Assembly (NCBI RefSeq): GCF_014174475.1
Contig: NZ_JACJUD010000005.1
Coordinates: 62,001-126,000, forward strand
Direction: 5' to 3'
From: Aquipseudomonas ullengensis
GTDB lineage: Bacteria; Pseudomonadota; Gammaproteobacteria; Pseudomonadales; Pseudomonadaceae
DNA: 64,000 nucleotides
Part shown: one piece after another, positions 1 to 64,000 of the stretch
Numbering within the stretch: position 1 is the first letter of the stretch
How the letters are laid out: every line of letters begins with the position of its first letter
Notes under the pieces: generated by a model
Seen by the model: the letters and a program-made list of their open reading frames with translations, nothing else
What the model was told of the DNA's origin: nothing
Database searches by the model: none
Made by a program: the position numbers and the translations under genes

Positions 1-210
1 GATACTCAGCTCCAGGGTCTTCAGCTCGGTTTCCTGTGGCGGTGTACCGCTGACCGCCTCAGGCAATTCGATCTTCAACTGCGTAGGGCGGCTGAAGGTG
101 GTGGTCACCACGAAGAACAGCAGCAACACGAAGATCACGTCGATCAGCGAGGTCAGGTTGAGGAATACCTCTTCCCGGGCGACACCACCGGCTCTGCGTC
201 GGAACTTCAC
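1..210 (-). CDS. exbD: ExbD/TolR-type biopolymer transport protein (C-terminal part missing)
   Basis: This is the N-terminal part of an ExbD/TolR family subunit, which with ExbB forms an inner-membrane proton channel that energises TonB-like or Tol-like partners. The first 70 residues are visible: a short cytoplasmic stretch rich in arginine, then one transmembrane helix starting near residue 20 that carries the conserved aspartate (motif LTSLIDVIFVLLLFF). The start is a GTG that overlaps the exbB stop as GTGA, so the two genes are translationally coupled. The gene runs off the left edge of the window. In Pseudomonas this pair sits beside comEC and lpxK rather than beside tonB, so its physiological partner is not certain. 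Confidence 0.9.
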   Translation of the reverse strand, partial: MKFRRRAGGVAREEVFLNLTSLIDVIFVLLLFFVVTTTFSRPTQLKIELPEAVSGTPPQETELKTLELSI

Positions 211-842
211 GCTTTGGCGTCCGCTGTGAAGTCCACCTCGCGATCGCCCTGCACCACTTCCACCAGCTTGATCGCCTCCTGCTCCATGGCCACCACCAGC
301 TCATCGACCCGGCGCAGCAGGTAACGGTGGAAGAACACCGCAGGGATCGCCACGATCAGGCCGGCCGCCGTAGTCACCAGCGCCTTGGCGATACCGCTGG
401 CGAGGATCGGCGCGTTGGCCATGCCGTTGTCCATGAAGCCGCTGAAGATCTCGATCATGCCGAACACCGTGCCCAGCAGCCCCAGCAGCGGCGCCATCGC
501 GGCGATGGTGCCGAGGGCGTTGAGGTAGCGTTCCAGCTCATGGATAACCCGGCTGGCGGCCTCTTCGATGCACTCTTTCATGATCTCGCGACCATGCTTG
601 GAGTTGGCCAGGCCGGCAGCCAGCACCTCACCCAGCGGCGAGGACGCGCGCAGTTCCTTGAGCTTCTGACTGTTGAGCTGTTTGTCCTTGATCATGCGCC
701 AGACCTGGCCCAGCAGGTGCGGTGGCGAAATCCGGCTGATGCGCAGCGTCCATAGGCGTTCGGCGACGATGCCGGCAGCAGTGATGGAACACAGAATGAT
801 CGGCAGCATCATCCAGCCGCCAGCTTTGACCAGTTCCCACAC
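207..842 (-). CDS. exbB: ExbB/TolQ/MotA-family proton channel protein
   Basis: This 211-residue membrane protein belongs to the MotA/TolQ/ExbB family and partners the downstream ExbD. Three hydrophobic segments are visible: near residues 8-28, 113-137 and 155-180. The second contains the family motif GLLGTVFGMIEIF. I chose the GTG at 842 because a GAGGGGG ribosome site lies about 8 bases upstream. The longer frame, beginning with ATG at 875, would place that site inside the gene. The stop overlaps the exbD start. The role is conversion of proton motive force into work on a periplasmic or outer-membrane partner; which partner cannot be told from sequence. Confidence 0.92.
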   Translation of the reverse strand: MWELVKAGGWMMLPIILCSITAAGIVAERLWTLRISRISPPHLLGQVWRMIKDKQLNSQKLKELRASSPLGEVLAAGLANSKHGREIMKECIEEAASRVIHELERYLNALGTIAAMAPLLGLLGTVFGMIEIFSGFMDNGMANAPILASGIAKALVTTAAGLIVAIPAVFFHRYLLRRVDELVVAMEQEAIKLVEVVQGDREVDFTADAKA

Positions 843-914
843 GGTTGTGCATCCCCCTCGGAAAAGTGGCGCCACTCTAGCATAGGGTCGGCGCCCAGCA
901 GACCACCCCGGTTC

Positions 915-3140
915 TCATTTTTCCCGCCAGAAGCGTGCCTGCTCACGCCAGCCACGAACCGCCTGCCGCGCGCCCAGGCGGATCTGCAGCGCACCGCTGG
1001 TGACGCTGTCATGGACCGGGATCGAGCGCGCTGCATAGCGCTGCATCACCAGCGGATGGGGATGGCCGAACGGGTTGTTCTGCCCTCGCGACAACAGCGC
1101 GGCGCGTGGCGCCACGGCGTCGAGAAAGGCCGCCGAGGAGGAACTGCGACTGCCGTGATGCGGGATCTGCAACCAGTCGGCACGCAGGTCATGCCCCGCC
1201 GCCAGCAAGCCTCGCTCGGCAGCCTGGTCGATATCGCCGGTCAGTAGCAGACTCTCGCCAGCCGCCTCGACCTTGAGCACGCAGGACGAGGCGTTACCCT
1301 CCTCTGCCCCTGCCCAGCGCCAGGTAGTGAAGCGCACGCCATCCCAGTTCCAGGTGGCGCCATCGATGCAGGCCTGCGCGTGCAAGGCCGCTGGCAGTTC
1401 AGTCGCCTCGCCGCTGAGCACCTGCGCCACCGGCAGTCCGCGCTGCACCGCCAGTGCCCCGCCGGCGTGGTCATTGTCGGCATGACTGAGCAGCATGGTG
1501 TCCACATGCCCGATACCGAGATAGCGCAACGACGGCACCACCACCCGCTCACCCAGGTCGAAATCGCCGTAGCGCGGCCCGCTGTCGTACAGCAGCACAT
1601 GGCTGCGGGTACGCACCAGCACGGCCAGGCCCTGGCCGACATCCAGCTGCCATACCTCGGCCTGCCCGGCGGGCGGTAGCGTCGGTGGCGTGAACCACAG
1701 CGGTAACAGCAGGATCAGCCCCAAGGCGCGCAGCGCCACCCCAGCAGGCAGAAGCAACAAGGCACAGCCCAGCGTGACCAGCAGCCAGGCCCACCACGGC
1801 AGCGCCATCGGCAACCAGGCCGGCAGCAAAGTTGCCAGCCAGCCCAATAGCTGGAACAGCCATTCCAGCAAACCACCCGCCAGCCACAACAACCCTTCAC
1901 CCACGCCCGGCACCGGCAATAGCGCCGTGCCCAGCAGCGCCAGCGGCACCACCAGGAAGCTCACCCAGGGCACCGCCAGCAAGTTGGCCAACGGGCCGCT
2001 GGCGCTGATCGGCAGACCGAGGGCGAGGAATAGCGGCAGCAAACCCAGCGCCAGGGTCCACTGCGCGCGCCACCACACCAGCCACCAGGGCCATGCGCCC
2101 AGTCGCCCGGCAAACACCAGGGCGAGCACCGCCACCGCGCCGAAGGACAACCAGAATCCCGCCTGCAGCACCGCCAGTGGCTCGACCAGCAATACCGCAA
2201 CCCAGGCCAGCAGCAGCGGCTGCCAGACACCGAGATGACGAAAGCGCAGGCGCCAGAGCAACACCACGGCGATCATCACGCAGGCCCGCCGCACCGGCAC
2301 CTCGAACCCCGCCAGCAAGCCGTAGCCCAGCGCACCGGCAAAGGCCAGACCGCATGCCCAGGGCAGCCAGGGTAATCGCCGTGGCCACAACCCGAGCCGC
2401 GCCAATCCGGCGATCAGCCCGTACAACACGGCCGCCAGCAGGGCCACATGCTGGCCAGAGATCACCAACAGATGCACGGTGCCGGTGGCCTGTAGCACCC
2501 GCCAGTCCGCCACGCTCAGACCCGAGTCATCGCCCAGCACCAGTGCTGCCAGGGCGCCTTGCCGGCCATGGGCATCAACCGCCAGCAGGCGCTGACGCAG
2601 CGCATCGCGCCAGGCCGACAAACCACCCGCCGGGCTCAGCCGTTCGCCCTGCTTGACCGTACCGGTGGCGCCAATACGCTGCGCCAGCAACCAGGCCTCG
2701 TAATCGAAGCCCTGCGGATTGACCAGCCCCTGCGGACGCTTGAGCCGCACCGCCAGACGCCAGCGCTCCCCGGCCTGCAAAGGCGGGCCGTCATACCAGG
2801 CCAGGCGCAACCGATCCGGCAAGGCCTGACGGCGCGCGACGGCCTGCTCCAGCTGGAAGCGCACCACTCCCTCGCGCTGCTCCGGCAAGCCGCTCACGCG
2901 CCCTTCCAGCCACAGTGTCTGGCCATCCAGTTCCGCGGGCAGACGGTCGTCCAGCGCCCACTGCGCCGACGTCACGGCCCAGCAGCAAGCGAACAGGAAA
3001 AATGCCAGGGGATAGCTGCGATAGGGCAGCAACATCAGGCCCAGCGGCAGTGCGAGCAGCACCAGCCAGGTTGGCGGTAACGCCGGTAGAACAGACAGGC
3101 TGGCCAAACCGGCCGCCAGTGCCAACATCCCTGTACGCAT
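915..3140 (-). CDS. comEC: ComEC/Rec2 DNA internalisation channel
   Basis: ComEC moves single-stranded transforming DNA across the inner membrane. The 741-residue protein has an N-terminal hydrophobic region with a DUF4131-type soluble insert, a long polytopic Competence domain containing a typical HLLVISGQH segment near residue 225, and a C-terminal metallo-beta-lactamase domain with the metal motif SHADNDHAGG near residue 550. I chose the ATG at 3140, preceded by AGGAG five bases upstream. The ATG at 3164 has no good ribosome site. The gene is intact, so at least this part of the transformation machinery is present. It lies upstream of exbB with about 70 bases between them and is divergent from the DUF2062 gene. 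Confidence 0.95.
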   Translation of the reverse strand: MRTGMLALAAGLASLSVLPALPPTWLVLLALPLGLMLLPYRSYPLAFFLFACCWAVTSAQWALDDRLPAELDGQTLWLEGRVSGLPEQREGVVRFQLEQAVARRQALPDRLRLAWYDGPPLQAGERWRLAVRLKRPQGLVNPQGFDYEAWLLAQRIGATGTVKQGERLSPAGGLSAWRDALRQRLLAVDAHGRQGALAALVLGDDSGLSVADWRVLQATGTVHLLVISGQHVALLAAVLYGLIAGLARLGLWPRRLPWLPWACGLAFAGALGYGLLAGFEVPVRRACVMIAVVLLWRLRFRHLGVWQPLLLAWVAVLLVEPLAVLQAGFWLSFGAVAVLALVFAGRLGAWPWWLVWWRAQWTLALGLLPLFLALGLPISASGPLANLLAVPWVSFLVVPLALLGTALLPVPGVGEGLLWLAGGLLEWLFQLLGWLATLLPAWLPMALPWWAWLLVTLGCALLLLPAGVALRALGLILLLPLWFTPPTLPPAGQAEVWQLDVGQGLAVLVRTRSHVLLYDSGPRYGDFDLGERVVVPSLRYLGIGHVDTMLLSHADNDHAGGALAVQRGLPVAQVLSGEATELPAALHAQACIDGATWNWDGVRFTTWRWAGAEEGNASSCVLKVEAAGESLLLTGDIDQAAERGLLAAGHDLRADWLQIPHHGSRSSSSAAFLDAVAPRAALLSRGQNNPFGHPHPLVMQRYAARSIPVHDSVTSGALQIRLGARQAVRGWREQARFWREK

Positions 3141-3255
3141 GCCCTCTCCTGCAATGGCGCTCATCCTGAGCCGCCGTTTCGGTGCGCCGGCCCGACGCTA
3201 GTCGCGTCAGGCTATCCGTGCATAATAGCGGCGCTTTGGTCTGCCGAGAGCCTAC

Positions 3256-3786
3256 ATGCCGCGCCACCTGTTCAAACGCTACATGCCCGATCCGGAGAGC
3301 ATCCGGAGCAACAAGTCGCTGCGTTTTCTCGGCAAACTGCTGCACGACCCCAACCTCTGGCACCTCAATCGCCACTCGGTGGCCCGAGCCATGGCCATGG
3401 GCCTGTTCGCCGCTTTCGTGCCGCTCCCCATGCAGATGCTGATCGCCGCCGTGCTCGCCGTCAGCGTGCGCGCCAACCTGCCGATTTCCGTCGGCCTGGT
3501 CTGGTTGACCAACCCGTTCACCATGCCACCGGTGTTCTACTGCACCTACAAGCTCGGCAGCTGGGTCATGCAGCTGCCGCCCATCGAGTTGCCGGACAAC
3601 CTCACCTGGGAATGGATCAGCGGTGAGCTGGCGCTGGTGTGGAAGCCCTTCCTGCTCGGTTCGCTGATCGCCGGCATCGCCGCCGGCGCCCTGGCCTACG
3701 GTGTGACCATGCTCTACTGGCGCTGGTGGGTCGCGCACAACTGGCGCAAGCGCGTCGAGCGACGCCGACAGAACCCCGTCCAATAA
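3256..3786 (+). CDS. DUF2062 domain membrane protein
   Basis: This 176-residue protein has a DUF2062 domain. It begins with a charged stretch (RHLFKRYMPDPESI) and has two or three hydrophobic segments around residues 50-75, 80-100 and 130-155, with a basic C-terminus. The family is widespread in Proteobacteria and has no firmly established function; in some genomes it is fused to glycosyltransferases. It is a single gene transcribed away from comEC and closed by a strong hairpin terminator directly after its stop codon. Confidence 0.88.
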   Translation: MPRHLFKRYMPDPESIRSNKSLRFLGKLLHDPNLWHLNRHSVARAMAMGLFAAFVPLPMQMLIAAVLAVSVRANLPISVGLVWLTNPFTMPPVFYCTYKLGSWVMQLPPIELPDNLTWEWISGELALVWKPFLLGSLIAGIAAGALAYGVTMLYWRWWVAHNWRKRVERRRQNPVQ

Positions 3787-3788
3787 AA

Positions 3789-3816
3789 AACGCCGCTCAT
3801 GAGCGGCGTTTTCATT
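3789..3816. terminator. Bidirectional rho-independent terminator
   Basis: The perfect stem AACGCCGCTC/GAGCGGCGTT (3789-3810) is flanked by an A-run on the left and a T-rich tract on the right. It can therefore end transcripts of the DUF2062 gene on the plus strand and of lolE on the minus strand, which converge here. Confidence 0.9.
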
Positions 3817-3836
3817 TCTGGCACAACCATGTGCGA

Positions 3837-5081
3837 TCAGTCGTAGCGCAGCGCCTCGGCCGGCTGGGTACGGGAAGCGCGCCAGGCTGGGTACAGGGTC
3901 GCGAGGAAGCTCATCAGCAGCGCCGCACCGCAGATCAGCAGCACATCCGGAGCCTGCAGGTCGGAGGGCAGGTTATTGATGAAGTACACGTCCGAGCTGA
4001 GGATGTGCGCACCGCTGACCCGCTCCAGCCAGGCCACCCAGCCGCTGACATTCAGCGCCACGATCACGCCCAGCACGCCGCCAGTCAGGGTACCGATGCC
4101 GCCAATCACCGTGCCTTGAACCATGAAGGTGCACATGATCTGCCACGGCGTCGCCCCCAGGGTGCGCAGGATGGCGATGTCCGAGCGTTTGTCGGCCACC
4201 ACCATGATCAGCGTGGCGATGATGTTGAAGGCCGCCACCGCGATGATCAGCATCAGCAGCAGACCGATCATGGTCTTCTCCATCTTCATCGCGCTGAACA
4301 GGCTGCCCTGGGTGTGGGTCCAGTCGTTGGCCTTGTAGCCGGCGCCCAGGCTGGCGGCGATACGCGCCGAAACCTGCGGCGCCTGGTACAGATCCTTGAG
4401 CGCGATGCGCACGCTCTGCACCTGATCCGGGGCGATGCGCAGGATGCTCGAAGCATCGGCGATGCTGATCAGCGCGAGGCTGCCATCCAGCTCCGCACCG
4501 ACCTTGAACACACCGCTCACAGTCAGCCGGTGCATGCGCGGGGTGATGCCACCGGCAGCGCCGCTGAGCTCGGGCACCACCAGGGTCAGCTTGTCGCCGA
4601 CATTGAGGCGAAAGCGCCGTGCGGTGATTACACCGATCACCACGCCAAACTCGCCAGGACGCAGGTCTTCCAGACGGCCCTGAACCATGTGCTCACCGAT
4701 GATCGAGACCTTTCGCTCCTGCTCGGGATCAATGCCGTTGATCTGGATCGGCTGCATGATGCCCTTGTAGGAAAACATGCCATCCAGCTCGGCAAACGGC
4801 GCCGCGCCCGTCACCTGAGGCTGCTTCATCGCCGCTGCCGCGACCGCCTGCCAGTCATCCAGCGACTTGCCGGCGCTCAGGGTGGCGTGCGGCACCATGC
4901 CGAGGATGCGCGAGCTCATTTCCTTCTGGAAACCGTTCATCACCGAGAGCACCACGATCATGGCCAGCACGCCAAGACCGAGGCCGATCATCGAGGTCAG
5001 CGAAATGAACGAGATGTAGTGATTACGCCGCTTGGCGCGGGTATAGCGGGTACCGATGAAGATCGCGAGTGGCCGGAACAT
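3837..5081 (-). CDS. lolE: Lipoprotein-releasing ABC transporter permease LolE
   Basis: This is the third gene of a lolC-lolD-lolE operon, whose complex extracts outer-membrane lipoproteins from the inner membrane and passes them to LolA. The 414-residue protein has one N-terminal transmembrane helix (about residues 24-48, followed by LSVMNGFQKEM), a large periplasmic domain, and three C-terminal FtsX-type helices at about 270-300, 320-345 and 380-400. The ending [16 protein letters not shown] is typical of the family. It starts two bases after the lolD stop. It is a clear paralogue of the first gene in the operon; I call this one LolE by position, as in the E. coli order. Confidence 0.92.
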   Translation of the reverse strand: MFRPLAIFIGTRYTRAKRRNHYISFISLTSMIGLGLGVLAMIVVLSVMNGFQKEMSSRILGMVPHATLSAGKSLDDWQAVAAAAMKQPQVTGAAPFAELDGMFSYKGIMQPIQINGIDPEQERKVSIIGEHMVQGRLEDLRPGEFGVVIGVITARRFRLNVGDKLTLVVPELSGAAGGITPRMHRLTVSGVFKVGAELDGSLALISIADASSILRIAPDQVQSVRIALKDLYQAPQVSARIAASLGAGYKANDWTHTQGSLFSAMKMEKTMIGLLLMLIIAVAAFNIIATLIMVVADKRSDIAILRTLGATPWQIMCTFMVQGTVIGGIGTLTGGVLGVIVALNVSGWVAWLERVSGAHILSSDVYFINNLPSDLQAPDVLLICGAALLMSFLATLYPAWRASRTQPAEALRYD

Positions 5082-5083
5082 GG

Positions 5084-5759
<676 letters not shown>

Positions 5760-5767
<8 letters not shown>

Positions 5768-7016
5768 AACGCAAAGCCTCCGCAGGCTGGATGCGCGCCG
5801 CGCGCCAGGCCGGATAAAGGGTGGCAAGAAAACTCAGGATCAACGCGGCGCCGCAGACCAGCAGCACGTCATTCAACTGCACCTGCGAGGGCAGGTAATC
5901 GATGAAATACACCTCGGCATTGAGGAACTGGATGCCCAGCGCACCCTCCAGCCATTTGATCGCGGCACTGACATTCAGCGCCGCCAGCACGCCCAGCGCG
6001 CCACCGATCAGGGTGCCGACCACGCCGATCACGGTGCCCTGCACCATGAACGTCAGCATGATCTGCCGTGGCGTGGCACCCAGGGTGCGCAGGATGGCGA
6101 TATCCGACTGCTTGTCGGTAACCACCATCACCAGGGTGGAAATGATGTTGAACGCCGCCACCGCAACGATCAGCAGCAGCAGCAGGCCGATCATCGCCTT
6201 CTCCATGCGAATCGCCTGGTACAGGTTGCCGTGGGAACGGGTCCAGTCACCGGCAAACAGCTCGTCGGCGCGCAGCTCGTTGACCAGTTGCCAGGTTACT
6301 TGCGGCGCCTGGAACAGGTCGCGCAGCTTGAGGCGCACGCCCTGCACTTCGCCCTGCTTAAGGCGCAGCAGGCGACCGGCGTCCTGCACATGGACCATGG
6401 CCACATGGCCGTCGATCTCGCCGGCGCCGACATGGAAGATACCGACTACCGAGAAACGCTTCATGCGCGGGAACATCCCGGCGGGCGTCACCGCCACTTC
6501 CGGGGCGACGAAGGTGACCTTGTCGCCCAGCGCCAGGCCGAGCTTCTTCGCCGCCATATCGCCGACGATGATGCCGAAGGTGCCGGGCTCAAGGGCCTCG
6601 AGAGAACCCTGATCCTTGAGGAAGAAGTCACCGATGATCGACACCTTGCGCTCTTCCAGCGGGTCGATGGCGTTGATCAGCACCTTCTGCACCTGGCCGT
6701 TGTTGGTCAGCAGGCCCTGCATCTGGGTGAATGGCGCCACGGCCAGCACCTGTGGATGCTCGGCAACGCGCGCGGCAATCTGCTTCCAGTCCTTGAGCGG
6801 CTGGCTGCCTTCGAGCGTGGCGTGCGGCACCATGCCCAGAACGCGAGTGCGCATTTCACGGTCAAAACCATTCATCACCGACAGCACGACAATCATTACC
6901 AGCACGCCCAGGGCGAGGCCGATGATCGAGGTAAGGGAGATGAAGGAAACAAACAGGTTGCGGCGCTTGGCCCGCGTGTAACGCAAGCCGATAAAGAACG
7001 GCAGAGGTCTGAACAT
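5760..7016 (-). CDS. lolC: Lipoprotein-releasing ABC transporter permease LolC
   Basis: First gene of the lolCDE operon, 418 residues. The topology is one N-terminal helix (about residues 24-48), a periplasmic MacB-like domain, and three C-terminal FtsX helices beginning near [15 protein letters not shown]. It ends with [16 protein letters not shown], almost the same as the LolE end, so the two permeases are paralogues. The start ATG at 7016 is about 94 bases from the divergent PilZ gene, so the two promoters must lie in that gap. Assignment as LolC rather than LolE rests on gene order. Confidence 0.92.
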
Positions 7017-7109
7017 GAGAGAGGTTCGCTGGCGAAAGGGGGACGTCCTTGTGGCGGGGCTTGGCGAGCAGCTTTACACTCAGACCACCACTGCTGCCAC
7101 GGGTTCGCC

Positions 7110-7688
7110 ATGTCGTATCTAGACGCCGATGATCGCCGCGAATACTACCGTATCGAGGATACGATCGCACTGGATTTCAGCCTGCTGTCCGGGCCTGAAG
7201 CCCAGGCTACGGAGCCTTTGCACGACGGCTCGTCGCCGCTGTTCAACCTGCTCAGTGACCTGCATCTGATGGACTTCGAGTCGCAGCATCTGCTGCGCCA
7301 CATCAGCGAGCGCGATCGCACCCTGGCCAACTACCTGAAGGTGATGAACAAGCGCATCGACCTGCTCGGCCAGGCCGTCGCCCAGAGCCTGCTGCAGGAT
7401 ATCGGCGCGCCGCGTCAGGTCTCCCTGTCCGAAGGCGGCCTGAGCTTCAACCACTCCAAAGCCGTCGCACCCGGCAGCCACCTGGCGTTGAAAATGGTGC
7501 TGATGCCGCAGGCACTTGGCTTGCTGCTGCGCGCACAGGTGATGCATTGCCAGGCGCGTGACGATGGCCAGTTCGAGATCGGCACCGAGTTCGAAGCCCT
7601 CACTGACGCCCAGCGCCAGTTGCTCGCCCGCCATATCCTGCAGAAGCAGGCCCTGGAGCGCCGCCTGGCCCGGGAGCAGCAGCGATGA
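7110..7688 (+). CDS. Atypical PilZ-domain protein with helical insertion
   Basis: The 192-residue protein opens with the RxxxR motif of c-di-GMP-binding PilZ domains (RREYYR near residue 9). The second half of the motif, normally [DN]xSxxG, appears only around residue 105 as SLSEGG, with serine in place of Asp/Asn. Between them lie about 90 residues predicted to be helical (FNLLSDLHLMDF to LDLLGQAVAQSL-like heptads). This matches the tetrameric PilZ subtype with long inserted helices rather than a canonical receptor, so c-di-GMP binding is uncertain. It is first in a three-gene run in which each start overlaps the preceding stop. Confidence 0.85.
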   Translation: MSYLDADDRREYYRIEDTIALDFSLLSGPEAQATEPLHDGSSPLFNLLSDLHLMDFESQHLLRHISERDRTLANYLKVMNKRIDLLGQAVAQSLLQDIGAPRQVSLSEGGLSFNHSKAVAPGSHLALKMVLMPQALGLLLRAQVMHCQARDDGQFEIGTEFEALTDAQRQLLARHILQKQALERRLAREQQR

Positions 7689-7978
7689 AACACGTCCTGC
7701 TGCTTCTGGCCCTGAGCCTGCCGTTGGTAGTCCACGCCGAAACCATCGAAATCCCGATTGGCGCGCAAGGCCCGAGCGACATCGTGCTGCCCACGCGCGG
7801 CGAATCGAAACATGCCGTGCTGGAGCGCTACGGCCTGGCTGACGAAGAGCACGCCGCCGTCGGCCAGCCACCCATCACCCGCTGGGACTATCGCGATTTC
7901 AGCGTGTACTTCGAATACGACCACGTGGTCGACAGCGTTCTGCACCATCAGCCCCGCTACCTGAAGGAACAACAGTGA
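7685..7978 (+). CDS. Small secreted protein next to glycerophosphodiesterase
   Basis: This 97-residue protein has a clear signal peptide (MKHVLLLLALSLPLVVHA, cleavage expected after VHA). The mature part is about 79 residues with no recognised enzyme motif; it is acidic and rich in aromatic residues (WDYRDFSVYFEYDH). Its ATG overlaps the PilZ stop (ATGA) and its own stop overlaps the phosphodiesterase start (GTGA), so the three are almost certainly co-translated. Pseudomonads keep this gene at the same place. Function is unknown. Confidence 0.85.
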   Translation: MKHVLLLLALSLPLVVHAETIEIPIGAQGPSDIVLPTRGESKHAVLERYGLADEEHAAVGQPPITRWDYRDFSVYFEYDHVVDSVLHHQPRYLKEQQ

Positions 7979-8694
7979 CCCTTATCTACGGCCACCGCGG
8001 CGCCAAGGGCGAAGCACCGGAAAATACCCTCACCAGCTTCAAGCAATGTCTCGAACACGGCGTCCGGCATTGCGAGCTGGACTTGCACCTATCCCGTGAC
8101 GGCCAGTTGATGGTGATCCACGACCCCTCCCTGAAACGCACCACCGGCCGCCGCGGCAAGGTGGTCGAGCACAGCGCGGCGGAGCTGGTTGGCTACGACG
8201 CACGCCACGGCGGCCCGGGCTGGAAAACGTCCTGCCCGATCCCAACCCTCGAGCAACTGTTCGAGCAGTGCGATTTCGAACACTGGCAACTGGAAGTCAA
8301 AAGCGCCTCGCGGGTGCGCGCCGCACGCACCGTACTGGCCATCCAGGCGCTCGCCGAACGCTTCGGCAACAAGGACCGCATCACCGTCACCAGCAGTTCG
8401 CGCGAAGTCCTGCGCGCCCTCAAGCGCCTGGCGCCAGAGATGTCGCGCGGCCTGGTCGCCGAGTACAACTGGCTCGACCCGCTGAAAGTGGCCGCGCATT
8501 ACGGCTGCAGCATGCTCGCGCTGAACTGGACGCTGTGCACCCCAGAGCGCCTGGCCAAGGCACAGAAGGCTGGCCTGCATGTGACGGTGTGGACGGTCAA
8601 CGAGCCCGCCCTGATGCGCCGCCTCGCCGACTTCGGCGTGGACAGCATCATCACCGACTTCCCCGGCCTGGCCGTGGATACGCTCAAGCGCTAG
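7975..8694 (+). CDS. Glycerophosphodiester phosphodiesterase
   Basis: GDPD-family enzymes hydrolyse glycerophosphodiesters to glycerol-3-phosphate and an alcohol. The 239-residue protein shows the catalytic HRG near residue 7 (YGHRGAKGEAPENT), the second catalytic histidine in HDPSLKRTTG, the glutamate in LEVKS and the late TVNEPALMRRL segment. No signal peptide is visible, so it is probably cytosolic. The start is a GTG in a GTGA overlap with the upstream gene. It is the last gene of the operon and is followed by repeats and a terminator. Confidence 0.93.
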   Translation: MTLIYGHRGAKGEAPENTLTSFKQCLEHGVRHCELDLHLSRDGQLMVIHDPSLKRTTGRRGKVVEHSAAELVGYDARHGGPGWKTSCPIPTLEQLFEQCDFEHWQLEVKSASRVRAARTVLAIQALAERFGNKDRITVTSSSREVLRALKRLAPEMSRGLVAEYNWLDPLKVAAHYGCSMLALNWTLCTPERLAKAQKAGLHVTVWTVNEPALMRRLADFGVDSIITDFPGLAVDTLKR

Positions 8695-8701
8695 CCTCCA
8701 A

Positions 8702-8805
8702 TCCCCTCTCCCTCCGGGAGAGGGCTAGGGTGAGGGGCAGGCGACGTACTTCGAGCGGCCGGCAGCATCCCTCACCCCCGGCCCCTCTCCCGGAGGGAGA
8801 GGGGA
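8702..8805. repeat. REP-like inverted repeat pair
   Basis: Two arms of about 35 bases (8702-8736 and 8768-8805) are near-perfect inverted copies of each other. Each arm contains the smaller palindrome CTCTCCCTCCGGGAGAG. The arrangement is that of a REP doublet placed between genes. This CTCTCCC/GGGAGAG family is common in intergenic regions of gammaproteobacteria, from general knowledge; I did not search for other copies. Confidence 0.8.
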
Positions 8806-8812
8806 GAAAGCA

Positions 8813-8842
8813 AAAACCGGCCTCATGGGCCGGTTTTTTTGT
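8813..8842. terminator. Rho-independent terminator
   Basis: The stem AAAACCGGCC/GGCCGGTTTT with a four-base loop is followed by seven T residues. It ends the PilZ-GDPD transcript on the plus strand; with the A-run on its left it may also serve the minus strand. Confidence 0.88.
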
Positions 8843-8943
8843 TGTATCGCCTGGTCAGAAGCTCTCCCGGTTAGGCCAGCGCCACTCGCGGGAATCGCTG
8901 AAGGGATCTACCCCGACCGGCTCAGGCCACCGGTCGGAGCCGG

Positions 8944-10338
8944 TCAAAAAAGCCGGTTGAGACCGTCGAACGCCGCCACCCGATAGGCTTCGGCCATGGT
9001 CGGGTAGTTGAAGGTGGTGTTGACGAAGTACTTGATGCTGTTCGCCTCGCCCTTCTGGTTCATGATCGCCTGGCCGATGTGGACGATCTCCGAGGCCTGG
9101 TAGCCGAAGCAGTGCACGCCGAGGATTTCCAGGGTATCGCGGTGGAACAGGATCTTCAGCATGCCCACCGGCTCGAAGGAAATCTGCGCCCGCGCCATGC
9201 TCTTGAAGAAGGCCTTGCCCACCTCATAAGGGATCTTGGCCTGGGTCAGCTCCTTCTCGTTCTTGCCGATCGAGCTGATCTCCGGAATGGTGTAGATGCC
9301 GGTCGGCACGTCATTGACGAAGCGCCAGCTGTCGTTCTCCACCACGCTGCCAGCGGCCGAGCGGCCCTGGTCATAGGCAGCGCTGGCCAGGCTCGGCCAG
9401 CCGATAACGTCACCGGCGGCGTAGATGTTCGACACCGAGGTGCGGTAGTGCTGGTCGACCTCGATCTGCCCACGGCTGTTGACCTTGATGCCAATGTTTT
9501 CCAGGCCCAGCTTGTCGGTGTTGCCGGTCCGGCCATTGCACCAGAGCAAGGCGTCGGCCTTGATCTTCTTGCCGGACTTGAGGTGCAGGATCACCCCGCT
9601 CTCCACGCCCTCGATGCGCTCGTAGTCCTCGTTGTGACGGATCAGCACATTGTTGTTGCGCAGGTGGTAGCTCAGCGCATCGGAGATTTCGTCGTCGAGG
9701 AAACTGAGCAGTTGATCGCGGTTGTCGATCAGGTCGACCAGCACACCCAGGCCACTGAAGATCGAGGCGTACTCGGAACCGATCACCCCGGCGCCGTAAA
9801 TGATCAGGCGGCGCGGTGTGTGAGTCAGGCTGAGGATGGTGTCGCTGTCGTAGACACGCGGGTGATGGAAGTCGATATCGGCCGGACGATACGGGCGCGA
9901 ACCAGTGGCGATGATGACCTGCTTGGCCACCAGCTTTTCCACCACACCACTCGGGCACACCACTTCCACGGTCTGCTCGTCGGCGAAACTGGCGGTGCCG
10001 AAGAACACATCGATGCGGTTGCGGGCGTAGTAGCTGGTGCGCGAGGCAACCTGCTTGTCGATCACCCGCTCGGCGCTTTTCAGCACGTCGGGGAAGGAGA
10101 ACCAGCGCGGCTCGCCGATCTGGCGGAACAGCGGATTGGTGTTGTACTGCATGATCTGCCGCACCGAGTGGCGCAGGGCTTTGGAAGGAATGGTGCCGAG
10201 GTGGGTGCAGTTGCCGCCAACCTGTGGGCGGTTGTCGACCACCGCCACCTTGCGCCCCGCCTTGGCGGCGTTCATCGCCGCGCCTTCACCCGCAGGGCCG
10301 GAACCCAGCACCACCACGTCGTAGTTGTAGACCGCCAT
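8944..10338 (-). CDS. sthA: Soluble pyridine nucleotide transhydrogenase
   Basis: SthA is a cytosolic flavoprotein that equilibrates NADPH/NAD+ with NADP+/NADH. The 464-residue protein has the N-terminal FAD motif [13 protein letters not shown], a second nucleotide-binding motif ([14 protein letters not shown]) near residue 180, and a C-terminal dimerisation domain. In the usual disulfide reductase active site the second cysteine is replaced by threonine ([13 protein letters not shown]), which is diagnostic of SthA rather than lipoamide dehydrogenase or glutathione reductase. A GAGGAG ribosome site precedes the ATG. The gene stands alone between nqrM and the terminator at 8.8 kb. Confidence 0.96.
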
Positions 10339-10457
10339 GCTTACTCCTCATCACGCACCAGACGCCCTCTACGGGACGCTGGACAAGGCTGCGGCACCCC
10401 ATGGCCACAGCACTCAAATCATCGGCCCAGCTTAATCAGGCCATTTCGCGGCGCACA

Positions 10458-10691
10458 TTAGCGCTTGGTCGCGTCGTAGGCGAGCTTTGAATTCACTACA
10501 TCGCCCGCCTGCTCACGATTCACTTCTTCGCACTTCTCGCGGCTACCGCCGCAAATTGAGCATTCTTTCTCGATACCGAGGTTGGCGATGCCACCGCAGG
10601 AACCGGCGATGGGTTTGCGCCCCATGATCACACCGACCGCCATGCCCAGCACCACCAGCAACATGACGATGAATACCAGTAGCCAGGTCAT
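10458..10691 (-). CDS. nqrM: Na+-NQR maturation protein NqrM
   Basis: This 77-residue protein has an N-terminal membrane helix (LLVFIVMLLVVLGMAVGVIMG) and a cysteine cluster, SCGG then CSICGG, spaced as in NqrM (DUF539). NqrM is needed to assemble the iron centre between NqrD and NqrE in the sodium pump. It is the last gene of the nqr operon, and its ATG overlaps the apbE stop (ATGA). Its tail past residue 55 is longer than the short E. coli-type form. Confidence 0.93.
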   Translation of the reverse strand: MTWLLVFIVMLLVVLGMAVGVIMGRKPIAGSCGGIANLGIEKECSICGGSREKCEEVNREQAGDVVNSKLAYDATKR

Positions 10692-11698
10692 TGCTTTGCT
10701 CCTGCGCCGAACTGACGCTCGAATGCCGCGGTGGCGCGGGTGGTGAAACCACTGTCGGTACGACTGACGAAGAACGCCGCCAAACCGGCTTGCTCAGCGT
10801 AGGCGAAACCCCGCTGCGGCCCTAGCACCATGAGTAAAGTCGACAGACCATCGGCGCGCAGGGTTGAAGCGTCGACAACGGTCACCGACGCCAGACGATG
10901 ACTGATCGGCGCACCGATCTGTGGGTCGAGGGTATGCGAATAGCGTTTGCCGTCCTGCTCGAAATAGTTGCGGTAGTCACCGGATGTGGAAACCCCCTGG
11001 CCATCCAGCGCCAGGGTCTTCTGCGCCACCTGCTGGTCATCGCGCGGAGCCTCGATGGCGATACGCCAGGGCAAGCCATCGGGCTTACGCCCAGCCGCCT
11101 TGAGCTCACCGGTGACGTCCAGCAAGTAACTATGCACACCCAATTCGCGCAAGCGGGCAGCGATACGATCCACCGTATAACCAGCGGCGATACTGTCCAG
11201 ATCGAGCTCGATAGCGGCTCGCTTGCACAGTTGAGTGCCGTCGATGTGCAGGTAGCGATGACCGACATTGGCCCGCGCCGCAGCAATCTGCGCGGCACTC
11301 GGCACCTGCGTCCCGCGTGACTGCGAACCGAAGCCCCAGAGATCCAGCAGCGGCTGGATGGTCAGGTCGAAGGCGCCATCGCTATCGCGCGACAACTGCT
11401 CACCAAAACGCACCAGTTCCAGTACTGCCGGCGGCATATCACGGCAACTGCCTGCTGGAAGACGGTTGAACACGGACAGGTCGGAATCCGCACGCCAGGT
11501 GGACATCTGCCGATCCACCTCGGCCAGCAGTGCCTCTACCTCGGCCTTGAGTGCCTGCGGCTGCGGCGTCTCCTCGCCCGCTACATATTTCAGCGAGTAG
11601 TGGCTGCCCATGGTCGGACCGCCGAATTCCTCGATCTGCTCGCCACAGCCGGCCAGCAACACGCCAGCAAGCAGAGCAAACAACGCAGTTTTAACCAC
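10688..11698 (-). CDS. apbE: FAD:protein FMN transferase (ApbE)
   Basis: ApbE covalently attaches FMN through phosphoester bonds to threonines of NqrB and NqrC. The product is a lipoprotein: a short hydrophobic leader ends in the lipobox LLAGC about 17 residues in, giving a periplasm-facing enzyme. Motifs include [12 protein letters not shown] near the N-terminus and the [12 protein letters not shown] segment. I chose the GTG at 11698, which overlaps the nqrF end by 8 bases, because the leader then starts directly with [10 protein letters not shown]. The annotated frame can be extended to 11734, but that extension is only antisense-free overlap with nqrF. About 336 residues. Confidence 0.93.
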
Positions 11699-12914
11699 CG
11701 AAATCGTCCAGCAGGATGTTCTCGCGCTCCACACCCAGGTCCAGCAGCATCTTGATCACCGCGGCGTTCATCATGGGCGGGCCGCACATGTAGAACTCGC
11801 AGTCTTCCGGTGCCGGATGGTCCTTGAGGTACTGCTCGAACAGCACGTTGTGGATAAAGCCCTTGAGGCCGGTCCAGTTGTCTTCCGGCTGCGGATCGGA
11901 CAGCGCCAGGTGCCACTCGAAGTTCGGGTTCTCTGCCGCCAGCTGGTCGTATTCCTCGACATAGAAGGCCTCGCGCAGCGAGCGCGCCCCGTACCAGAAG
12001 CTGATCTTGCGCTTGGAGCCGAGGCGCTTGAGCTGGTCGAAGATGTGCGAGCGCATCGGCGCCATACCGGCACCGCCGCCGATAAAGATCATCTCGGCAT
12101 CGCTGTCCTTGGCGAAGAACTCGCCGAACGGGCCGTATACCGTGACCTTGTCGCCCGGCTTGAGGCCGAATACCCAGGAGGACATCTGGCCTGGCGGCAG
12201 GTGATCCTTGCCCGGTGGCGGCGAGGCGATGCGGATGTTGAATTTGACGATGCCCTTCTCGTCCGGGTAGTTGGCCATGGAGTAGGCTCGGATCACCGGC
12301 TCGTCGACCTTGGACAGGTACTTCCACTGGTTGAACTTGTCCCAGTCGCCCCGGTACTCGGGCTGGATGTCGAAGTCCTTGTAGGCCACCTCGTGCGGCG
12401 GACATTCCAGCTGCACGTAGCCACCGGCGCGAAAGTCGACGCTCTCGCCTTCCGGCAATCTCAGCGTCAGCTCCTTGATAAAGGTGGCGACGTTGGGGTT
12501 GGACTCCACCGTGCATTCCCACTTCTTCACGCCGAACACTTCTTCCGACACTTCGATGTGCATGTCCTGCTTGACCGGGGTCTGGCACGACAGGCGCCAG
12601 CCAGCCTTGGCCTCGCGCTTGGTGAAATGCGATTCCTCGGTGGGCAGCATCTCGCCACCGCCGGACTCGACCACGCACTTGCACTGGGCGCAAGTACCGC
12701 CGCCGCCGCAAGCCGAAGAGAGGAACACGTTGTTCGCCGCCAGAGTCTGCAGCAGCTTGCCGCCGGCCGGCACGGTGAGGGTGCGCTCACCGTTGATGAC
12801 GATATTCACGTCGCCGCTGGAAACCAGCTTGGCGCGCGCAGCCAGGATGATCACCACCAACGCCAGGACGATGGCGGTGAACATGCCGATGGCTAGGGAA
12901 ATCTCGAAACCCAT
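11691..12914 (-). CDS. nqrF: Na+-translocating NADH:quinone reductase subunit F
   Basis: NqrF is the NADH-oxidising entry subunit. The 407-residue protein has an N-terminal membrane helix (residues 5-25), a 2Fe-2S ferredoxin domain with the cysteine pattern [15 protein letters not shown] near residue 70 and a later cysteine in LSCQTP, then an FAD domain (RAYSMANYP) and an NADH-binding domain ([15 protein letters not shown]). It lies ten bases after nqrE, and its end overlaps apbE. Confidence 0.97.
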
Positions 12915-12924
12915 CAGGCGCTCC

Positions 12925-13533
12925 TTAGAGTTGAATGCCGCCGAAGGACATAAAGCCCAACGACATCAGACCGATGGTGATAAAGGTGATGCCCAGGCCC
13001 TGCAGGCCCTCTGGCACATCGCTGTACTTGAGCTTTTCGCGGATGCCAGCCAGCAGCGCGATGGCCAGGGCCCAGGAGAAACCGGAGCCGATACCGTAGG
13101 TCACGCTCTCGGCCAGGTTGTAGTCGCGCTCCACCATAAACAGCGAGCCAGCCATGATCGCGCAGTTCACCGTGATCAACGGCAGGAACACGCCGAGGGC
13201 GTTGTAGAGCGACGGCACGTACTTATCCAGGAGCATCTCGAGGATCTGCACGATGGCGGCAATCACCCCGATGTAGCTGAGCAAGCCGAGAAACGACAGG
13301 TCAACGTCCGGCAGGCCAGCCCAGGCCAGCGCGCCTTCCTTGAGCAGGTAGGTGTACAGCAGGTTGTTGGCCGGCACGGTGATGGCTTGCACCACGACCA
13401 CGGCGATGCCGAGGCCAATGGCGGTTTCCACCTTCTTGGAAATGGCGATAAAGGTGCACATGCCGAGGAAGAAGGCCAAGGCCATGTTCTCGATAAACAC
13501 CGCCTTCACGAACAGGCTGAGGTAGTGCTCCAT
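12925..13533 (-). CDS. nqrE: Na+-translocating NADH:quinone reductase subunit E
   Basis: This 202-residue integral membrane subunit has six hydrophobic helices and is homologous to NqrD. Together they hold an iron centre in the membrane. Conserved segments seen are [19 protein letters not shown] at the N-terminus and VNCAIMAG in the middle, each with the buried cysteine expected to ligate iron. The ATG overlaps the nqrD stop by one base (TGATG). Confidence 0.96.
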
Positions 13534-14201
13534 CAGTAGGCCTCCTTATCCGAGACTTGCGGGGCCATGCGGAAAGCCGGGGCTTCCTTCTGCGCCGGTT
13601 TCCAGCTGCGCAGCGCCCAGATGATCAAACCAATCAGGAAGAACGCCGAAGGTGGCAACAGCAGCAGGCCGTTTGGCTGGTACCAGCCACCATCGCTGAC
13701 TGTCGGCAGGATGCTGTAGCCAAGCAGCTTGCCGGCCCCGAACAGCTCGCGGAACACGCCGAGGACGATCAACATGGCGCTGTAGCCCAGGCCGTTACCG
13801 ATGCCATCAAAGAACGACAGCACCGGCGGATTGGCCATGGCGAAGGCTTCGGCGCGGCCCATGACGATGCAGTTGGTGATGATCAGGCCGACAAACACCG
13901 ACAGCTGCTTGGCCAGGCTGAAGGCGAACGCCTTGAGCACCTGATCGACCACGATCACCAAGGACGCAATGATCACCATCTGCACGATCATGCGGATCGA
14001 GCTGGGGATCTGGCTGCGAATCATCGAGATAAACAGGTTGGAGAAGCCGGTCACCAGGGTCAGGGCGATCGACATTACCAGCGCGGTCTTGAGGTTGGAG
14101 GTCACCGCCAGGGCCGAACAGATACCGAGGATCTGCAGGCCGATGGGGTTGTTGTGCACGATCGGGTCGAGCAACACGCTCTTGATGGTGGGTTGCGACA
14201 T
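13533..14201 (-). CDS. nqrD: Na+-translocating NADH:quinone reductase subunit D
   Basis: This 222-residue polytopic subunit is the NqrE homologue with inverted topology. The segments [13 protein letters not shown] and [13 protein letters not shown] carry the conserved cysteines. It starts two bases after nqrC and overlaps nqrE by one base, consistent with coupled translation of the whole operon. Confidence 0.96.
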
Positions 14202-14203
14202 GC

Positions 14204-14989
14204 TTATGCCTCCCCTTTCTTAAGGTTGGCCAGCAACGGGCCGAAGCCGCTCTCACCCAGCCAGAAATGCAGCAGGTTGTTCACGCCCTTGCTGGTCAGC
14301 GTGGCACCGGCCAGGCCATCGACCTGGTGCGTGGCCTTGGCCGACTGCGGATCGACACTGCCCTTGATGATTTCCACGGCCAGTAGCCCCTGCTCATCGA
14401 AAAGGGTCTTGCCGGCCCACAGCGCCTTCCACTTCGGATTGTCCACCTCGCCGCCCAGACCCGGGGTCTCACCGTGCTGGTAGAAACCGAAGCCAACCAC
14501 GGTATTGAGGTCGCCCTTGATGGCGATAAAGCCGTGCAGGGTCGACCACAGGCCGTAACCGCGCACCGGCAAAATCAGGGTGTCGAGCTGGCCGTCGGTT
14601 TCCACCATATACACGGTGGAAAGCCGCTCGCGGCGCTTGATCGAGGCGATGTCCTGCGGCCCGGCGAGGGCATCGGACAGCGCTGGATCCTTGGCTGCCT
14701 TGAGTGGGTCGAAGCTGGCGGCGTCCTCGGCATCGCTGAATGCGCCGGTCTGCAGGTCAACCACGCGGGCCTTGATGCGCTCGGCATACAGCGCCTTGAT
14801 CGCGGCGGCCGACATGCCCTCCTCGCCCAAACCAGCAATCGCCAGGATGCTGCGTTGCTTGTCCAGCTGGCGGTTTTCCACCTGGGTCGGTTTCAGCGCC
14901 ACCGCTGCGCCGGCGACGAAAACCGAGCAGACCAGGCACACCAGTACCGCCACAGTCAGGGTGCGGACGGTCGATTCTTGCTTAGCCAC
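14204..14989 (-). CDS. nqrC: Na+-translocating NADH:quinone reductase subunit C
   Basis: NqrC carries covalently bound FMN. The 261-residue protein has one N-terminal membrane helix (about residues 10-32) and a periplasmic domain. The flavinylation site is in the motif [11 protein letters not shown] near residue 235, where the threonine after GA is the expected attachment point for ApbE. The start overlaps the nqrB end by 8 bases. Confidence 0.96.
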
Positions 14990-16190
14990 GGGCGAGCCTC
15001 CGCTTGATATTGGCCTGCACGACGAAGTGGTCGATCAGCGGTGCGCAGAGGTTGGCGAACAGAATCGCCAGCATCATGCCTTCCGGGAAGGCCGGGTTGA
15101 CCACACGGATCAGCACCACCATCACCCCGATCAGCGCGCCGAACAGCCACTTGCCAGTGTTGGTCATGGACGCCGACACCGGGTCGGTGGCCATAAAGAT
15201 CATGCCAAAGGCGAAACCGCCGACCACCAGGTGCCAGTGCCAGGGCATCGAGAACATCGGATTGCTGTCTGAGCCGATGAGGTTGAACAAGTAGCTCATG
15301 GCGATCATGCCCAGCATCACGCCACTGACGATGCGCCAGGAGGCAATCTTGCTCAGCAGCAGGAAGGCACCGCCGATAAAGATCGCCAGCACGCTGGTCT
15401 CGCCCATGGAGCCATGCTCCAGGCCGACGAATGCGCCCCACCAGCTCAGGCCATTGGCCGTCACCTGCTCGATGCCGCCAGACGCAGCTACGGAAAGCGC
15501 AGTGGCACCGGCATAGCCGTCCACAGCAGTCCACACCGCATCACCGGAGATGTCCGCCGGGTAGGCGAAGAACAGGAAGGCGCGGCCAACCAGGGCCGGG
15601 TTAAGGAAGTTCTTGCCGGTGCCGCCGAACACTTCCTTGCCGATCACCACGCCGAAGCTGATACCAAGCGCCACCTGCCACAGCGGGATATCCGGCGGCA
15701 GGGTCAGGGCGAACAGTACGGAAGTGACGAAGAAACCTTCGTTAACCTCATGCCGGCGGATAGAGGCGAACAGCACCTCCCAGAAACCGCCGACGATAAA
15801 GGTGACCAAGTACACCGGCAGGAAATACGCCGCGCCTTGGATAAAGCAATCCCACAGGCTGTTTGGATCAAAGCCGGCGAGCAGGCCGATCAGGCCGAAA
15901 CGCCAGCCATCCTGGGCGGCCAGCAGTTCGGGGTTGGCGGCCATGAGGCTGTTGGCCTGAAAACCGATGTTCCACATGCCGAAGAACATCGCCGGCAGGG
16001 TGCAAAACCACACCGTCATCATCATGCGCTTGAGGTCGATGCCGTCACGCACGTGGGCGGTGGTCTTGGTCACGCTGCCCGGGCGGTAGAAGAAGGTGTC
16101 GACGGCTTCATACAGTGCATACCACTTCTCGAAGCGGCCACCCTGTTCGAAGTTGTGCTCGATCTTGTCGAGGAATTTACGCAAGGACAT
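14982..16190 (-). CDS. nqrB: Na+-translocating NADH:quinone reductase subunit B
   Basis: This 402-residue polytopic subunit forms the main sodium path with NqrD/E and binds riboflavin and one covalent FMN. The flavinylation motif appears as [12 protein letters not shown] near residue 230. The sequence opens with [17 protein letters not shown], typical of the family. It starts three bases downstream of nqrA and is co-transcribed with it. Confidence 0.97.
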
Positions 16191-16193
16191 TGA

Positions 16194-17774
<1,581 letters not shown>

Positions 17775-17797
17775 CTAAACACTGCGGAGCATGCCTC

Positions 17798-18364
17798 ATG
17801 CGCTACCTGCATGCGCTTATCCTGTTGCTCGCCAGCACCAGCAACCTGATGGCCAATACCAACGACCCCCTCCTCGACCAGGCGGCCTTCAGCCGCACCT
17901 ACGAGCTGGCAGATACCACCCTGGAACGCAAGAATCAGGCTCTGCTGACCTACCTGTGGGCCGACGTGTACGCAGCCGCCTTCTACACCGCAGCCGACAT
18001 CAATCCCAGCCAGGCCGTCGGCCGACCCGCCACGCAGCGACTGGAGCTGTATTACTACCGCGATATCGCCAAAAAAGATGTGGTCAAAGCCGCCTGGGTA
18101 ACCCTTGAGCGACAGCACGATGCCGCCCAACTGGCAAAGCTGAAACCCGAGCTGGATGCCCTGCACGCCACGTTCCGCGACATCCGCCCCGGCGACCGCT
18201 ACGCCTTGAACTATTCGCTACAGCAAGGACTGACCCTGGAACGCAACGGCAGCGAAGTGTTCCGCAGCGGCGACACCGAACTGGCCCGCGCCTACCTGGG
18301 CATCTGGCTGGCCCCCGAAGGCCTGTCGGACAAACTGCGCAAACAGTTATTGGCCGATCACTGA
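17798..18364 (+). CDS. Secreted chalcone-isomerase-like domain protein
   Basis: This 188-residue protein has a signal peptide (MRYLHALILLLASTSNLMA) and a fold of the bacterial chalcone-isomerase-like family, supported by the pattern LELYYYRDIAKKDVVKAAW and YLGIWL near the end. Bacterial members are mostly of unknown function and usually lack flavonoid chemistry. The gene is monocistronic between the nqr promoter region and a terminator. Naming it by fold family is an inference from sequence pattern. Confidence 0.75.
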   Translation: MRYLHALILLLASTSNLMANTNDPLLDQAAFSRTYELADTTLERKNQALLTYLWADVYAAAFYTAADINPSQAVGRPATQRLELYYYRDIAKKDVVKAAWVTLERQHDAAQLAKLKPELDALHATFRDIRPGDRYALNYSLQQGLTLERNGSEVFRSGDTELARAYLGIWLAPEGLSDKLRKQLLADH

Positions 18365-18380
18365 GACGCTAAGCGTTGAA

Positions 18381-18418
18381 ATGCAAAACGGGAGCCGAAG
18401 CTCCCGTTTCTTTGCATA
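18381..18418. terminator. Bidirectional terminator
   Basis: The stem AAACGGGAGC/GCTCCCGTTT (18386-18409) is extended outward by GCAAA/TTTGC pairing and serves two converging genes, the chalcone-isomerase-like gene and GAPDH. Confidence 0.85.
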
Positions 18419-18429
18419 CCGCCTTGCGC

Positions 18430-19878
18430 TTACTGCGGGAAGGCTGGCGGGTTGACCCCGGCCATGTCTTCCATCACACGCACCACCTGGCAGCTGTAGC
18501 CGAACTCGTTGTCGTACCAGACGTAGAGCACGACACGGTTGTCGTTGGCGATGGTGGCTTCGGCGTCGACCACACCGGCGTGGCGCGAACCGACGAAGTC
18601 AGTCGAAACCACTTCCTGCGACTGGACGAAGTCGATCTGCTTCTGCAGGTCCGAGTGCATGGCCATCTGGCGCAGGTACTCGTTGATCTCTTCGCGGGTG
18701 GTGGCCTTCTCAAGGTTGAGGTTGAGGATGGCCATCGACACGTTCGGCGTCGGCACGCGAATGGCATTGCCGGTCAGCTTGCCTTTCAGGATCGGCAGGG
18801 CCTTGGCGGCGGCAGTGGCAGCACCGGTTTCGGTGATGACCATGTTCAGCGCGGCGCTGCGGCCACGACGGCTGCCCTTGTGGAAGTTGTCGATCAGGTT
18901 CTGGTCGTTGGTGTACGAGTGAACGGTTTCGACGTGGCCATTGACGATGCCGTACTGATCATTCACCGCTTTCAGCACCGGCACGATGGCGTTGGTGGTG
19001 CAGGAAGCAGCGGAGATGATCTTGTCGTCGGCAGTGATTTCGCCATGGTTGATGCCATGCACGATGTTCTTCAGTGCGCCTTTGCCCGGTGCGGTCAGCA
19101 CCACGCGAGCGACACCCGGGCAGGCCAGGTGCTGGCCCAGGCCCTCGGCGTCACGCCATACGCCGGTGTTGTCCACCAGCAGGGCGTTCTTGATGCCGTA
19201 TTGGGTGTAGTCGACTTCTTTCGGGTCCTTGGCGTAGATCACCTGGATCAGGTTGCCGTTGGCCGTCAGGGTGTTGTTTTCTTCGTCGATGGTGATGGTG
19301 CCATCGAACTTGCCGTGTACCGAGTCGCGGCGCAGCAGGCTGGCGCGCTTGACCAGGTCATTGCTGGCGCCCTTGCGCACAACGATGGCGCGCAGACGCA
19401 GGCCATCGCCACCACCGGTTTTCTCGATCAGGATGCGTGCCAGCAGGCGGCCGATACGACCGAAGCCGTACAGCACCACGTCGGTGCCTTCACGGGCAGC
19501 ACCGTTCTGCTTGCCGACTACCTCAGCCAGCTCTTCCTTGACGAACTGCTCGACAGAGCGGCCAGCACCTTCGGCCTTGAACTTGCTGGCCATCTTGCCC
19601 AGATCCACGGAGGCGGCGCCCAGTTTGAGCTCGCTCATCGCTTTAAGGATCGGGAAGGTGTCGTGCACCGACAACTCGCCATCGTCAGCCAGACGGTGAC
19701 GGGCGAAACGGTGGGCTTTCAGAATATCGATCACCGAGCGGTTGATCAGACCACGGCCGTAGATCGAGGTCACCACGCTGTTGTTGCGGTAGAGCTGGCC
19801 GATCATCGGAATCATCGCTTCTGCGAGGGCTTCACGATCGATCCACTCACCGAGACACTGGTCGGGCTTCTGAGTCAC
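18430..19878 (-). CDS. Glyceraldehyde-3-phosphate dehydrogenase, N-terminally extended
   Basis: This 482-residue GAPDH is about 150 residues longer than the classical enzyme. The extra part is N-terminal (about 130 residues, starting VTQKPDQCLGEW); the NAD-binding motif GFGRIGR follows near residue 140 and the catalytic cysteine is in ASCTTNAIVP at about residue 293. This long form is known in Pseudomonas alongside a normal GAPDH elsewhere in the genome. I chose the GTG at 19878 because GGAAGG lies 8 bases upstream. ATG codons further upstream lack a ribosome site. It is divergent from mfd with about 149 bases between starts. Confidence 0.92.
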   Translation of the reverse strand: MTQKPDQCLGEWIDREALAEAMIPMIGQLYRNNSVVTSIYGRGLINRSVIDILKAHRFARHRLADDGELSVHDTFPILKAMSELKLGAASVDLGKMASKFKAEGAGRSVEQFVKEELAEVVGKQNGAAREGTDVVLYGFGRIGRLLARILIEKTGGGDGLRLRAIVVRKGASNDLVKRASLLRRDSVHGKFDGTITIDEENNTLTANGNLIQVIYAKDPKEVDYTQYGIKNALLVDNTGVWRDAEGLGQHLACPGVARVVLTAPGKGALKNIVHGINHGEITADDKIISAASCTTNAIVPVLKAVNDQYGIVNGHVETVHSYTNDQNLIDNFHKGSRRGRSAALNMVITETGAATAAAKALPILKGKLTGNAIRVPTPNVSMAILNLNLEKATTREEINEYLRQMAMHSDLQKQIDFVQSQEVVSTDFVGSRHAGVVDAEATIANDNRVVLYVWYDNEFGYSCQVVRVMEDMAGVNPPAFPQ

Positions 19879-20027
19879 GGGCAATACCTTCCACATGTAG
19901 GGGCTGAAAAAAGGGGCTACATTATGACGGCGTGCGAGCGCCTGAGCAATGCGCGCCTGTCGCAACTGACAGCCGCTATCTCCGCTGGCTACAATCGCCC
20001 GCTCGCCAATCTGGGGTTGCGTTGCCT

Positions 20028-23000
20028 GTGTCCGTACTGCACCTACCGAAACTACCCGCTGCCGCCGGCAAGCAGCACTGGGGCAACCTGCCCGGCGCCG
20101 CGCTGAGCCTGGCGATTGCCGAAGCCGCCAGCGCCGCCAAGCGCTTTACCCTGCTGCTGACCGCCGACAGCCAGAACGCCGAGCGCCTGCAGGAAGAGCT
20201 GGCGTTTTTTGCTCCGGACCTGCCCGTTTTGCACTTCCCGGACTGGGAAACCCTGCCCTACGACCTGTTTTCGCCACATCAGGACATCATTTCCCAGCGC
20301 ATCGCCGCCCTCTATCGCCTGCCGCAGCTCAAGCACGGCGTGCTGGTGGTGCCGATCAGCACGGCCTTGCACCGTATCGCACCAACGCGCTTCCTGCTCG
20401 GCAGCGGCCTGGTGCTGGATATCGGCCAGAAGCTGAATGTCGAGGAGATGCGCGCACGCCTGGAAGCCGCCGGCTACCGCTGCGTGGACACGGTGTATGA
20501 ACACGGTGAGTTCGCCGTGCGTGGCGCACTGATCGACCTGTTCCCGATGGGCAGCGAGACGCCGTTCCGTATCGACCTGTTCGATGACGAGATCGAGACG
20601 CTGCGCACCTTCGACCCGGAAACCCAGCGTTCGGTGGATAAGGTCGAATCGATCCGCCTGCTGCCGGCGCGCGAGTTCCCGCTGGACAAGAAATCCGTCA
20701 CCGACTTCCGCGGCCGCTTCCGCGAGCGTTTCGACGTGGATTTCCGCCGCTGCCCGATCTACCAGGACCTCTCCACCGGCATTACCCCAGCCGGTATCGA
20801 GTACTACCTGCCGCTGTTCTTCGAAGAAACCGCCACCCTGTTCGATTACCTGCCGGCCGACACCCAGGTGTTTTCCCTGCCGGGCATCGAAAAAGCCGCC
20901 GAGCAGTTCTGGACGGATGCCCGGGGCCGCTACGAAGAACGCAAGGTCGACCCGGAACGCCCACTGCTGCCGCCGGCCGACCTGTTCCTGCCGGTGGAGG
21001 ATTGCTTCGCCCGCCTGAAGAACTGGCCCCGCGTGGTCGCCGACCAGGCTGATATTGAAACCGGCGTCGGCCGCGAACGCTTCGACGCCCGCGCCCTGCC
21101 CGACCTGGCTATCCAGGCCAAGGCCAGCGAGCCGCTGGCGGCGCTGCGCCGCTTTATCGAGGAATACCCGGGCCGCGTGCTGTTCTGCGCCGAGTCGGCC
21201 GGGCGCCGCGAAGTGCTGCTGGAACTGCTCGCCCGCCTCAAGCTGAAACCGCTGGAAGTCAGCGGTTGGTCGGAGTTCACCAGCAGCAAGTCGCGCCTGG
21301 GCATCTGCATCGCGCCGCTGGATGAAGGCCTGCTGCTCGACGAGATCGCCCTGGTCGCCGAAAGCCCGCTGTTCGGCCAACGCGTGATGCAACGCCGGCG
21401 CCGCGAGAAATCGCGCGACGGCGGCGACAATGTGATCAAGAACCTCACCGAACTGCGCGAAGGCTCGCCGGTGGTGCACATCGACCACGGTGTCGGCCGC
21501 TACCTGGGCCTGGTGACCATGGAGTTCGACGGCCAGGCCGCCGAGTTCCTCACCCTGATGTACGCCGAGGAAGCCAAGCTCTACGTGCCGGTCGCCAGCC
21601 TGCACCTGATTGCCCGCTACACCGGCAGCGACGACGCCCTCGCCCCGCTGCACCGCCTCGGTTCGGAAACCTGGCAGAAAGCCAAGCGCAAGGCAGCCGA
21701 GCAGGTGCGCGATGTCGCCGCCGAGCTGCTCGACATCTACGCCCGCCGCGCTGCCCGCGAAGGCTATGCGTTCAAGGACCCACTGGCCGACTACGCCACC
21801 TTCAGCGCCGGCTTCCCCTTCGAGGAAACCCCGGACCAGCAGACAGCCATCGACGCGGTGCTGGCCGACATGCTCGCGCCCAAGCCGATGGATCGCCTGG
21901 TGTGCGGCGACGTTGGCTTCGGCAAGACCGAAGTGGCCATGCGCGCGGCCTTCATTGCCGTGCACAGCGGCCGCCAGGTCGCGGTACTGGTGCCGACCAC
22001 CCTGCTCGCCCAGCAGCACTACAACAGCTTCCGTGACCGCTTCGCCGACTGGCCGGTAACGGTCGAGGTGATGAGCCGCTTCAAGTCGAACAAGGAAGTG
22101 GACGAAGCCGTGGCCAAGCTGGCCGAGGGCAAGATCGACATCGTCATCGGCACCCACAAGCTGCTGCAGGACGATGTGCGTTTCAAGGACCTGGGCCTGT
22201 GCATCATCGACGAGGAACACCGTTTCGGTGTGCGCCAGAAGGAGCAGCTCAAGGCCCTGCGCAGCGAGGTCGACATCCTCACCCTGACCGCCACGCCGAT
22301 CCCGCGCACCCTGAACATGGCCGTGGCCGGCATGCGCGACCTGTCGATCATCGCCACGCCGCCGGCGCGCCGCCTGTCGGTGCGCACCTTCGTCATGGAG
22401 CAGAACAACCCAACGATCAAGGAAGCCCTGCTGCGCGAGCTGCTGCGCGGCGGCCAGGTGTACTACCTGCACAACGACGTGAAGACCATCGAGAAGTGCG
22501 CCACCGACCTGGCCGAACTGGTCCCGGAAGCGCGCATCGGCATCGGCCACGGGCAGATGCGCGAGCGCGAGCTGGAACAGGTGATGAGCGACTTCTACCA
22601 CAAGCGCTTCAACGTACTGATCGCCTCGACCATCATCGAGACCGGCATCGACGTGCCGAGCGCCAACACCATCATCATCGAGCGCGCCGACAAGTTCGGC
22701 CTGGCGCAATTACACCAGCTGCGCGGGCGCGTCGGCCGTAGCCACCACCAGGCCTACGCCTACCTGCTGACGCCACCGCGCAAGCAGATGACCGACGACG
22801 CACAGAAGCGCCTGGAAGCCATTTCCAACGCCCAGGACCTCGGCGCCGGCTTCGTCCTGGCCACCCACGACCTGGAAATCCGCGGCGCCGGCGAGCTGCT
22901 CGGCGACGGCCAGAGCGGGCAGATCCAGGCGGTCGGCTTCACCCTCTATATGGAAATGCTCGAACGCGCGGTGAAGGCCATCCGCAAGGGCGAGCAACCC

Positions 23001-23468
23001 AACCTCGACCAACCGCTGGGCGGCGGCCCGGAGATCAACCTGCGTGTACCGGCGCTGATCCCCGAGGACTACCTGCCCGACGTGCATGCGCGGCTGATTC
23101 TCTATAAGCGCATCGCCAACGCCGCCGACGAGGATGGCCTGAAGGAGCTGCAGGTGGAGATGATCGACCGCTTTGGCCTGCTGCCGGAGCCGAGCAAGCA
23201 CCTGGTGCGCCTGACCCTGCTCAAGCTGCAGGCGGAAAAGCTCGGGATCAAGAAGATCGACGCCGGCCCGCAAGGGGGGCGCATCGAGTTTGCCGCCGAC
23301 ACCTGCGTCGACCCGATGGTGCTGATCAAGTTGATCCAGAGCCAGCCCACGCGCTACAAGTTCGAAGGCGCCACCCTGTTCAAATTCCAGGTGCCAATGG
23401 AGCGCCCGGAAGAACGTTTCAATACGCTCGAAGCCCTGCTCGAGCGACTCACACCGCAATCTGCTTAA
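20028..23468 (+). CDS. mfd: Transcription-repair coupling factor
   Basis: Mfd removes stalled RNA polymerase from lesions and recruits UvrA. The 1146-residue protein has the UvrB-like N-terminal region, an RNA-polymerase interaction domain (VVHIDHGVGRYLGL), the translocase with Walker A GDVGFGKTE, Walker B DEEH and LTATPIPRTLNMA, and the C-terminal TRCF domain. I placed the start at the GTG in VSVLHLPKLPAAAGKQ. The longer open frame from 19932 is unrelated in its first 32 residues. The length matches the family. Confidence 0.96.
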   Translation: MSVLHLPKLPAAAGKQHWGNLPGAALSLAIAEAASAAKRFTLLLTADSQNAERLQEELAFFAPDLPVLHFPDWETLPYDLFSPHQDIISQRIAALYRLPQLKHGVLVVPISTALHRIAPTRFLLGSGLVLDIGQKLNVEEMRARLEAAGYRCVDTVYEHGEFAVRGALIDLFPMGSETPFRIDLFDDEIETLRTFDPETQRSVDKVESIRLLPAREFPLDKKSVTDFRGRFRERFDVDFRRCPIYQDLSTGITPAGIEYYLPLFFEETATLFDYLPADTQVFSLPGIEKAAEQFWTDARGRYEERKVDPERPLLPPADLFLPVEDCFARLKNWPRVVADQADIETGVGRERFDARALPDLAIQAKASEPLAALRRFIEEYPGRVLFCAESAGRREVLLELLARLKLKPLEVSGWSEFTSSKSRLGICIAPLDEGLLLDEIALVAESPLFGQRVMQRRRREKSRDGGDNVIKNLTELREGSPVVHIDHGVGRYLGLVTMEFDGQAAEFLTLMYAEEAKLYVPVASLHLIARYTGSDDALAPLHRLGSETWQKAKRKAAEQVRDVAAELLDIYARRAAREGYAFKDPLADYATFSAGFPFEETPDQQTAIDAVLADMLAPKPMDRLVCGDVGFGKTEVAMRAAFIAVHSGRQVAVLVPTTLLAQQHYNSFRDRFADWPVTVEVMSRFKSNKEVDEAVAKLAEGKIDIVIGTHKLLQDDVRFKDLGLCIIDEEHRFGVRQKEQLKALRSEVDILTLTATPIPRTLNMAVAGMRDLSIIATPPARRLSVRTFVMEQNNPTIKEALLRELLRGGQVYYLHNDVKTIEKCATDLAELVPEARIGIGHGQMRERELEQVMSDFYHKRFNVLIASTIIETGIDVPSANTIIIERADKFGLAQLHQLRGRVGRSHHQAYAYLLTPPRKQMTDDAQKRLEAISNAQDLGAGFVLATHDLEIRGAGELLGDGQSGQIQAVGFTLYMEMLERAVKAIRKGEQPNLDQPLGGGPEINLRVPALIPEDYLPDVHARLILYKRIANAADEDGLKELQVEMIDRFGLLPEPSKHLVRLTLLKLQAEKLGIKKIDAGPQGGRIEFAADTCVDPMVLIKLIQSQPTRYKFEGATLFKFQVPMERPEERFNTLEALLERLTPQSA

Positions 23469-23479
23469 AGGACTGACCC

Positions 23480-24001
23480 ATGCGTGCGCTCCCTCTCGCC
23501 CTGCTGCTGACCCTGCTGGCACCGTCGGCCTTCGCCGATGGCCTGTTTCAGGTCGAAGTAATCGTCTTCCGCCAGGCCGGCGAGCAGATTGCCGCCAGCC
23601 AACCTGCCCCGGATGACTGGGCCGCCGGTAGCCAGGCTCTGCCCGCCGGCAGTGAACGCGGTACGGCACTGGACAACGAAGCCGCCAAGCTCAACCCGGG
23701 CAATGGCTACCAGGTGCTGCTGCACCAGGCCTGGGCGCAGAACCTGAGTGCCGCGCCAAGCAAGGTGACCATCACCCTCGGCGAGCAGAAGTTCGGCCAC
23801 TACCCGGTGGAAGGCACCCTCAGCCTGCGTGAAGAGCGGGTCATCGATCTGGATGCCGATGTCTGGATCAACCAGTTCGACAACGACGGCCTGGTTACCG
23901 GCAGCGAGCGCTTGAAACAGGGCACTCGCCTGAAAGCCGGCGAACTGACCTACCTCGACCACGGCAGCCTGGGCATGCTGGTGAAAATCACCCCGCAATA
24001 A
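23480..24001 (+). CDS. csiV: CsiV-family periplasmic peptidoglycan-binding protein
   Basis: This 173-residue protein has a signal peptide (MRALPLALLLTLLAPSAFA) and a CsiV-type mature domain, starting with FQVEVIVFRQ and containing the late segment DADVWINQFDNDG. In Vibrio, CsiV activates the LpoA-like/PBP peptidoglycan system. It sits 11 bases after mfd and is followed by a terminator, so it is likely co-transcribed with mfd. The family name is by pattern; the role in Pseudomonas is inferred. Confidence 0.8.
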   Translation: MRALPLALLLTLLAPSAFADGLFQVEVIVFRQAGEQIAASQPAPDDWAAGSQALPAGSERGTALDNEAAKLNPGNGYQVLLHQAWAQNLSAAPSKVTITLGEQKFGHYPVEGTLSLREERVIDLDADVWINQFDNDGLVTGSERLKQGTRLKAGELTYLDHGSLGMLVKITPQ

Positions 24002-24012
24002 TTGCCGCCAAC

Positions 24013-24041
24013 AAAAAGCCCCGCACTGCGGGGCTTTTTCG
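24013..24041. terminator. Bidirectional terminator
   Basis: The perfect stem AAAAAGCCCCGC/GCGGGGCTTTTT lies between the convergent csiV and methylthioinosine phosphorylase genes, with A and T runs forming part of the stem. Confidence 0.92.
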
Positions 24042-24053
24042 TTACCGGGCCAA

Positions 24054-25821
<1,768 letters not shown>

Positions 25822-25830
25822 AAACATTCC

Positions 25831-26355
25831 TTAAGCGAGAGTGGCAGCCGCCCACTCGGGGCACGGCGCCTCATCGATCAGCACTGCGCAGTGCAGTGGC
25901 ACACGAGGGAAGAGATCCAGCAGGTCGCAATTGCGCAGGCGCACGCAGCCATGGGACAGCGGCACGCCGAGAGGTTCAGTATCAGGCGTGCCGTGCAGGT
26001 AGATGTAGCGGCGGAAGGTATCGACGGCACCCAGTCGATTGATACCTGGCTCGCAGCCACTGAGCCAGAGGATGCGGGTCAGGATCCAGTCCCGACCCGG
26101 GAACTGGCTGTGCAGCTCCGCCGACCAGACCTCACCGGTCCAGCGCCGCCCTCGCAGTACCGCACCTTGCGGCAGGCCATCACCGATCCGCGCACGCACC
26201 AGATGCCGTCCACGCGGCGTGCAATTCGAGCCACTGCGTTCGCCCGCGCCATTGAGGGCCGTGGAAACCGGCAGGCGCACACACAGCTGCCCGTCGGCAA
26301 AACCGTACAGGCACTGATCAGCGATGGAGATATGCAGGAAATCGAGCGGGCACAT
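25831..26355 (-). CDS. L,D-transpeptidase (YkuD family)
   Basis: This 174-residue protein has a YkuD catalytic core near its C-terminal half: YLHGTPDTEPLG followed by LSHGCVRLRNCDL, where the cysteine is the nucleophile. No signal peptide is visible, although the family normally acts in the periplasm; members of this short type are found beside nagZ in pseudomonads. A cytosolic role in muropeptide tetrapeptide handling (LdcA-like or L,D-carboxypeptidase) would fit the neighbour but is inference. The start at 26355 lacks a clear ribosome site and could be off by a few codons. Confidence 0.85.
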   Translation of the reverse strand: MCPLDFLHISIADQCLYGFADGQLCVRLPVSTALNGAGERSGSNCTPRGRHLVRARIGDGLPQGAVLRGRRWTGEVWSAELHSQFPGRDWILTRILWLSGCEPGINRLGAVDTFRRYIYLHGTPDTEPLGVPLSHGCVRLRNCDLLDLFPRVPLHCAVLIDEAPCPEWAAATLA

Positions 26356-26397
26356 GGGCGGCTAGCTTAGCCGATCAGCCCGCTCGGGCACAGCGGC

Positions 26398-27102
26398 TCA
26401 GGCTTTCGCCGCTGCCGCGACCTTTGCACGAGGCTTCAACTGGGCGCTTGCCAGTGCCTCATCGATCACGGCGGTTTCAGAACGCATGCCGGCAGCCAGG
26501 AACGGCACCATCAGGCGCATCACCTGCTCGATCGAGGTATCGACGCCGAAGTCGTTCTCGGCAATAGCACGCAACGCCTTGATCCCGGACATGCTGAACG
26601 AGGCGGCACCGAGCATGAAGTGCACGCGCCAGAACAGTTCCAGCGGAGGAATGCGCGGCGCGGCCTCGTGCAGCAGCACCAGGTAGCGACGGAACACCTT
26701 GCCGTACATGTCTTCCAGATAACGACGCAGGTGACCCTGGCTCTGACTGAAAGCCAGCCCGAGCAGGCGCATGAAGATCGACAGATCATTGCCACTGCGC
26801 GGCTTCACCGCCAGGGCTTGCTCGACCAGCATGATCAGCAGCTCTTCAAGGCTGGTCTTGCCTTCCGGCTTGGCCTGGCGGCGATCGAGTTCGCGCTCCA
26901 GGCTCTGGCAGAACGGCCCGAGGAAGCGCGAGAAGACCGCCTGGATCAACGCCTTCTTCGAGCCGAAGTGATAGTTGACTGCAGCCAGATTGACCCCAGC
27001 CTTGCTGGTAATCAGGCGCAAAGAGGTTTCCGCGAAACCCTTCTCCGCAAATAACTGCTCTGCCGCATCAAGAATGCGCTCAACAGTTTCCGACTGAGCC
27101 AT
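26398..27102 (-). CDS. psrA: TetR-family regulator PsrA
   Basis: PsrA senses long-chain fatty acids, represses fadBA and itself, and activates rpoS. The 234-residue protein has the N-terminal helix-turn-helix (SLRLITSKAGVNLAAVNYHFGSKKAL) and a helical ligand domain. The start is the ATG at 27102 (MAQSETVERIL) with GGAGATGTC just upstream; the frame is open further but the earlier codons overlap the operators. Two PsrA-type palindromes lie immediately upstream, so autoregulation is expected. The fadBA target operon is 6 kb downstream in this same window. Confidence 0.95.
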   Translation of the reverse strand: MAQSETVERILDAAEQLFAEKGFAETSLRLITSKAGVNLAAVNYHFGSKKALIQAVFSRFLGPFCQSLERELDRRQAKPEGKTSLEELLIMLVEQALAVKPRSGNDLSIFMRLLGLAFSQSQGHLRRYLEDMYGKVFRRYLVLLHEAAPRIPPLELFWRVHFMLGAASFSMSGIKALRAIAENDFGVDTSIEQVMRLMVPFLAAGMRSETAVIDEALASAQLKPRAKVAAAAKA

Positions 27103-27117
27103 GACATCTCCACCTGA

Positions 27118-27144
27118 CAAACACTTGTTTGAAACATACGTTTC
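27118..27144. promoter_or_regulatory. Tandem PsrA operators
   Basis: CAAAC-ACTT-GTTTG (27118-27131) and GAAAC-ATAC-GTTTC (27131-27144) both fit the PsrA motif [GC]AAAC N2-4 GTTT[GC] and share one base. They lie 16-42 bases upstream of the psrA start codon. Confidence 0.85.
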
Positions 27145-27300
27145 AGGCTGATGCCCTGTCAACCCTGGCAAGCCGATTCATGGCTGACTGGTCACGCATT
27201 TAACCATAGAGCAGATAAACAGAGTTCCGCAGAAACCCGCCAGCAGCGCAAATGGCCGTTTCGCCTTTGCCTGAAAACAACAGTTGCCAGCATCCAATCA

Positions 27301-27335
27301 CTGTATATAATCACAGCAACTGTATAAACAGACAG
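27301..27335. promoter_or_regulatory. Two LexA (SOS) boxes upstream of lexA
   Basis: CTGTATATAATCACAG (27301-27316) and CTGTATAAACAGACAG (27320-27335) both match CTG-N10-CAG. They end ten bases before the lexA start codon. The first box contains TATATAAT, a plausible -10 region, so LexA would block its own promoter. Confidence 0.93.
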
Positions 27336-27344
27336 ACAGCGACC

Positions 27345-27953
27345 ATGCTCAAACTGACGCCACGCCAAGCTGAAATCCTTTCCTTCATCAAACGGTGCTT
27401 GGAAGACAACGGCTACCCGCCCACCCGGGCCGAGATTGCCCAGGAGCTGGGTTTCAAGTCGCCCAACGCCGCCGAGGAACACCTCAAGGCACTGGCGCGC
27501 AAAGGCGCCATCGAGATGACCCCCGGTGCCTCTCGCGGCATCCGCATTCCTGGCTTCGAACCGGCCACCGAGGAAGAAGGCCTGCCAATCATCGGCCGCG
27601 TCGCGGCTGGCGCACCGATCCTGGCCCAGCAGCACGTGGAAGAGTCCTGCAAGATCAACCCGGAGTTCTTCCACCCGCGGGCTGATTACCTGCTGCGTGT
27701 ACGCGGCATGAGCATGAAGGACATCGGCATCTTCGACGGCGACCTGCTCGCCGTGCACACCACTCGCGAAGCGCGTAACGGCCAGATCGTGGTCGCCCGC
27801 ATCGACGATGAAGTCACCGTGAAACGCTTCCAGCGCACAGGCAACACCGTGCAACTGATCGCAGAAAACCCCGAGTTCGCCCCGATCGAAATCAATCTGG
27901 AAGAACAGGACCTGATTATCGAAGGTTTGAGTGTCGGCGTGATCCGCCGCTAA
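27345..27953 (+). CDS. lexA: LexA repressor
   Basis: LexA is the SOS repressor, inactivated by RecA-stimulated self-cleavage. The 202-residue protein has an N-terminal winged helix ([15 protein letters not shown]) and the C-terminal S24 peptidase. Cleavage is expected at Ala88-Gly89 in RVAAGAPI; the catalytic serine is at about 123 (RGMSMKD) and the lysine at about 160 (VTVKRF). The start was placed at the ATG at 27345 because the upstream in-frame sequence overlaps both SOS boxes. It is followed 14 bases later by sulA. Confidence 0.97.
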
Positions 27954-27967
27954 ACAAGGAGAGCTTC

Positions 27968-28438
27968 ATGCAGTTCCCGCAGTCGCTGAATCGCTCGCAA
28001 CTTCCGCTGTTTGAAGCTTTCCTGGGCCAGAACATGGCCCCACTGTTGAACGACGTCGTCGAACTACCCTGGGTAGAAGAGACGGAGCCTTTCAGCGAAC
28101 TGAGTCTGACCGGCTCGCTGGGGCATTGCCGTAACCTGCTGGGCCCGGTGCTGCGTGAACTCAGCCAGAACCAGGACGCGCGCTGGCTGACCTTGATTGC
28201 ACCGCCAGCCAGCCTGACCACCGCCTGGCTGCGTAACGCCGGCCTGAATCTGGATCGCCTGCTGGTACTGCAGCCCCGCAGCGGCCAGAGCGCTCTCGAC
28301 CTGGCCAGCGAAGCCCTGCGCCTGGGTCGTAGCCACACCGTGGTTAGCTGGATCAATCTGCAAGCAATGCAACGCCACAGCCTCAGCGCAGCCGCCCGCC
28401 TGGGGTCCGCACAAAGCCTGAATATTCGTCTGGATTGA
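27968..28438 (+). CDS. sulA: SOS cell division inhibitor SulA
   Basis: SulA binds FtsZ and blocks septation during the SOS response. The 156-residue protein shows the conserved central block LTLIAPPASLTTAWLRNAGLN and QSALDLASEALRLGRSHTVVSW. It begins 14 bases after lexA with an AAGGAGAG ribosome site, so the SOS boxes upstream of lexA control both genes. This lexA-sulA pairing is typical of Pseudomonas and differs from E. coli, where sulA is separate. Confidence 0.93.
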   Translation: MQFPQSLNRSQLPLFEAFLGQNMAPLLNDVVELPWVEETEPFSELSLTGSLGHCRNLLGPVLRELSQNQDARWLTLIAPPASLTTAWLRNAGLNLDRLLVLQPRSGQSALDLASEALRLGRSHTVVSWINLQAMQRHSLSAAARLGSAQSLNIRLD

Positions 28439-28519
28439 TGGGCGCAGAACGCGCTGGCGTTAACCGGATCGGTCCACAAGAGCCTGCAGGAAACAGGCTC
28501 GACGGGATAAGCCTACGAG

Positions 28520-28753
28520 TTAGTGCAACACGCGGGGCTGGTCATCTGGCTCCAGCTCGCCCTCGGCCAAGCGTCCGGCCATCTGCACACCGACATTGAG
28601 CATGGCCTTCGCCACTTCAACGTGATAACCCTGCATGAATGCCTTGGCATCTTCGGAGAAGTCCAGGGTGACCAGCACTTCCTCGTCTTCGCCGCGGCGC
28701 AGAGCGATACGACCGTCCGGCAGCTCGATGATTTCCAGGAAGGATGTAGGCAT
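28520..28753 (-). CDS. Small conserved hypothetical protein
   Basis: This 77-residue acidic protein (MPTSFLEIIELPDGRIALRR at the N-terminus) is conserved at this site in Pseudomonas. It has no signal peptide, membrane segment or known catalytic motif. The start at 28753 is supported by GGAGA about 8 bases upstream; an earlier ATG at 28795 is not. It lies downstream of, and in the same direction as, the DUF6586 gene, with a 69-base gap. Function unknown. Confidence 0.8.
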   Translation of the reverse strand: MPTSFLEIIELPDGRIALRRGEDEEVLVTLDFSEDAKAFMQGYHVEVAKAMLNVGVQMAGRLAEGELEPDDQPRVLH

Positions 28754-28822
28754 AACAGGTTCTCCAATCAGGCCGGCTAGTGTACCAGCCCGCAATAGTT
28801 CAGCCCTAGCCCATCCATCCTG

Positions 28823-29341
28823 TCAGCATTCGCTAAGGGACTCGCGAAAACGCAGCACCAGTTGCTTGAGCAACTGCCGCCAGCTTTCCAGTTCATCAGC
28901 AGTCAGCGCTGACACTTCTTCATCGACGCGAACCGCCTGGATCAGCGGCAAAGTCGGATCGACCTTGGCCACCTTCGGTGCCTGCGGCGGGCGGAACAAA
29001 TCCGCATGCGCCTGCAGCAACTGGGCCAGCCAGGTTTCCGGTTGCTGCGCCAGCTCTACCAGCTCAGCCAACTCGGGACTCGGCGCCGCCTGCAAAACGG
29101 CCTGATTGAGCAGCAACTCAACTCGCGGCGCACTGGCCTCAGCCAGATGGTAGTAACCGGCAATCTCGTGGCACGCCCCGAGCAAGGCACCGTACAGATG
29201 GAACAACGCCGCCTCACGCTCGGCCTGTACCAGCGCCTGGGCGTTCATCGCCTGGCCGGACTCAGCCTTGCGCAGGCTTTCCAGCGCCAGGCCGGTGAAA
29301 AATATCTTCTGATTGGTGCGGGTGTACAACTCATGCGCCAT
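28823..29341 (-). CDS. DUF6586-type conserved hypothetical protein
   Basis: This 172-residue, mostly helical cytosolic protein begins MAHELYTRTNQKIFF. It is rich in leucine and alanine, with no enzyme motif that I recognise. It corresponds to the conserved protein found between topA and the sulA region in pseudomonads. I chose the second ATG (29341), which has GGAGG eight bases upstream; the ATG at 29347 is too close to that site. Function unknown. Confidence 0.8.
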   Translation of the reverse strand: MAHELYTRTNQKIFFTGLALESLRKAESGQAMNAQALVQAEREAALFHLYGALLGACHEIAGYYHLAEASAPRVELLLNQAVLQAAPSPELAELVELAQQPETWLAQLLQAHADLFRPPQAPKVAKVDPTLPLIQAVRVDEEVSALTADELESWRQLLKQLVLRFRESLSEC

Positions 29342-29374
29342 GGCCATGCCCTCCAGACTTCAAGCCAGTAACAA

Positions 29375-29405
29375 CGACCGGTTTCTCTGCTCAGGAAACC
29401 GGTCG
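29375..29405. terminator. Probable topA terminator
   Basis: An 11-base perfect stem (CGACCGGTTTC/GAAACCGGTCG) with a 9-base loop lies 11 bases after the topA stop. The T-tract that follows on the minus strand is weak, so termination may be partial. Confidence 0.6.
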
Positions 29406-29415
29406 CATTGGCCGA

Positions 29416-32025
29416 TCAGCCTTTGCTTTCCACTTTCCACTTGCCGCCGGAGAAGAAGGCGCGCCAGCCGGTGGGCTTACCGTCCACCTCGCTCTGCACA
29501 TACTGCTCCTTGGTCTTGCGACTGTAGCGAATAACCGCCGGGCGGCCTTCCGGATCCTTTTTCGGAGCATCCAGCAGGAAGTGGTACTTCGGATCGATTT
29601 CGTCCTTGTGCGGAATCAGCTCCAACACCAACGGAGCACGGGTCTCGCGGTTCTTCGGGAACTGACTCGCAGCCAGGAACAGCCCCGACGCGCCGTCACG
29701 CAGCACGTAGGTGTCGTTGACCTTCTCGCACTTAAGTTCCGGCATCGGCACCGCATCCATCTTCGGTGGCGCCGCCTCGCCGCTGCGCAGCAGCTTGCGG
29801 GTGTTCTTGCAGGTGCTGTTGGTGCAACCGAAGAACTTGCCGAAACGACCAGTCTTCAGCTGCATCTCGCTGCCGCACTTGTCGCATTCCAAGCTCGGAC
29901 CTTCGTAGCCCTTGATGCGGTACTGGCCCTGCTCGATCTCGTAACCGGCGCAATCCGGATTGTTGCCGCAGATATGCAGCTTGCGGGTTTCGTCCAGCAG
30001 GTAGGCATCCATCGCCGTGGCGCAGATCGGGCAGCGATGCTTGTTCAGCAGCACGCGGGACTCCGACTCACCTTCGTCGTCCGCGGCAATCTCGTCGCCC
30101 GGAATCAGGTTGATGGTGGCTTTGCAGCGCTCTTTCGGTGGCAGGGCGTAACCCGAGCAACCGAGGAACACACCGGTGGATGCGGTACGGATCATCATCG
30201 GCCGGCCGCAGTCACGGCAGGCGATATCGGTAGGTGTCGGCTGGTTGGCACGCATGCCACTGTCGGCTTCACCCGCCACTTCAAGCTTCTTCTTGAAGTC
30301 GCCGTAGAACTCGTCGAGAACGTGCTTCCAGTCGCGCTCGCCCTGGGCCACGTCATCCAGATGCTCTTCCATGCCGGCGGTAAAGCCGTAGTCCATCAGG
30401 TTGGCGAAGCTCTCGTTGAGGCGCTCGGTGACAATGTCGCCCATCTTCTCGGCATAGAAGCGGCGATTCTGCACCGCCACATAGCCACGTTCCTGGATGG
30501 TCGAGATGATCGCCGCGTAAGTGGACGGTCGACCGATACCGCGTTTTTCCAGCTCCTTGACCAGGCTGGCTTCGGAGAAGCGCGCCGGCGGCTTGGTGAA
30601 ATGCTGGCTCGGGTCGAGCTTGATCAGCTTGAGTGCTTCGCCTTCGCTCATGTCCGGCAGCACGTCGTCTTCGCCGGGCTTGCTCTGTTGCGGTTGCGCC
30701 TTGGTGTAACCGTCGAACTTGAGGATACGGCCCTTGGCACGCAGCTCGAAGGCCCCGGCAGCCACTGTGACGCTGGTCGACAGGTATTCGGCGGGCGGCA
30801 TCTGGCAGGCAACGAACTGGCGCCAGATCAGCTCATAGAGGCGCTCAGCGTCACGCTCCATACCGGAGATCTGCGTCGGGCGAAGGTTGACGTCGGACGG
30901 ACGGATCGCTTCGTGCGCCTCCTGGGCGCCTTCCTTGCTCGAATAGACGTTGGCCTTGGCCGGCAGGTACTTCTTGCCGTATTCGCTTTCGATGAAGCCA
31001 CGCACCATCTCCACGGCATCAGCCGAGAGGTTGGTCGAGTCGGTACGCATGTAGGTGATGTAGCCCGCCTCGTAGAGACGCTGGGCCATCATCATGGTCT
31101 TCTTCACGCCGAAGCCGAGACGATTGCTCGCCGCCTGCTGCAAGGTCGAGGTGATATAGGGCGCCGATGGCTTGCTGCTGGTCGGACGATCTTCACGCTT
31201 GGCGATGCTGTAGCTGGAAGCCTTGAGCTTCTCCAGCGCAGCCATGGCCTGGGACTCGTTGACCGGCTTGAAGGCCTCGCCCTTCTCGCGAACCACTTCG
31301 AAACGCACATTGGCATTTTTGGCGGTGCCGAGATCCGCGTGCACTTCCCAGTACTCTTCCGGGACGAAGGCGCGGATTTCCTTCTCGCGTTCCACCACCA
31401 GCTTCACCGCCACCGACTGTACGCGGCCGGCGGACAGGCCACGGGCAATCTTCGCCCACAGCAGAGGCGAGACCATGTAGCCCACCACGCGATCGAGGAA
31501 ACGACGCGCCTGCTGGGCATTGACCCGGTTGATGTCGAGGTCGCCAGGCTTGGAGAAAGCCTCCTGGATGGCCTTCTTGGTGATTTCGTTGAACACCACG
31601 CGCTTGTAGCGGCTGTCATCCCCACCGATGGCTTCGCGCAGGTGCCAGGCAATGGCTTCCCCCTCGCGATCCAAGTCGGTTGCGAGATAGATGGTGTCGG
31701 CATCCTTGGCCAGGCGGCGCAGCTCCTCGATCACCTTCTCCTTGCCTGGAAGGATCTCGTACTTGGCTTTCCAGCCATGCTCCGGGTCGACGCCCATGCG
31801 GCTGAACAGCTGGCGCTTGGCTTTTTCCTTCGGCGACAGGGCCGGCGCTTCGGCCGCAGCGGCCTTACCGCGCTTGACCGGCTCCTTGGAGGCACTGGCG
31901 GAACCGCTGGTGGGCAGGTCACGAATATGGCCGATGCTCGACTTCACCACGTACTGGTTACCCAGGTACTTGTTGATGGTCTTGGCCTTGGCCGGGGATT
32001 CCACGATGACCAGCGATTTGCCCAT
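29416..32025 (-). CDS. topA: DNA topoisomerase I
   Basis: TopA relaxes negative supercoils. The 869-residue protein has the Toprim domain with the glutamate in IVESPAKAK and the acidic triad in TDLDREGE. The catalytic tyrosine is at about 325 ([11 protein letters not shown]), and the C-terminal part has zinc ribbons with cysteine pairs (CRDC, CPIC, CDKC, CTNSTC). An insertion of basic and alanine-rich residues near 40-65 follows the HIRDLP segment, as in other pseudomonads. It is transcribed alone from an AT-rich upstream stretch near 32.09 kb. Confidence 0.97.
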
Positions 32026-32115
32026 GGACTGGAAAATTCCTGAATACGAAAAAGAATGAATAAGCGGCAGGAGCCTATAAAGGCACCGCTATATATAGTG
32101 GGCGTCGAGGCGCGG

Positions 32116-32370
32116 TCAAGCGTGACCGTCTTGCTCGCCCTGCGTAAACAGTGCCGGTTGCGCCTCAATCAAAGCAAAGCGCGGGAGTGTCTCGCCGTCC
32201 ACCTCGACGGTTCCACAGAACATCTCCAACGGGCGCACCCACAGACCGAACTCACCATACAGCGCCTGATAGACCACCAGCCACTCCTCGGTTTCCGAGT
32301 GCCTGGCCGTGCCAAACACGCGGTAGTGCGGGCCTTTGTAGTGCCGATAAAGACCGGGCTGCAATTGCAT
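32116..32370 (-). CDS. DUF1653 domain protein
   Basis: This 84-residue protein consists of a single DUF1653 domain, with the family pattern PGLYRHYKGPHYRVFGTARHSETEEWLVVYQ broken here into GLYRHYKG, Y-V-G-A-HSET and VVYQALYG. The function of the family is not known. It lies between topA and fadA, and its upstream neighbour is the fadA terminator. Confidence 0.87.
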   Translation of the reverse strand: MQLQPGLYRHYKGPHYRVFGTARHSETEEWLVVYQALYGEFGLWVRPLEMFCGTVEVDGETLPRFALIEAQPALFTQGEQDGHA

Positions 32371-32408
32371 GGTTCGACTCCTGAATCCTTGGGGAGCAGA
32401 AAAACAAA

Positions 32409-32435
32409 AACCGGGGCACTAGGCCCCGGTTCTTC
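32409..32435. terminator. Terminator after fadA
   Basis: AACCGGGGC/GCCCCGGTT is a hairpin just after the fadA stop on the minus strand, with an A-rich tract on the left that reads as a T-run on the minus strand. Confidence 0.85.
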
Positions 32436-32448
32436 CCTCTCTGAACGC

Positions 32449-33654
<1,206 letters not shown>

Positions 33655-35802
33655 TTAACCGAAAAACTTCTGGCCGTTTTTGGCCATTTCGCGAAGTTTG
33701 GCGGTCGGGTGGTACAGCGCGCCCAGGTCGGCATATTTGTCAGCCAGGGCTACGAATTCGGCTACACCGACGGAGTCGATGTAACGCAGCGCACCACCGC
33801 GGAAGGGCGGGAAGCCGATGCCGTAGATCAGGCCCATATCGGCCTCGGCAGCGGTCTCAACAATGCCGTCTTCCAGGCAACGAACGGTTTCCAGGCACAG
33901 CGGGATCATCATGAAATTGATGATGTCTTCGTCAGTCAGCTCGCGCTGCTCGACAACGACTTCCTTCAGCAGCTCGTAGGCAACTGGGTCGGAAACCTTT
34001 TTCGGCTTGCCGCGCTTGTCCATTTCGTAGGAGTAGAAGCCCTTGCCGTTCTTCTGACCCAGACGATTGGCGTCGTACATCACGTCGACGGCAGTCTTGC
34101 CTTCCACGGCCATACGGTCCGGGAAGCCTTCAGCCATCACGTCACGGCCGTGGTGGCCAGTGTCGATACCAACGACGTCGGACAGGTAAGCCGGGCCCAT
34201 GGGCCAGCCAAACTTCTCCATGACCTTGTCGATGCGCACGAAGTCAACACCGAAGCCCAGCAGCTTGGAGAAGCCACCGAAGTACGGGAACAGTACGCGG
34301 TTGACCAGGAAGCCCGGGCAATCGTTGACCACGATCGGGCTCTTGCCCATCTTCTTGGCGTAGGCAACGGTGGTCGCCACGGCTACTTCGCTGGACTTCT
34401 CGCCACGGATGACTTCGACCAGCGGCATCATGTGCACCGGGTTGAAGAAGTGCATGCCGACGAAGTTCTCCGGACGCTTGAGGGCCTTGGCCAGCAAGTT
34501 GATGGAGATGGTCGAGGTGTTGGAAGCCAGGATGGCGTCTTCACGAACCACGCCTTCCACTTCAGCCAGAACGATGGCTTTAACCTTCGGGTTCTCGACA
34601 ACGGCTTCGACGACGATGTCGACGTTACCGAAGTCGCCGTAGGACATGGTCGGGCGAATGGCGTTGAGGGCTTCAGCCATCTTGGCCGGAGTCATGCGGC
34701 CTTTCTCGACGCGCTTGCCGAGCAGCTTGGAAGCTTCGTTCAGACCCATCTGGATACCGTCTTCACGGATATCCTTCATCAGGATCGGCGTGCCTTTGGA
34801 AGCGGACTGGTAGGCGATACCGCCACCCATGATGCCAGCACCCAGCACGGCAGCCAGTTTCACGTCACGAGCGATTTCGTCGTGGTGTTTGGCTTTCTTT
34901 TTCAGTTCCTGGTCGTTGAGGAACAGGCCGATCAGGCTTTCCGCAACGGAGGTCTTGGCCAGCTTGACGAAACCAGCAGCTTCCACTTCCAGCGCTTTGT
35001 CGCGACCGAAGTTGGCGGCTTTCTGGATGGTCTTGATGGCTTCGACCGGAGCCGGGTAGTTCGGGCCGGCTTGACCAGCGACGAAACCTTTGGCGGTTTC
35101 GAAGGCCATCATTTGTTCAATGGCGTTGAGCTTGATCTTTTCCAGCTTCGGCTGACGCTTGGCCTTGTAGTCCAGCTCGCCGGAGATGGCGCGCTTGATC
35201 AGGTCCAGAGCGGCTTCCTTGAGCTTGTCAGCCTTGACCACGGCATCGACGGCGCCCACTTTCAGCGCGTCGGAAGCTTTGGCTTCCTTGCTGGAAGCGA
35301 TCCACTCGATGGCGTTGTCGGTGCCGATCACGCGCGGCAGGCGCACGGTGCCGCCGAAACCTGGGTAGATGCCCAGCTTGACTTCCGGCAGGCCGACCTT
35401 GGCGGTCTCGCTCATGACGCGGTAGTCACCCGCCAGGCACATCTCGAAACCGCCACCCAGGGCGATGCCGTTGATGGCGACCACGGTCGGTACGGAGAGG
35501 TCTTCGAAGTCGCTGAAGATCTTGTTGGCTTCGAGGTTGCCGGCTACCAGCTCTTCGTCGGGCAACTTGAAGTTTTCGACGAACTCGGTGATGTCAGCGC
35601 CGACGATGAATACGTCTTTGCCGCTGGTAACGATTACGCCCTTGATCGAACCGTCGGCCTTAATGGCGTCCACGGACTGGCGCAGTTCGCTCAGAGTGAG
35701 ACGGTTGAACTTGTTAACGGACTCACCCTTGAGGTCGAAATTCAATTCGACGATGCCGCCCTCAAGAGCCTTAACCGTGATGGCTTTACCTTCGTAAATC
35801 AT
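33655..35802 (-). CDS. fadB: Fatty acid oxidation complex alpha subunit FadB
   Basis: This 715-residue multifunctional enzyme has an N-terminal enoyl-CoA hydratase/isomerase domain (residues ~1-190, with [18 protein letters not shown]) and a 3-hydroxyacyl-CoA dehydrogenase domain. The NAD motif [14 protein letters not shown] lies near residue 320, and [14 protein letters not shown] carries the catalytic histidine. The start ATG at 35802 ([13 protein letters not shown]) has GGAG eight bases upstream; a longer frame up to 35907 is not supported. PsrA, encoded upstream in this window, is the known repressor of this operon in P. aeruginosa, although no consensus operator is evident here. Confidence 0.96.
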
Positions 35803-36187
35803 CAACTGATCTCCACGGTATGGAAGCTGAACAGTACACATCGGAGCCAACCTGCAGGCTCGCCCGCGGCGCAGCCGTCGAGCATAGCCGCAATCGGCCT
35901 GGCACACCCACCGACGCGATAATCGGGCTGTATAGGCGTTGCCGCTGGTGGCAAACGCTCAATTCATACGCCCGTTTGATTTGGGTGCGCACACATTCTG
36001 TGAAAAGCACCCAATTGTCAATTGCCCGTCCGTAACACCCAGCCAAGAGGTATTGACCGATTCTCCTTGCAACAACCCGCAAAGCCAGGAATCACCGGTA
36101 GCCGCATACGCCCACCCGGCATCGGCCGACTGGCTTTGTATTATTCAGACGCTGAATTCTGCTGAGATTTCAGTAGAAATCGGCGGT
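35803..36187. other. 385-base intergenic region upstream of fadBA
   Basis: No gene was found. On the minus strand a perfect TTGACA (36021-36016) is followed at normal spacing by only a weak -10 (GAATGT). A hexamer pair CAAACG (35952-35957) and CGTTTG (35973-35978) forms an inverted repeat with a 15-base spacer, too wide for the PsrA consensus. The stretch at 36130-36185 is AT-rich with short self-complementary pieces. I take this as the fadBA control region. Confidence 0.5.
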
Positions 36188-36625
36188 TCAGGCCACCGCC
36201 GCCAACAGATCAGCGACCCGTTGCAACTCGACCTCGCCGCCGCGCTCGCCCCAGTACAACGCCACCATCTGCCGGCTGGCCTCGACCTTGTACACATCCG
36301 CCGGCAAGGTGGCCAAACGCTCGAGCAGCGCCGCATCGGTACAGGGCTCACGCCACTGGTTGAGCCATTCTCCCGGCGCGCTCTGCCAGTAGGCCCAGCT
36401 GTCATCACGCCCGGCACGGCGGCCACGGTGATATTGAGCGCAGCTGCCTGGCGGGTCGCAGGCCAGCCAGTGCGGCCACTCCGGCTGAGTCAACTGCATG
36501 GCCAGACCCAGACGGCGCGCGGCCAGGCGCTGAGCCATCTGCCCGCTCTGGCGACGCGAAGGACGCAGCCAGACCAGCGGGCTGAGCATCGCAACAATGA
36601 GCAAAACCACGATCCAGCCGGTCAT
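36188..36625 (-). CDS. Membrane-anchored hypothetical protein
   Basis: This 145-residue protein has one N-terminal transmembrane helix (TGWIVVLLIVAMLSPLVWL) followed by a basic stretch (RPSRRQSG) and a soluble domain of about 110 residues rich in tryptophan. The N-in orientation would leave the soluble part cytosolic. I do not recognise the domain. It is conserved between fadBA and the universal stress gene in pseudomonads. It is divergent from the usp gene. Confidence 0.75.
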   Translation of the reverse strand: MTGWIVVLLIVAMLSPLVWLRPSRRQSGQMAQRLAARRLGLAMQLTQPEWPHWLACDPPGSCAQYHRGRRAGRDDSWAYWQSAPGEWLNQWREPCTDAALLERLATLPADVYKVEASRQMVALYWGERGGEVELQRVADLLAAVA

Positions 36626-36716
36626 ACCTGTATCACCCCGCAGGAAAAGCCTGTGCTATATGGCAAGGTAGCCATACTAAAAATCAAAGATCTGCCCGAC
36701 CAAGGAGGATACCCAC

Positions 36717-37154
36717 ATGCCCTATCAGCACATTCTGATCGCCGTCGACCTGACAGATGAATGCCATCCGGTGGTGCAACGCGCCCTGGCCATCGCCACC
36801 AGCAGCGCCGCCAAGGCCTCCCTGGTGCATATCATCGAACCGATGGCCATGGCCTTTGGCGGTGATGTACCGATGGACTTGTCGACCCTGCAACAGCAGC
36901 AGTTCGACCAGGCCCGCGAGCGCCTGCAGAGCTTTGCCGGGCAGTACCCGCAACTGGGCAGCGACATGCGCCACCTGGCCTACGGTCAGCCCCGCCAGGA
37001 GATCCATCGCCTAGCCGAAGAGCAAGGCTGCGACCTGATCGTGGTCGGCAGCCACGGTCGTCATGGCCTCGCCCTGCTGCTTGGCTCCACCGCCAACGAC
37101 GTCCTGCACGGTGCGCCCTGCGATGTGCTCGCCGTGCGCCTGAAGAAGTCCTAA
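36717..37154 (+). CDS. Universal stress protein (UspA family)
   Basis: This 145-residue single-domain Usp begins MPYQHILIAVDLTDE, with a typical beta strand and aspartate, and ends with VVGSHGRHGLALLLGSTANDV. The nucleotide motif G2xG9xG[ST] is one residue short here, so ATP binding is less sure than in MJ0577-type proteins. A strong AAGGAGG ribosome site precedes the ATG. The gene stands alone, and its stop codon overlaps the first bases of a MITE-like repeat. Confidence 0.92.
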   Translation: MPYQHILIAVDLTDECHPVVQRALAIATSSAAKASLVHIIEPMAMAFGGDVPMDLSTLQQQQFDQARERLQSFAGQYPQLGSDMRHLAYGQPRQEIHRLAEEQGCDLIVVGSHGRHGLALLLGSTANDVLHGAPCDVLAVRLKKS

Positions 37155-37294
37155 GAGCCTGTTACGGCCTCCTGACTCGCGGCCAGACCGCGTTAAAAAC
37201 GGCCTCGGAATGCTCATTTACAACTCGTAAACTGCGCTTCCTCGGCCGTTTTTGTCTTGTCTGGCTCTAATTCAGAAGACCGTAAACAGGCTCT
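37154..37294. repeat. MITE-like inverted-repeat element, copy 1
   Basis: This 141-base element is bounded by AGAGCCTGTTACGG on the left and CCGTAAACAGGCTCT on the right, which are inverted copies with a one-base insertion. Inside are a second inverted pair (AAAAACGGCC at 37195-37204, GGCCGTTTTT at 37244-37253) and a small central hairpin TTTAC-N5-GTAAA. A diverged second copy lies at 46775-46971. There is no coding capacity. Confidence 0.75.
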
Positions 37295-37315
37295 ATGCCG
37301 GCCAAGGCTTGCGCC

Positions 37316-38002
37316 CTACTCCCCTGGTTCGCCCGCGCTCATCACCAGCGGGCGAATCTTCTGCAGTTGCGTCTCCAGCGACACGGTCATGCTCGATGAC
37401 ATGGAGAAGAAGGTCAGGAAGGCCTTGAGGTTGGAGTCGCCTTCACAGGTATCGTGAATGCGCTGCCAGAACGCCTGATTGACCAACTGCAACTGCTGGA
37501 ACTGCTTGACCAGCCCCTTCAACTCCCAATCCGCACGCCGCCCTTCACGGAAGTTGAAGTATTGCCGCGCCAGGTACAGCGAGATGGCGCGCAGGATGAA
37601 CTCCTGGCTACTGGCGAACGGCAGGTGGTTGTGCGCCATCGGCTTGAGCTTGCCCAGCACCGGACAGGCGCTGGTAGCCATGATCACCCCGAGCAGCGAG
37701 CGCAAACCTTCTTCCAGGCCGACATGTTTGGTGTATTCACGCTCCGGCGTGCGCACCCAGACATGCGCCTTCTTCACGGCCGGCAAGCCGTGGAAGTCTT
37801 CGATCACCCGATGCAAGTCCACGGCCGCAGGGCAGCACTTGAACTCTTCCTTCTTCAGCGGGCAGTTGCTGCATTGATTGTTTTCCAGGCGCGTCCACTT
37901 TGGCGCGGCCTCGGCACCCTGGGGGTCATACTGACGGTCCAGCTCGATCCTGTAGCTGAACTGATGGTTGTCATCCAGGGTGATGCGGTACTCAATTGCC
38001 AT
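37316..38002 (-). CDS. Conserved protein with cysteine cluster
   Basis: This 228-residue cytosolic protein has a cysteine cluster near residues 45-58 (CSNCPLKKEEFKCCPA) that could bind metal, and a further HxxxxxS/TSACP segment. The rest is helical (FWQRIHDTCEGDSNLKAFL). The start was placed at MAIEYRITLDD (38002) with GGAGA five bases upstream, not at 38044. It is downstream of uup with 20 bases between, so probably co-transcribed. I do not recognise its function; the domain is conserved in pseudomonads. Confidence 0.8.
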   Translation of the reverse strand: MAIEYRITLDDNHQFSYRIELDRQYDPQGAEAAPKWTRLENNQCSNCPLKKEEFKCCPAAVDLHRVIEDFHGLPAVKKAHVWVRTPEREYTKHVGLEEGLRSLLGVIMATSACPVLGKLKPMAHNHLPFASSQEFILRAISLYLARQYFNFREGRRADWELKGLVKQFQQLQLVNQAFWQRIHDTCEGDSNLKAFLTFFSMSSSMTVSLETQLQKIRPLVMSAGEPGE

Positions 38003-38022
38003 GCATGTCTCCGACAGGCTTT

Positions 38023-39936
<1,914 letters not shown>

Positions 39937-40136
39937 AATAAAAGGCTACTTACAAAAAACCGGGGAGGCATTCTAACCGACTTGCCAGGCGATCATGCTG
40001 GCATTTATGCATCACCGCTCACGCTTACGGCGCGCGGTCATGCCCATGCTTTCGCCTGCGCACGGCAAAAGGCTAAGCTAGGCCTACTCGGTGCCGGCTC
40101 TGCCGCCACCCATCACGATTTCTGCCCGGAAGTGTC

Positions 40137-42065
40137 ATGCGCCGTTCTCTGCTCAGCCTGTTTTCCTGCCTGCTTCTCTGTACCGCCACCTTTCCCAGCG
40201 TCCAGGCCGCCAGCCTGGCCCAGCAGCGACAGATGTACGACGAAGCCAAGCGCGCCCTGGCCAAGGGCGACAAAGGGCCGTACCAGTTGTATGCCAAGGC
40301 CCTTCGCGACTACCCGCTGGAGCCGTACCTGGCGTACGACGAGCTGACCGCACGCTTGAAATGGGCGAGCAACGAGGAAATCGAAGCTTTCCTCACCGAG
40401 CACGGCGACCTGCCGCAAGCCGGCTGGATGAAACTACGCTGGCTGCGCTGGCTGTCCGAGCGCGGCGAATGGCAGACCTTCGCCAATCACTACGACCCCA
40501 AGCTCAATTTCACCGAGCTGGACTGCCTGTTCGGCCAGTACCAGCTCAAGCACGGCATGCAGGCCGAAGGCAACGCCACCGCCGAGAAGCTCTGGCTGGT
40601 CGGCAAGTCGCAGCCGAATGCCTGCGACGCGCTGTTCGACCTGTGGCACGCCAACGGTCAACTGACCGAAGAGCGCCGCTGGCAACGCGCCAAGCTGGCC
40701 GCCGAGGCCCGCAACTATGGCCTGGCCAGCCACTTGGTGAAGACCCTGCCAAGCCTCGCCACCCAGGGCAAACTGCTGCTCGACGTGGCGCAGAACCCGC
40801 AACTGCTGAGCCAGACTGGCCGCTTCACGCCGGCCGACCAGGCCATGTCCGACGTCGTCAGCCTGGGCCTGCGCCGCCTGGCCCGCCAGGACCCGGAAAA
40901 GGCGATCAAGCTGCTCGACACCTATGCCAGCAAGATGGCCTTCTCCAAGGAAGAAAAAGTCGCCATCGCCCGTGAAATCGGCCTGACCCTGGCGCGCAAG
41001 TTCGACATCCGCGCCCTGCAGATCATGACCCAGTACGACCCGGAGCTGCGCGACAACACCGTATCCGAATGGCGCGCCCGCCTGCTGCTGCGCCACGGCC
41101 GCTGGGACGAGGCCTACCAGCTCACCAGTCGCCTGCCCGCCGACCTGGCCAGCACCACCCGCTGGCGCTACTGGCAGGCACGCAGCCTGCAGCTGGCCCA
41201 GCCACAGAATCCGCAAGCGCAGGTGCTGTACCAGCCGCTGGCCAAGGAACGCGATTTCTATGGTTTCCTCGCGGCCGACCGCATCGAAGCGCCCTACAGC
41301 CTGAACAACAAGCCGCTGGCGCTCGACCCGAAAGTCATCCAGAAGGTCAGTAACACCGCCGGCATCCGTCGCGCCTTGGAGTTTCATGATCGCGGCCAGA
41401 TCGTCGATGGGCGCCGCGAGTGGTACCACGTCAGCCGCCTGTTCAGCCGCGACGAGCTGGTGGCCCAGGCCAAGCTCGCCTACGATAAGCAGTGGTACTT
41501 CCCGGCCATCCGCACCATCAGCCAGGCCAAATATTGGGATGACCTGGATATCCGCTTCCCGATGGCCTATCGCAATAACCTGACCAGCCAGGCCAAGGCC
41601 CGCGGCCTGCACTCCAGCTGGGTGTTCGCCATTACCCGCCAGGAAAGCGCCTTCATGGCCGACGCCCGCTCGCCGGTCGGCGCCATGGGCCTGATGCAGC
41701 TGATGCCAGCCACCGCCAAGGAAACCGCACGCAAGTTCGGCATCCAACTGGCCAATCCACAGCAAGTGCTGGTACCGGAAAAGAACATCCAGCTCGGCGC
41801 CGCCTACCTCAGCCAGGTGCACGGCCAGTTCAACGGCAACCGCGTGCTCGCCTCAGCCGCCTACAACGCCGGCCCGGGTCGCGTGCGCCAGTGGCTCAAA
41901 GGCGCCGACCACCTGGCCTTCGACGTGTGGGTGGAGAACATCCCGTTCGATGAAACCCGCCAGTACGTGCAGAACGTGCTGTCTTACTCAGTGATCTACG
42001 GCCAGAAACTCAACGCCCCCACCCCGCTGGTGGACTGGCATGAGCGCTTCTTCGACGATCAGTAA
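40137..42065 (+). CDS. slt: Soluble lytic transglycosylase Slt
   Basis: Slt cleaves peptidoglycan to 1,6-anhydromuropeptides, which are later substrates for NagZ. The 642-residue protein has a signal peptide (RRSLLSLFSCLLLCTATFPSVQA), the long alpha-superhelical U domain, and a C-terminal SLT domain with the catalytic glutamate at about 503 (TRQESAFMADARSPVGAMGLMQLMP in two pieces). A GGAAG site precedes the ATG. The gene is monocistronic and followed by a 26-base perfect palindrome. Confidence 0.95.
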   Translation: MRRSLLSLFSCLLLCTATFPSVQAASLAQQRQMYDEAKRALAKGDKGPYQLYAKALRDYPLEPYLAYDELTARLKWASNEEIEAFLTEHGDLPQAGWMKLRWLRWLSERGEWQTFANHYDPKLNFTELDCLFGQYQLKHGMQAEGNATAEKLWLVGKSQPNACDALFDLWHANGQLTEERRWQRAKLAAEARNYGLASHLVKTLPSLATQGKLLLDVAQNPQLLSQTGRFTPADQAMSDVVSLGLRRLARQDPEKAIKLLDTYASKMAFSKEEKVAIAREIGLTLARKFDIRALQIMTQYDPELRDNTVSEWRARLLLRHGRWDEAYQLTSRLPADLASTTRWRYWQARSLQLAQPQNPQAQVLYQPLAKERDFYGFLAADRIEAPYSLNNKPLALDPKVIQKVSNTAGIRRALEFHDRGQIVDGRREWYHVSRLFSRDELVAQAKLAYDKQWYFPAIRTISQAKYWDDLDIRFPMAYRNNLTSQAKARGLHSSWVFAITRQESAFMADARSPVGAMGLMQLMPATAKETARKFGIQLANPQQVLVPEKNIQLGAAYLSQVHGQFNGNRVLASAAYNAGPGRVRQWLKGADHLAFDVWVENIPFDETRQYVQNVLSYSVIYGQKLNAPTPLVDWHERFFDDQ

Positions 42066-42070
42066 AACGC

Positions 42071-42098
42071 AAACGGGCGCCCTAGGGCGCCCGTTTAG
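42071..42098. terminator. Terminator between slt and MOSC gene
   Basis: The perfect palindrome AAACGGGCGCCC/GGGCGCCCGTTT (42071-42096) lies between the convergent slt and MOSC genes. The T-tract is short. Confidence 0.75.
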
Positions 42099-42122
42099 TC
42101 TCTGCCGATCACGGCAAACGGC

Positions 42123-42926
42123 CTACTCCAGCACCTCGACCGCCATGCCCTGGCGCAGCTCGCCGACGCCACGCGGCAACAGGTTCTGCCCGAAGTACAC
42201 ATCACCCTCGCGCTCGCGGTAGGTCTTCAGGGTCGTCAGCGGTTCACGATCAGCGCTACGCTCGCCGGTCTGCGGGTCGAGGGTGGTGAGGATGCAGCGG
42301 CTGCAGCCCTTGGCCACGTCGAACTCCACGCCACCGATACGGATGCGCTTCCAGCTGTCCTCGGCATAGGGCGCGCTGCCCTGTACCACCAGGTTGGGCC
42401 GAAAGCGCAGCATCTCCAGCGGTCGTCCGACACGCGCCGAAAGGTCATCGAGCGAAGCCTGGCCGATTAGCAGCAGCGGAAAACCGTCGGCGAAGGCGAC
42501 CTTGTCGCCCACCTGCGCATAGCCGGTATCGACCTGCCGGGCGCGGCTTTCCGGCACCTGCACCAGGCGGCAGGCACGACCAATAAAGCGGCTCAGCCAC
42601 TCGGCCGCCGCATCGCCGGCATCCGGCACGCGCAGGCTGTCGCGCCACACCGTAACGCCACGCAGCTCGGCATCGGGTTCGGGCAGCGCCACGTCCAGGC
42701 GGGTGCAGCCCGGTGCGTTCAGGGTCAGACCGCCTGCGGCGTTGTACAGCGCGCTAATCCGCCCCATTTGCGGCAGCAGACGCTGGGTGAGGAAGCGCCC
42801 GGTGGCCTCTTCGACCAGCATCCAGCGACGATCGCCCGCCAGGCCCAAGGCCTCCAGATTCACACGCTCCAGGCGCTCGGCCTGGCCAGACTTGAGCGGG
42901 TAGCGATAAAGCGCGGCAAGTTGCAT
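42123..42926 (-). CDS. MOSC domain protein
   Basis: This 267-residue protein has an N-terminal MOSC_N beta-barrel ([15 protein letters not shown]...) and a C-terminal MOSC domain with the conserved cysteine in KGCSRCIL near residue 210. MOSC proteins bind molybdenum cofactor or sulfur; relatives (YcbX, mARC) reduce N-hydroxylated compounds. I chose the ATG at 42926 (MQLAALYR), which has AAGGA eight bases upstream. The molybdenum cofactor genes moeA, moaB and mobA lie 11 kb downstream in this window. Confidence 0.9.
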
Positions 42927-43029
42927 GAGCAACATCCTTGAGGCAGATTACGGGAACGAGTGCGAGCCGAGTCTGGATGTTTTTTGTCCAGGGAGCTCGC
43001 ACCACATAATAATAAAGACGAGAAAGACC

Positions 43030-44736
43030 ATGCAAAACAGCCCATCTGCCGCTGATCTCCAGCAAACAAACAGCACCCCACTCCCTACGCCCACCGCTAC
43101 CTTCTGGCTTCTGCTGCTCTGCCAGCTGTTCTTTATCGGCGCCCTGCTGATGCAGGCCAGTGGTGCAGTCTGGATTGTCGCACTGGTGCTGTCTGCCCCG
43201 ATGCTTTATCTGTCCTGGCTGGTGCGCAACTCCCGCAGCACCTCCGACGCATTGGTCGAGAAACTGGAGCTGGCCAACGGCAAGCTGATCGACCTGACGG
43301 CGGACAGCGAACTACAGCGCTCGGCCTCCCCCGCCAGCCAAAGCTTTGCCAACCTGACCACGCGCCTGCGCGGCATGCTTCTGGACTTCCAGCACAACAG
43401 CCTGCAAACCGCCGCGACCTCGGCCAACAGCCGCCTGCAATCGGAGCACGCCGCTCGCGATGCCAAGCAGCAGCAGAGCCTGTCCGAGCTGATCTTCCAG
43501 GCCAGCGAGCAGACCACCTGCGCCCTGCACGACATTTCCACGCACACCAGCGGCATCACCGGCATGAACAGCCGCAACCTGGAGCTGGCACGCCAGTCGA
43601 AAAGCCAGCTGGGCGATGCCCGCGAGCAGATGCAGCACATCAGCCAGGTCATGGAGAGCTTCAAGGACAACATCAGCGCCCTGGACAGCAGCTCCGCCCA
43701 GGTCCGTGAAATCCTCACCACCGTGCAGGACTTCTCCGCGCAAACCAACATGCTCGCGCTCAACGCCGCCATCGAGGCCGCCCGCGCCGGCGATCACGGC
43801 CGCGGCTTTGCCGTGGTTGCCGACGAAGTGCGCAGCCTGTCGGTGAAGGTCGGTAGCGCCGCCGGGCAGATCGGCCAACTGATGGAGCAAATGACCAAGG
43901 CCATGGCCGGCGCCGACCAGCAGACCCTGGACATGCTCGAGAAAACGGAAAAAGCCGGCATGGCCGTCAGCACCGCGGCCGACCAGTTCACCCACATGGT
44001 CGAAGACTTCCAGCAAGCCAACGACGACCTGCTGATGGTCAGCAGTGCGATGGAGGAGCTGACCGCCACCAACAACGAAACCCATCAGCACAGCAGCCAG
44101 ATCCGCGACCTCAGCCTGACCATCAGCCAGCGCATGGAGACCTCCTTCGCCCAGGCTGACCGCCTGCGTGACAACAGCAACCTGATGCTGCAAACGCTCA
44201 GCAGTTTCCGCCTGGGCCACGGCAAGCTCGAAGCAATCACCGACGTGCTGATGCAACGGCGCAACGAAATCGAACTCCAGCTGGAAGAGCTCAAGCGCTC
44301 CGGCGTCGACCTGTTCGACAACAACTACAAGGCGATTGCCAACACCAATCCGCCCAAGCACAACGTCAGCTGGGCCGAAGCCTACCGCAAGCGCGTCCAG
44401 CCCCTTCTGGACCAGTGGGACCAGGGCGGCAAGGACGGGGTGCTGTATATCGTGCCGGTCAATGACCGTGGCTACCTGGCCGCGGCACGCAGCGCCGCCT
44501 CACAAGCGCCGACCGGTGATCCGGCCGTGGACGCCTCCAAGAGCACCCACCTGCGCTTCTTCGGCAGCGCGATCGAACACGACAACATGCGCAAGTGCAC
44601 CTACCTGAGCATGGGCACCTTCGTGCTGCCAGGCACCACTACCGTGATTTTCGTGATGTACGTGCCGATCATGGTCGACGGGCGGCGCTGGGGAACCATG
44701 AGCGCCGGGATCCTGCCTGCGGCAGTCGGCGCCTGA
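43030..44736 (+). CDS. Methyl-accepting chemotaxis protein with C-terminal sensory region
   Basis: This 568-residue receptor has two adjacent membrane helices (about 24-41 and 46-64) joined by only a few residues, so there is no periplasmic sensor. The signalling domain spans roughly 150-400, with the hairpin tip at about 229-265 ([20 protein letters not shown] and [14 protein letters not shown]). Unusually, about 165 residues follow it: a helical linker and then a globular region (440-568) with strands such as [16 protein letters not shown] and [16 protein letters not shown] that resembles a Cache/PAS-like sensor. The ATG at 43030 is preferred to the one at 42925, which overlaps the MOSC start. 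It converges with cheV. Confidence 0.88.
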
Positions 44737-44792
44737 GTCTGGGAGGTGGTGGTCATCGCTCGCGGCGGTGACCACATGCAGGCGGGATCAGC

Positions 44793-45719
44793 TTACTCGT
44801 CGAGCTGCAGGCGCTCGCGAATCACGTCGACCAGCTTGTCGGGCTGGAACTTGGAGAGGAAGTTGTCGCAGCCGACCTTCTTCACCATCGCCTCGTTGAA
44901 ACTGCCGGACAGCGAAGTGTGCAGCACCACGTACAGGTCCTTGAGGCGTGGGTCGTTGCGGATCTCGGTGGTCAGGCGGTAGCCATCCATTTCCGGCATT
45001 TCCGCATCGGTGAAGATCATCAGCAGCTTGTCGGTCATCACCTCGCCGGTGTCGGCCCACTGCTTCAGTTGCTGCAACGCCTTGAGACCGTCGCTGACAC
45101 TGTGGGTGCGAATACCCAGCTGAGCCATGGTCTCGCGCAGCTGGTTGAGCGCCACCTTGGAGTCATCCACCAGCAGCACTTCGCGGCCCACGGCCTTGGC
45201 CAACAGCGGGTCGGCCAGTTTCTCGTCGGAAATCTTGGTGCTCATCGGGGCGATTTCCGACAGCACCTTCTCCACGTCGATGATCTCGACGATCTGGTCT
45301 TCCACCTTGGTGATCGCCGTCAGGTAATGCTGGCGACCTGCCCCGCCCGGTGGCGGCAGGATGGACTCCCAGTTGAGGTTGAGGATGCGATCCACGCCGC
45401 CGACCAGGAACGCCTGCACCGAACGGTTGTACTCGGTGACGATGATGGTACTGCTGGGGCTGGGCGTAATCGGGCGCATGCCGATGGCCTGGGAGAGGTC
45501 GATCACCGGCAGGGTCTGGCCGCGCAGGTTGACCACGCCACAGACGTAGGGGTGGCGGTGCGGCATCAGGGTCAGCTTGGGCAGCTGCAGGACTTCCTGC
45601 ACCTTGAACACGTTGATCGCGAACAACTGGCGCCCGGCCAGGCGAAACATGAGGATTTCCAGGCGGTTCTCACCCACCAGCTGGGTGCGTTGGTCCACTG
45701 TATCGAGAATGCCGGCCAT
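44793..45719 (-). CDS. Chemotaxis coupling protein CheV (CheW-REC)
   Basis: This 308-residue protein joins an N-terminal CheW domain (FRLAGRQLFAINVFKVQEVL, VVNLRGQTLPVIDLS) to a C-terminal response-regulator domain starting VLLVDDSKVALNQLRE. The phospho-acceptor aspartate is in IFTDAEMPEMDGY, and the late LHTSLSG and FLSKF positions are present. CheV proteins couple receptors to CheA and adapt the signal by phosphorylation. It is convergent with the chemoreceptor gene. I chose the second ATG (45719), which has better spacing from AGGAG. Confidence 0.93.
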   Translation of the reverse strand: MAGILDTVDQRTQLVGENRLEILMFRLAGRQLFAINVFKVQEVLQLPKLTLMPHRHPYVCGVVNLRGQTLPVIDLSQAIGMRPITPSPSSTIIVTEYNRSVQAFLVGGVDRILNLNWESILPPPGGAGRQHYLTAITKVEDQIVEIIDVEKVLSEIAPMSTKISDEKLADPLLAKAVGREVLLVDDSKVALNQLRETMAQLGIRTHSVSDGLKALQQLKQWADTGEVMTDKLLMIFTDAEMPEMDGYRLTTEIRNDPRLKDLYVVLHTSLSGSFNEAMVKKVGCDNFLSKFQPDKLVDVIRERLQLDE

Positions 45720-45852
45720 CATGTGCTCCTGTTATCTGTGTCGAGTCTAGCCCAGCGATAGCCGCTGTATCGGCCCGCTGCGCGGAAACTGCAGGAGCAT
45801 GGCCGGAAGCCATCATGCCGCAGGTACCACCACCACGCCAGCCTGGGCGAAA

Positions 45853-46746
45853 TCAGCCGAGCAATGGCGAACCGGCCGGCAGATGCACCCGCAACACGCC
45901 CGGACGAGCGGCAAAACGCAGGCGCTGGCCCTCCATGGGTTCGCCATCGAGGTTGATATCCAGCCCCTCGCACGCCTCGATCTCGACCCAGGGCAGGCGC
46001 GCGCTCAACGCCACCGACTCGAGGCCGAGAATGCCGCCGGACAACAGCGTGCCCAGTGTGCCGACCAGGTCCTGCGGCGCCGGTACGATGCAGATATCCA
46101 GCAAGCCATCGTCGACCAGCGCCTGCGGGCACAACACATGGCCGCCGCCCGCCTGTCGGCCATTGCCGATACCCAGGGCGAGAAACTCGCCTTCCCAGTC
46201 GAAACCCGGCCCGTGAAAACGACCGAAGGCCGAGTGCACCTCGGGAAAGCGTGTCAGCCCAGTCAGGAAATAGGCGGCGCCACCGAGGAGTTTCTTAAGC
46301 TCTTCCGACGTATTGGCAGTCACTTTCGACCCAAAGCCGCCGGTGGCCATATTGAGGAACAACTGGCCATCCACCTCGCCCAGGTCGATTGGCCGCGCCG
46401 GCACCTCGAGCAGGGCCAGGGCTTCGCCAGGTACTAGGGACAGGCCCGCCGCGTGGGCAAAGTCGTTGGCGGTGCCCAGCGGCAGGATCGCCAGGCTGGC
46501 ATCGCTGTTGGCCAGCGCCATGGCCTCGGCAATGTCGCGCACCGTGCCATCGCCGCCACCGGCAATCACCGTCGGGTAGCCGGCATCCAGCGCTTCCGTG
46601 ACCAGGCGCTGGGCATCACCCGCCTCCCAGGTCAGGCGCACGGCCAGCTCCCATCCCTCTTCGCGCAGCGCCTGTACTGCCGCCCGCACCTCTTCGTTCA
46701 GGGCCTGCTTGCCATGCAGGATCAACAGCGCCTTGCGTGCGGACAT
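45853..46746 (-). CDS. yegS: YegS-type lipid kinase
   Basis: This 297-residue diacylglycerol-kinase-like enzyme of the YegS family phosphorylates lipids such as phosphatidylglycerol. The nucleotide motif GGGDGTVRDIAEAM lies near residue 63, with LPLGTANDFA near 88 and the late NLDGEPMEG motif. It lies upstream of cheV on the same strand but 130 bases away. Its other neighbours, the FGGY kinase and glycerol-phosphate enzymes, also fit glycerolipid metabolism. Confidence 0.92.
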   Translation of the reverse strand: MSARKALLILHGKQALNEEVRAAVQALREEGWELAVRLTWEAGDAQRLVTEALDAGYPTVIAGGGDGTVRDIAEAMALANSDASLAILPLGTANDFAHAAGLSLVPGEALALLEVPARPIDLGEVDGQLFLNMATGGFGSKVTANTSEELKKLLGGAAYFLTGLTRFPEVHSAFGRFHGPGFDWEGEFLALGIGNGRQAGGGHVLCPQALVDDGLLDICIVPAPQDLVGTLGTLLSGGILGLESVALSARLPWVEIEACEGLDINLDGEPMEGQRLRFAARPGVLRVHLPAGSPLLG

Positions 46747-46774
46747 GATTCGCTCCTTGATTAGCTCCAGCCTG

Positions 46775-46971
46775 AGAACCTGTCTCGGGTCTCTTGATCG
46801 TCGGCCATGCTGCGTTGAAATCGGTTCGGCAAGCCGCTTGCGGCTAACGCGCTTTAGCGCGACCCGGAGGGCGAGTGAAACGAGTACTGCTCATTTACAC
46901 TTCGTAAACTCCGCGTCCTCACCCAATTTCGCCTTGCCTGGCTCTAGCTCAAAAGATCCGAAACAGGTTCT
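46775..46971. repeat. MITE-like inverted-repeat element, copy 2
   Basis: This 197-base element has ends AGAACCTGTCTCGGGTCTCT (left) and an inverted match ending GAAACAGGTTCT (right), about 18 of 21 positions paired. It shares with copy 1 the core GCTCATTTACA...CGTAAACT and the CTTGYCTGGCTCTA segment, and adds two small hairpins (AGCCGC/GCGGCT and CGCGC/GCGCG) absent from copy 1. It lies between the lipid kinase and FGGY kinase genes. Confidence 0.75.
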
Positions 46972-47034
46972 GAGTACAGCAGACTGGTGAAGCGAGACAA
47001 AAGTGCCAGGGCAAATCGAGTGCCGTACGCGCTG

Positions 47035-48594
47035 CTAGGCAGGATATCCGGTGATCTCGCGGATGCTGCTGTACAACGGCTTGAGCTGCTTGTACATGCG
47101 CAGGTAGACCTCGCGGTACAGCCGATCGTACACCTGCTGCGCCGCCGGGTCGGGCTGGAACACCTTGCCGACACGGGTCATGGCGGCAATCGCCGTGGGA
47201 AAGTCCGGGTGCAAGCCCAGGCCCACCGCGCAATCGATGGCTGCACCCAGGCCCGAGGCCTCGTAGACATGCGGGCGCTCGGCTGGCAGGCCGAAGATGT
47301 CGGCGGTCAGCTGCATCGCCGCATCGCTCTGCGAGCCGCCACCGGACACGCGCAGGCGGGTGATCGGGGTTCCCGAGCGCTTCTCGATACGCTCGCGACC
47401 CTGGCGCAGGGCATAAGCCAGACCTTCGAGGATCGCCCGATACAGGTGCGCCCGGGTATGCACGTCGCCGAAGCCGATGATCGAGCCCTTGGCCTCCAGC
47501 CCCGGCTCGCGGATACCCGGCGACCAGAATGGCTGCAACATCAGCCCCATGGAGCCTGCCGGCACCTGGCTGACCAGCTCGTCGAACAGGGTTTCCGCCT
47601 CCACTCCCAGCTCCAGGGCGCGCTGGCGCTCGGCATAGCCGAACTCCTGCTTGAACCAGCTGACCATCCAGAAGCCCCGAAAAATCATCACCTCGGTGTT
47701 GTAGTGATCGGGGATCGCCGCCGGATATGGCGGAATCAGCGGGATGGTTTCCAGGTAAGTACGCCGCGTGGTGTTGATGGTCGCGGTGGTGCCATAGGAC
47801 AGGCAGGCGGTGTGCGGCTCGACACCGCCGGAGCCGATCACTTCGCAGGCCTTGTCCGATGCTGCCGCGATCAACGGCAAGCCCTCGGGAATCCCGGTGT
47901 GGCGGCTGGCTTCGGCGGTGATGGTGGCGACAAGCTCGCCCGGCTTGACCAGCTCCGGCAACTGCTCCGGGCGCACCGGCATGGCCTGCCACTTCCAGTC
48001 ACTGGGCGCCGCCCATTTCAGGCGTTTGTAGTCGAACGGCAGGTAGGCGACGCAGCAGCCCACCGAGTCGGCGAAGCGCCCGGTCAGACGATGAGTGAGG
48101 AAACCCGAGAGCATCAACAGTTTGTCGGTGCGCGCCCAGTTCTCCGGCTCATGCTGGGCCAGCCAGTTGACCTCCGCCTGGGCGCGGAAATAGTCCACCG
48201 TGGCCTCTTCGCCAATCAGTTTGAACAGCCAGCCCCACGGCCCCTTGATCTTGCCCTTGACCTCGGCACGGCGCTGGTCGAGCCAGAGGATCGCCGGACG
48301 CAGCGGCTGGCCCTGGGCGTCGACGGTGATCAGCGAGCCGCGCTGGGTGGTCAGCGACACCCCCTTGATCAGCCGGCGGTCGATATCCACGCTGGCCCAC
48401 AGTTTGGCGCACGCCTCGCCCAGGCTGCGCCAGTAATACTCGGGGTCTTGCTCGGCCCAGCCGGGCTGCGTGGAGAAATACGGCTGCAACTCGACCTTGC
48501 CCTTGCCGACCAGGTTGCCGCGCAGGTCGAACAGCAGCGCGCGCACGCTCTGTGTGCCGTTGTCGATGGCCAGCAGGTAGCTTTCTTCGCTCAA
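47035..48594 (-). CDS. FGGY-family carbohydrate kinase
   Basis: This 519-residue kinase of the FGGY (xylulokinase/glycerol kinase) superfamily shows the N-terminal ATP motif [18 protein letters not shown] and the C-terminal [18 protein letters not shown] motif. The substrate is not clear; the adjacent GlpD-like and FAD oxidase genes suggest a glycerol- or dihydroxyacetone-like compound. I placed the start at a TTG (48594) because TGGAG lies eight bases upstream and the protein then begins like its family ([10 protein letters not shown]). It is in the same direction as the two following oxidoreductase genes. Confidence 0.9.
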
Positions 48595-48662
48595 GACGAG
48601 CACTCCAGAATTCTTGTTGTTATCAGAACCAGCAAGCTGGCGCCGGGTAAGACGGCCGTCAT

Positions 48663-50246
48663 CTAGCTGTGCGCCGGCAGGCTGTAGCAGTTGGCCCACA
48701 ACGCCAGGTAGCGCTGTTGCTGTTCACCCCAGCGCGCATCGCTCCAGCCCAGGCGCGGCTGGCACAGCGCACGGATGCGCGGCAGCTCGGCCGCCGCGCC
48801 TTCGGGCAGCAGCAAGCCGATACGCGTGCGCCGCAGCAGCAGGTCGTCCAGTTGCAGCACCAGCTCCTCATCACAGGCCAGGGCCAGCTCGGCCCACAGC
48901 GTGTCGCTGTCGCCGATGCGCGTGCCGCCCAGTTCGCCGATCAGCGCCGCCAGGCGCGGCAAGGCCTGGCCATGACGACCGGCCAGGCGCAGGCGCATGG
49001 CCGGCCCCAGGTCCAGTGGCAACACGGCATCACTGCGGCGAAACACGGCCTGACCCTGATCGTCCACCGCCTTGCCGACGAAACCGGCGCAGGCGCGTAG
49101 CACCTCCAGGGCCAGCAGGCGGAAGGTGGTCAGCTTGCCGCCGGCCAGGGTCACGCAGCCGGGCTCGATCCACAGCGCGTGCTCGCGCTTCTCGTCGGAC
49201 GGTTGCTTGCTGTCATCGCCGGTACTGACCACCGGTCGCACGCCCGCCCAGGTCGACAGCACATCACTGCGCGTAACGCCGGCTGCGGGAAACTGGCTGA
49301 CGCAGGCGGCCAGCAGGTAATCCACTTCGGGCGCCGTGATACGCGCGTCGTGATCCAGGCTGTCGGCGTGATCCAGATCGGTGGTGCCGATCACCGTAGC
49401 GCCCTCCCAGGGGAAGACGAACACCGGCCGCCGGTCCTGCGGGTGCATGAAACTCAGGGCCTGGGCCACCGGCAGACGCCAGTGCGGCAGCAACAGGTGG
49501 CTGCCGCGCAGCGGACGAATATGCTCGCGGCCGTCCTTGCGCCGCAGGCCATCGGCCCAGGCCCCGGTGGCTTGAGCCACCGCACGGGCACGGAAGCTGA
49601 AACGCTGGCCGGATTCGCTGTCCTCGGCCTGCAAGCCAATTACGCGGCCGTCCTCACGCAGCAACTCGACCACGCGCAGGCCATTGAGCGCCTCACCACC
49701 ATCGATGCGCGCCTCGCCCAGCACGCGCATGACCAGCCGCGCATCATCGGTCACCGCGTCGAAGAAACGCGTGGCGCCGCTGAGGCCGTCCTCGCGGATG
49801 CCCGGCATCAGGTAGCGCAGCTGCTGCAGCGGGTAATACAGGTGGTTACGCCTGCCGGCCAGGGCGTCATACACCGCCAGCAGGCCGCCGAACACGCGCG
49901 GGCCGGGAAACCCGCCCTGGTAATGGGGAAACAGAAAGCCCAGCGGGTCGACCAGGCCTGGCGCCTCGTCGAGCAGACGCTGGCGCTCGTGCACCGAATC
50001 GCGAGTCAGGCCGATCTGGCCCTTGGCGATATAGCGCAAGCCGCCGTGGACCATCTTCGACGAGCGACTGGAGGTGCCCCAGGCGAAGTCGCGCTGCTCC
50101 AGCAGCAGGCAACGCCAGCCACGGCGCGACGCTTCCCGCAGGATGCCGGCGCCGGTGATGCCGCCACCGACGACGATCAGATCCCAGTCACGTTGCGCCA
50201 GTTCGGGCAACACCTGCGCACGCCAGGCGGCGTTCCAGGTCGGCAT
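48663..50246 (-). CDS. Glycerol-3-phosphate dehydrogenase/oxidase (GlpD-like)
   Basis: This 527-residue flavoprotein of the GlpD family oxidises glycerol-3-phosphate to DHAP. Motifs seen are the FAD site [22 protein letters not shown] near residue 22, [14 protein letters not shown] near 60 and [11 protein letters not shown] near 350. It is a second GlpD-like protein distinct from the glp-operon enzyme usual in Pseudomonas. It sits between the FGGY kinase and the AGPS-like oxidase. Confidence 0.92.
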
Positions 50247-50378
50247 TATCGAAACCCTTGAAGAAGTCGTCGCGAGCGCCCCGAGAGCAAGGCGGACGGA
50301 GCGCAGCGAGGAGGCATATCAGGTCGATAGACGAGGAGCGAGCACCGCCCAACGCAGCTATCGGAGCGCGCAGCAGAG

Positions 50379-51980
50379 TTATTCATGGGTTTCCAGCAGC
50401 ACGCTGGGAGCCAGGCGTTGATCCGGGTCGAAATGATCCGCCAGACTCCGCAGCGCAGCCATCCCCAGCTCACCCTTCTCGACCGCCAGGTAGGGCGCAT
50501 GGTCGCGCCCCACGCCATGCTGGTGGCTGATGGTGCCGCGGTTATTGACGATGGTCTGCGAGGCGTTGTGCTTGAGCTTCTGCCAGCGCTGCAGGGTTTG
50601 CTCGTAGCTCTGCCCCGGACGGAACACGTAGGTGGTGTAGATGCTCGAACCCTGGCCGTAGACGTGCGACAGGTGGGTGAACACGTGCACCGGCTCGCCC
50701 TCTTCGGCCAGGCCGGCGCGCAGGCTGTCTTCGATCTGGTTCAGCAGGTTGTCGACATTGCCCCAATCGGTGGCGGTTTCCAGGGTGTCCACCGCGTAGC
50801 CGGCAGCCCACAGGCCGTGGCGCAGATAGGGAAAGCGGAAGCGGTTTTCCGCCCATTTCTTGCCCAGCAAGGTGCCGGTGAACACCCCGCCAAAGCCCTT
50901 GAGCAGTTGCTTGGCCTGTTTCACCGACAGTGCATTCTGCTTGCGATTGCCGGTAACGCCGAAGGTCAGCATGCACTTGCCGGCACGCGCACCACGCAGC
51001 GCCAGGTACTTCTCCAGCAGGGCGATCTGCTCCGGGTGCCCGGCCAGGGCCAGCTGGGTTTCGGTTTCGATGGCGTTGGACAGGCGCAGCATCGACAGTG
51101 GCACACGCGCCTGCACCAGGCTGCGGATGCCCTTCAGGGCCTGTTCCCAGCTGGGCAGGAACACCGCGTAGAACTGCTCCTGTTCGGCCAGCTTGCTGAC
51201 CCGCACCTTGACCTCGGAGATCACCCCGAAGCGCCCTTCCGAACCGAGGATCATCTCGCGCAGGTCCGGCCCCGCCGACGACGCCGGGAAGGTCGGGATC
51301 TCCAGGGTGCCGGCGAAGGTCTCGATCTTGCCACCAGCGAACAGTTGCTCGATGCGCCCGTAACGCAGCGACTGCTGGCCGCTGGAGCGACTGGCTACCC
51401 AGCCGCCCAGGGTCGATAGCTCCCAGGATTGCGGGAAGTGGCCGAGGGTGTAGCCCCGTGCCCGCAGCTGGCTTTCTACCTGCGGGCCGGCGGCGCCAGG
51501 GCCGAAGGTGGCGATCTGGCTTTCCTCGTCCAGTTCCAGCAGCCGGGTCATGCGCTCCAGAGACAGGGTCAGTACCGGGCGTTCGCTGGCCTGCGGGTTG
51601 ATGTGCCCGGCCACCGAGGTGCCGCCACCGTAGGGAATCACCACCAGGTCCTGGGCGCGCGCCCAGGCCAGCAGTTGGCGAATCTGTTCGGCGCTTTCCG
51701 GCAGGGCCACGCCATCGGGAAACTGGCCAAAGCGCCCTTCGCGCATCGCCAGCCAGTCCGGCAGGCTCTGCCCGCGGGCATGTCGCACGCGCACTTCGGC
51801 ATCGGTGCTGATCAGCGGATGGGCAGCGAGGCGCGAAGCCGGGACCTGGGCCAACACCTGTTCCAGGCTGGCATCGGGCAGCACCTGGCCAGCACCCAGG
51901 CGCGCGCCGAGGAAGGCTGCGCCGTGCGCCGGCAGTTCCACCACAGTGGCCTCGTCACCCCATCCGTTCCAACGTCGCAT
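50379..51980 (-). CDS. FAD-binding oxidase of the alkyl-DHAP synthase type
   Basis: This 533-residue protein belongs to the FAD-linked oxidase family related to alkyldihydroxyacetonephosphate synthase. The FAD motif IPYGGGTSVAGHINP lies near residue 120, ELSTLGGWVASRSSGQQSLRYG near 190 and the late active-site motif ISHQHGVGRDHAPYL near 490. Alkyl-DHAP synthases make ether bonds in lipids; whether this bacterial enzyme does is unproven. It starts the run of three minus-strand genes and is divergent from the AraC regulator. Confidence 0.9.
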   Translation of the reverse strand: MRRWNGWGDEATVVELPAHGAAFLGARLGAGQVLPDASLEQVLAQVPASRLAAHPLISTDAEVRVRHARGQSLPDWLAMREGRFGQFPDGVALPESAEQIRQLLAWARAQDLVVIPYGGGTSVAGHINPQASERPVLTLSLERMTRLLELDEESQIATFGPGAAGPQVESQLRARGYTLGHFPQSWELSTLGGWVASRSSGQQSLRYGRIEQLFAGGKIETFAGTLEIPTFPASSAGPDLREMILGSEGRFGVISEVKVRVSKLAEQEQFYAVFLPSWEQALKGIRSLVQARVPLSMLRLSNAIETETQLALAGHPEQIALLEKYLALRGARAGKCMLTFGVTGNRKQNALSVKQAKQLLKGFGGVFTGTLLGKKWAENRFRFPYLRHGLWAAGYAVDTLETATDWGNVDNLLNQIEDSLRAGLAEEGEPVHVFTHLSHVYGQGSSIYTTYVFRPGQSYEQTLQRWQKLKHNASQTIVNNRGTISHQHGVGRDHAPYLAVEKGELGMAALRSLADHFDPDQRLAPSVLLETHE

Positions 51981-52106
51981 CTGCAGCTACCCCACCTATT
52001 CCGGTCGACATTAATGGCTGCCTATACTAGCCAGCCGCTGCCACGGGTCACTGTCGGATCAAGACAGCGGCTGTCGCCAATCAAGCCAAGCAGAACAACA
52101 AGAACG

Positions 52107-53135
52107 ATGCTCAACCTCGGCTATACCTCCGTCCCCGCCCTGCTCAAGTATCTGCGCCACGCCGAACAGCTCGGCCTGGACTGCGACGCCGCGCTGGCCG
52201 CCGCCGGTATCGACCGCGAAACCCTGGCCGACAACGGCAAGCGCATCCCCAGCGAAGTGCACGAGCGTCTGCTCGCCCACCTGGTAGCCGCCACCGGCGA
52301 TACGCTGTTCGGTCTGCACGCCGCCAGCTTCGTGCAGCCCGGCTCGTGGAGCGTGCTGGGCTACATCACCATGAACTGCGCCACCCTGGGCGAAGCCATG
52401 AGCCGCATCGTGCCGTACGAGAAACTGGTCGGCGACATGGGCACCAGCCGTATCGAGCCAGTGGGCGAGCATATTCGCCTGATCTGGAACTGCCGCCACG
52501 AAGACCGCGAAATCCGCCGGCACATGGTGGAGAACGTGCTGGCCTCCTGGCTGCTGTACGCACGCTGGATCGCCGATATGGACAAGTCACCCGATGAAGT
52601 GTGGTTCGAGCACGCCCAACCGGCAGCCACCCACATGGCCGACTACGAGGCGGTATTCGGCTGCCCGGTGCGCTTCGAGCAGCCGTGCAATGCCTTGCTG
52701 GTGCCGCTGGTCTACCTTGGCGTGCCGCTGCGCCAGGCCGACGCCAACCTGCTACGCACCCTGGAAGAACACGCCCTGGCGATGATGGCCGGGATCGACA
52801 ACGACGAACCGTTGCCGCTGCGGGTAAAGAACGCCCTGCGCTTGCTGCTCAAGGACGGCCTGCCGCGCAAGGAGCGGGTCGCCGAGAAATTCCACATGAC
52901 GGTGCGCACGCTGCAGCGCCACCTGCAATTGGCCGGCACCAGCTACCAGGAAATCCTCGACCAGCTGCGTCAGGAACTGGCCGAGCACTACCTGCTGCGC
53001 AGCGACCTGGCGATCCAGGATATCGCCAGCTACCTGGGCTTCACCGAGTCGCGCTCGTTCCACCGCAGCTTCAAGGCCTGGACCAACATGACCCCCGGCG
53101 AATACCGCGAAACCCGCAAGGGCGCACTCGGCTAG
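52107..53135 (+). CDS. AraC-family transcriptional regulator
   Basis: This 342-residue regulator has an N-terminal Arabinose_bd-type ligand domain (residues ~20-210) and a C-terminal AraC helix-turn-helix pair (VAEKFHMTVRTLQRHLQLAGTSYQEI and IQDIASYLGFTESRSFHRSFKAW). It is divergent from the FAD oxidase, the usual arrangement for a regulator of the neighbouring FGGY kinase/GlpD/oxidase run. The start was placed at ATG 52107 (MLNLGYTSVPALLKYL); the upstream open frame is antisense to the oxidase gene. Confidence 0.92.
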   Translation: MLNLGYTSVPALLKYLRHAEQLGLDCDAALAAAGIDRETLADNGKRIPSEVHERLLAHLVAATGDTLFGLHAASFVQPGSWSVLGYITMNCATLGEAMSRIVPYEKLVGDMGTSRIEPVGEHIRLIWNCRHEDREIRRHMVENVLASWLLYARWIADMDKSPDEVWFEHAQPAATHMADYEAVFGCPVRFEQPCNALLVPLVYLGVPLRQADANLLRTLEEHALAMMAGIDNDEPLPLRVKNALRLLLKDGLPRKERVAEKFHMTVRTLQRHLQLAGTSYQEILDQLRQELAEHYLLRSDLAIQDIASYLGFTESRSFHRSFKAWTNMTPGEYRETRKGALG

Positions 53136-53144
53136 TTGAGCCCA

Positions 53145-53194
53145 TAGGGCGGGTGCAACCCGCGCCAGTAGACACGCGGGTTTCACCCGCCCTA
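53145..53194. repeat. Inverted repeat, TAGGGCGGGTG type
   Basis: TAGGGCGGGTGCAACCCGCG (53145-53164) and CGCGGGTTTCACCCGCCCTA (53175-53194) are inverted copies with one mismatch and a ten-base loop. They form an intergenic hairpin just after the AraC gene and could also act as a terminator. Confidence 0.8.
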
Positions 53195-53223
53195 CTCGCT
53201 GCGCGACAGGACAATGCCGCTTT

Positions 53224-53297
53224 TGTAGGAGCCAGCTTGCTGGCGATCCGTTGCCAACCGGCGCCGTACCAGCATCGCCAGCAAGCTGGCTCCTGCA
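53224..53297. repeat. REPIN-like doublet (TGTAGGAGCC type)
   Basis: A 24-base REP unit at 53224-53247 starts TGTAGGAGCCAGCTTGCTGG and recurs inverted at 53274-53297 with one mismatch, separated by 26 bases. Each unit contains the CCAGC-TT-GCTGG stem. This is the classic two-REP palindrome (REPIN) of pseudomonads. Confidence 0.85.
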
Positions 53298-53329
53298 GGA
53301 CTGGGTTGAGCTGCGCAGAGCCCAACCTT

Positions 53330-54526
53330 CTAGTTGAGCAACTCGCTAAGCGGAATGAAGCGCACCGCTTCGCCCTCGACCAGGCTGCGCCCTTCCAGCA
53401 CCTCCACCAGACCATCGGCCCAGGCCGCGCTGCGCAGCACCCCGGAGCTCTGGTTGGGGTACAACATGGCGCGCCCCTGTTCTAAACGAGCGCGCAGGTA
53501 TTCGCGCCGTGTTCCCGGTTTGCTCCAGGTGAAGCCGGCCGGCACCTCGACGCTCAGCGGTGCGACATCCACCACGCCCAGGCGGCGCAACAGGTAGGGG
53601 CGTGCCAGCAGGCCGAAGGTCACCAGGGTCGAGGCCGGGTTGCCCGGCAAACCGAGCACCGGCACGCCCTGGTAGTGGCCGCAGGTCAGCGGCTTGCCCG
53701 GTTTGATCGCTAGCTTCCACAGGGCGACCTCACCGTCTTCATGCAACACCTGGCCAAGAAAATCCGCCTCGCCCACCGACACGCCGCCGGTGGTCAGGAT
53801 CAGGTCGGCATCGCCGTGCGCCGCCAGGGCGTCGCGGGTGCGCTGCAGGTCATCGGCGAGGATGCCGGCATCGCGCACCTCGCAGCCCAAACGCAACAAC
53901 CAGGCGCAGAGCAGGCTGCGGTTGCTGTTGAAAATCTGCCCCGGACCCAGCGCCTGGCCCGGCTCGATCAACTCATCACCGGTGGACAGCACCGCCACGC
54001 GTGGCCGGCGCCGCACTGCCAGGGCGGCAAACCCGAGGGAGGCCGCCAGCCCCAGCTCTACCGGACCAAGACGGCTGCCGGCGCTCAACACCAACTCGCC
54101 CAGGCGGGTTTCCTGGCCCTGGGGACGGACGTTCTGCCCCAGCCGCAGCGGCTCACGGAAACGTACCCGGCCTTCGTCCAGGACCTCCGCGTTCTCCTGC
54201 ATCTCCACGCAGTCGGCACCCGCCGGCAGCGGCGCGCCGGTGAATATCCGCGCACAGGTACCCGGCTGCAGTGGCTCGGGCGCCTGGCCGGCAAGAATGC
54301 GCTGGCTCACCACCAGGGGCTCGCCGCTCCAGTCTTCCAGGCGCAGCGCATAACCATCCATTGCACTGTTCGGCCAGGGCGGCAGGTCCAGCCCGGCAAT
54401 CAGGTCCGTGGCCAGCACGCGGCCATCGGTCGCCGCCAGTGGCAGGATCTCCTGCTCATCGATCGGCGCCGCATCGGCCAGGGCCAGCAGGCGCTCCTGC
54501 GCGGCTTCAAGCGGCAGCAGACTCAT
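53330..54526 (-). CDS. moeA: Molybdopterin molybdotransferase MoeA
   Basis: MoeA inserts molybdate into adenylylated molybdopterin. The 398-residue protein has PPWPNSAMDGYALR near residue 55, the central LSTGDELIEPG and TTGGVSVGEADFL motifs of the MoCF domain, and the C-terminal barrel. The start at 54526 ([14 protein letters not shown]) overlaps the moaB stop (ATGA), so the pair is translationally coupled. This is the MoeA copy paired with moaB in pseudomonads. Confidence 0.95.
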   Translation of the reverse strand: MSLLPLEAAQERLLALADAAPIDEQEILPLAATDGRVLATDLIAGLDLPPWPNSAMDGYALRLEDWSGEPLVVSQRILAGQAPEPLQPGTCARIFTGAPLPAGADCVEMQENAEVLDEGRVRFREPLRLGQNVRPQGQETRLGELVLSAGSRLGPVELGLAASLGFAALAVRRRPRVAVLSTGDELIEPGQALGPGQIFNSNRSLLCAWLLRLGCEVRDAGILADDLQRTRDALAAHGDADLILTTGGVSVGEADFLGQVLHEDGEVALWKLAIKPGKPLTCGHYQGVPVLGLPGNPASTLVTFGLLARPYLLRRLGVVDVAPLSVEVPAGFTWSKPGTRREYLRARLEQGRAMLYPNQSSGVLRSAAWADGLVEVLEGRSLVEGEAVRFIPLSELLN

Positions 54527-55062
54527 CCACGACTCTCGCAGGGAGCCGCCTGCTTGAGGTGCGGGACGAAATTGCAGGGGCGATGACGGTTGTCCAGCTG
54601 CTCGCCGAGGATGCCATCCCAGGCGGTGCGGCAAGCGTTGGTCGAGCCGGGCAGGCAGCACACCAGGGTGCCATTGGCCAGACCGGCAAGCGCACGGGAC
54701 TGGATGGTGGAGGTGCCGATATCGGCAACGGAAATCTGCCGGAACAGCTCGCCAAATCCATCGACCTGCTTGTCCAGCAGGCAGCTCACCGCCTCCGGGG
54801 TGCTGTCGCGGGCGGTGAAGCCGGTGCCACCGGTGATCAGCACCACCTGCACCTGATCCTCGGCAATCCAGGTCGCGACCTGGGCACGGATGCGGTACAG
54901 GTCGTCCTTGAGCAGCACCCGGGCGGCCAGGTTATGGCCGGCGGCAGTCAGGCGGTCGACGAACAGTTGGCCGGACGTATCGGTGTCCAGATTGCGGGTA
55001 TCGCTGACGGTGAGAACAGCGATGTTCAGCGGCACAAAAGCCGCCTCGGCCTTGGAGCTCAT
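54523..55062 (-). CDS. moaB: Molybdenum cofactor biosynthesis protein MoaB
   Basis: MoaB adenylylates molybdopterin or is its close homologue. The 179-residue protein has the MoCF fold with [14 protein letters not shown] near residue 18, the [16 protein letters not shown] motif and the late [13 protein letters not shown] segment. It is 65 bases from the divergent mobA gene and overlaps moeA. Confidence 0.95.
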
Positions 55063-55127
55063 GGCGTGATCCGGTTGTGGCGAAAACAGGCCGGTGTTAT
55101 ATCACAGGCCCCAGCCAGAGCGCCGTC

Positions 55128-55730
55128 ATGAGCCATTCCGCCCCCCTTCCCGCCTGCTCCATCCTGCTCCTGGCCGGCGGTCGCGGACAGCGCATGGGCG
55201 GCCAGGACAAAGGCCTGCTGGAGTGGCGCGGACAACCGCTTATCAGCCACCTGCATGCACTGGCTCGCCCACTCAGCGATGACCTGATCATCTCCTGCAA
55301 CCGCAATCAGCCGCGCTATACCGCGTACGCCGACCGCCTGGTGGAAGATGCCGAGGCGGACTTCCCCGGCCCGCTGGCCGGCATCCTCGCCGGCCTCGCC
55401 GTAGCGCGTCACGATTGGCTGCTGGTGCTGCCCTGCGATGCCCCGTTGCTTGATCTGCCATTGCTGCATGCGATGCGTACGCAAGCGGCCAACCAGCCGG
55501 ACAAACCGCTGATGCTGCGCCGTGGCGAACAGTGGGAACCGCTGCTCTGCCTGCTGCCACGCACCCTGCACTTGCCTCTGCAACAGGCCTGGCAGCAGGG
55601 CGAGCGCAGCCCGCGCCGAGCCTTGCTGCAGCTCGATCCGCAAGCCCTGGACTGCGCCCCCGACGACCCACGCCTGGCCAACCTGAACACTCCGCACTTG
55701 CTCGCTGACGCGTCTGTAACAGGCCAGTGA
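55128..55730 (+). CDS. mobA: Molybdenum cofactor guanylyltransferase MobA
   Basis: MobA adds GMP to the molybdenum cofactor to give bis-MGD. The 200-residue protein has the nucleotidyltransferase N-terminus [35 protein letters not shown] near residue 85 and [14 protein letters not shown] chose the ATG at 55128 because the protein then starts as in other pseudomonads; the frame is open back to 55077. It is divergent from moaB/moeA, so the three form a molybdenum-cofactor divergon. Confidence 0.94.
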
Positions 55731-55793
55731 CTGAACTTTGACGCAAGGCTCTCGTCAGAAACTGGGTACATCAGACCGAGCAAGGAGACACCC

Positions 55794-56015
55794 ATGACCC
55801 AACGGAGCCTGCCACTCACTCTCGCCGCGTTTGGCTTTGTGGCCCTGACAGGTTGTTCGACGCCAAGCGTGATCACCCTCAATGACGGCAGCCAGATCCA
55901 GACCGTGGATGCGCCGGAATTTGACGACGCTTCCGGCTTCTATGAGTTCGAGCAACTGGACGGTAAACCGGCACGCATCAACAAGGATCAGGTCATCACC
56001 GTCAAAGAGCTCTGA
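55794..56015 (+). CDS. YgdI/YgdR-family small lipoprotein
   Basis: This 73-residue lipoprotein has a signal peptide ending in the lipobox LTGC near residue 21, then a small YgdR/DUF903 domain (VITLNDGSQIQTVDAPEFDDASGFYEF in two pieces, DKDQV-like ending NKDQVITVKEL). Family members are outer-membrane or periplasmic lipoproteins of unknown role. A GGAG ribosome site precedes the ATG. It lies between mobA and the tRNA. Confidence 0.9.
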   Translation: MTQRSLPLTLAAFGFVALTGCSTPSVITLNDGSQIQTVDAPEFDDASGFYEFEQLDGKPARINKDQVITVKEL

Positions 56016-56126
56016 GCCGCGCCAGAGGCGCCTCGCCACACGGATGTGGAGCCCTTCCCCCGGCAAAATTCTTCCCGCTAACCCCTTGTGCAGTAAAACT
56101 TTTTCAGTAGAATGCGCGCCATTACT

Positions 56127-56203
56127 CGGAGCGTAGCGCAGCTTGGTAGCGCGTCTCGTTCGGGACGAGAAGGCCGCTGGTTCGAATCCAGTCGCTCCGA
56201 CCA
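56127..56203 (+). tRNA. tRNA-Pro (anticodon CGG)
   Basis: The 77-base cloverleaf has acceptor stem CGGAGCG/CGCTCCG and an anticodon arm TCTCG-TTCGGGA-CGAGA, which gives anticodon CGG. The T-arm is GCTGG-TTCGAAT-CCAGT, and the encoded CCA end is present. It is followed 36 bases later by a terminator. It marks the end of the conserved core block in this window. Confidence 0.97.
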
Positions 56204-56239
56204 AATTCCCGAATCGATCCAGCTACAACGGATCGAAAC

Positions 56240-56267
56240 AAAAAACCGGCCTTGGCCGGTTTTTTCG
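56240..56267. terminator. Terminator after tRNA-Pro
   Basis: The stem AAAAAACCGGCC/GGCCGGTTTTTT ends in a T-run directly downstream of the tRNA. Confidence 0.92.
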
Positions 56268-56330
56268 TTTCTGCCTTTCCCACTCCATCCATTGGCTACA
56301 GCGACCGGTCCTGCCGGCCGCCGATGGCAC

Positions 56331-57059
56331 TCACTCGTGGTGCGCACTGCCAACAAAGGTCAGCGAACTGAACAACCCGCGCTCGCTGATATCCGCATCA
56401 TTCTCGACCGGCACATAAAGCTCAGCGGCAATGATGTTCAGCCCCTCATTGCGCACCATCACCTGCGCCCGCCCTTCACTGTCCGTTTCGGCACTGACGC
56501 TATGCGGTGCGCCACGATAATCCCCGATCAGCTTGACGCCCGCCACCGGCTTGCCATCGAGCAGCACGCGGATCGGCAACGGCTTGCCAGGGCCGACCTT
56601 GAGCGGGTCGACCTCCGGCACGATGGCCAGCCCCAACACATCCAGGGCCGGCAAGCGGACGCCTTCTCGGTAGATCGCCAGGCTGAATTTATAGGTATGC
56701 AGCGAGTGCACCGAAGTCGGTACCTGCGAGCGCCCCTGATTGATCCACTGCTTGTCCGGGGTTTGCGACCAGGCGCCATTGTCCAGAACCACGGCCACTG
56801 CGGCCGGCGGCTTGAGTGGTTGCAGGCGGGCATGATCCGCGAGGCGCTGCACGGTGACCGGAATCTGTTTGCCGGCCACATCATAGGCCCAGGCGCTGCT
56901 GATCTTTTTCGCGTCGAAAGCATCGTCTTCCGCGCCATGGCCGTAGACGACCTCAATGGCGCCGCGACGCTGTTCCGTCCACAGGCCGTGGGCCTGAACC
57001 TGGCCAACGAAGAGCACAGCGCAGAGGCCAAAGGGAGAAATGACTTTATGAAGGGTCAT
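56331..57059 (-). CDS. DUF4198 periplasmic metal-associated protein
   Basis: This 242-residue protein has a signal peptide (LHKVISPFGLCAVLFVGQVQA, cleaved before HGLW). The mature part starts at once with histidine (HGLWTEQRRG) and carries VVYGHGAEDD and a histidine-rich end (SAHHE), as in DUF4198 proteins near nickel/cobalt/zinc uptake genes. I chose the ATG at 57059, which has AAGGA eight bases upstream. It follows the TonB receptor after 17 bases, so they form an operon. The likely role is periplasmic metal handling after outer-membrane import, which is inference. Confidence 0.85.
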   Translation of the reverse strand: MTLHKVISPFGLCAVLFVGQVQAHGLWTEQRRGAIEVVYGHGAEDDAFDAKKISSAWAYDVAGKQIPVTVQRLADHARLQPLKPPAAVAVVLDNGAWSQTPDKQWINQGRSQVPTSVHSLHTYKFSLAIYREGVRLPALDVLGLAIVPEVDPLKVGPGKPLPIRVLLDGKPVAGVKLIGDYRGAPHSVSAETDSEGRAQVMVRNEGLNIIAAELYVPVENDADISERGLFSSLTFVGSAHHE

Positions 57060-57076
57060 GGAAAACATCCTTGCGA

Positions 57077-59194
57077 TTAGAGACTGAGGGTCAGGCTTAG
57101 GCTGATGTTGCGTGGGTCACCGGGCATCACCCAGGTGCTGTTGTAGGCACGCTCGTAGTACTTGCGGTCGAACAGGTTGTTCAGGTTCAGGCCGAGCGTG
57201 ACCTCGTCACTGGCCCGGTAATGGGCGAGCAGATCGACCGTGCTGTAGGCCGGCAGCTCGAAGTCGCTGCCGGCCTGGCCGGAACGATCACCGACATAAT
57301 TGGCCGCCGCACCGAAGTCCGAGCCGCGCAAGGCACCCTCCTGGAACTCATACACCGCCAGTACGCTGCCGCTGTGCCGGGCGATGCCGAGCAGGTCGCT
57401 GCCATCGGGAATGGCCGCATCGCCCTCGGTGACCTGCGCATCGATATAGGCATAGGCACCGATGATGCGAACGGCATCACTCAGTTGCCCGCTGAACTGC
57501 AGGTCCAGCCCCTGGCTGCGCGCCTTGCCAGCCGCGACGCTGTCGCCGTTGGCATCGGTGGTCAGCACGTTTTCCTTGTCGATATGAAACAGCGCGACGG
57601 TGCCGCCCAGGCGACCATCGAACAGATCGAGCTTGAGGCCGCTCTCGTAGCCCACGCCCTTCTCCGGCTTGAACACCTGGCCCTGGTTGCCAATGCTGTT
57701 GGGCCGGAACGAGGTCGAGGCATTGGCGAACACACCGACCTGCGGGGTCAGCTGGTACAGCAAGCCCGCACGCGGAGTGGCGACATCCTTTTCCTGCTCC
57801 AGCCTCAAGCCACTGGCGCGATTCAGGGATGTCTGCTCGAAATGCTCCAGGCGCACGCCTGCCAGGCCACGCAGGCGCTCGGTAAAGGCAATCTGATCCT
57901 GCACATTGAGGGCGTAGCTCTCGGTGTGTTCGTGGAAGTCATTCGGCTTGACGATGGCCGGCTTGGGCCGTCCATACACCGGACTGTAGATGTCCTGGCC
58001 GTAATCGAGCGAGGTCTCGCTCTGCGGGTATTTCTGGCTGTTGCGGTAGTTCTCGTACTCCAGGCCGAACAAGGTCTGGTGCTGCCAGGCTCCCGTATCG
58101 AAGCTGCCATGCAGTTCGGTCTGAGTGATGCTGTCATTCCATTCGAAATTGCGCTGGCGGTAGAAGCGCGTCACCGTCTCGCCGATCAACTGCTGCGGCT
58201 CGGAGCTGTCGCCACGCAGTGTGCCCTGGGTGTAGTGATTAGCCAGGCGTAGCCGCCATGCATCGTTCAGGTAGTGTTCAAGCGCGAGATCGAGGGTCTG
58301 GTTGGCGTTGCTGATCTCGCCATCGTTGGGCTCGCCCAGGAAAGTGGAGCGCCGGACGGAGCCCAGCTCACCATTGACCGCTGGGATACCGCGATCGAAC
58401 ACCGACTCGGTGTGCGAAAACTCGCTATCGATCAGTAGACGGGTGTCGGAACTGAGCTGCCAGCTGAGCGATGGACTGACGATCTGCCGTCGGTTGCCGA
58501 CGTAATCGCGGAAGCTGTCGTTGTCCTCCACAGCCAGGTTGACCCTGGAAAGAAGACTGCCGTCATCGCTGAGCGGCGTATTGACGTCGAGGCTACTGCG
58601 GTAGCGATCCCAGCTCCCAGTACTCGTCTTCAGCTCACTGAACGCCTGCGCCTGCGGGCGCTTGCTGACGATATTGATCATCCCGCCCGGATCGCCCCGC
58701 CCATACAGGCTGGCAGCCGGCCCCTTGAGCACTTCGATACGCTCGATCACCGACGCATCCGGCGCGCTGTAGCTGCCGCGATTCACCGCGAAACCGTTCT
58801 TGTACAGCTCACCGGTGGTGAAACCGCGCACGCTGTAATTGAGGAAGGTCAGGCCACCAAAATTGTTCTGCCGGGCCACGCCACCGGCGAAATCCAGGGC
58901 ACGGTCCAGCCGCGTAGCGTTCAGGTCATCCAGCACCTGAGCGGGTACGACATCGATGCTTTGTGGGATGTCGCGGATATCGCTATCGGTTTTGCTGGCC
59001 GTGGCCGAGCGCGTGGCTAGATAGCCTTGCACTGGCCCATCGGCGACTTCCTGTGGATGTTCATCGGTAATGAGGACGGGATCGAGCGTGGTCGTGGCGT
59101 CTTCGGCAAAGGCAAAAGAGCCCAGCAATGCGGCGGCAAATGGCGAAAGGCGCTGCAACCGGCGGCTTTTCTGGGATGAGGAGAAGCAAAGCAT
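57077..59194 (-). CDS. TonB-dependent receptor (siderophore-receptor type), likely zinc-regulated
   Basis: This 705-residue outer-membrane receptor has a signal peptide, an N-terminal plug (IPQSIDVVPAQVL, VIERIEVLKGPAASLYGRGDPGGMINIVSKRP in pieces) and a C-terminal 22-strand barrel ending NLFDRKYYERAYNSTWVMPGDPRNISLSL. By sequence type it resembles the ferrichrome/FpvA class, but its context with a COG0523 GTPase, a DUF4198 protein and a Zur-type palindrome 83 bases upstream points to a zinc or zinc-chelate substrate. An AAGGA ribosome site lies seven bases before the ATG. Confidence 0.93.
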   Translation of the reverse strand: MLCFSSSQKSRRLQRLSPFAAALLGSFAFAEDATTTLDPVLITDEHPQEVADGPVQGYLATRSATASKTDSDIRDIPQSIDVVPAQVLDDLNATRLDRALDFAGGVARQNNFGGLTFLNYSVRGFTTGELYKNGFAVNRGSYSAPDASVIERIEVLKGPAASLYGRGDPGGMINIVSKRPQAQAFSELKTSTGSWDRYRSSLDVNTPLSDDGSLLSRVNLAVEDNDSFRDYVGNRRQIVSPSLSWQLSSDTRLLIDSEFSHTESVFDRGIPAVNGELGSVRRSTFLGEPNDGEISNANQTLDLALEHYLNDAWRLRLANHYTQGTLRGDSSEPQQLIGETVTRFYRQRNFEWNDSITQTELHGSFDTGAWQHQTLFGLEYENYRNSQKYPQSETSLDYGQDIYSPVYGRPKPAIVKPNDFHEHTESYALNVQDQIAFTERLRGLAGVRLEHFEQTSLNRASGLRLEQEKDVATPRAGLLYQLTPQVGVFANASTSFRPNSIGNQGQVFKPEKGVGYESGLKLDLFDGRLGGTVALFHIDKENVLTTDANGDSVAAGKARSQGLDLQFSGQLSDAVRIIGAYAYIDAQVTEGDAAIPDGSDLLGIARHSGSVLAVYEFQEGALRGSDFGAAANYVGDRSGQAGSDFELPAYSTVDLLAHYRASDEVTLGLNLNNLFDRKYYERAYNSTWVMPGDPRNISLSLTLSL

Positions 59195-59274
59195 TCAGGA
59201 TTCCTTGCGGGCGGGTCATGTCTCAAGCGAGCGACGGCGCTATCGGACATCGAGTAGCGGCTCGGCTTGTTTTT

Positions 59275-59293
59275 ATTGTTATGTTATAACAAT
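59275..59293. promoter_or_regulatory. Zur-type operator in the receptor/GTPase divergent promoter
   Basis: ATTGTTATGTTATAACAAT is a palindrome with 8-base perfect arms (9 with the next pair) and a 3-base centre. Its core TGTTAT-N3-ATAACA has the spacing and bases of known Zur boxes. It lies 81 bases from the receptor start and 79 bases from the GTPase start, in an AT-rich stretch that must contain both promoters. One bound Zur dimer pair could control both directions. Confidence 0.85.
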
Positions 59294-59371
59294 ATTTAAA
59301 TCAACAACCCAATCGCTTACGCGCCAGTCCACAGAAGCCTGGACGCAACACCAGAACCGAGAAATAACCGA

Positions 59372-60586
59372 ATGAATGCCATCCCCAAGCGCCTCCCCGT
59401 CACCGTGCTCTCTGGATTTCTCGGTGCCGGCAAAAGCACCCTGCTCAACCACGTACTGAAGAATCGCGACGGCCGCCGCGTCGCGGTGATCGTCAACGAC
59501 ATGAGCGAGATCAATATTGATGGCAACGAAGTGCAGCGTGGCGTCAGCCTCAATCGCGCCGAAGAAAAGCTGGTGGAGATGAGCAATGGATGCATCTGCT
59601 GCACCTTGCGCGAAGACTTGCTGGAGGAAGTCAGCCGACTGGCCCGCGACGGGCGCTTCGATTACTTATTGATCGAGTCGACGGGTATTTCGGAGCCGCT
59701 ACCGGTGGCCGAAACCTTCACCTTCCGCGATGAAAAAGGCCAGAGCCTGGCCGACCTGGCGCGTCTAGACACTATGGTCACGGTGGTCGACGGGGTGAAC
59801 TTCCTGCGCGACTTCCAAGCGGCAGACAGTCTGGCGAGTTACGGAGAAACCCTGGGCGAAGACGATCAGCGCTCGATAACCGACCTGCTGATCGAGCAGG
59901 TCGAGTTCGCCGATGTCATTCTGGTCAGCAAGATCGATCTGATCACCTCGACTGAACGCGAAGAACTGATCGCCATCCTGCAGCGCCTCAATACCCACGC
60001 TGAAATCCTGCCCATGAGCATGGGCGCCATCGCGCTGGACACGATTCTGGATACCGGCCGCTTCGATTTCGAACGCGCCGCCCAGGCACCTGGCTGGCTC
60101 AAGGAAATGCGCGGCGAACAGCTTCCGGAAAGCGAGGAATACGGAATTTCTTCCAGCGTCTATCGTGCGCGCCGCCCGTTTCACCCGCAGCGTTTCCATG
60201 CCTTCCTCAATCAGGAGTGGAGCAATGGCAGGCTGCTGCGCTCAAAAGGCTACTTCTGGCTGGCCAGCAAACCGCAAGACGCTGGCAGCTGGTCACAAGC
60301 CGGCGGGCTGATGCGTCACGGCTTTGCCGGACGCTGGTGGCGGCATGTACCGCAGGACCAGTGGCCCGAAGACGACGAAAGCCAACAGGCGATCTTGAAA
60401 AACTGGACAGCAGAGAGCGGGGATTGCCGACAGGAGCTGGTTTTCATTGGGCAGAACATTGATTACCAGGGCCTCAGCCATGAGCTGGATAATTGCCTGC
60501 TGAACGACGATGAACTCGCTCTCGGCCCCGACGCCTGGCGCCGCCTGCCCGACCCGTTCGGTCCTTGGCAGGAGCTGATGAGCTGA
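59372..60586 (+). CDS. COG0523 metallochaperone GTPase (ZigA/YeiR type)
   Basis: This 404-residue GTPase of the G3E family shows Walker [14 protein letters not shown] near residue 15, the metal-binding CxCC motif in [11 protein letters not shown] near 75, a Walker B-like VVDGVNFL and the SKIDLI guanine motif, plus a C-terminal CobW_C domain. Members induced by zinc starvation deliver metal to apo-proteins. Divergence from the TonB receptor across a Zur box supports a zinc role. Its C-terminal part contains several H/W-rich segments ([16 protein letters not shown]). Confidence 0.93.
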
Positions 60587-60748
60587 TAGCAGCCGCGAAG
60601 AAAATGTTTAGACAGCCCACCTGCTTGTCTTTCAGCAATGCGGGCAATAGCTGCAGATTGTGTTGGTGTCCCAGAGAGGGGTCGAACCGTTAGGCAGTCA
60701 CCGCCCGGCAGAAACAACCCTAAACATATGAAATATATTAATATTTTA

Positions 60749-60767
60749 ATATGCAGTAACTGCATAT
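60749..60767. promoter_or_regulatory. 19-base perfect palindrome at the island edge
   Basis: ATATGCAGT-A-ACTGCATAT is a perfect inverted repeat with a one-base centre. It sits in the AT-rich 215-base gap between the GTPase gene and the integrase-associated gene. It could be a binding or cleavage site for the adjacent recombinases at the element end, or an operator. No gene was found in 60587-60801. Confidence 0.5.
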
Positions 60768-60801
60768 AGCGCGAAGGTGACCCGTCCACTACTGAGATGA
60801 A

Positions 60802-61434
60802 TCACTCAGGAGGCCTAGTTCTCAGGTAATTAAGGTAAGGAGACAGATCGGCGGTTGAGACCGCCACACGACGGGCCCTCCCAACATAGAGCAATTCATG
60901 GTTGGAGCTATCAAATCTGAATGAATTTGTCGCTAGGGCAGCATCCAACAGTAACCTGACAACCCTTGCCATTGGGGCAATAATAATACTTGCATCTACT
61001 GCATTACAATTAGCCCTCTCATAGAGAGAGCTCTTCTGAGAAAGTGCCTTCAACTCTGAATCCTTCCTGCACAACTTATCCTTTAAATTCAGGTTTTCAG
61101 CTTTTAACGCCATGATTAAATGGTTGGCCACGGGATCAGAGGAGTTATATTTATCTTGCTGTCCTTTATACTGAAGATCACTATAGATAAAAGCGTCAAG
61201 CAAAAGGCGATAGCCGCCGGTTCTTCGCAGCAAAGTACTTGGATTTAGTTGAGATTTATCTTCGACCCTACACTCCTTTTCCGCAACAATTTCAGCAACA
61301 GAATTTGCCAATTCAGTTATAGAATCAAATTTCGCCTTGTGTTTGCGCAAGAAATCCAAAGCATCAATCACCAAGGCACGCCGTTCTAGAACTCTATGCT
61401 GCTGCCAGCTTGAAAAATTGTTTCTATTCCCCAT
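60802..61434 (-). CDS. Integrase-associated coiled-coil protein (GmtX-like)
   Basis: This 210-residue protein has low-GC codon use unlike its neighbours. The first 90 residues are helical, with a possible DNA-binding part (ITELANSVAEIVAEKECRVE, then SQLNPSTLLRRTGGYRLLLDAF). A coiled coil follows at about 104-135 (MALKAENLNLKDKLCRKDSE). It resembles the small accessory protein of tyrosine-recombinase trios (GmtX of gamma-mobile-trio systems, or TnpC of Tn554). The ATG has AAGGAGG four bases upstream and starts nine bases after the recombinase stop, so the genes are co-transcribed. The name rests on context and pattern. Confidence 0.7.
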   Translation of the reverse strand: MGNRNNFSSWQQHRVLERRALVIDALDFLRKHKAKFDSITELANSVAEIVAEKECRVEDKSQLNPSTLLRRTGGYRLLLDAFIYSDLQYKGQQDKYNSSDPVANHLIMALKAENLNLKDKLCRKDSELKALSQKSSLYERANCNAVDASIIIAPMARVVRLLLDAALATNSFRFDSSNHELLYVGRARRVAVSTADLSPYLNYLRTRPPE

Positions 61435-61443
61435 AAACCCTCC

Positions 61444-64000
61444 TTAAACCTTCCCCCCTTTCTTAGCCTCAGAAAGAAGCTCAACCAACTTATCACTCAA
61501 GATTCCTCGCTCCTTAACAATTGATTTAATCATACCCAGCATTGAGATTTGGCCGAAAGAATGCGTAGACTTGCCCCCAAGCATAGATGAGTTATTAGAT
61601 AAGACAGAATTGGTGAACGACTCTATATCAGCCCTAACAACATCATTTTGCAACGATGGGAACTGAGACGCCAGGTACATCCTTGAAAGTAGATACTCAC
61701 CGCTTGCCGCATCAAGCTCTATATAAAATAGCTCCTTAGACAAAATATCGGGGCGAACTGTTATGAAATCCTTACCAGAGGCCGAGATATCTCTCCAATT
61801 ACTTTGAAGCTGCTCCGCCCTCCAACGCCAGCCAATAATTTGATGGGCAACTATTTTTAATCGATCATCGATTTCAGCAAGGCGGCCGTCGTCCACACTC
61901 ACATCAAGAGAATCAGCAAAATCATGAAGCGAAAGTATCTCCCTTTCGAAAGAATATATTTTAAATTCGATTGCCTCCAAGTGATCAATACTTGAAACCG
62001 CCCATGTGCACGTACCACACCTAAAACCAAACAGACAGTTATTGTTTCTAGTACAGATATGAGTCGGATGGTGCGCCAAACCAGCGTGATTCTTCAACCT
62101 AATCTGGTCTATACCGCTAGGCTTATCAGTGCTTCCAAAAGCGTAGCTTACACATCCAAACTCAACAACAGCCATATCAGGAGACTTATCAAGTGCTCGC
62201 CGCAATGAGGACCCCAAACTGTTGGCATGCACTGCTTCACCCGACCATAAAAGAGCAGTGGCCTCGTTAATGCTTTTTAGTTCCTCAGCATTACGACTCA
62301 GAGTAGACTTATCATAATACGCCGCGACCCGCCTAGTTTGCCCTGTCTTATATTTACCCACGACATCATGCGAGATAAATTTACATAAATTAGTAACCAC
62401 AGATACTCGACATGAGTGCGGTGTAAGCTTAAAGGCCAGCACTACCTTACAGAACTCACCATCCGGCCCATTAAAAACTTCCACATCCAATGGATTAATC
62501 AACCCAAAGAAGGAAAAACCCTTAGGAACAATTTTATAAAAATTACACGAGATCAAATTCGCTCTCAGAAATCTTTGAAGCGCCACTAGAAAGCAATCAA
62601 ACCCACTACAGTAGTAATTATCACCATACGGCTTACCGGTCTGTATGTCATATGAAAATAGCGGCAAGAATTTCCCAAACTTAGAGTGCTCTCTACCCTC
62701 GCAAAATAATTCCCGACGGAATGACTCAGCACAAACCAAAGATCTAACTTCCAACTGATAACGTAAAGCTGTAATAGTTCTACCTGAAACATAGGCTGGA
62801 GCGGGATACATCTCAACCTTGTCGACCTTCAAATCCACCTCATAGACCTTATCCAGATCAATCTCAGATCCAGCTAATTTAGCCACACAATCTGCGGCCA
62901 ACCATTGAGTACTCTGATTTCTTTTTCCACCATCTAACTCAAATATCAAATGAACGATTCTATGAGGCGCCAAAATAGTCCGATACTTATCTTTAGCTAT
63001 CGGAACTCTCCAGAGGCATATCAAACCAAAAGGCAACTCATCAACGTCATATTTTTTTCCTGAGCATTGGAACACCGAATCCCAACCCAGACTCTTTGCC
63101 TGTCTATACAGGTCACCCCACTCTTTCAACTCCCCCTGAAAGCTAAAAATAGCTTTATTTATTGTAATTACAGCACCTAAAAGGCAGTACAGGTAATTCA
63201 AAGCAAGAGCATGCTCCTGATAAGACAGTTCAATTTTCTCTGTTTTATACCGGGACTCTAGTTTCGGGAGGTCATATTTGGAAATCTGAGTAGCAACGAG
63301 CCCATCTTGCCCGCTGATGTACTTTAAACTTAACCATTCAAAAAAATTCTTAATTTGCAGCATTGCGCGATACTTTGCGTTCACACTCAGCATAGCCGTA
63401 AAGAAATCATCTAAAGGCATCGGCCCGTTAGCTTTTCTGTACACAGGGCAGCAGTAATCTACAAAAAACAAAGAGGGGGTATGGGGAAATTTATAGCCAT
63501 TCTTATCTTGAGCGCCTTCAAACCAAGCAGGAAGATAGACCGACAAATACAAATTCAAATAGCCAAAGCCATACTGAGAAGTCTTCCTATTTTCATAATT
63601 AATACTTAACACATAGTAAAGCTCGTACATTATCCAGGCATCAATTTTTTGAAGCGCCCATCCTGGCATCCCTTTCTCACTGACATAAGAAGGAAAGAGA
63701 TGAGACTTAATGCAACGACTGCAAAACTCTATAATTGACTCATCCCACCCTATGGCTCCCAAGCCACCAATCTCGATACAGATTTTTTCACCTTCAGAAT
63801 GTTCAATTTCCTGTTGCCGCCATTTCCTCTTAAGCCCCGCCATAGACTCTTCAAACATTTCTTGATTGAAAGAAATTCTCTCCCAGTATCTTTTTAAGGC
63901 AAACGGGACAATCGTAGAGATCGGCAATTCAGCTGCAGCTCCAATCTCACGATAGTAAAACGCCTCATATGCCTCTAAAAGAAGATCTAGCGATACCGAC
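61444..64000 (-). CDS. Large tyrosine recombinase (GmtZ-like), 5' end beyond window
   Basis: At least 851 residues are visible, and the frame stays open to the right edge (…YEAFYYREIGAAAELPIS before the first internal TTG at 63927), so the gene is incomplete. The tyrosine-recombinase active site is clear: HxxR as LTPHSCRVSVVTN (His 504/Arg 507 counted from the TTG at 63927) and the tyrosine in RVAAYYDKS about 30 residues later. A possible zinc-binding cluster follows, CTRNNNCLFGFRCGTC near residue 625-640. This size and layout fit GmtZ of gamma-mobile-trio elements or TnpB of Tn554-like elements rather than a phage integrase of 350-400 residues. Base composition is far lower than the core genome, which indicates transfer. 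Confidence 0.8.
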   Translation of the reverse strand, partial: SVSLDLLLEAYEAFYYREIGAAAELPISTIVPFALKRYWERISFNQEMFEESMAGLKRKWRQQEIEHSEGEKICIEIGGLGAIGWDESIIEFCSRCIKSHLFPSYVSEKGMPGWALQKIDAWIMYELYYVLSINYENRKTSQYGFGYLNLYLSVYLPAWFEGAQDKNGYKFPHTPSLFFVDYCCPVYRKANGPMPLDDFFTAMLSVNAKYRAMLQIKNFFEWLSLKYISGQDGLVATQISKYDLPKLESRYKTEKIELSYQEHALALNYLYCLLGAVITINKAIFSFQGELKEWGDLYRQAKSLGWDSVFQCSGKKYDVDELPFGLICLWRVPIAKDKYRTILAPHRIVHLIFELDGGKRNQSTQWLAADCVAKLAGSEIDLDKVYEVDLKVDKVEMYPAPAYVSGRTITALRYQLEVRSLVCAESFRRELFCEGREHSKFGKFLPLFSYDIQTGKPYGDNYYCSGFDCFLVALQRFLRANLISCNFYKIVPKGFSFFGLINPLDVEVFNGPDGEFCKVVLAFKLTPHSCRVSVVTNLCKFISHDVVGKYKTGQTRRVAAYYDKSTLSRNAEELKSINEATALLWSGEAVHANSLGSSLRRALDKSPDMAVVEFGCVSYAFGSTDKPSGIDQIRLKNHAGLAHHPTHICTRNNNCLFGFRCGTCTWAVSSIDHLEAIEFKIYSFEREILSLHDFADSLDVSVDDGRLAEIDDRLKIVAHQIIGWRWRAEQLQSNWRDISASGKDFITVRPDILSKELFYIELDAASGEYLLSRMYLASQFPSLQNDVVRADIESFTNSVLSNNSSMLGGKSTHSFGQISMLGMIKSIVKERGILSDKLVELLSEAKKGGKV

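Follow-up and report, generated by a model that had tools for sequence, protein, structure and literature searches.

A recombinase trio and a putative substitute tRNA in a 31-kb element that interrupts a tRNA-Arg(CCT) gene

Examination of a 64,000-nt stretch of DNA (hereafter the window, G000:C9:62001-126000, with G000 denoting the own genome) indicates that its right-hand part is very probably one end of an element of about 31 kb lying in a tRNA-Arg(CCT) gene, which recombines with the T-arm of that gene by means of three genes (X, Y, and Z, together the trio) and supplies a tRNA of the same anticodon. As read from the sequence, the native gene is cut, its parts lie 31 kb apart, and a complete foreign tRNA is located inside. 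From this arrangement we infer that the element is mobile and that its tRNA functions as a substitute.

Anatomy of the element

The relevant features are given in window coordinates, which are continued for positions beyond 64000 (e.g., 91526).

56127..56203, plus strand: tRNA-Pro(CGG), flanking host gene
60664..60688, minus strand: displaced native tRNA-Arg(CCT) 3' part, 25 nt, starting GGTTCGACC, with one base unlike the relatives
60684..60689, minus strand: putative 6-bp crossover spacer CGGTTC at the near end (tRNA side, AGGTTC)
60690..60699, minus strand: terminal arm GACTGCCTAA, sharing 7/10 positions with the inverted arm at the opposite end
60802..61434, minus strand: X, 210 aa, third trio gene, without a family match
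61444..64000, minus strand: Z, tyrosine recombinase-like protein of 1058 aa, truncated at the window edge (in full, G000:C9:123444-126620)
G000:C9:126620-127894, minus strand, beyond the window: Y, 424-aa tyrosine recombinase with a PF00589 match
91526-91600 (G000:C9:153526-153600), minus strand: putative substitute tRNA-Arg(CCT), 75 nt
91663-91719 (G000:C9:153663-153719), minus strand: native tRNA-Arg(CCT) 5' part, 57 nt, ending GGAGGTTC

The element comprises 30,974 bp with base-exact ends. Both pieces of the native tRNA-Arg(CCT) gene are on the minus strand, with the break in the T-loop after GGTTC, and the 5' part passes directly into element DNA, leaving the gene not rebuilt. The complete foreign tRNA-Arg(CCT) is separated by 62 bp from the right end of the element and is on the same strand as the native 5' part. 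Since the 5' portions of the two genes are identical at only 44 of 57 positions, with differences spread along the length, the foreign gene does not represent a reconstructed native gene. An exact-pattern search of the genome for the CCT anticodon arm, which a diverged copy would escape, revealed only the broken native gene and the foreign one, which argues that the native gene is destroyed and that the tRNA of the element is the sole intact copy found.

GC content falls from 0.597 in 59690-60689 to 0.43 in 60690-61689, i.e., at 60.69 kb. A first-pass annotation of the window had placed an abrupt drop near 60.72 kb and had interpreted it as the border of a genomic island that carries a recombinase module. 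The drop itself stood, with its exact edge shifted to the tRNA crossover at 60684-60689, and the island end was borne out by the bounding parts of the split tRNA-Arg(CCT) and by the Y-Z-X genes. Left of this edge, a block at 56.3 to 60.6 kb, read by eye, encodes a DUF4198-like protein, a TonB receptor, and a zinc-GTPase type protein. Because its position is beyond the displaced tRNA fragment, this block was rejected as part of the element; it represents a separate insertion, located between that fragment and tRNA-Pro. Neither the split native tRNA nor the substitute tRNA appeared in the first-pass annotation.

The trio genes point leftward in the order Y-Z-X, with X nearest to the composition step, and judged by their spacing they form one operon. 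The 210-aa gene (60802-61434, minus strand) and the 851-codon frame crossing the window edge (61444-63999, minus strand) were both present as annotated before, and the third recombinase that had been predicted directly upstream was found there as Y (424 aa, G000:C9:126620-127894). Y matched the Phage_integrase family (PF00589) with 44 bits (E 2.6e-11), and its residues R234, K281, H367, R370, and Y409 occur in 14/14 aligned sequences, with a second His in 13/14. The HxxR motif and downstream tyrosine ascribed earlier to the large recombinase correspond to H735, R738, and Y769 of Z, which are conserved in 13/13 aligned sequences along with R567, K601, and four cysteines. The predicted structure of Z was of low confidence (pLDDT 62, pTM 0.38), and its top matches in the PDB were to Cre recombinase, none of them at an E of up to 0.001; the predicted structure of Y reached a pLDDT of 69.

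The named cargo is mostly devoted to heavy-metal efflux. It comprises a CusA/CzcA-family efflux protein, an adaptor, a TolC-like channel, a heavy-metal response regulator with a sensor kinase, a Zn/Cd-type P-type ATPase, and a CadR-type regulator. Furthermore, an IS3 transposase, DsbA- and DsbB-like proteins, HAD, inositol-phosphatase-like, and HAD_SAK_2 proteins, and a ResIII-type helicase are encoded. The anti-phage defense cargo expected by the first-pass annotation is not supported by this mostly metal-related set, and PADLOC gave partial matches only, to one helicase, among the eight own cargo proteins scanned. The helicase region was also tried as a marker of the element and rejected: in G002, where its DNA had a 69% match, neither a tRNA nor a significant match to the trio was present in the 20 kb examined.

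Empty sites and related trio loci

The insertion site was compared in 11 related genomes, as the first-pass annotation had proposed. Nine of these showed an uninterrupted, native-type tRNA-Arg(CCT) facing tRNA-Pro(CGG) at a distance of 106 to 1299 bp, as against the own genome, in which the gene is split by 30,974 bp. G012 yielded no usable site. In G013, tRNA-Pro and tRNA-Arg are 35 kb apart, and the latter is of the foreign type, with no native parts present.

Z matches were detected in 13 of 149 genomes of the genus, own included, at 14 loci, and the relatives of Z share 17 to 29% identity. Close relatives of Z were found neither in the genome contig collection, searched with six peptide patterns, nor in plasmids; among the matches listed in 398 genomes in the Z-relative search, all those outside the own genome stop within the upstream GTPase gene. 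For the comparison of anatomy, 22 trio loci in same-genus genomes were used (own included), 14 forming the initial set and 8 found after the rule had been formed, and a weak partial Z match in G203 was left out before counting. Y adjoins Z at 13/13 other loci of the initial set. An open reading frame (ORF) of 163 to 239 aa begins at most 76 nt from the end of Z at 11/13 other loci. Because X gave no BLAST or phmmer match at other trio loci, its counterparts were assigned by position and weak alignment.

At 20 of the 22 loci, a native tRNA gene is interrupted in its T-loop, and immediately within the element lies a foreign tRNA with a matching anticodon. Within the initial set, 13/14 loci have the break after GGTTC (AGTTC in Ser), then TT, and the foreign tRNA inside on the same strand; among the out-of-sample loci, 7/8 show the split native tRNA and the foreign tRNA. 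No split tRNA was seen in G126 and G180, on contigs of just 13.7 and 25.9 kb. The targets of the 20 are Arg(CCT) (2 loci), Ile2(CAT) (7), Gly(CCC) (8), and Ser(TGA) (3), where the CAT tRNA genes, labeled Met by ARAGORN, are taken by us to be Ile2 on the basis of their sequence. The distance from the break to the foreign tRNA is 41 to 65 bp in 19/20 cases and 309 bp in G094a, in which a tRNA-Arg(TCT) lies between the break and the foreign tRNA-Arg(CCT), at 93 bp.

Both element ends were located at 12 of the 22 loci; the far end of the G098 element was not found within 115 kb. The sizes are as follows.

Own, 31.0 kb; G094a, 23.6 kb; G094b, 31.1 kb; G032, 53.6 kb
G052, 59.3 kb; G033, 28.6 kb; G015, 65.3 kb; G051, 28.9 kb
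G038, 46.1 kb; G074, 48.6 kb; G112, 63.5 kb; G165, 57.9 kb

The ends are built of arms that flank a 6-bp spacer with TTC as its last three bases. In G094a and the Ile2 elements the arms match perfectly, and in the own element they match at 7/10 positions. On the tRNA side, the spacer reads on from the native 5' part; the spacer at the far end is different in 10 of the 12 elements with both ends. The closest relative, in G094a (24% identity), has the same tRNA-Arg(CCT) target and the same layout as the own element (broken 5' part, foreign tRNAs, cargo, Y-Z-X, 3' part); at its ends, an inverted repeat of 11 bp without mismatch flanks AGGTTC. Cargo shared with the own element includes a CzcA-like efflux protein in G032 and G038 and a HAD protein in G051, G074, and G094b.

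A genome search for the broken-Ile2 pattern yielded 9 of 398 genomes (5 known before and 4 new), and the reversed-pattern control yielded 0. Z is present in 7 of the 9, lying 1.7 kb away in the new genomes G220 and G380, and a Z match occurred in 6 of 60 genomes without the signature, one of them weak. An intact native-type Ile2 was found in 31/31 hand-picked control genomes. Among the 9 split-Ile2 genomes, 5 are without an intact native-type Ile2, and 4 match an intron-bearing copy only. The target is not single copy in every case, as Ile2 occurs two or three times in some genomes. The foreign CAT tRNA is itself split in the anticodon loop by about 270 nt in G094b and G033 (both among the 20), G205, and G181. 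These intron-bearing genes were not called by ARAGORN, and their halves were joined by eye. The insert of G094b, the one scanned, scored 31.7 bits against the Rfam group I intron (E 3.4e-6), short of the gathering score (50).

The remaining two split-Ile2 genomes, G205 and G181, have no Z match, with elements of 12.2 and 8.8 kb still flanked by both tRNA parts. Together with the variable position and orientation of the trio among loci, they would fit a scenario in which the trio is a passenger and another, now lost recombinase made the tRNA insertion. We regard this as very improbable. As many as 20 of 22 trio loci lie within such elements, Z accompanies most split Ile2 genes, and the trio and the IS3 transposase were the only recombination-like proteins among the 23 larger own-element proteins that were scanned. 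Furthermore, G181 retains a Y fragment beside an IS3 copy 85% identical to that of the own element, and hence resembles a deleted element.

A model of tRNA replacement

If the trio is indeed what inserts the element, Y and Z, with X, would act on a circular form (arm-NGGTTC-arm) and recombine it with a tRNA gene at the T-arm, which, as a natural inverted repeat around the near-universal GGTTC, could act as a target. Because only about 6 bp would be common to element and target, the tRNA could not be rebuilt, and the element would therefore bring a whole tRNA of identical anticodon. The host tRNA promoter on the leftover 5' part may read through into this substitute. Imprecise loss of the element would then deprive the host of that tRNA, and precise excision would restore the native gene. 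Since the ends are known to the base, the mechanism is directly testable. That a family of integrative elements lives by such tRNA substitution, with the trio cutting the T-loop and a whole foreign same-anticodon tRNA driven by the host promoter, is somewhat more likely than not.

If true, the element would need to match its target over no more than about 6 bp, the host would be made dependent on the element, and foreign tRNA genes would spread between bacteria. This spread would include CAT tRNAs (anticodon CAU) with group I introns and might explain why such introns are distributed so patchily among the tRNA genes of bacteria. A family that breaks and replaces tRNA genes would be a natural case of horizontal tRNA gene replacement, and the replacement points to a novel means by which the loss of a mobile element could become costly. 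A literature search, judged mostly from its listings and with most subscription journals outside its reach, found no description of substitute tRNAs in integrative elements.

Relation to known recombinase systems

The gamma-mobile-trio (GMT) operon, reportedly described by Mahata et al. in 2024, is said to consist of a tyrosine recombinase of about 440 aa, a large second recombinase, and a protein of about 200 aa. The own operon has the same kinds of genes in the identical order Y-Z-X, and the first-pass annotation had matched two of its genes to members of the GmtX/Y/Z or Tn554-type modules. Remote kinship was upheld for two of the three proteins. A search of 274 genomes of the class turned up one bona fide GmtZ locus (765 bits, in G522). 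Compared with the proteins of that locus, the Y family profile matched GmtY at 97%, and the Z family profile matched GmtZ at 93% across 78 columns that lie outside the catalytic part, whereas X had no match to NCBIfam GmtX and its profile gave 0.3% against one GmtX. Membership did not hold. Own Y scored 19.9 bits against NCBIfam GmtY (cut-off 340), and own Z had no match to NCBIfam GmtZ at an E of up to 1, with the best relative at 51.9 bits (cut-off 600). Own Z also has 1058 aa, compared with 784 positions in the GmtZ model. Based on these comparisons, we file the trio as a remote relative of GMT and not as a member.

A true GMT island with defense and antibacterial cargo is accordingly very improbable. 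A candidate defense protein does occur in the relative G094a (PDC-S06, 575 bits in PADLOC), but the own cargo is chiefly metal efflux, and no split tRNA was present in 100 kb around the G522 locus, a sample of one, in contrast to the split and substitute tRNA of the own element.

Strand-biased circularizing integrative elements (SE) have, according to the accessible part of PMC10214605, inverted arms, a 6-bp spacer, differing ends, and the core genes intA, tfp, intB, and srap; the word tRNA is absent from that text. The elements studied here are similar in having such arms and spacers, with one spacer continuing the target and the other end differing (10/12 elements; own arms, 7/10). Compared by description, three genes are seen here where SE have four core genes.

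GInt islands of Pseudomonas, as far as the available text of PMC5385486 describes them, carry a ginABCD operon and target ABC-transporter genes or ssb, again with no occurrence of the word tRNA. They resemble the present elements in an operon of several tyrosine recombinases plus a small protein, variable cargo, and a staggered exchange of about 6 nt. In view of gene number (four versus three), identity of the own trio with GInt was set aside, and the target differs as well, being a tRNA here.

Islands in tRNA genes are described in the accessible portion of the Islander paper (PMC4383910) as carrying a fragment that restores the gene and leaving one displaced fragment, and excerpts of a review of archaeal recombinases present tRNA restoration upon integration as the rule. 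Because island finding relies on this restored-tRNA signature, a family that breaks and replaces its target would escape such a search. It is likewise very improbable that the own element is an ordinary island of this kind whose target was once rebuilt and then changed by drift or a second event: the tRNA target, the tyrosine recombinases, and a terminal tRNA fragment do resemble the islands in these excerpts, but a rebuilt gene would retain the native 5' part, which here ends in element DNA with only the GGTTC core shared, and the foreign tRNA differs along its length, with the same break at most trio loci. The present element has in common with classical islands a tyrosine recombinase and a tRNA gene target, with insertion in the tRNA confirmed, and it differs from them in that two fragments persist and the gene gives way to a separate, complete tRNA.

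Gene groups near the two ends of the island

A block of genes, named by eye, separates tRNA-Pro from the displaced tRNA-Arg fragment:

Window 56276-60660: DUF4198-like, TonB-receptor and zinc-GTPase type genes

The block was missing at this site in all nine relatives with short tRNA-Pro/tRNA-Arg spacing, and genes resembling it were found at other places in the same nine genomes. It is an insertion separate from the island. Close to the island's tRNA end, three further genes are grouped:

L003:12339-14811: HAD_SAK_2 protein, ResIII-type helicase and an unknown 195-aa protein

The helicase and 195-aa protein genes have a DNA match (69%) in genome G002, with no tRNA and no significant trio match in the 20 kb covered there.

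Related elements

The closest relative element, G094a, holds an Arg(TCT) as well as an Arg(CCT) substitute tRNA and carries the following cargo:

L020:4036-6687: candidate defence protein PDC-S06 (575 bits)

The elements of G205 (L215-L216; 12.2 kb) and G181 (L217; 8.8 kb) each split the Ile2 (CAT-anticodon) gene, supply an intron-bearing substitute tRNA and lack the large recombinase Z. Both are read as derivatives without the trio.

tRNA sites in other genomes

A second displaced tRNA-Ser fragment was observed in G015 (contig C1), 11 kb past the tRNA-Ser 3' part. This fragment begins in the anticodon stem and hints at a tandem arrangement with a further element, one of another type. At the island's site in G013 (contig C22; L116-L117), where tRNA-Pro and tRNA-Arg are 35 kb apart, no native tRNA-Arg parts were found and a 75-nt foreign-type gene is the only tRNA-Arg(CCT), perhaps an old substitution that has since become fixed.
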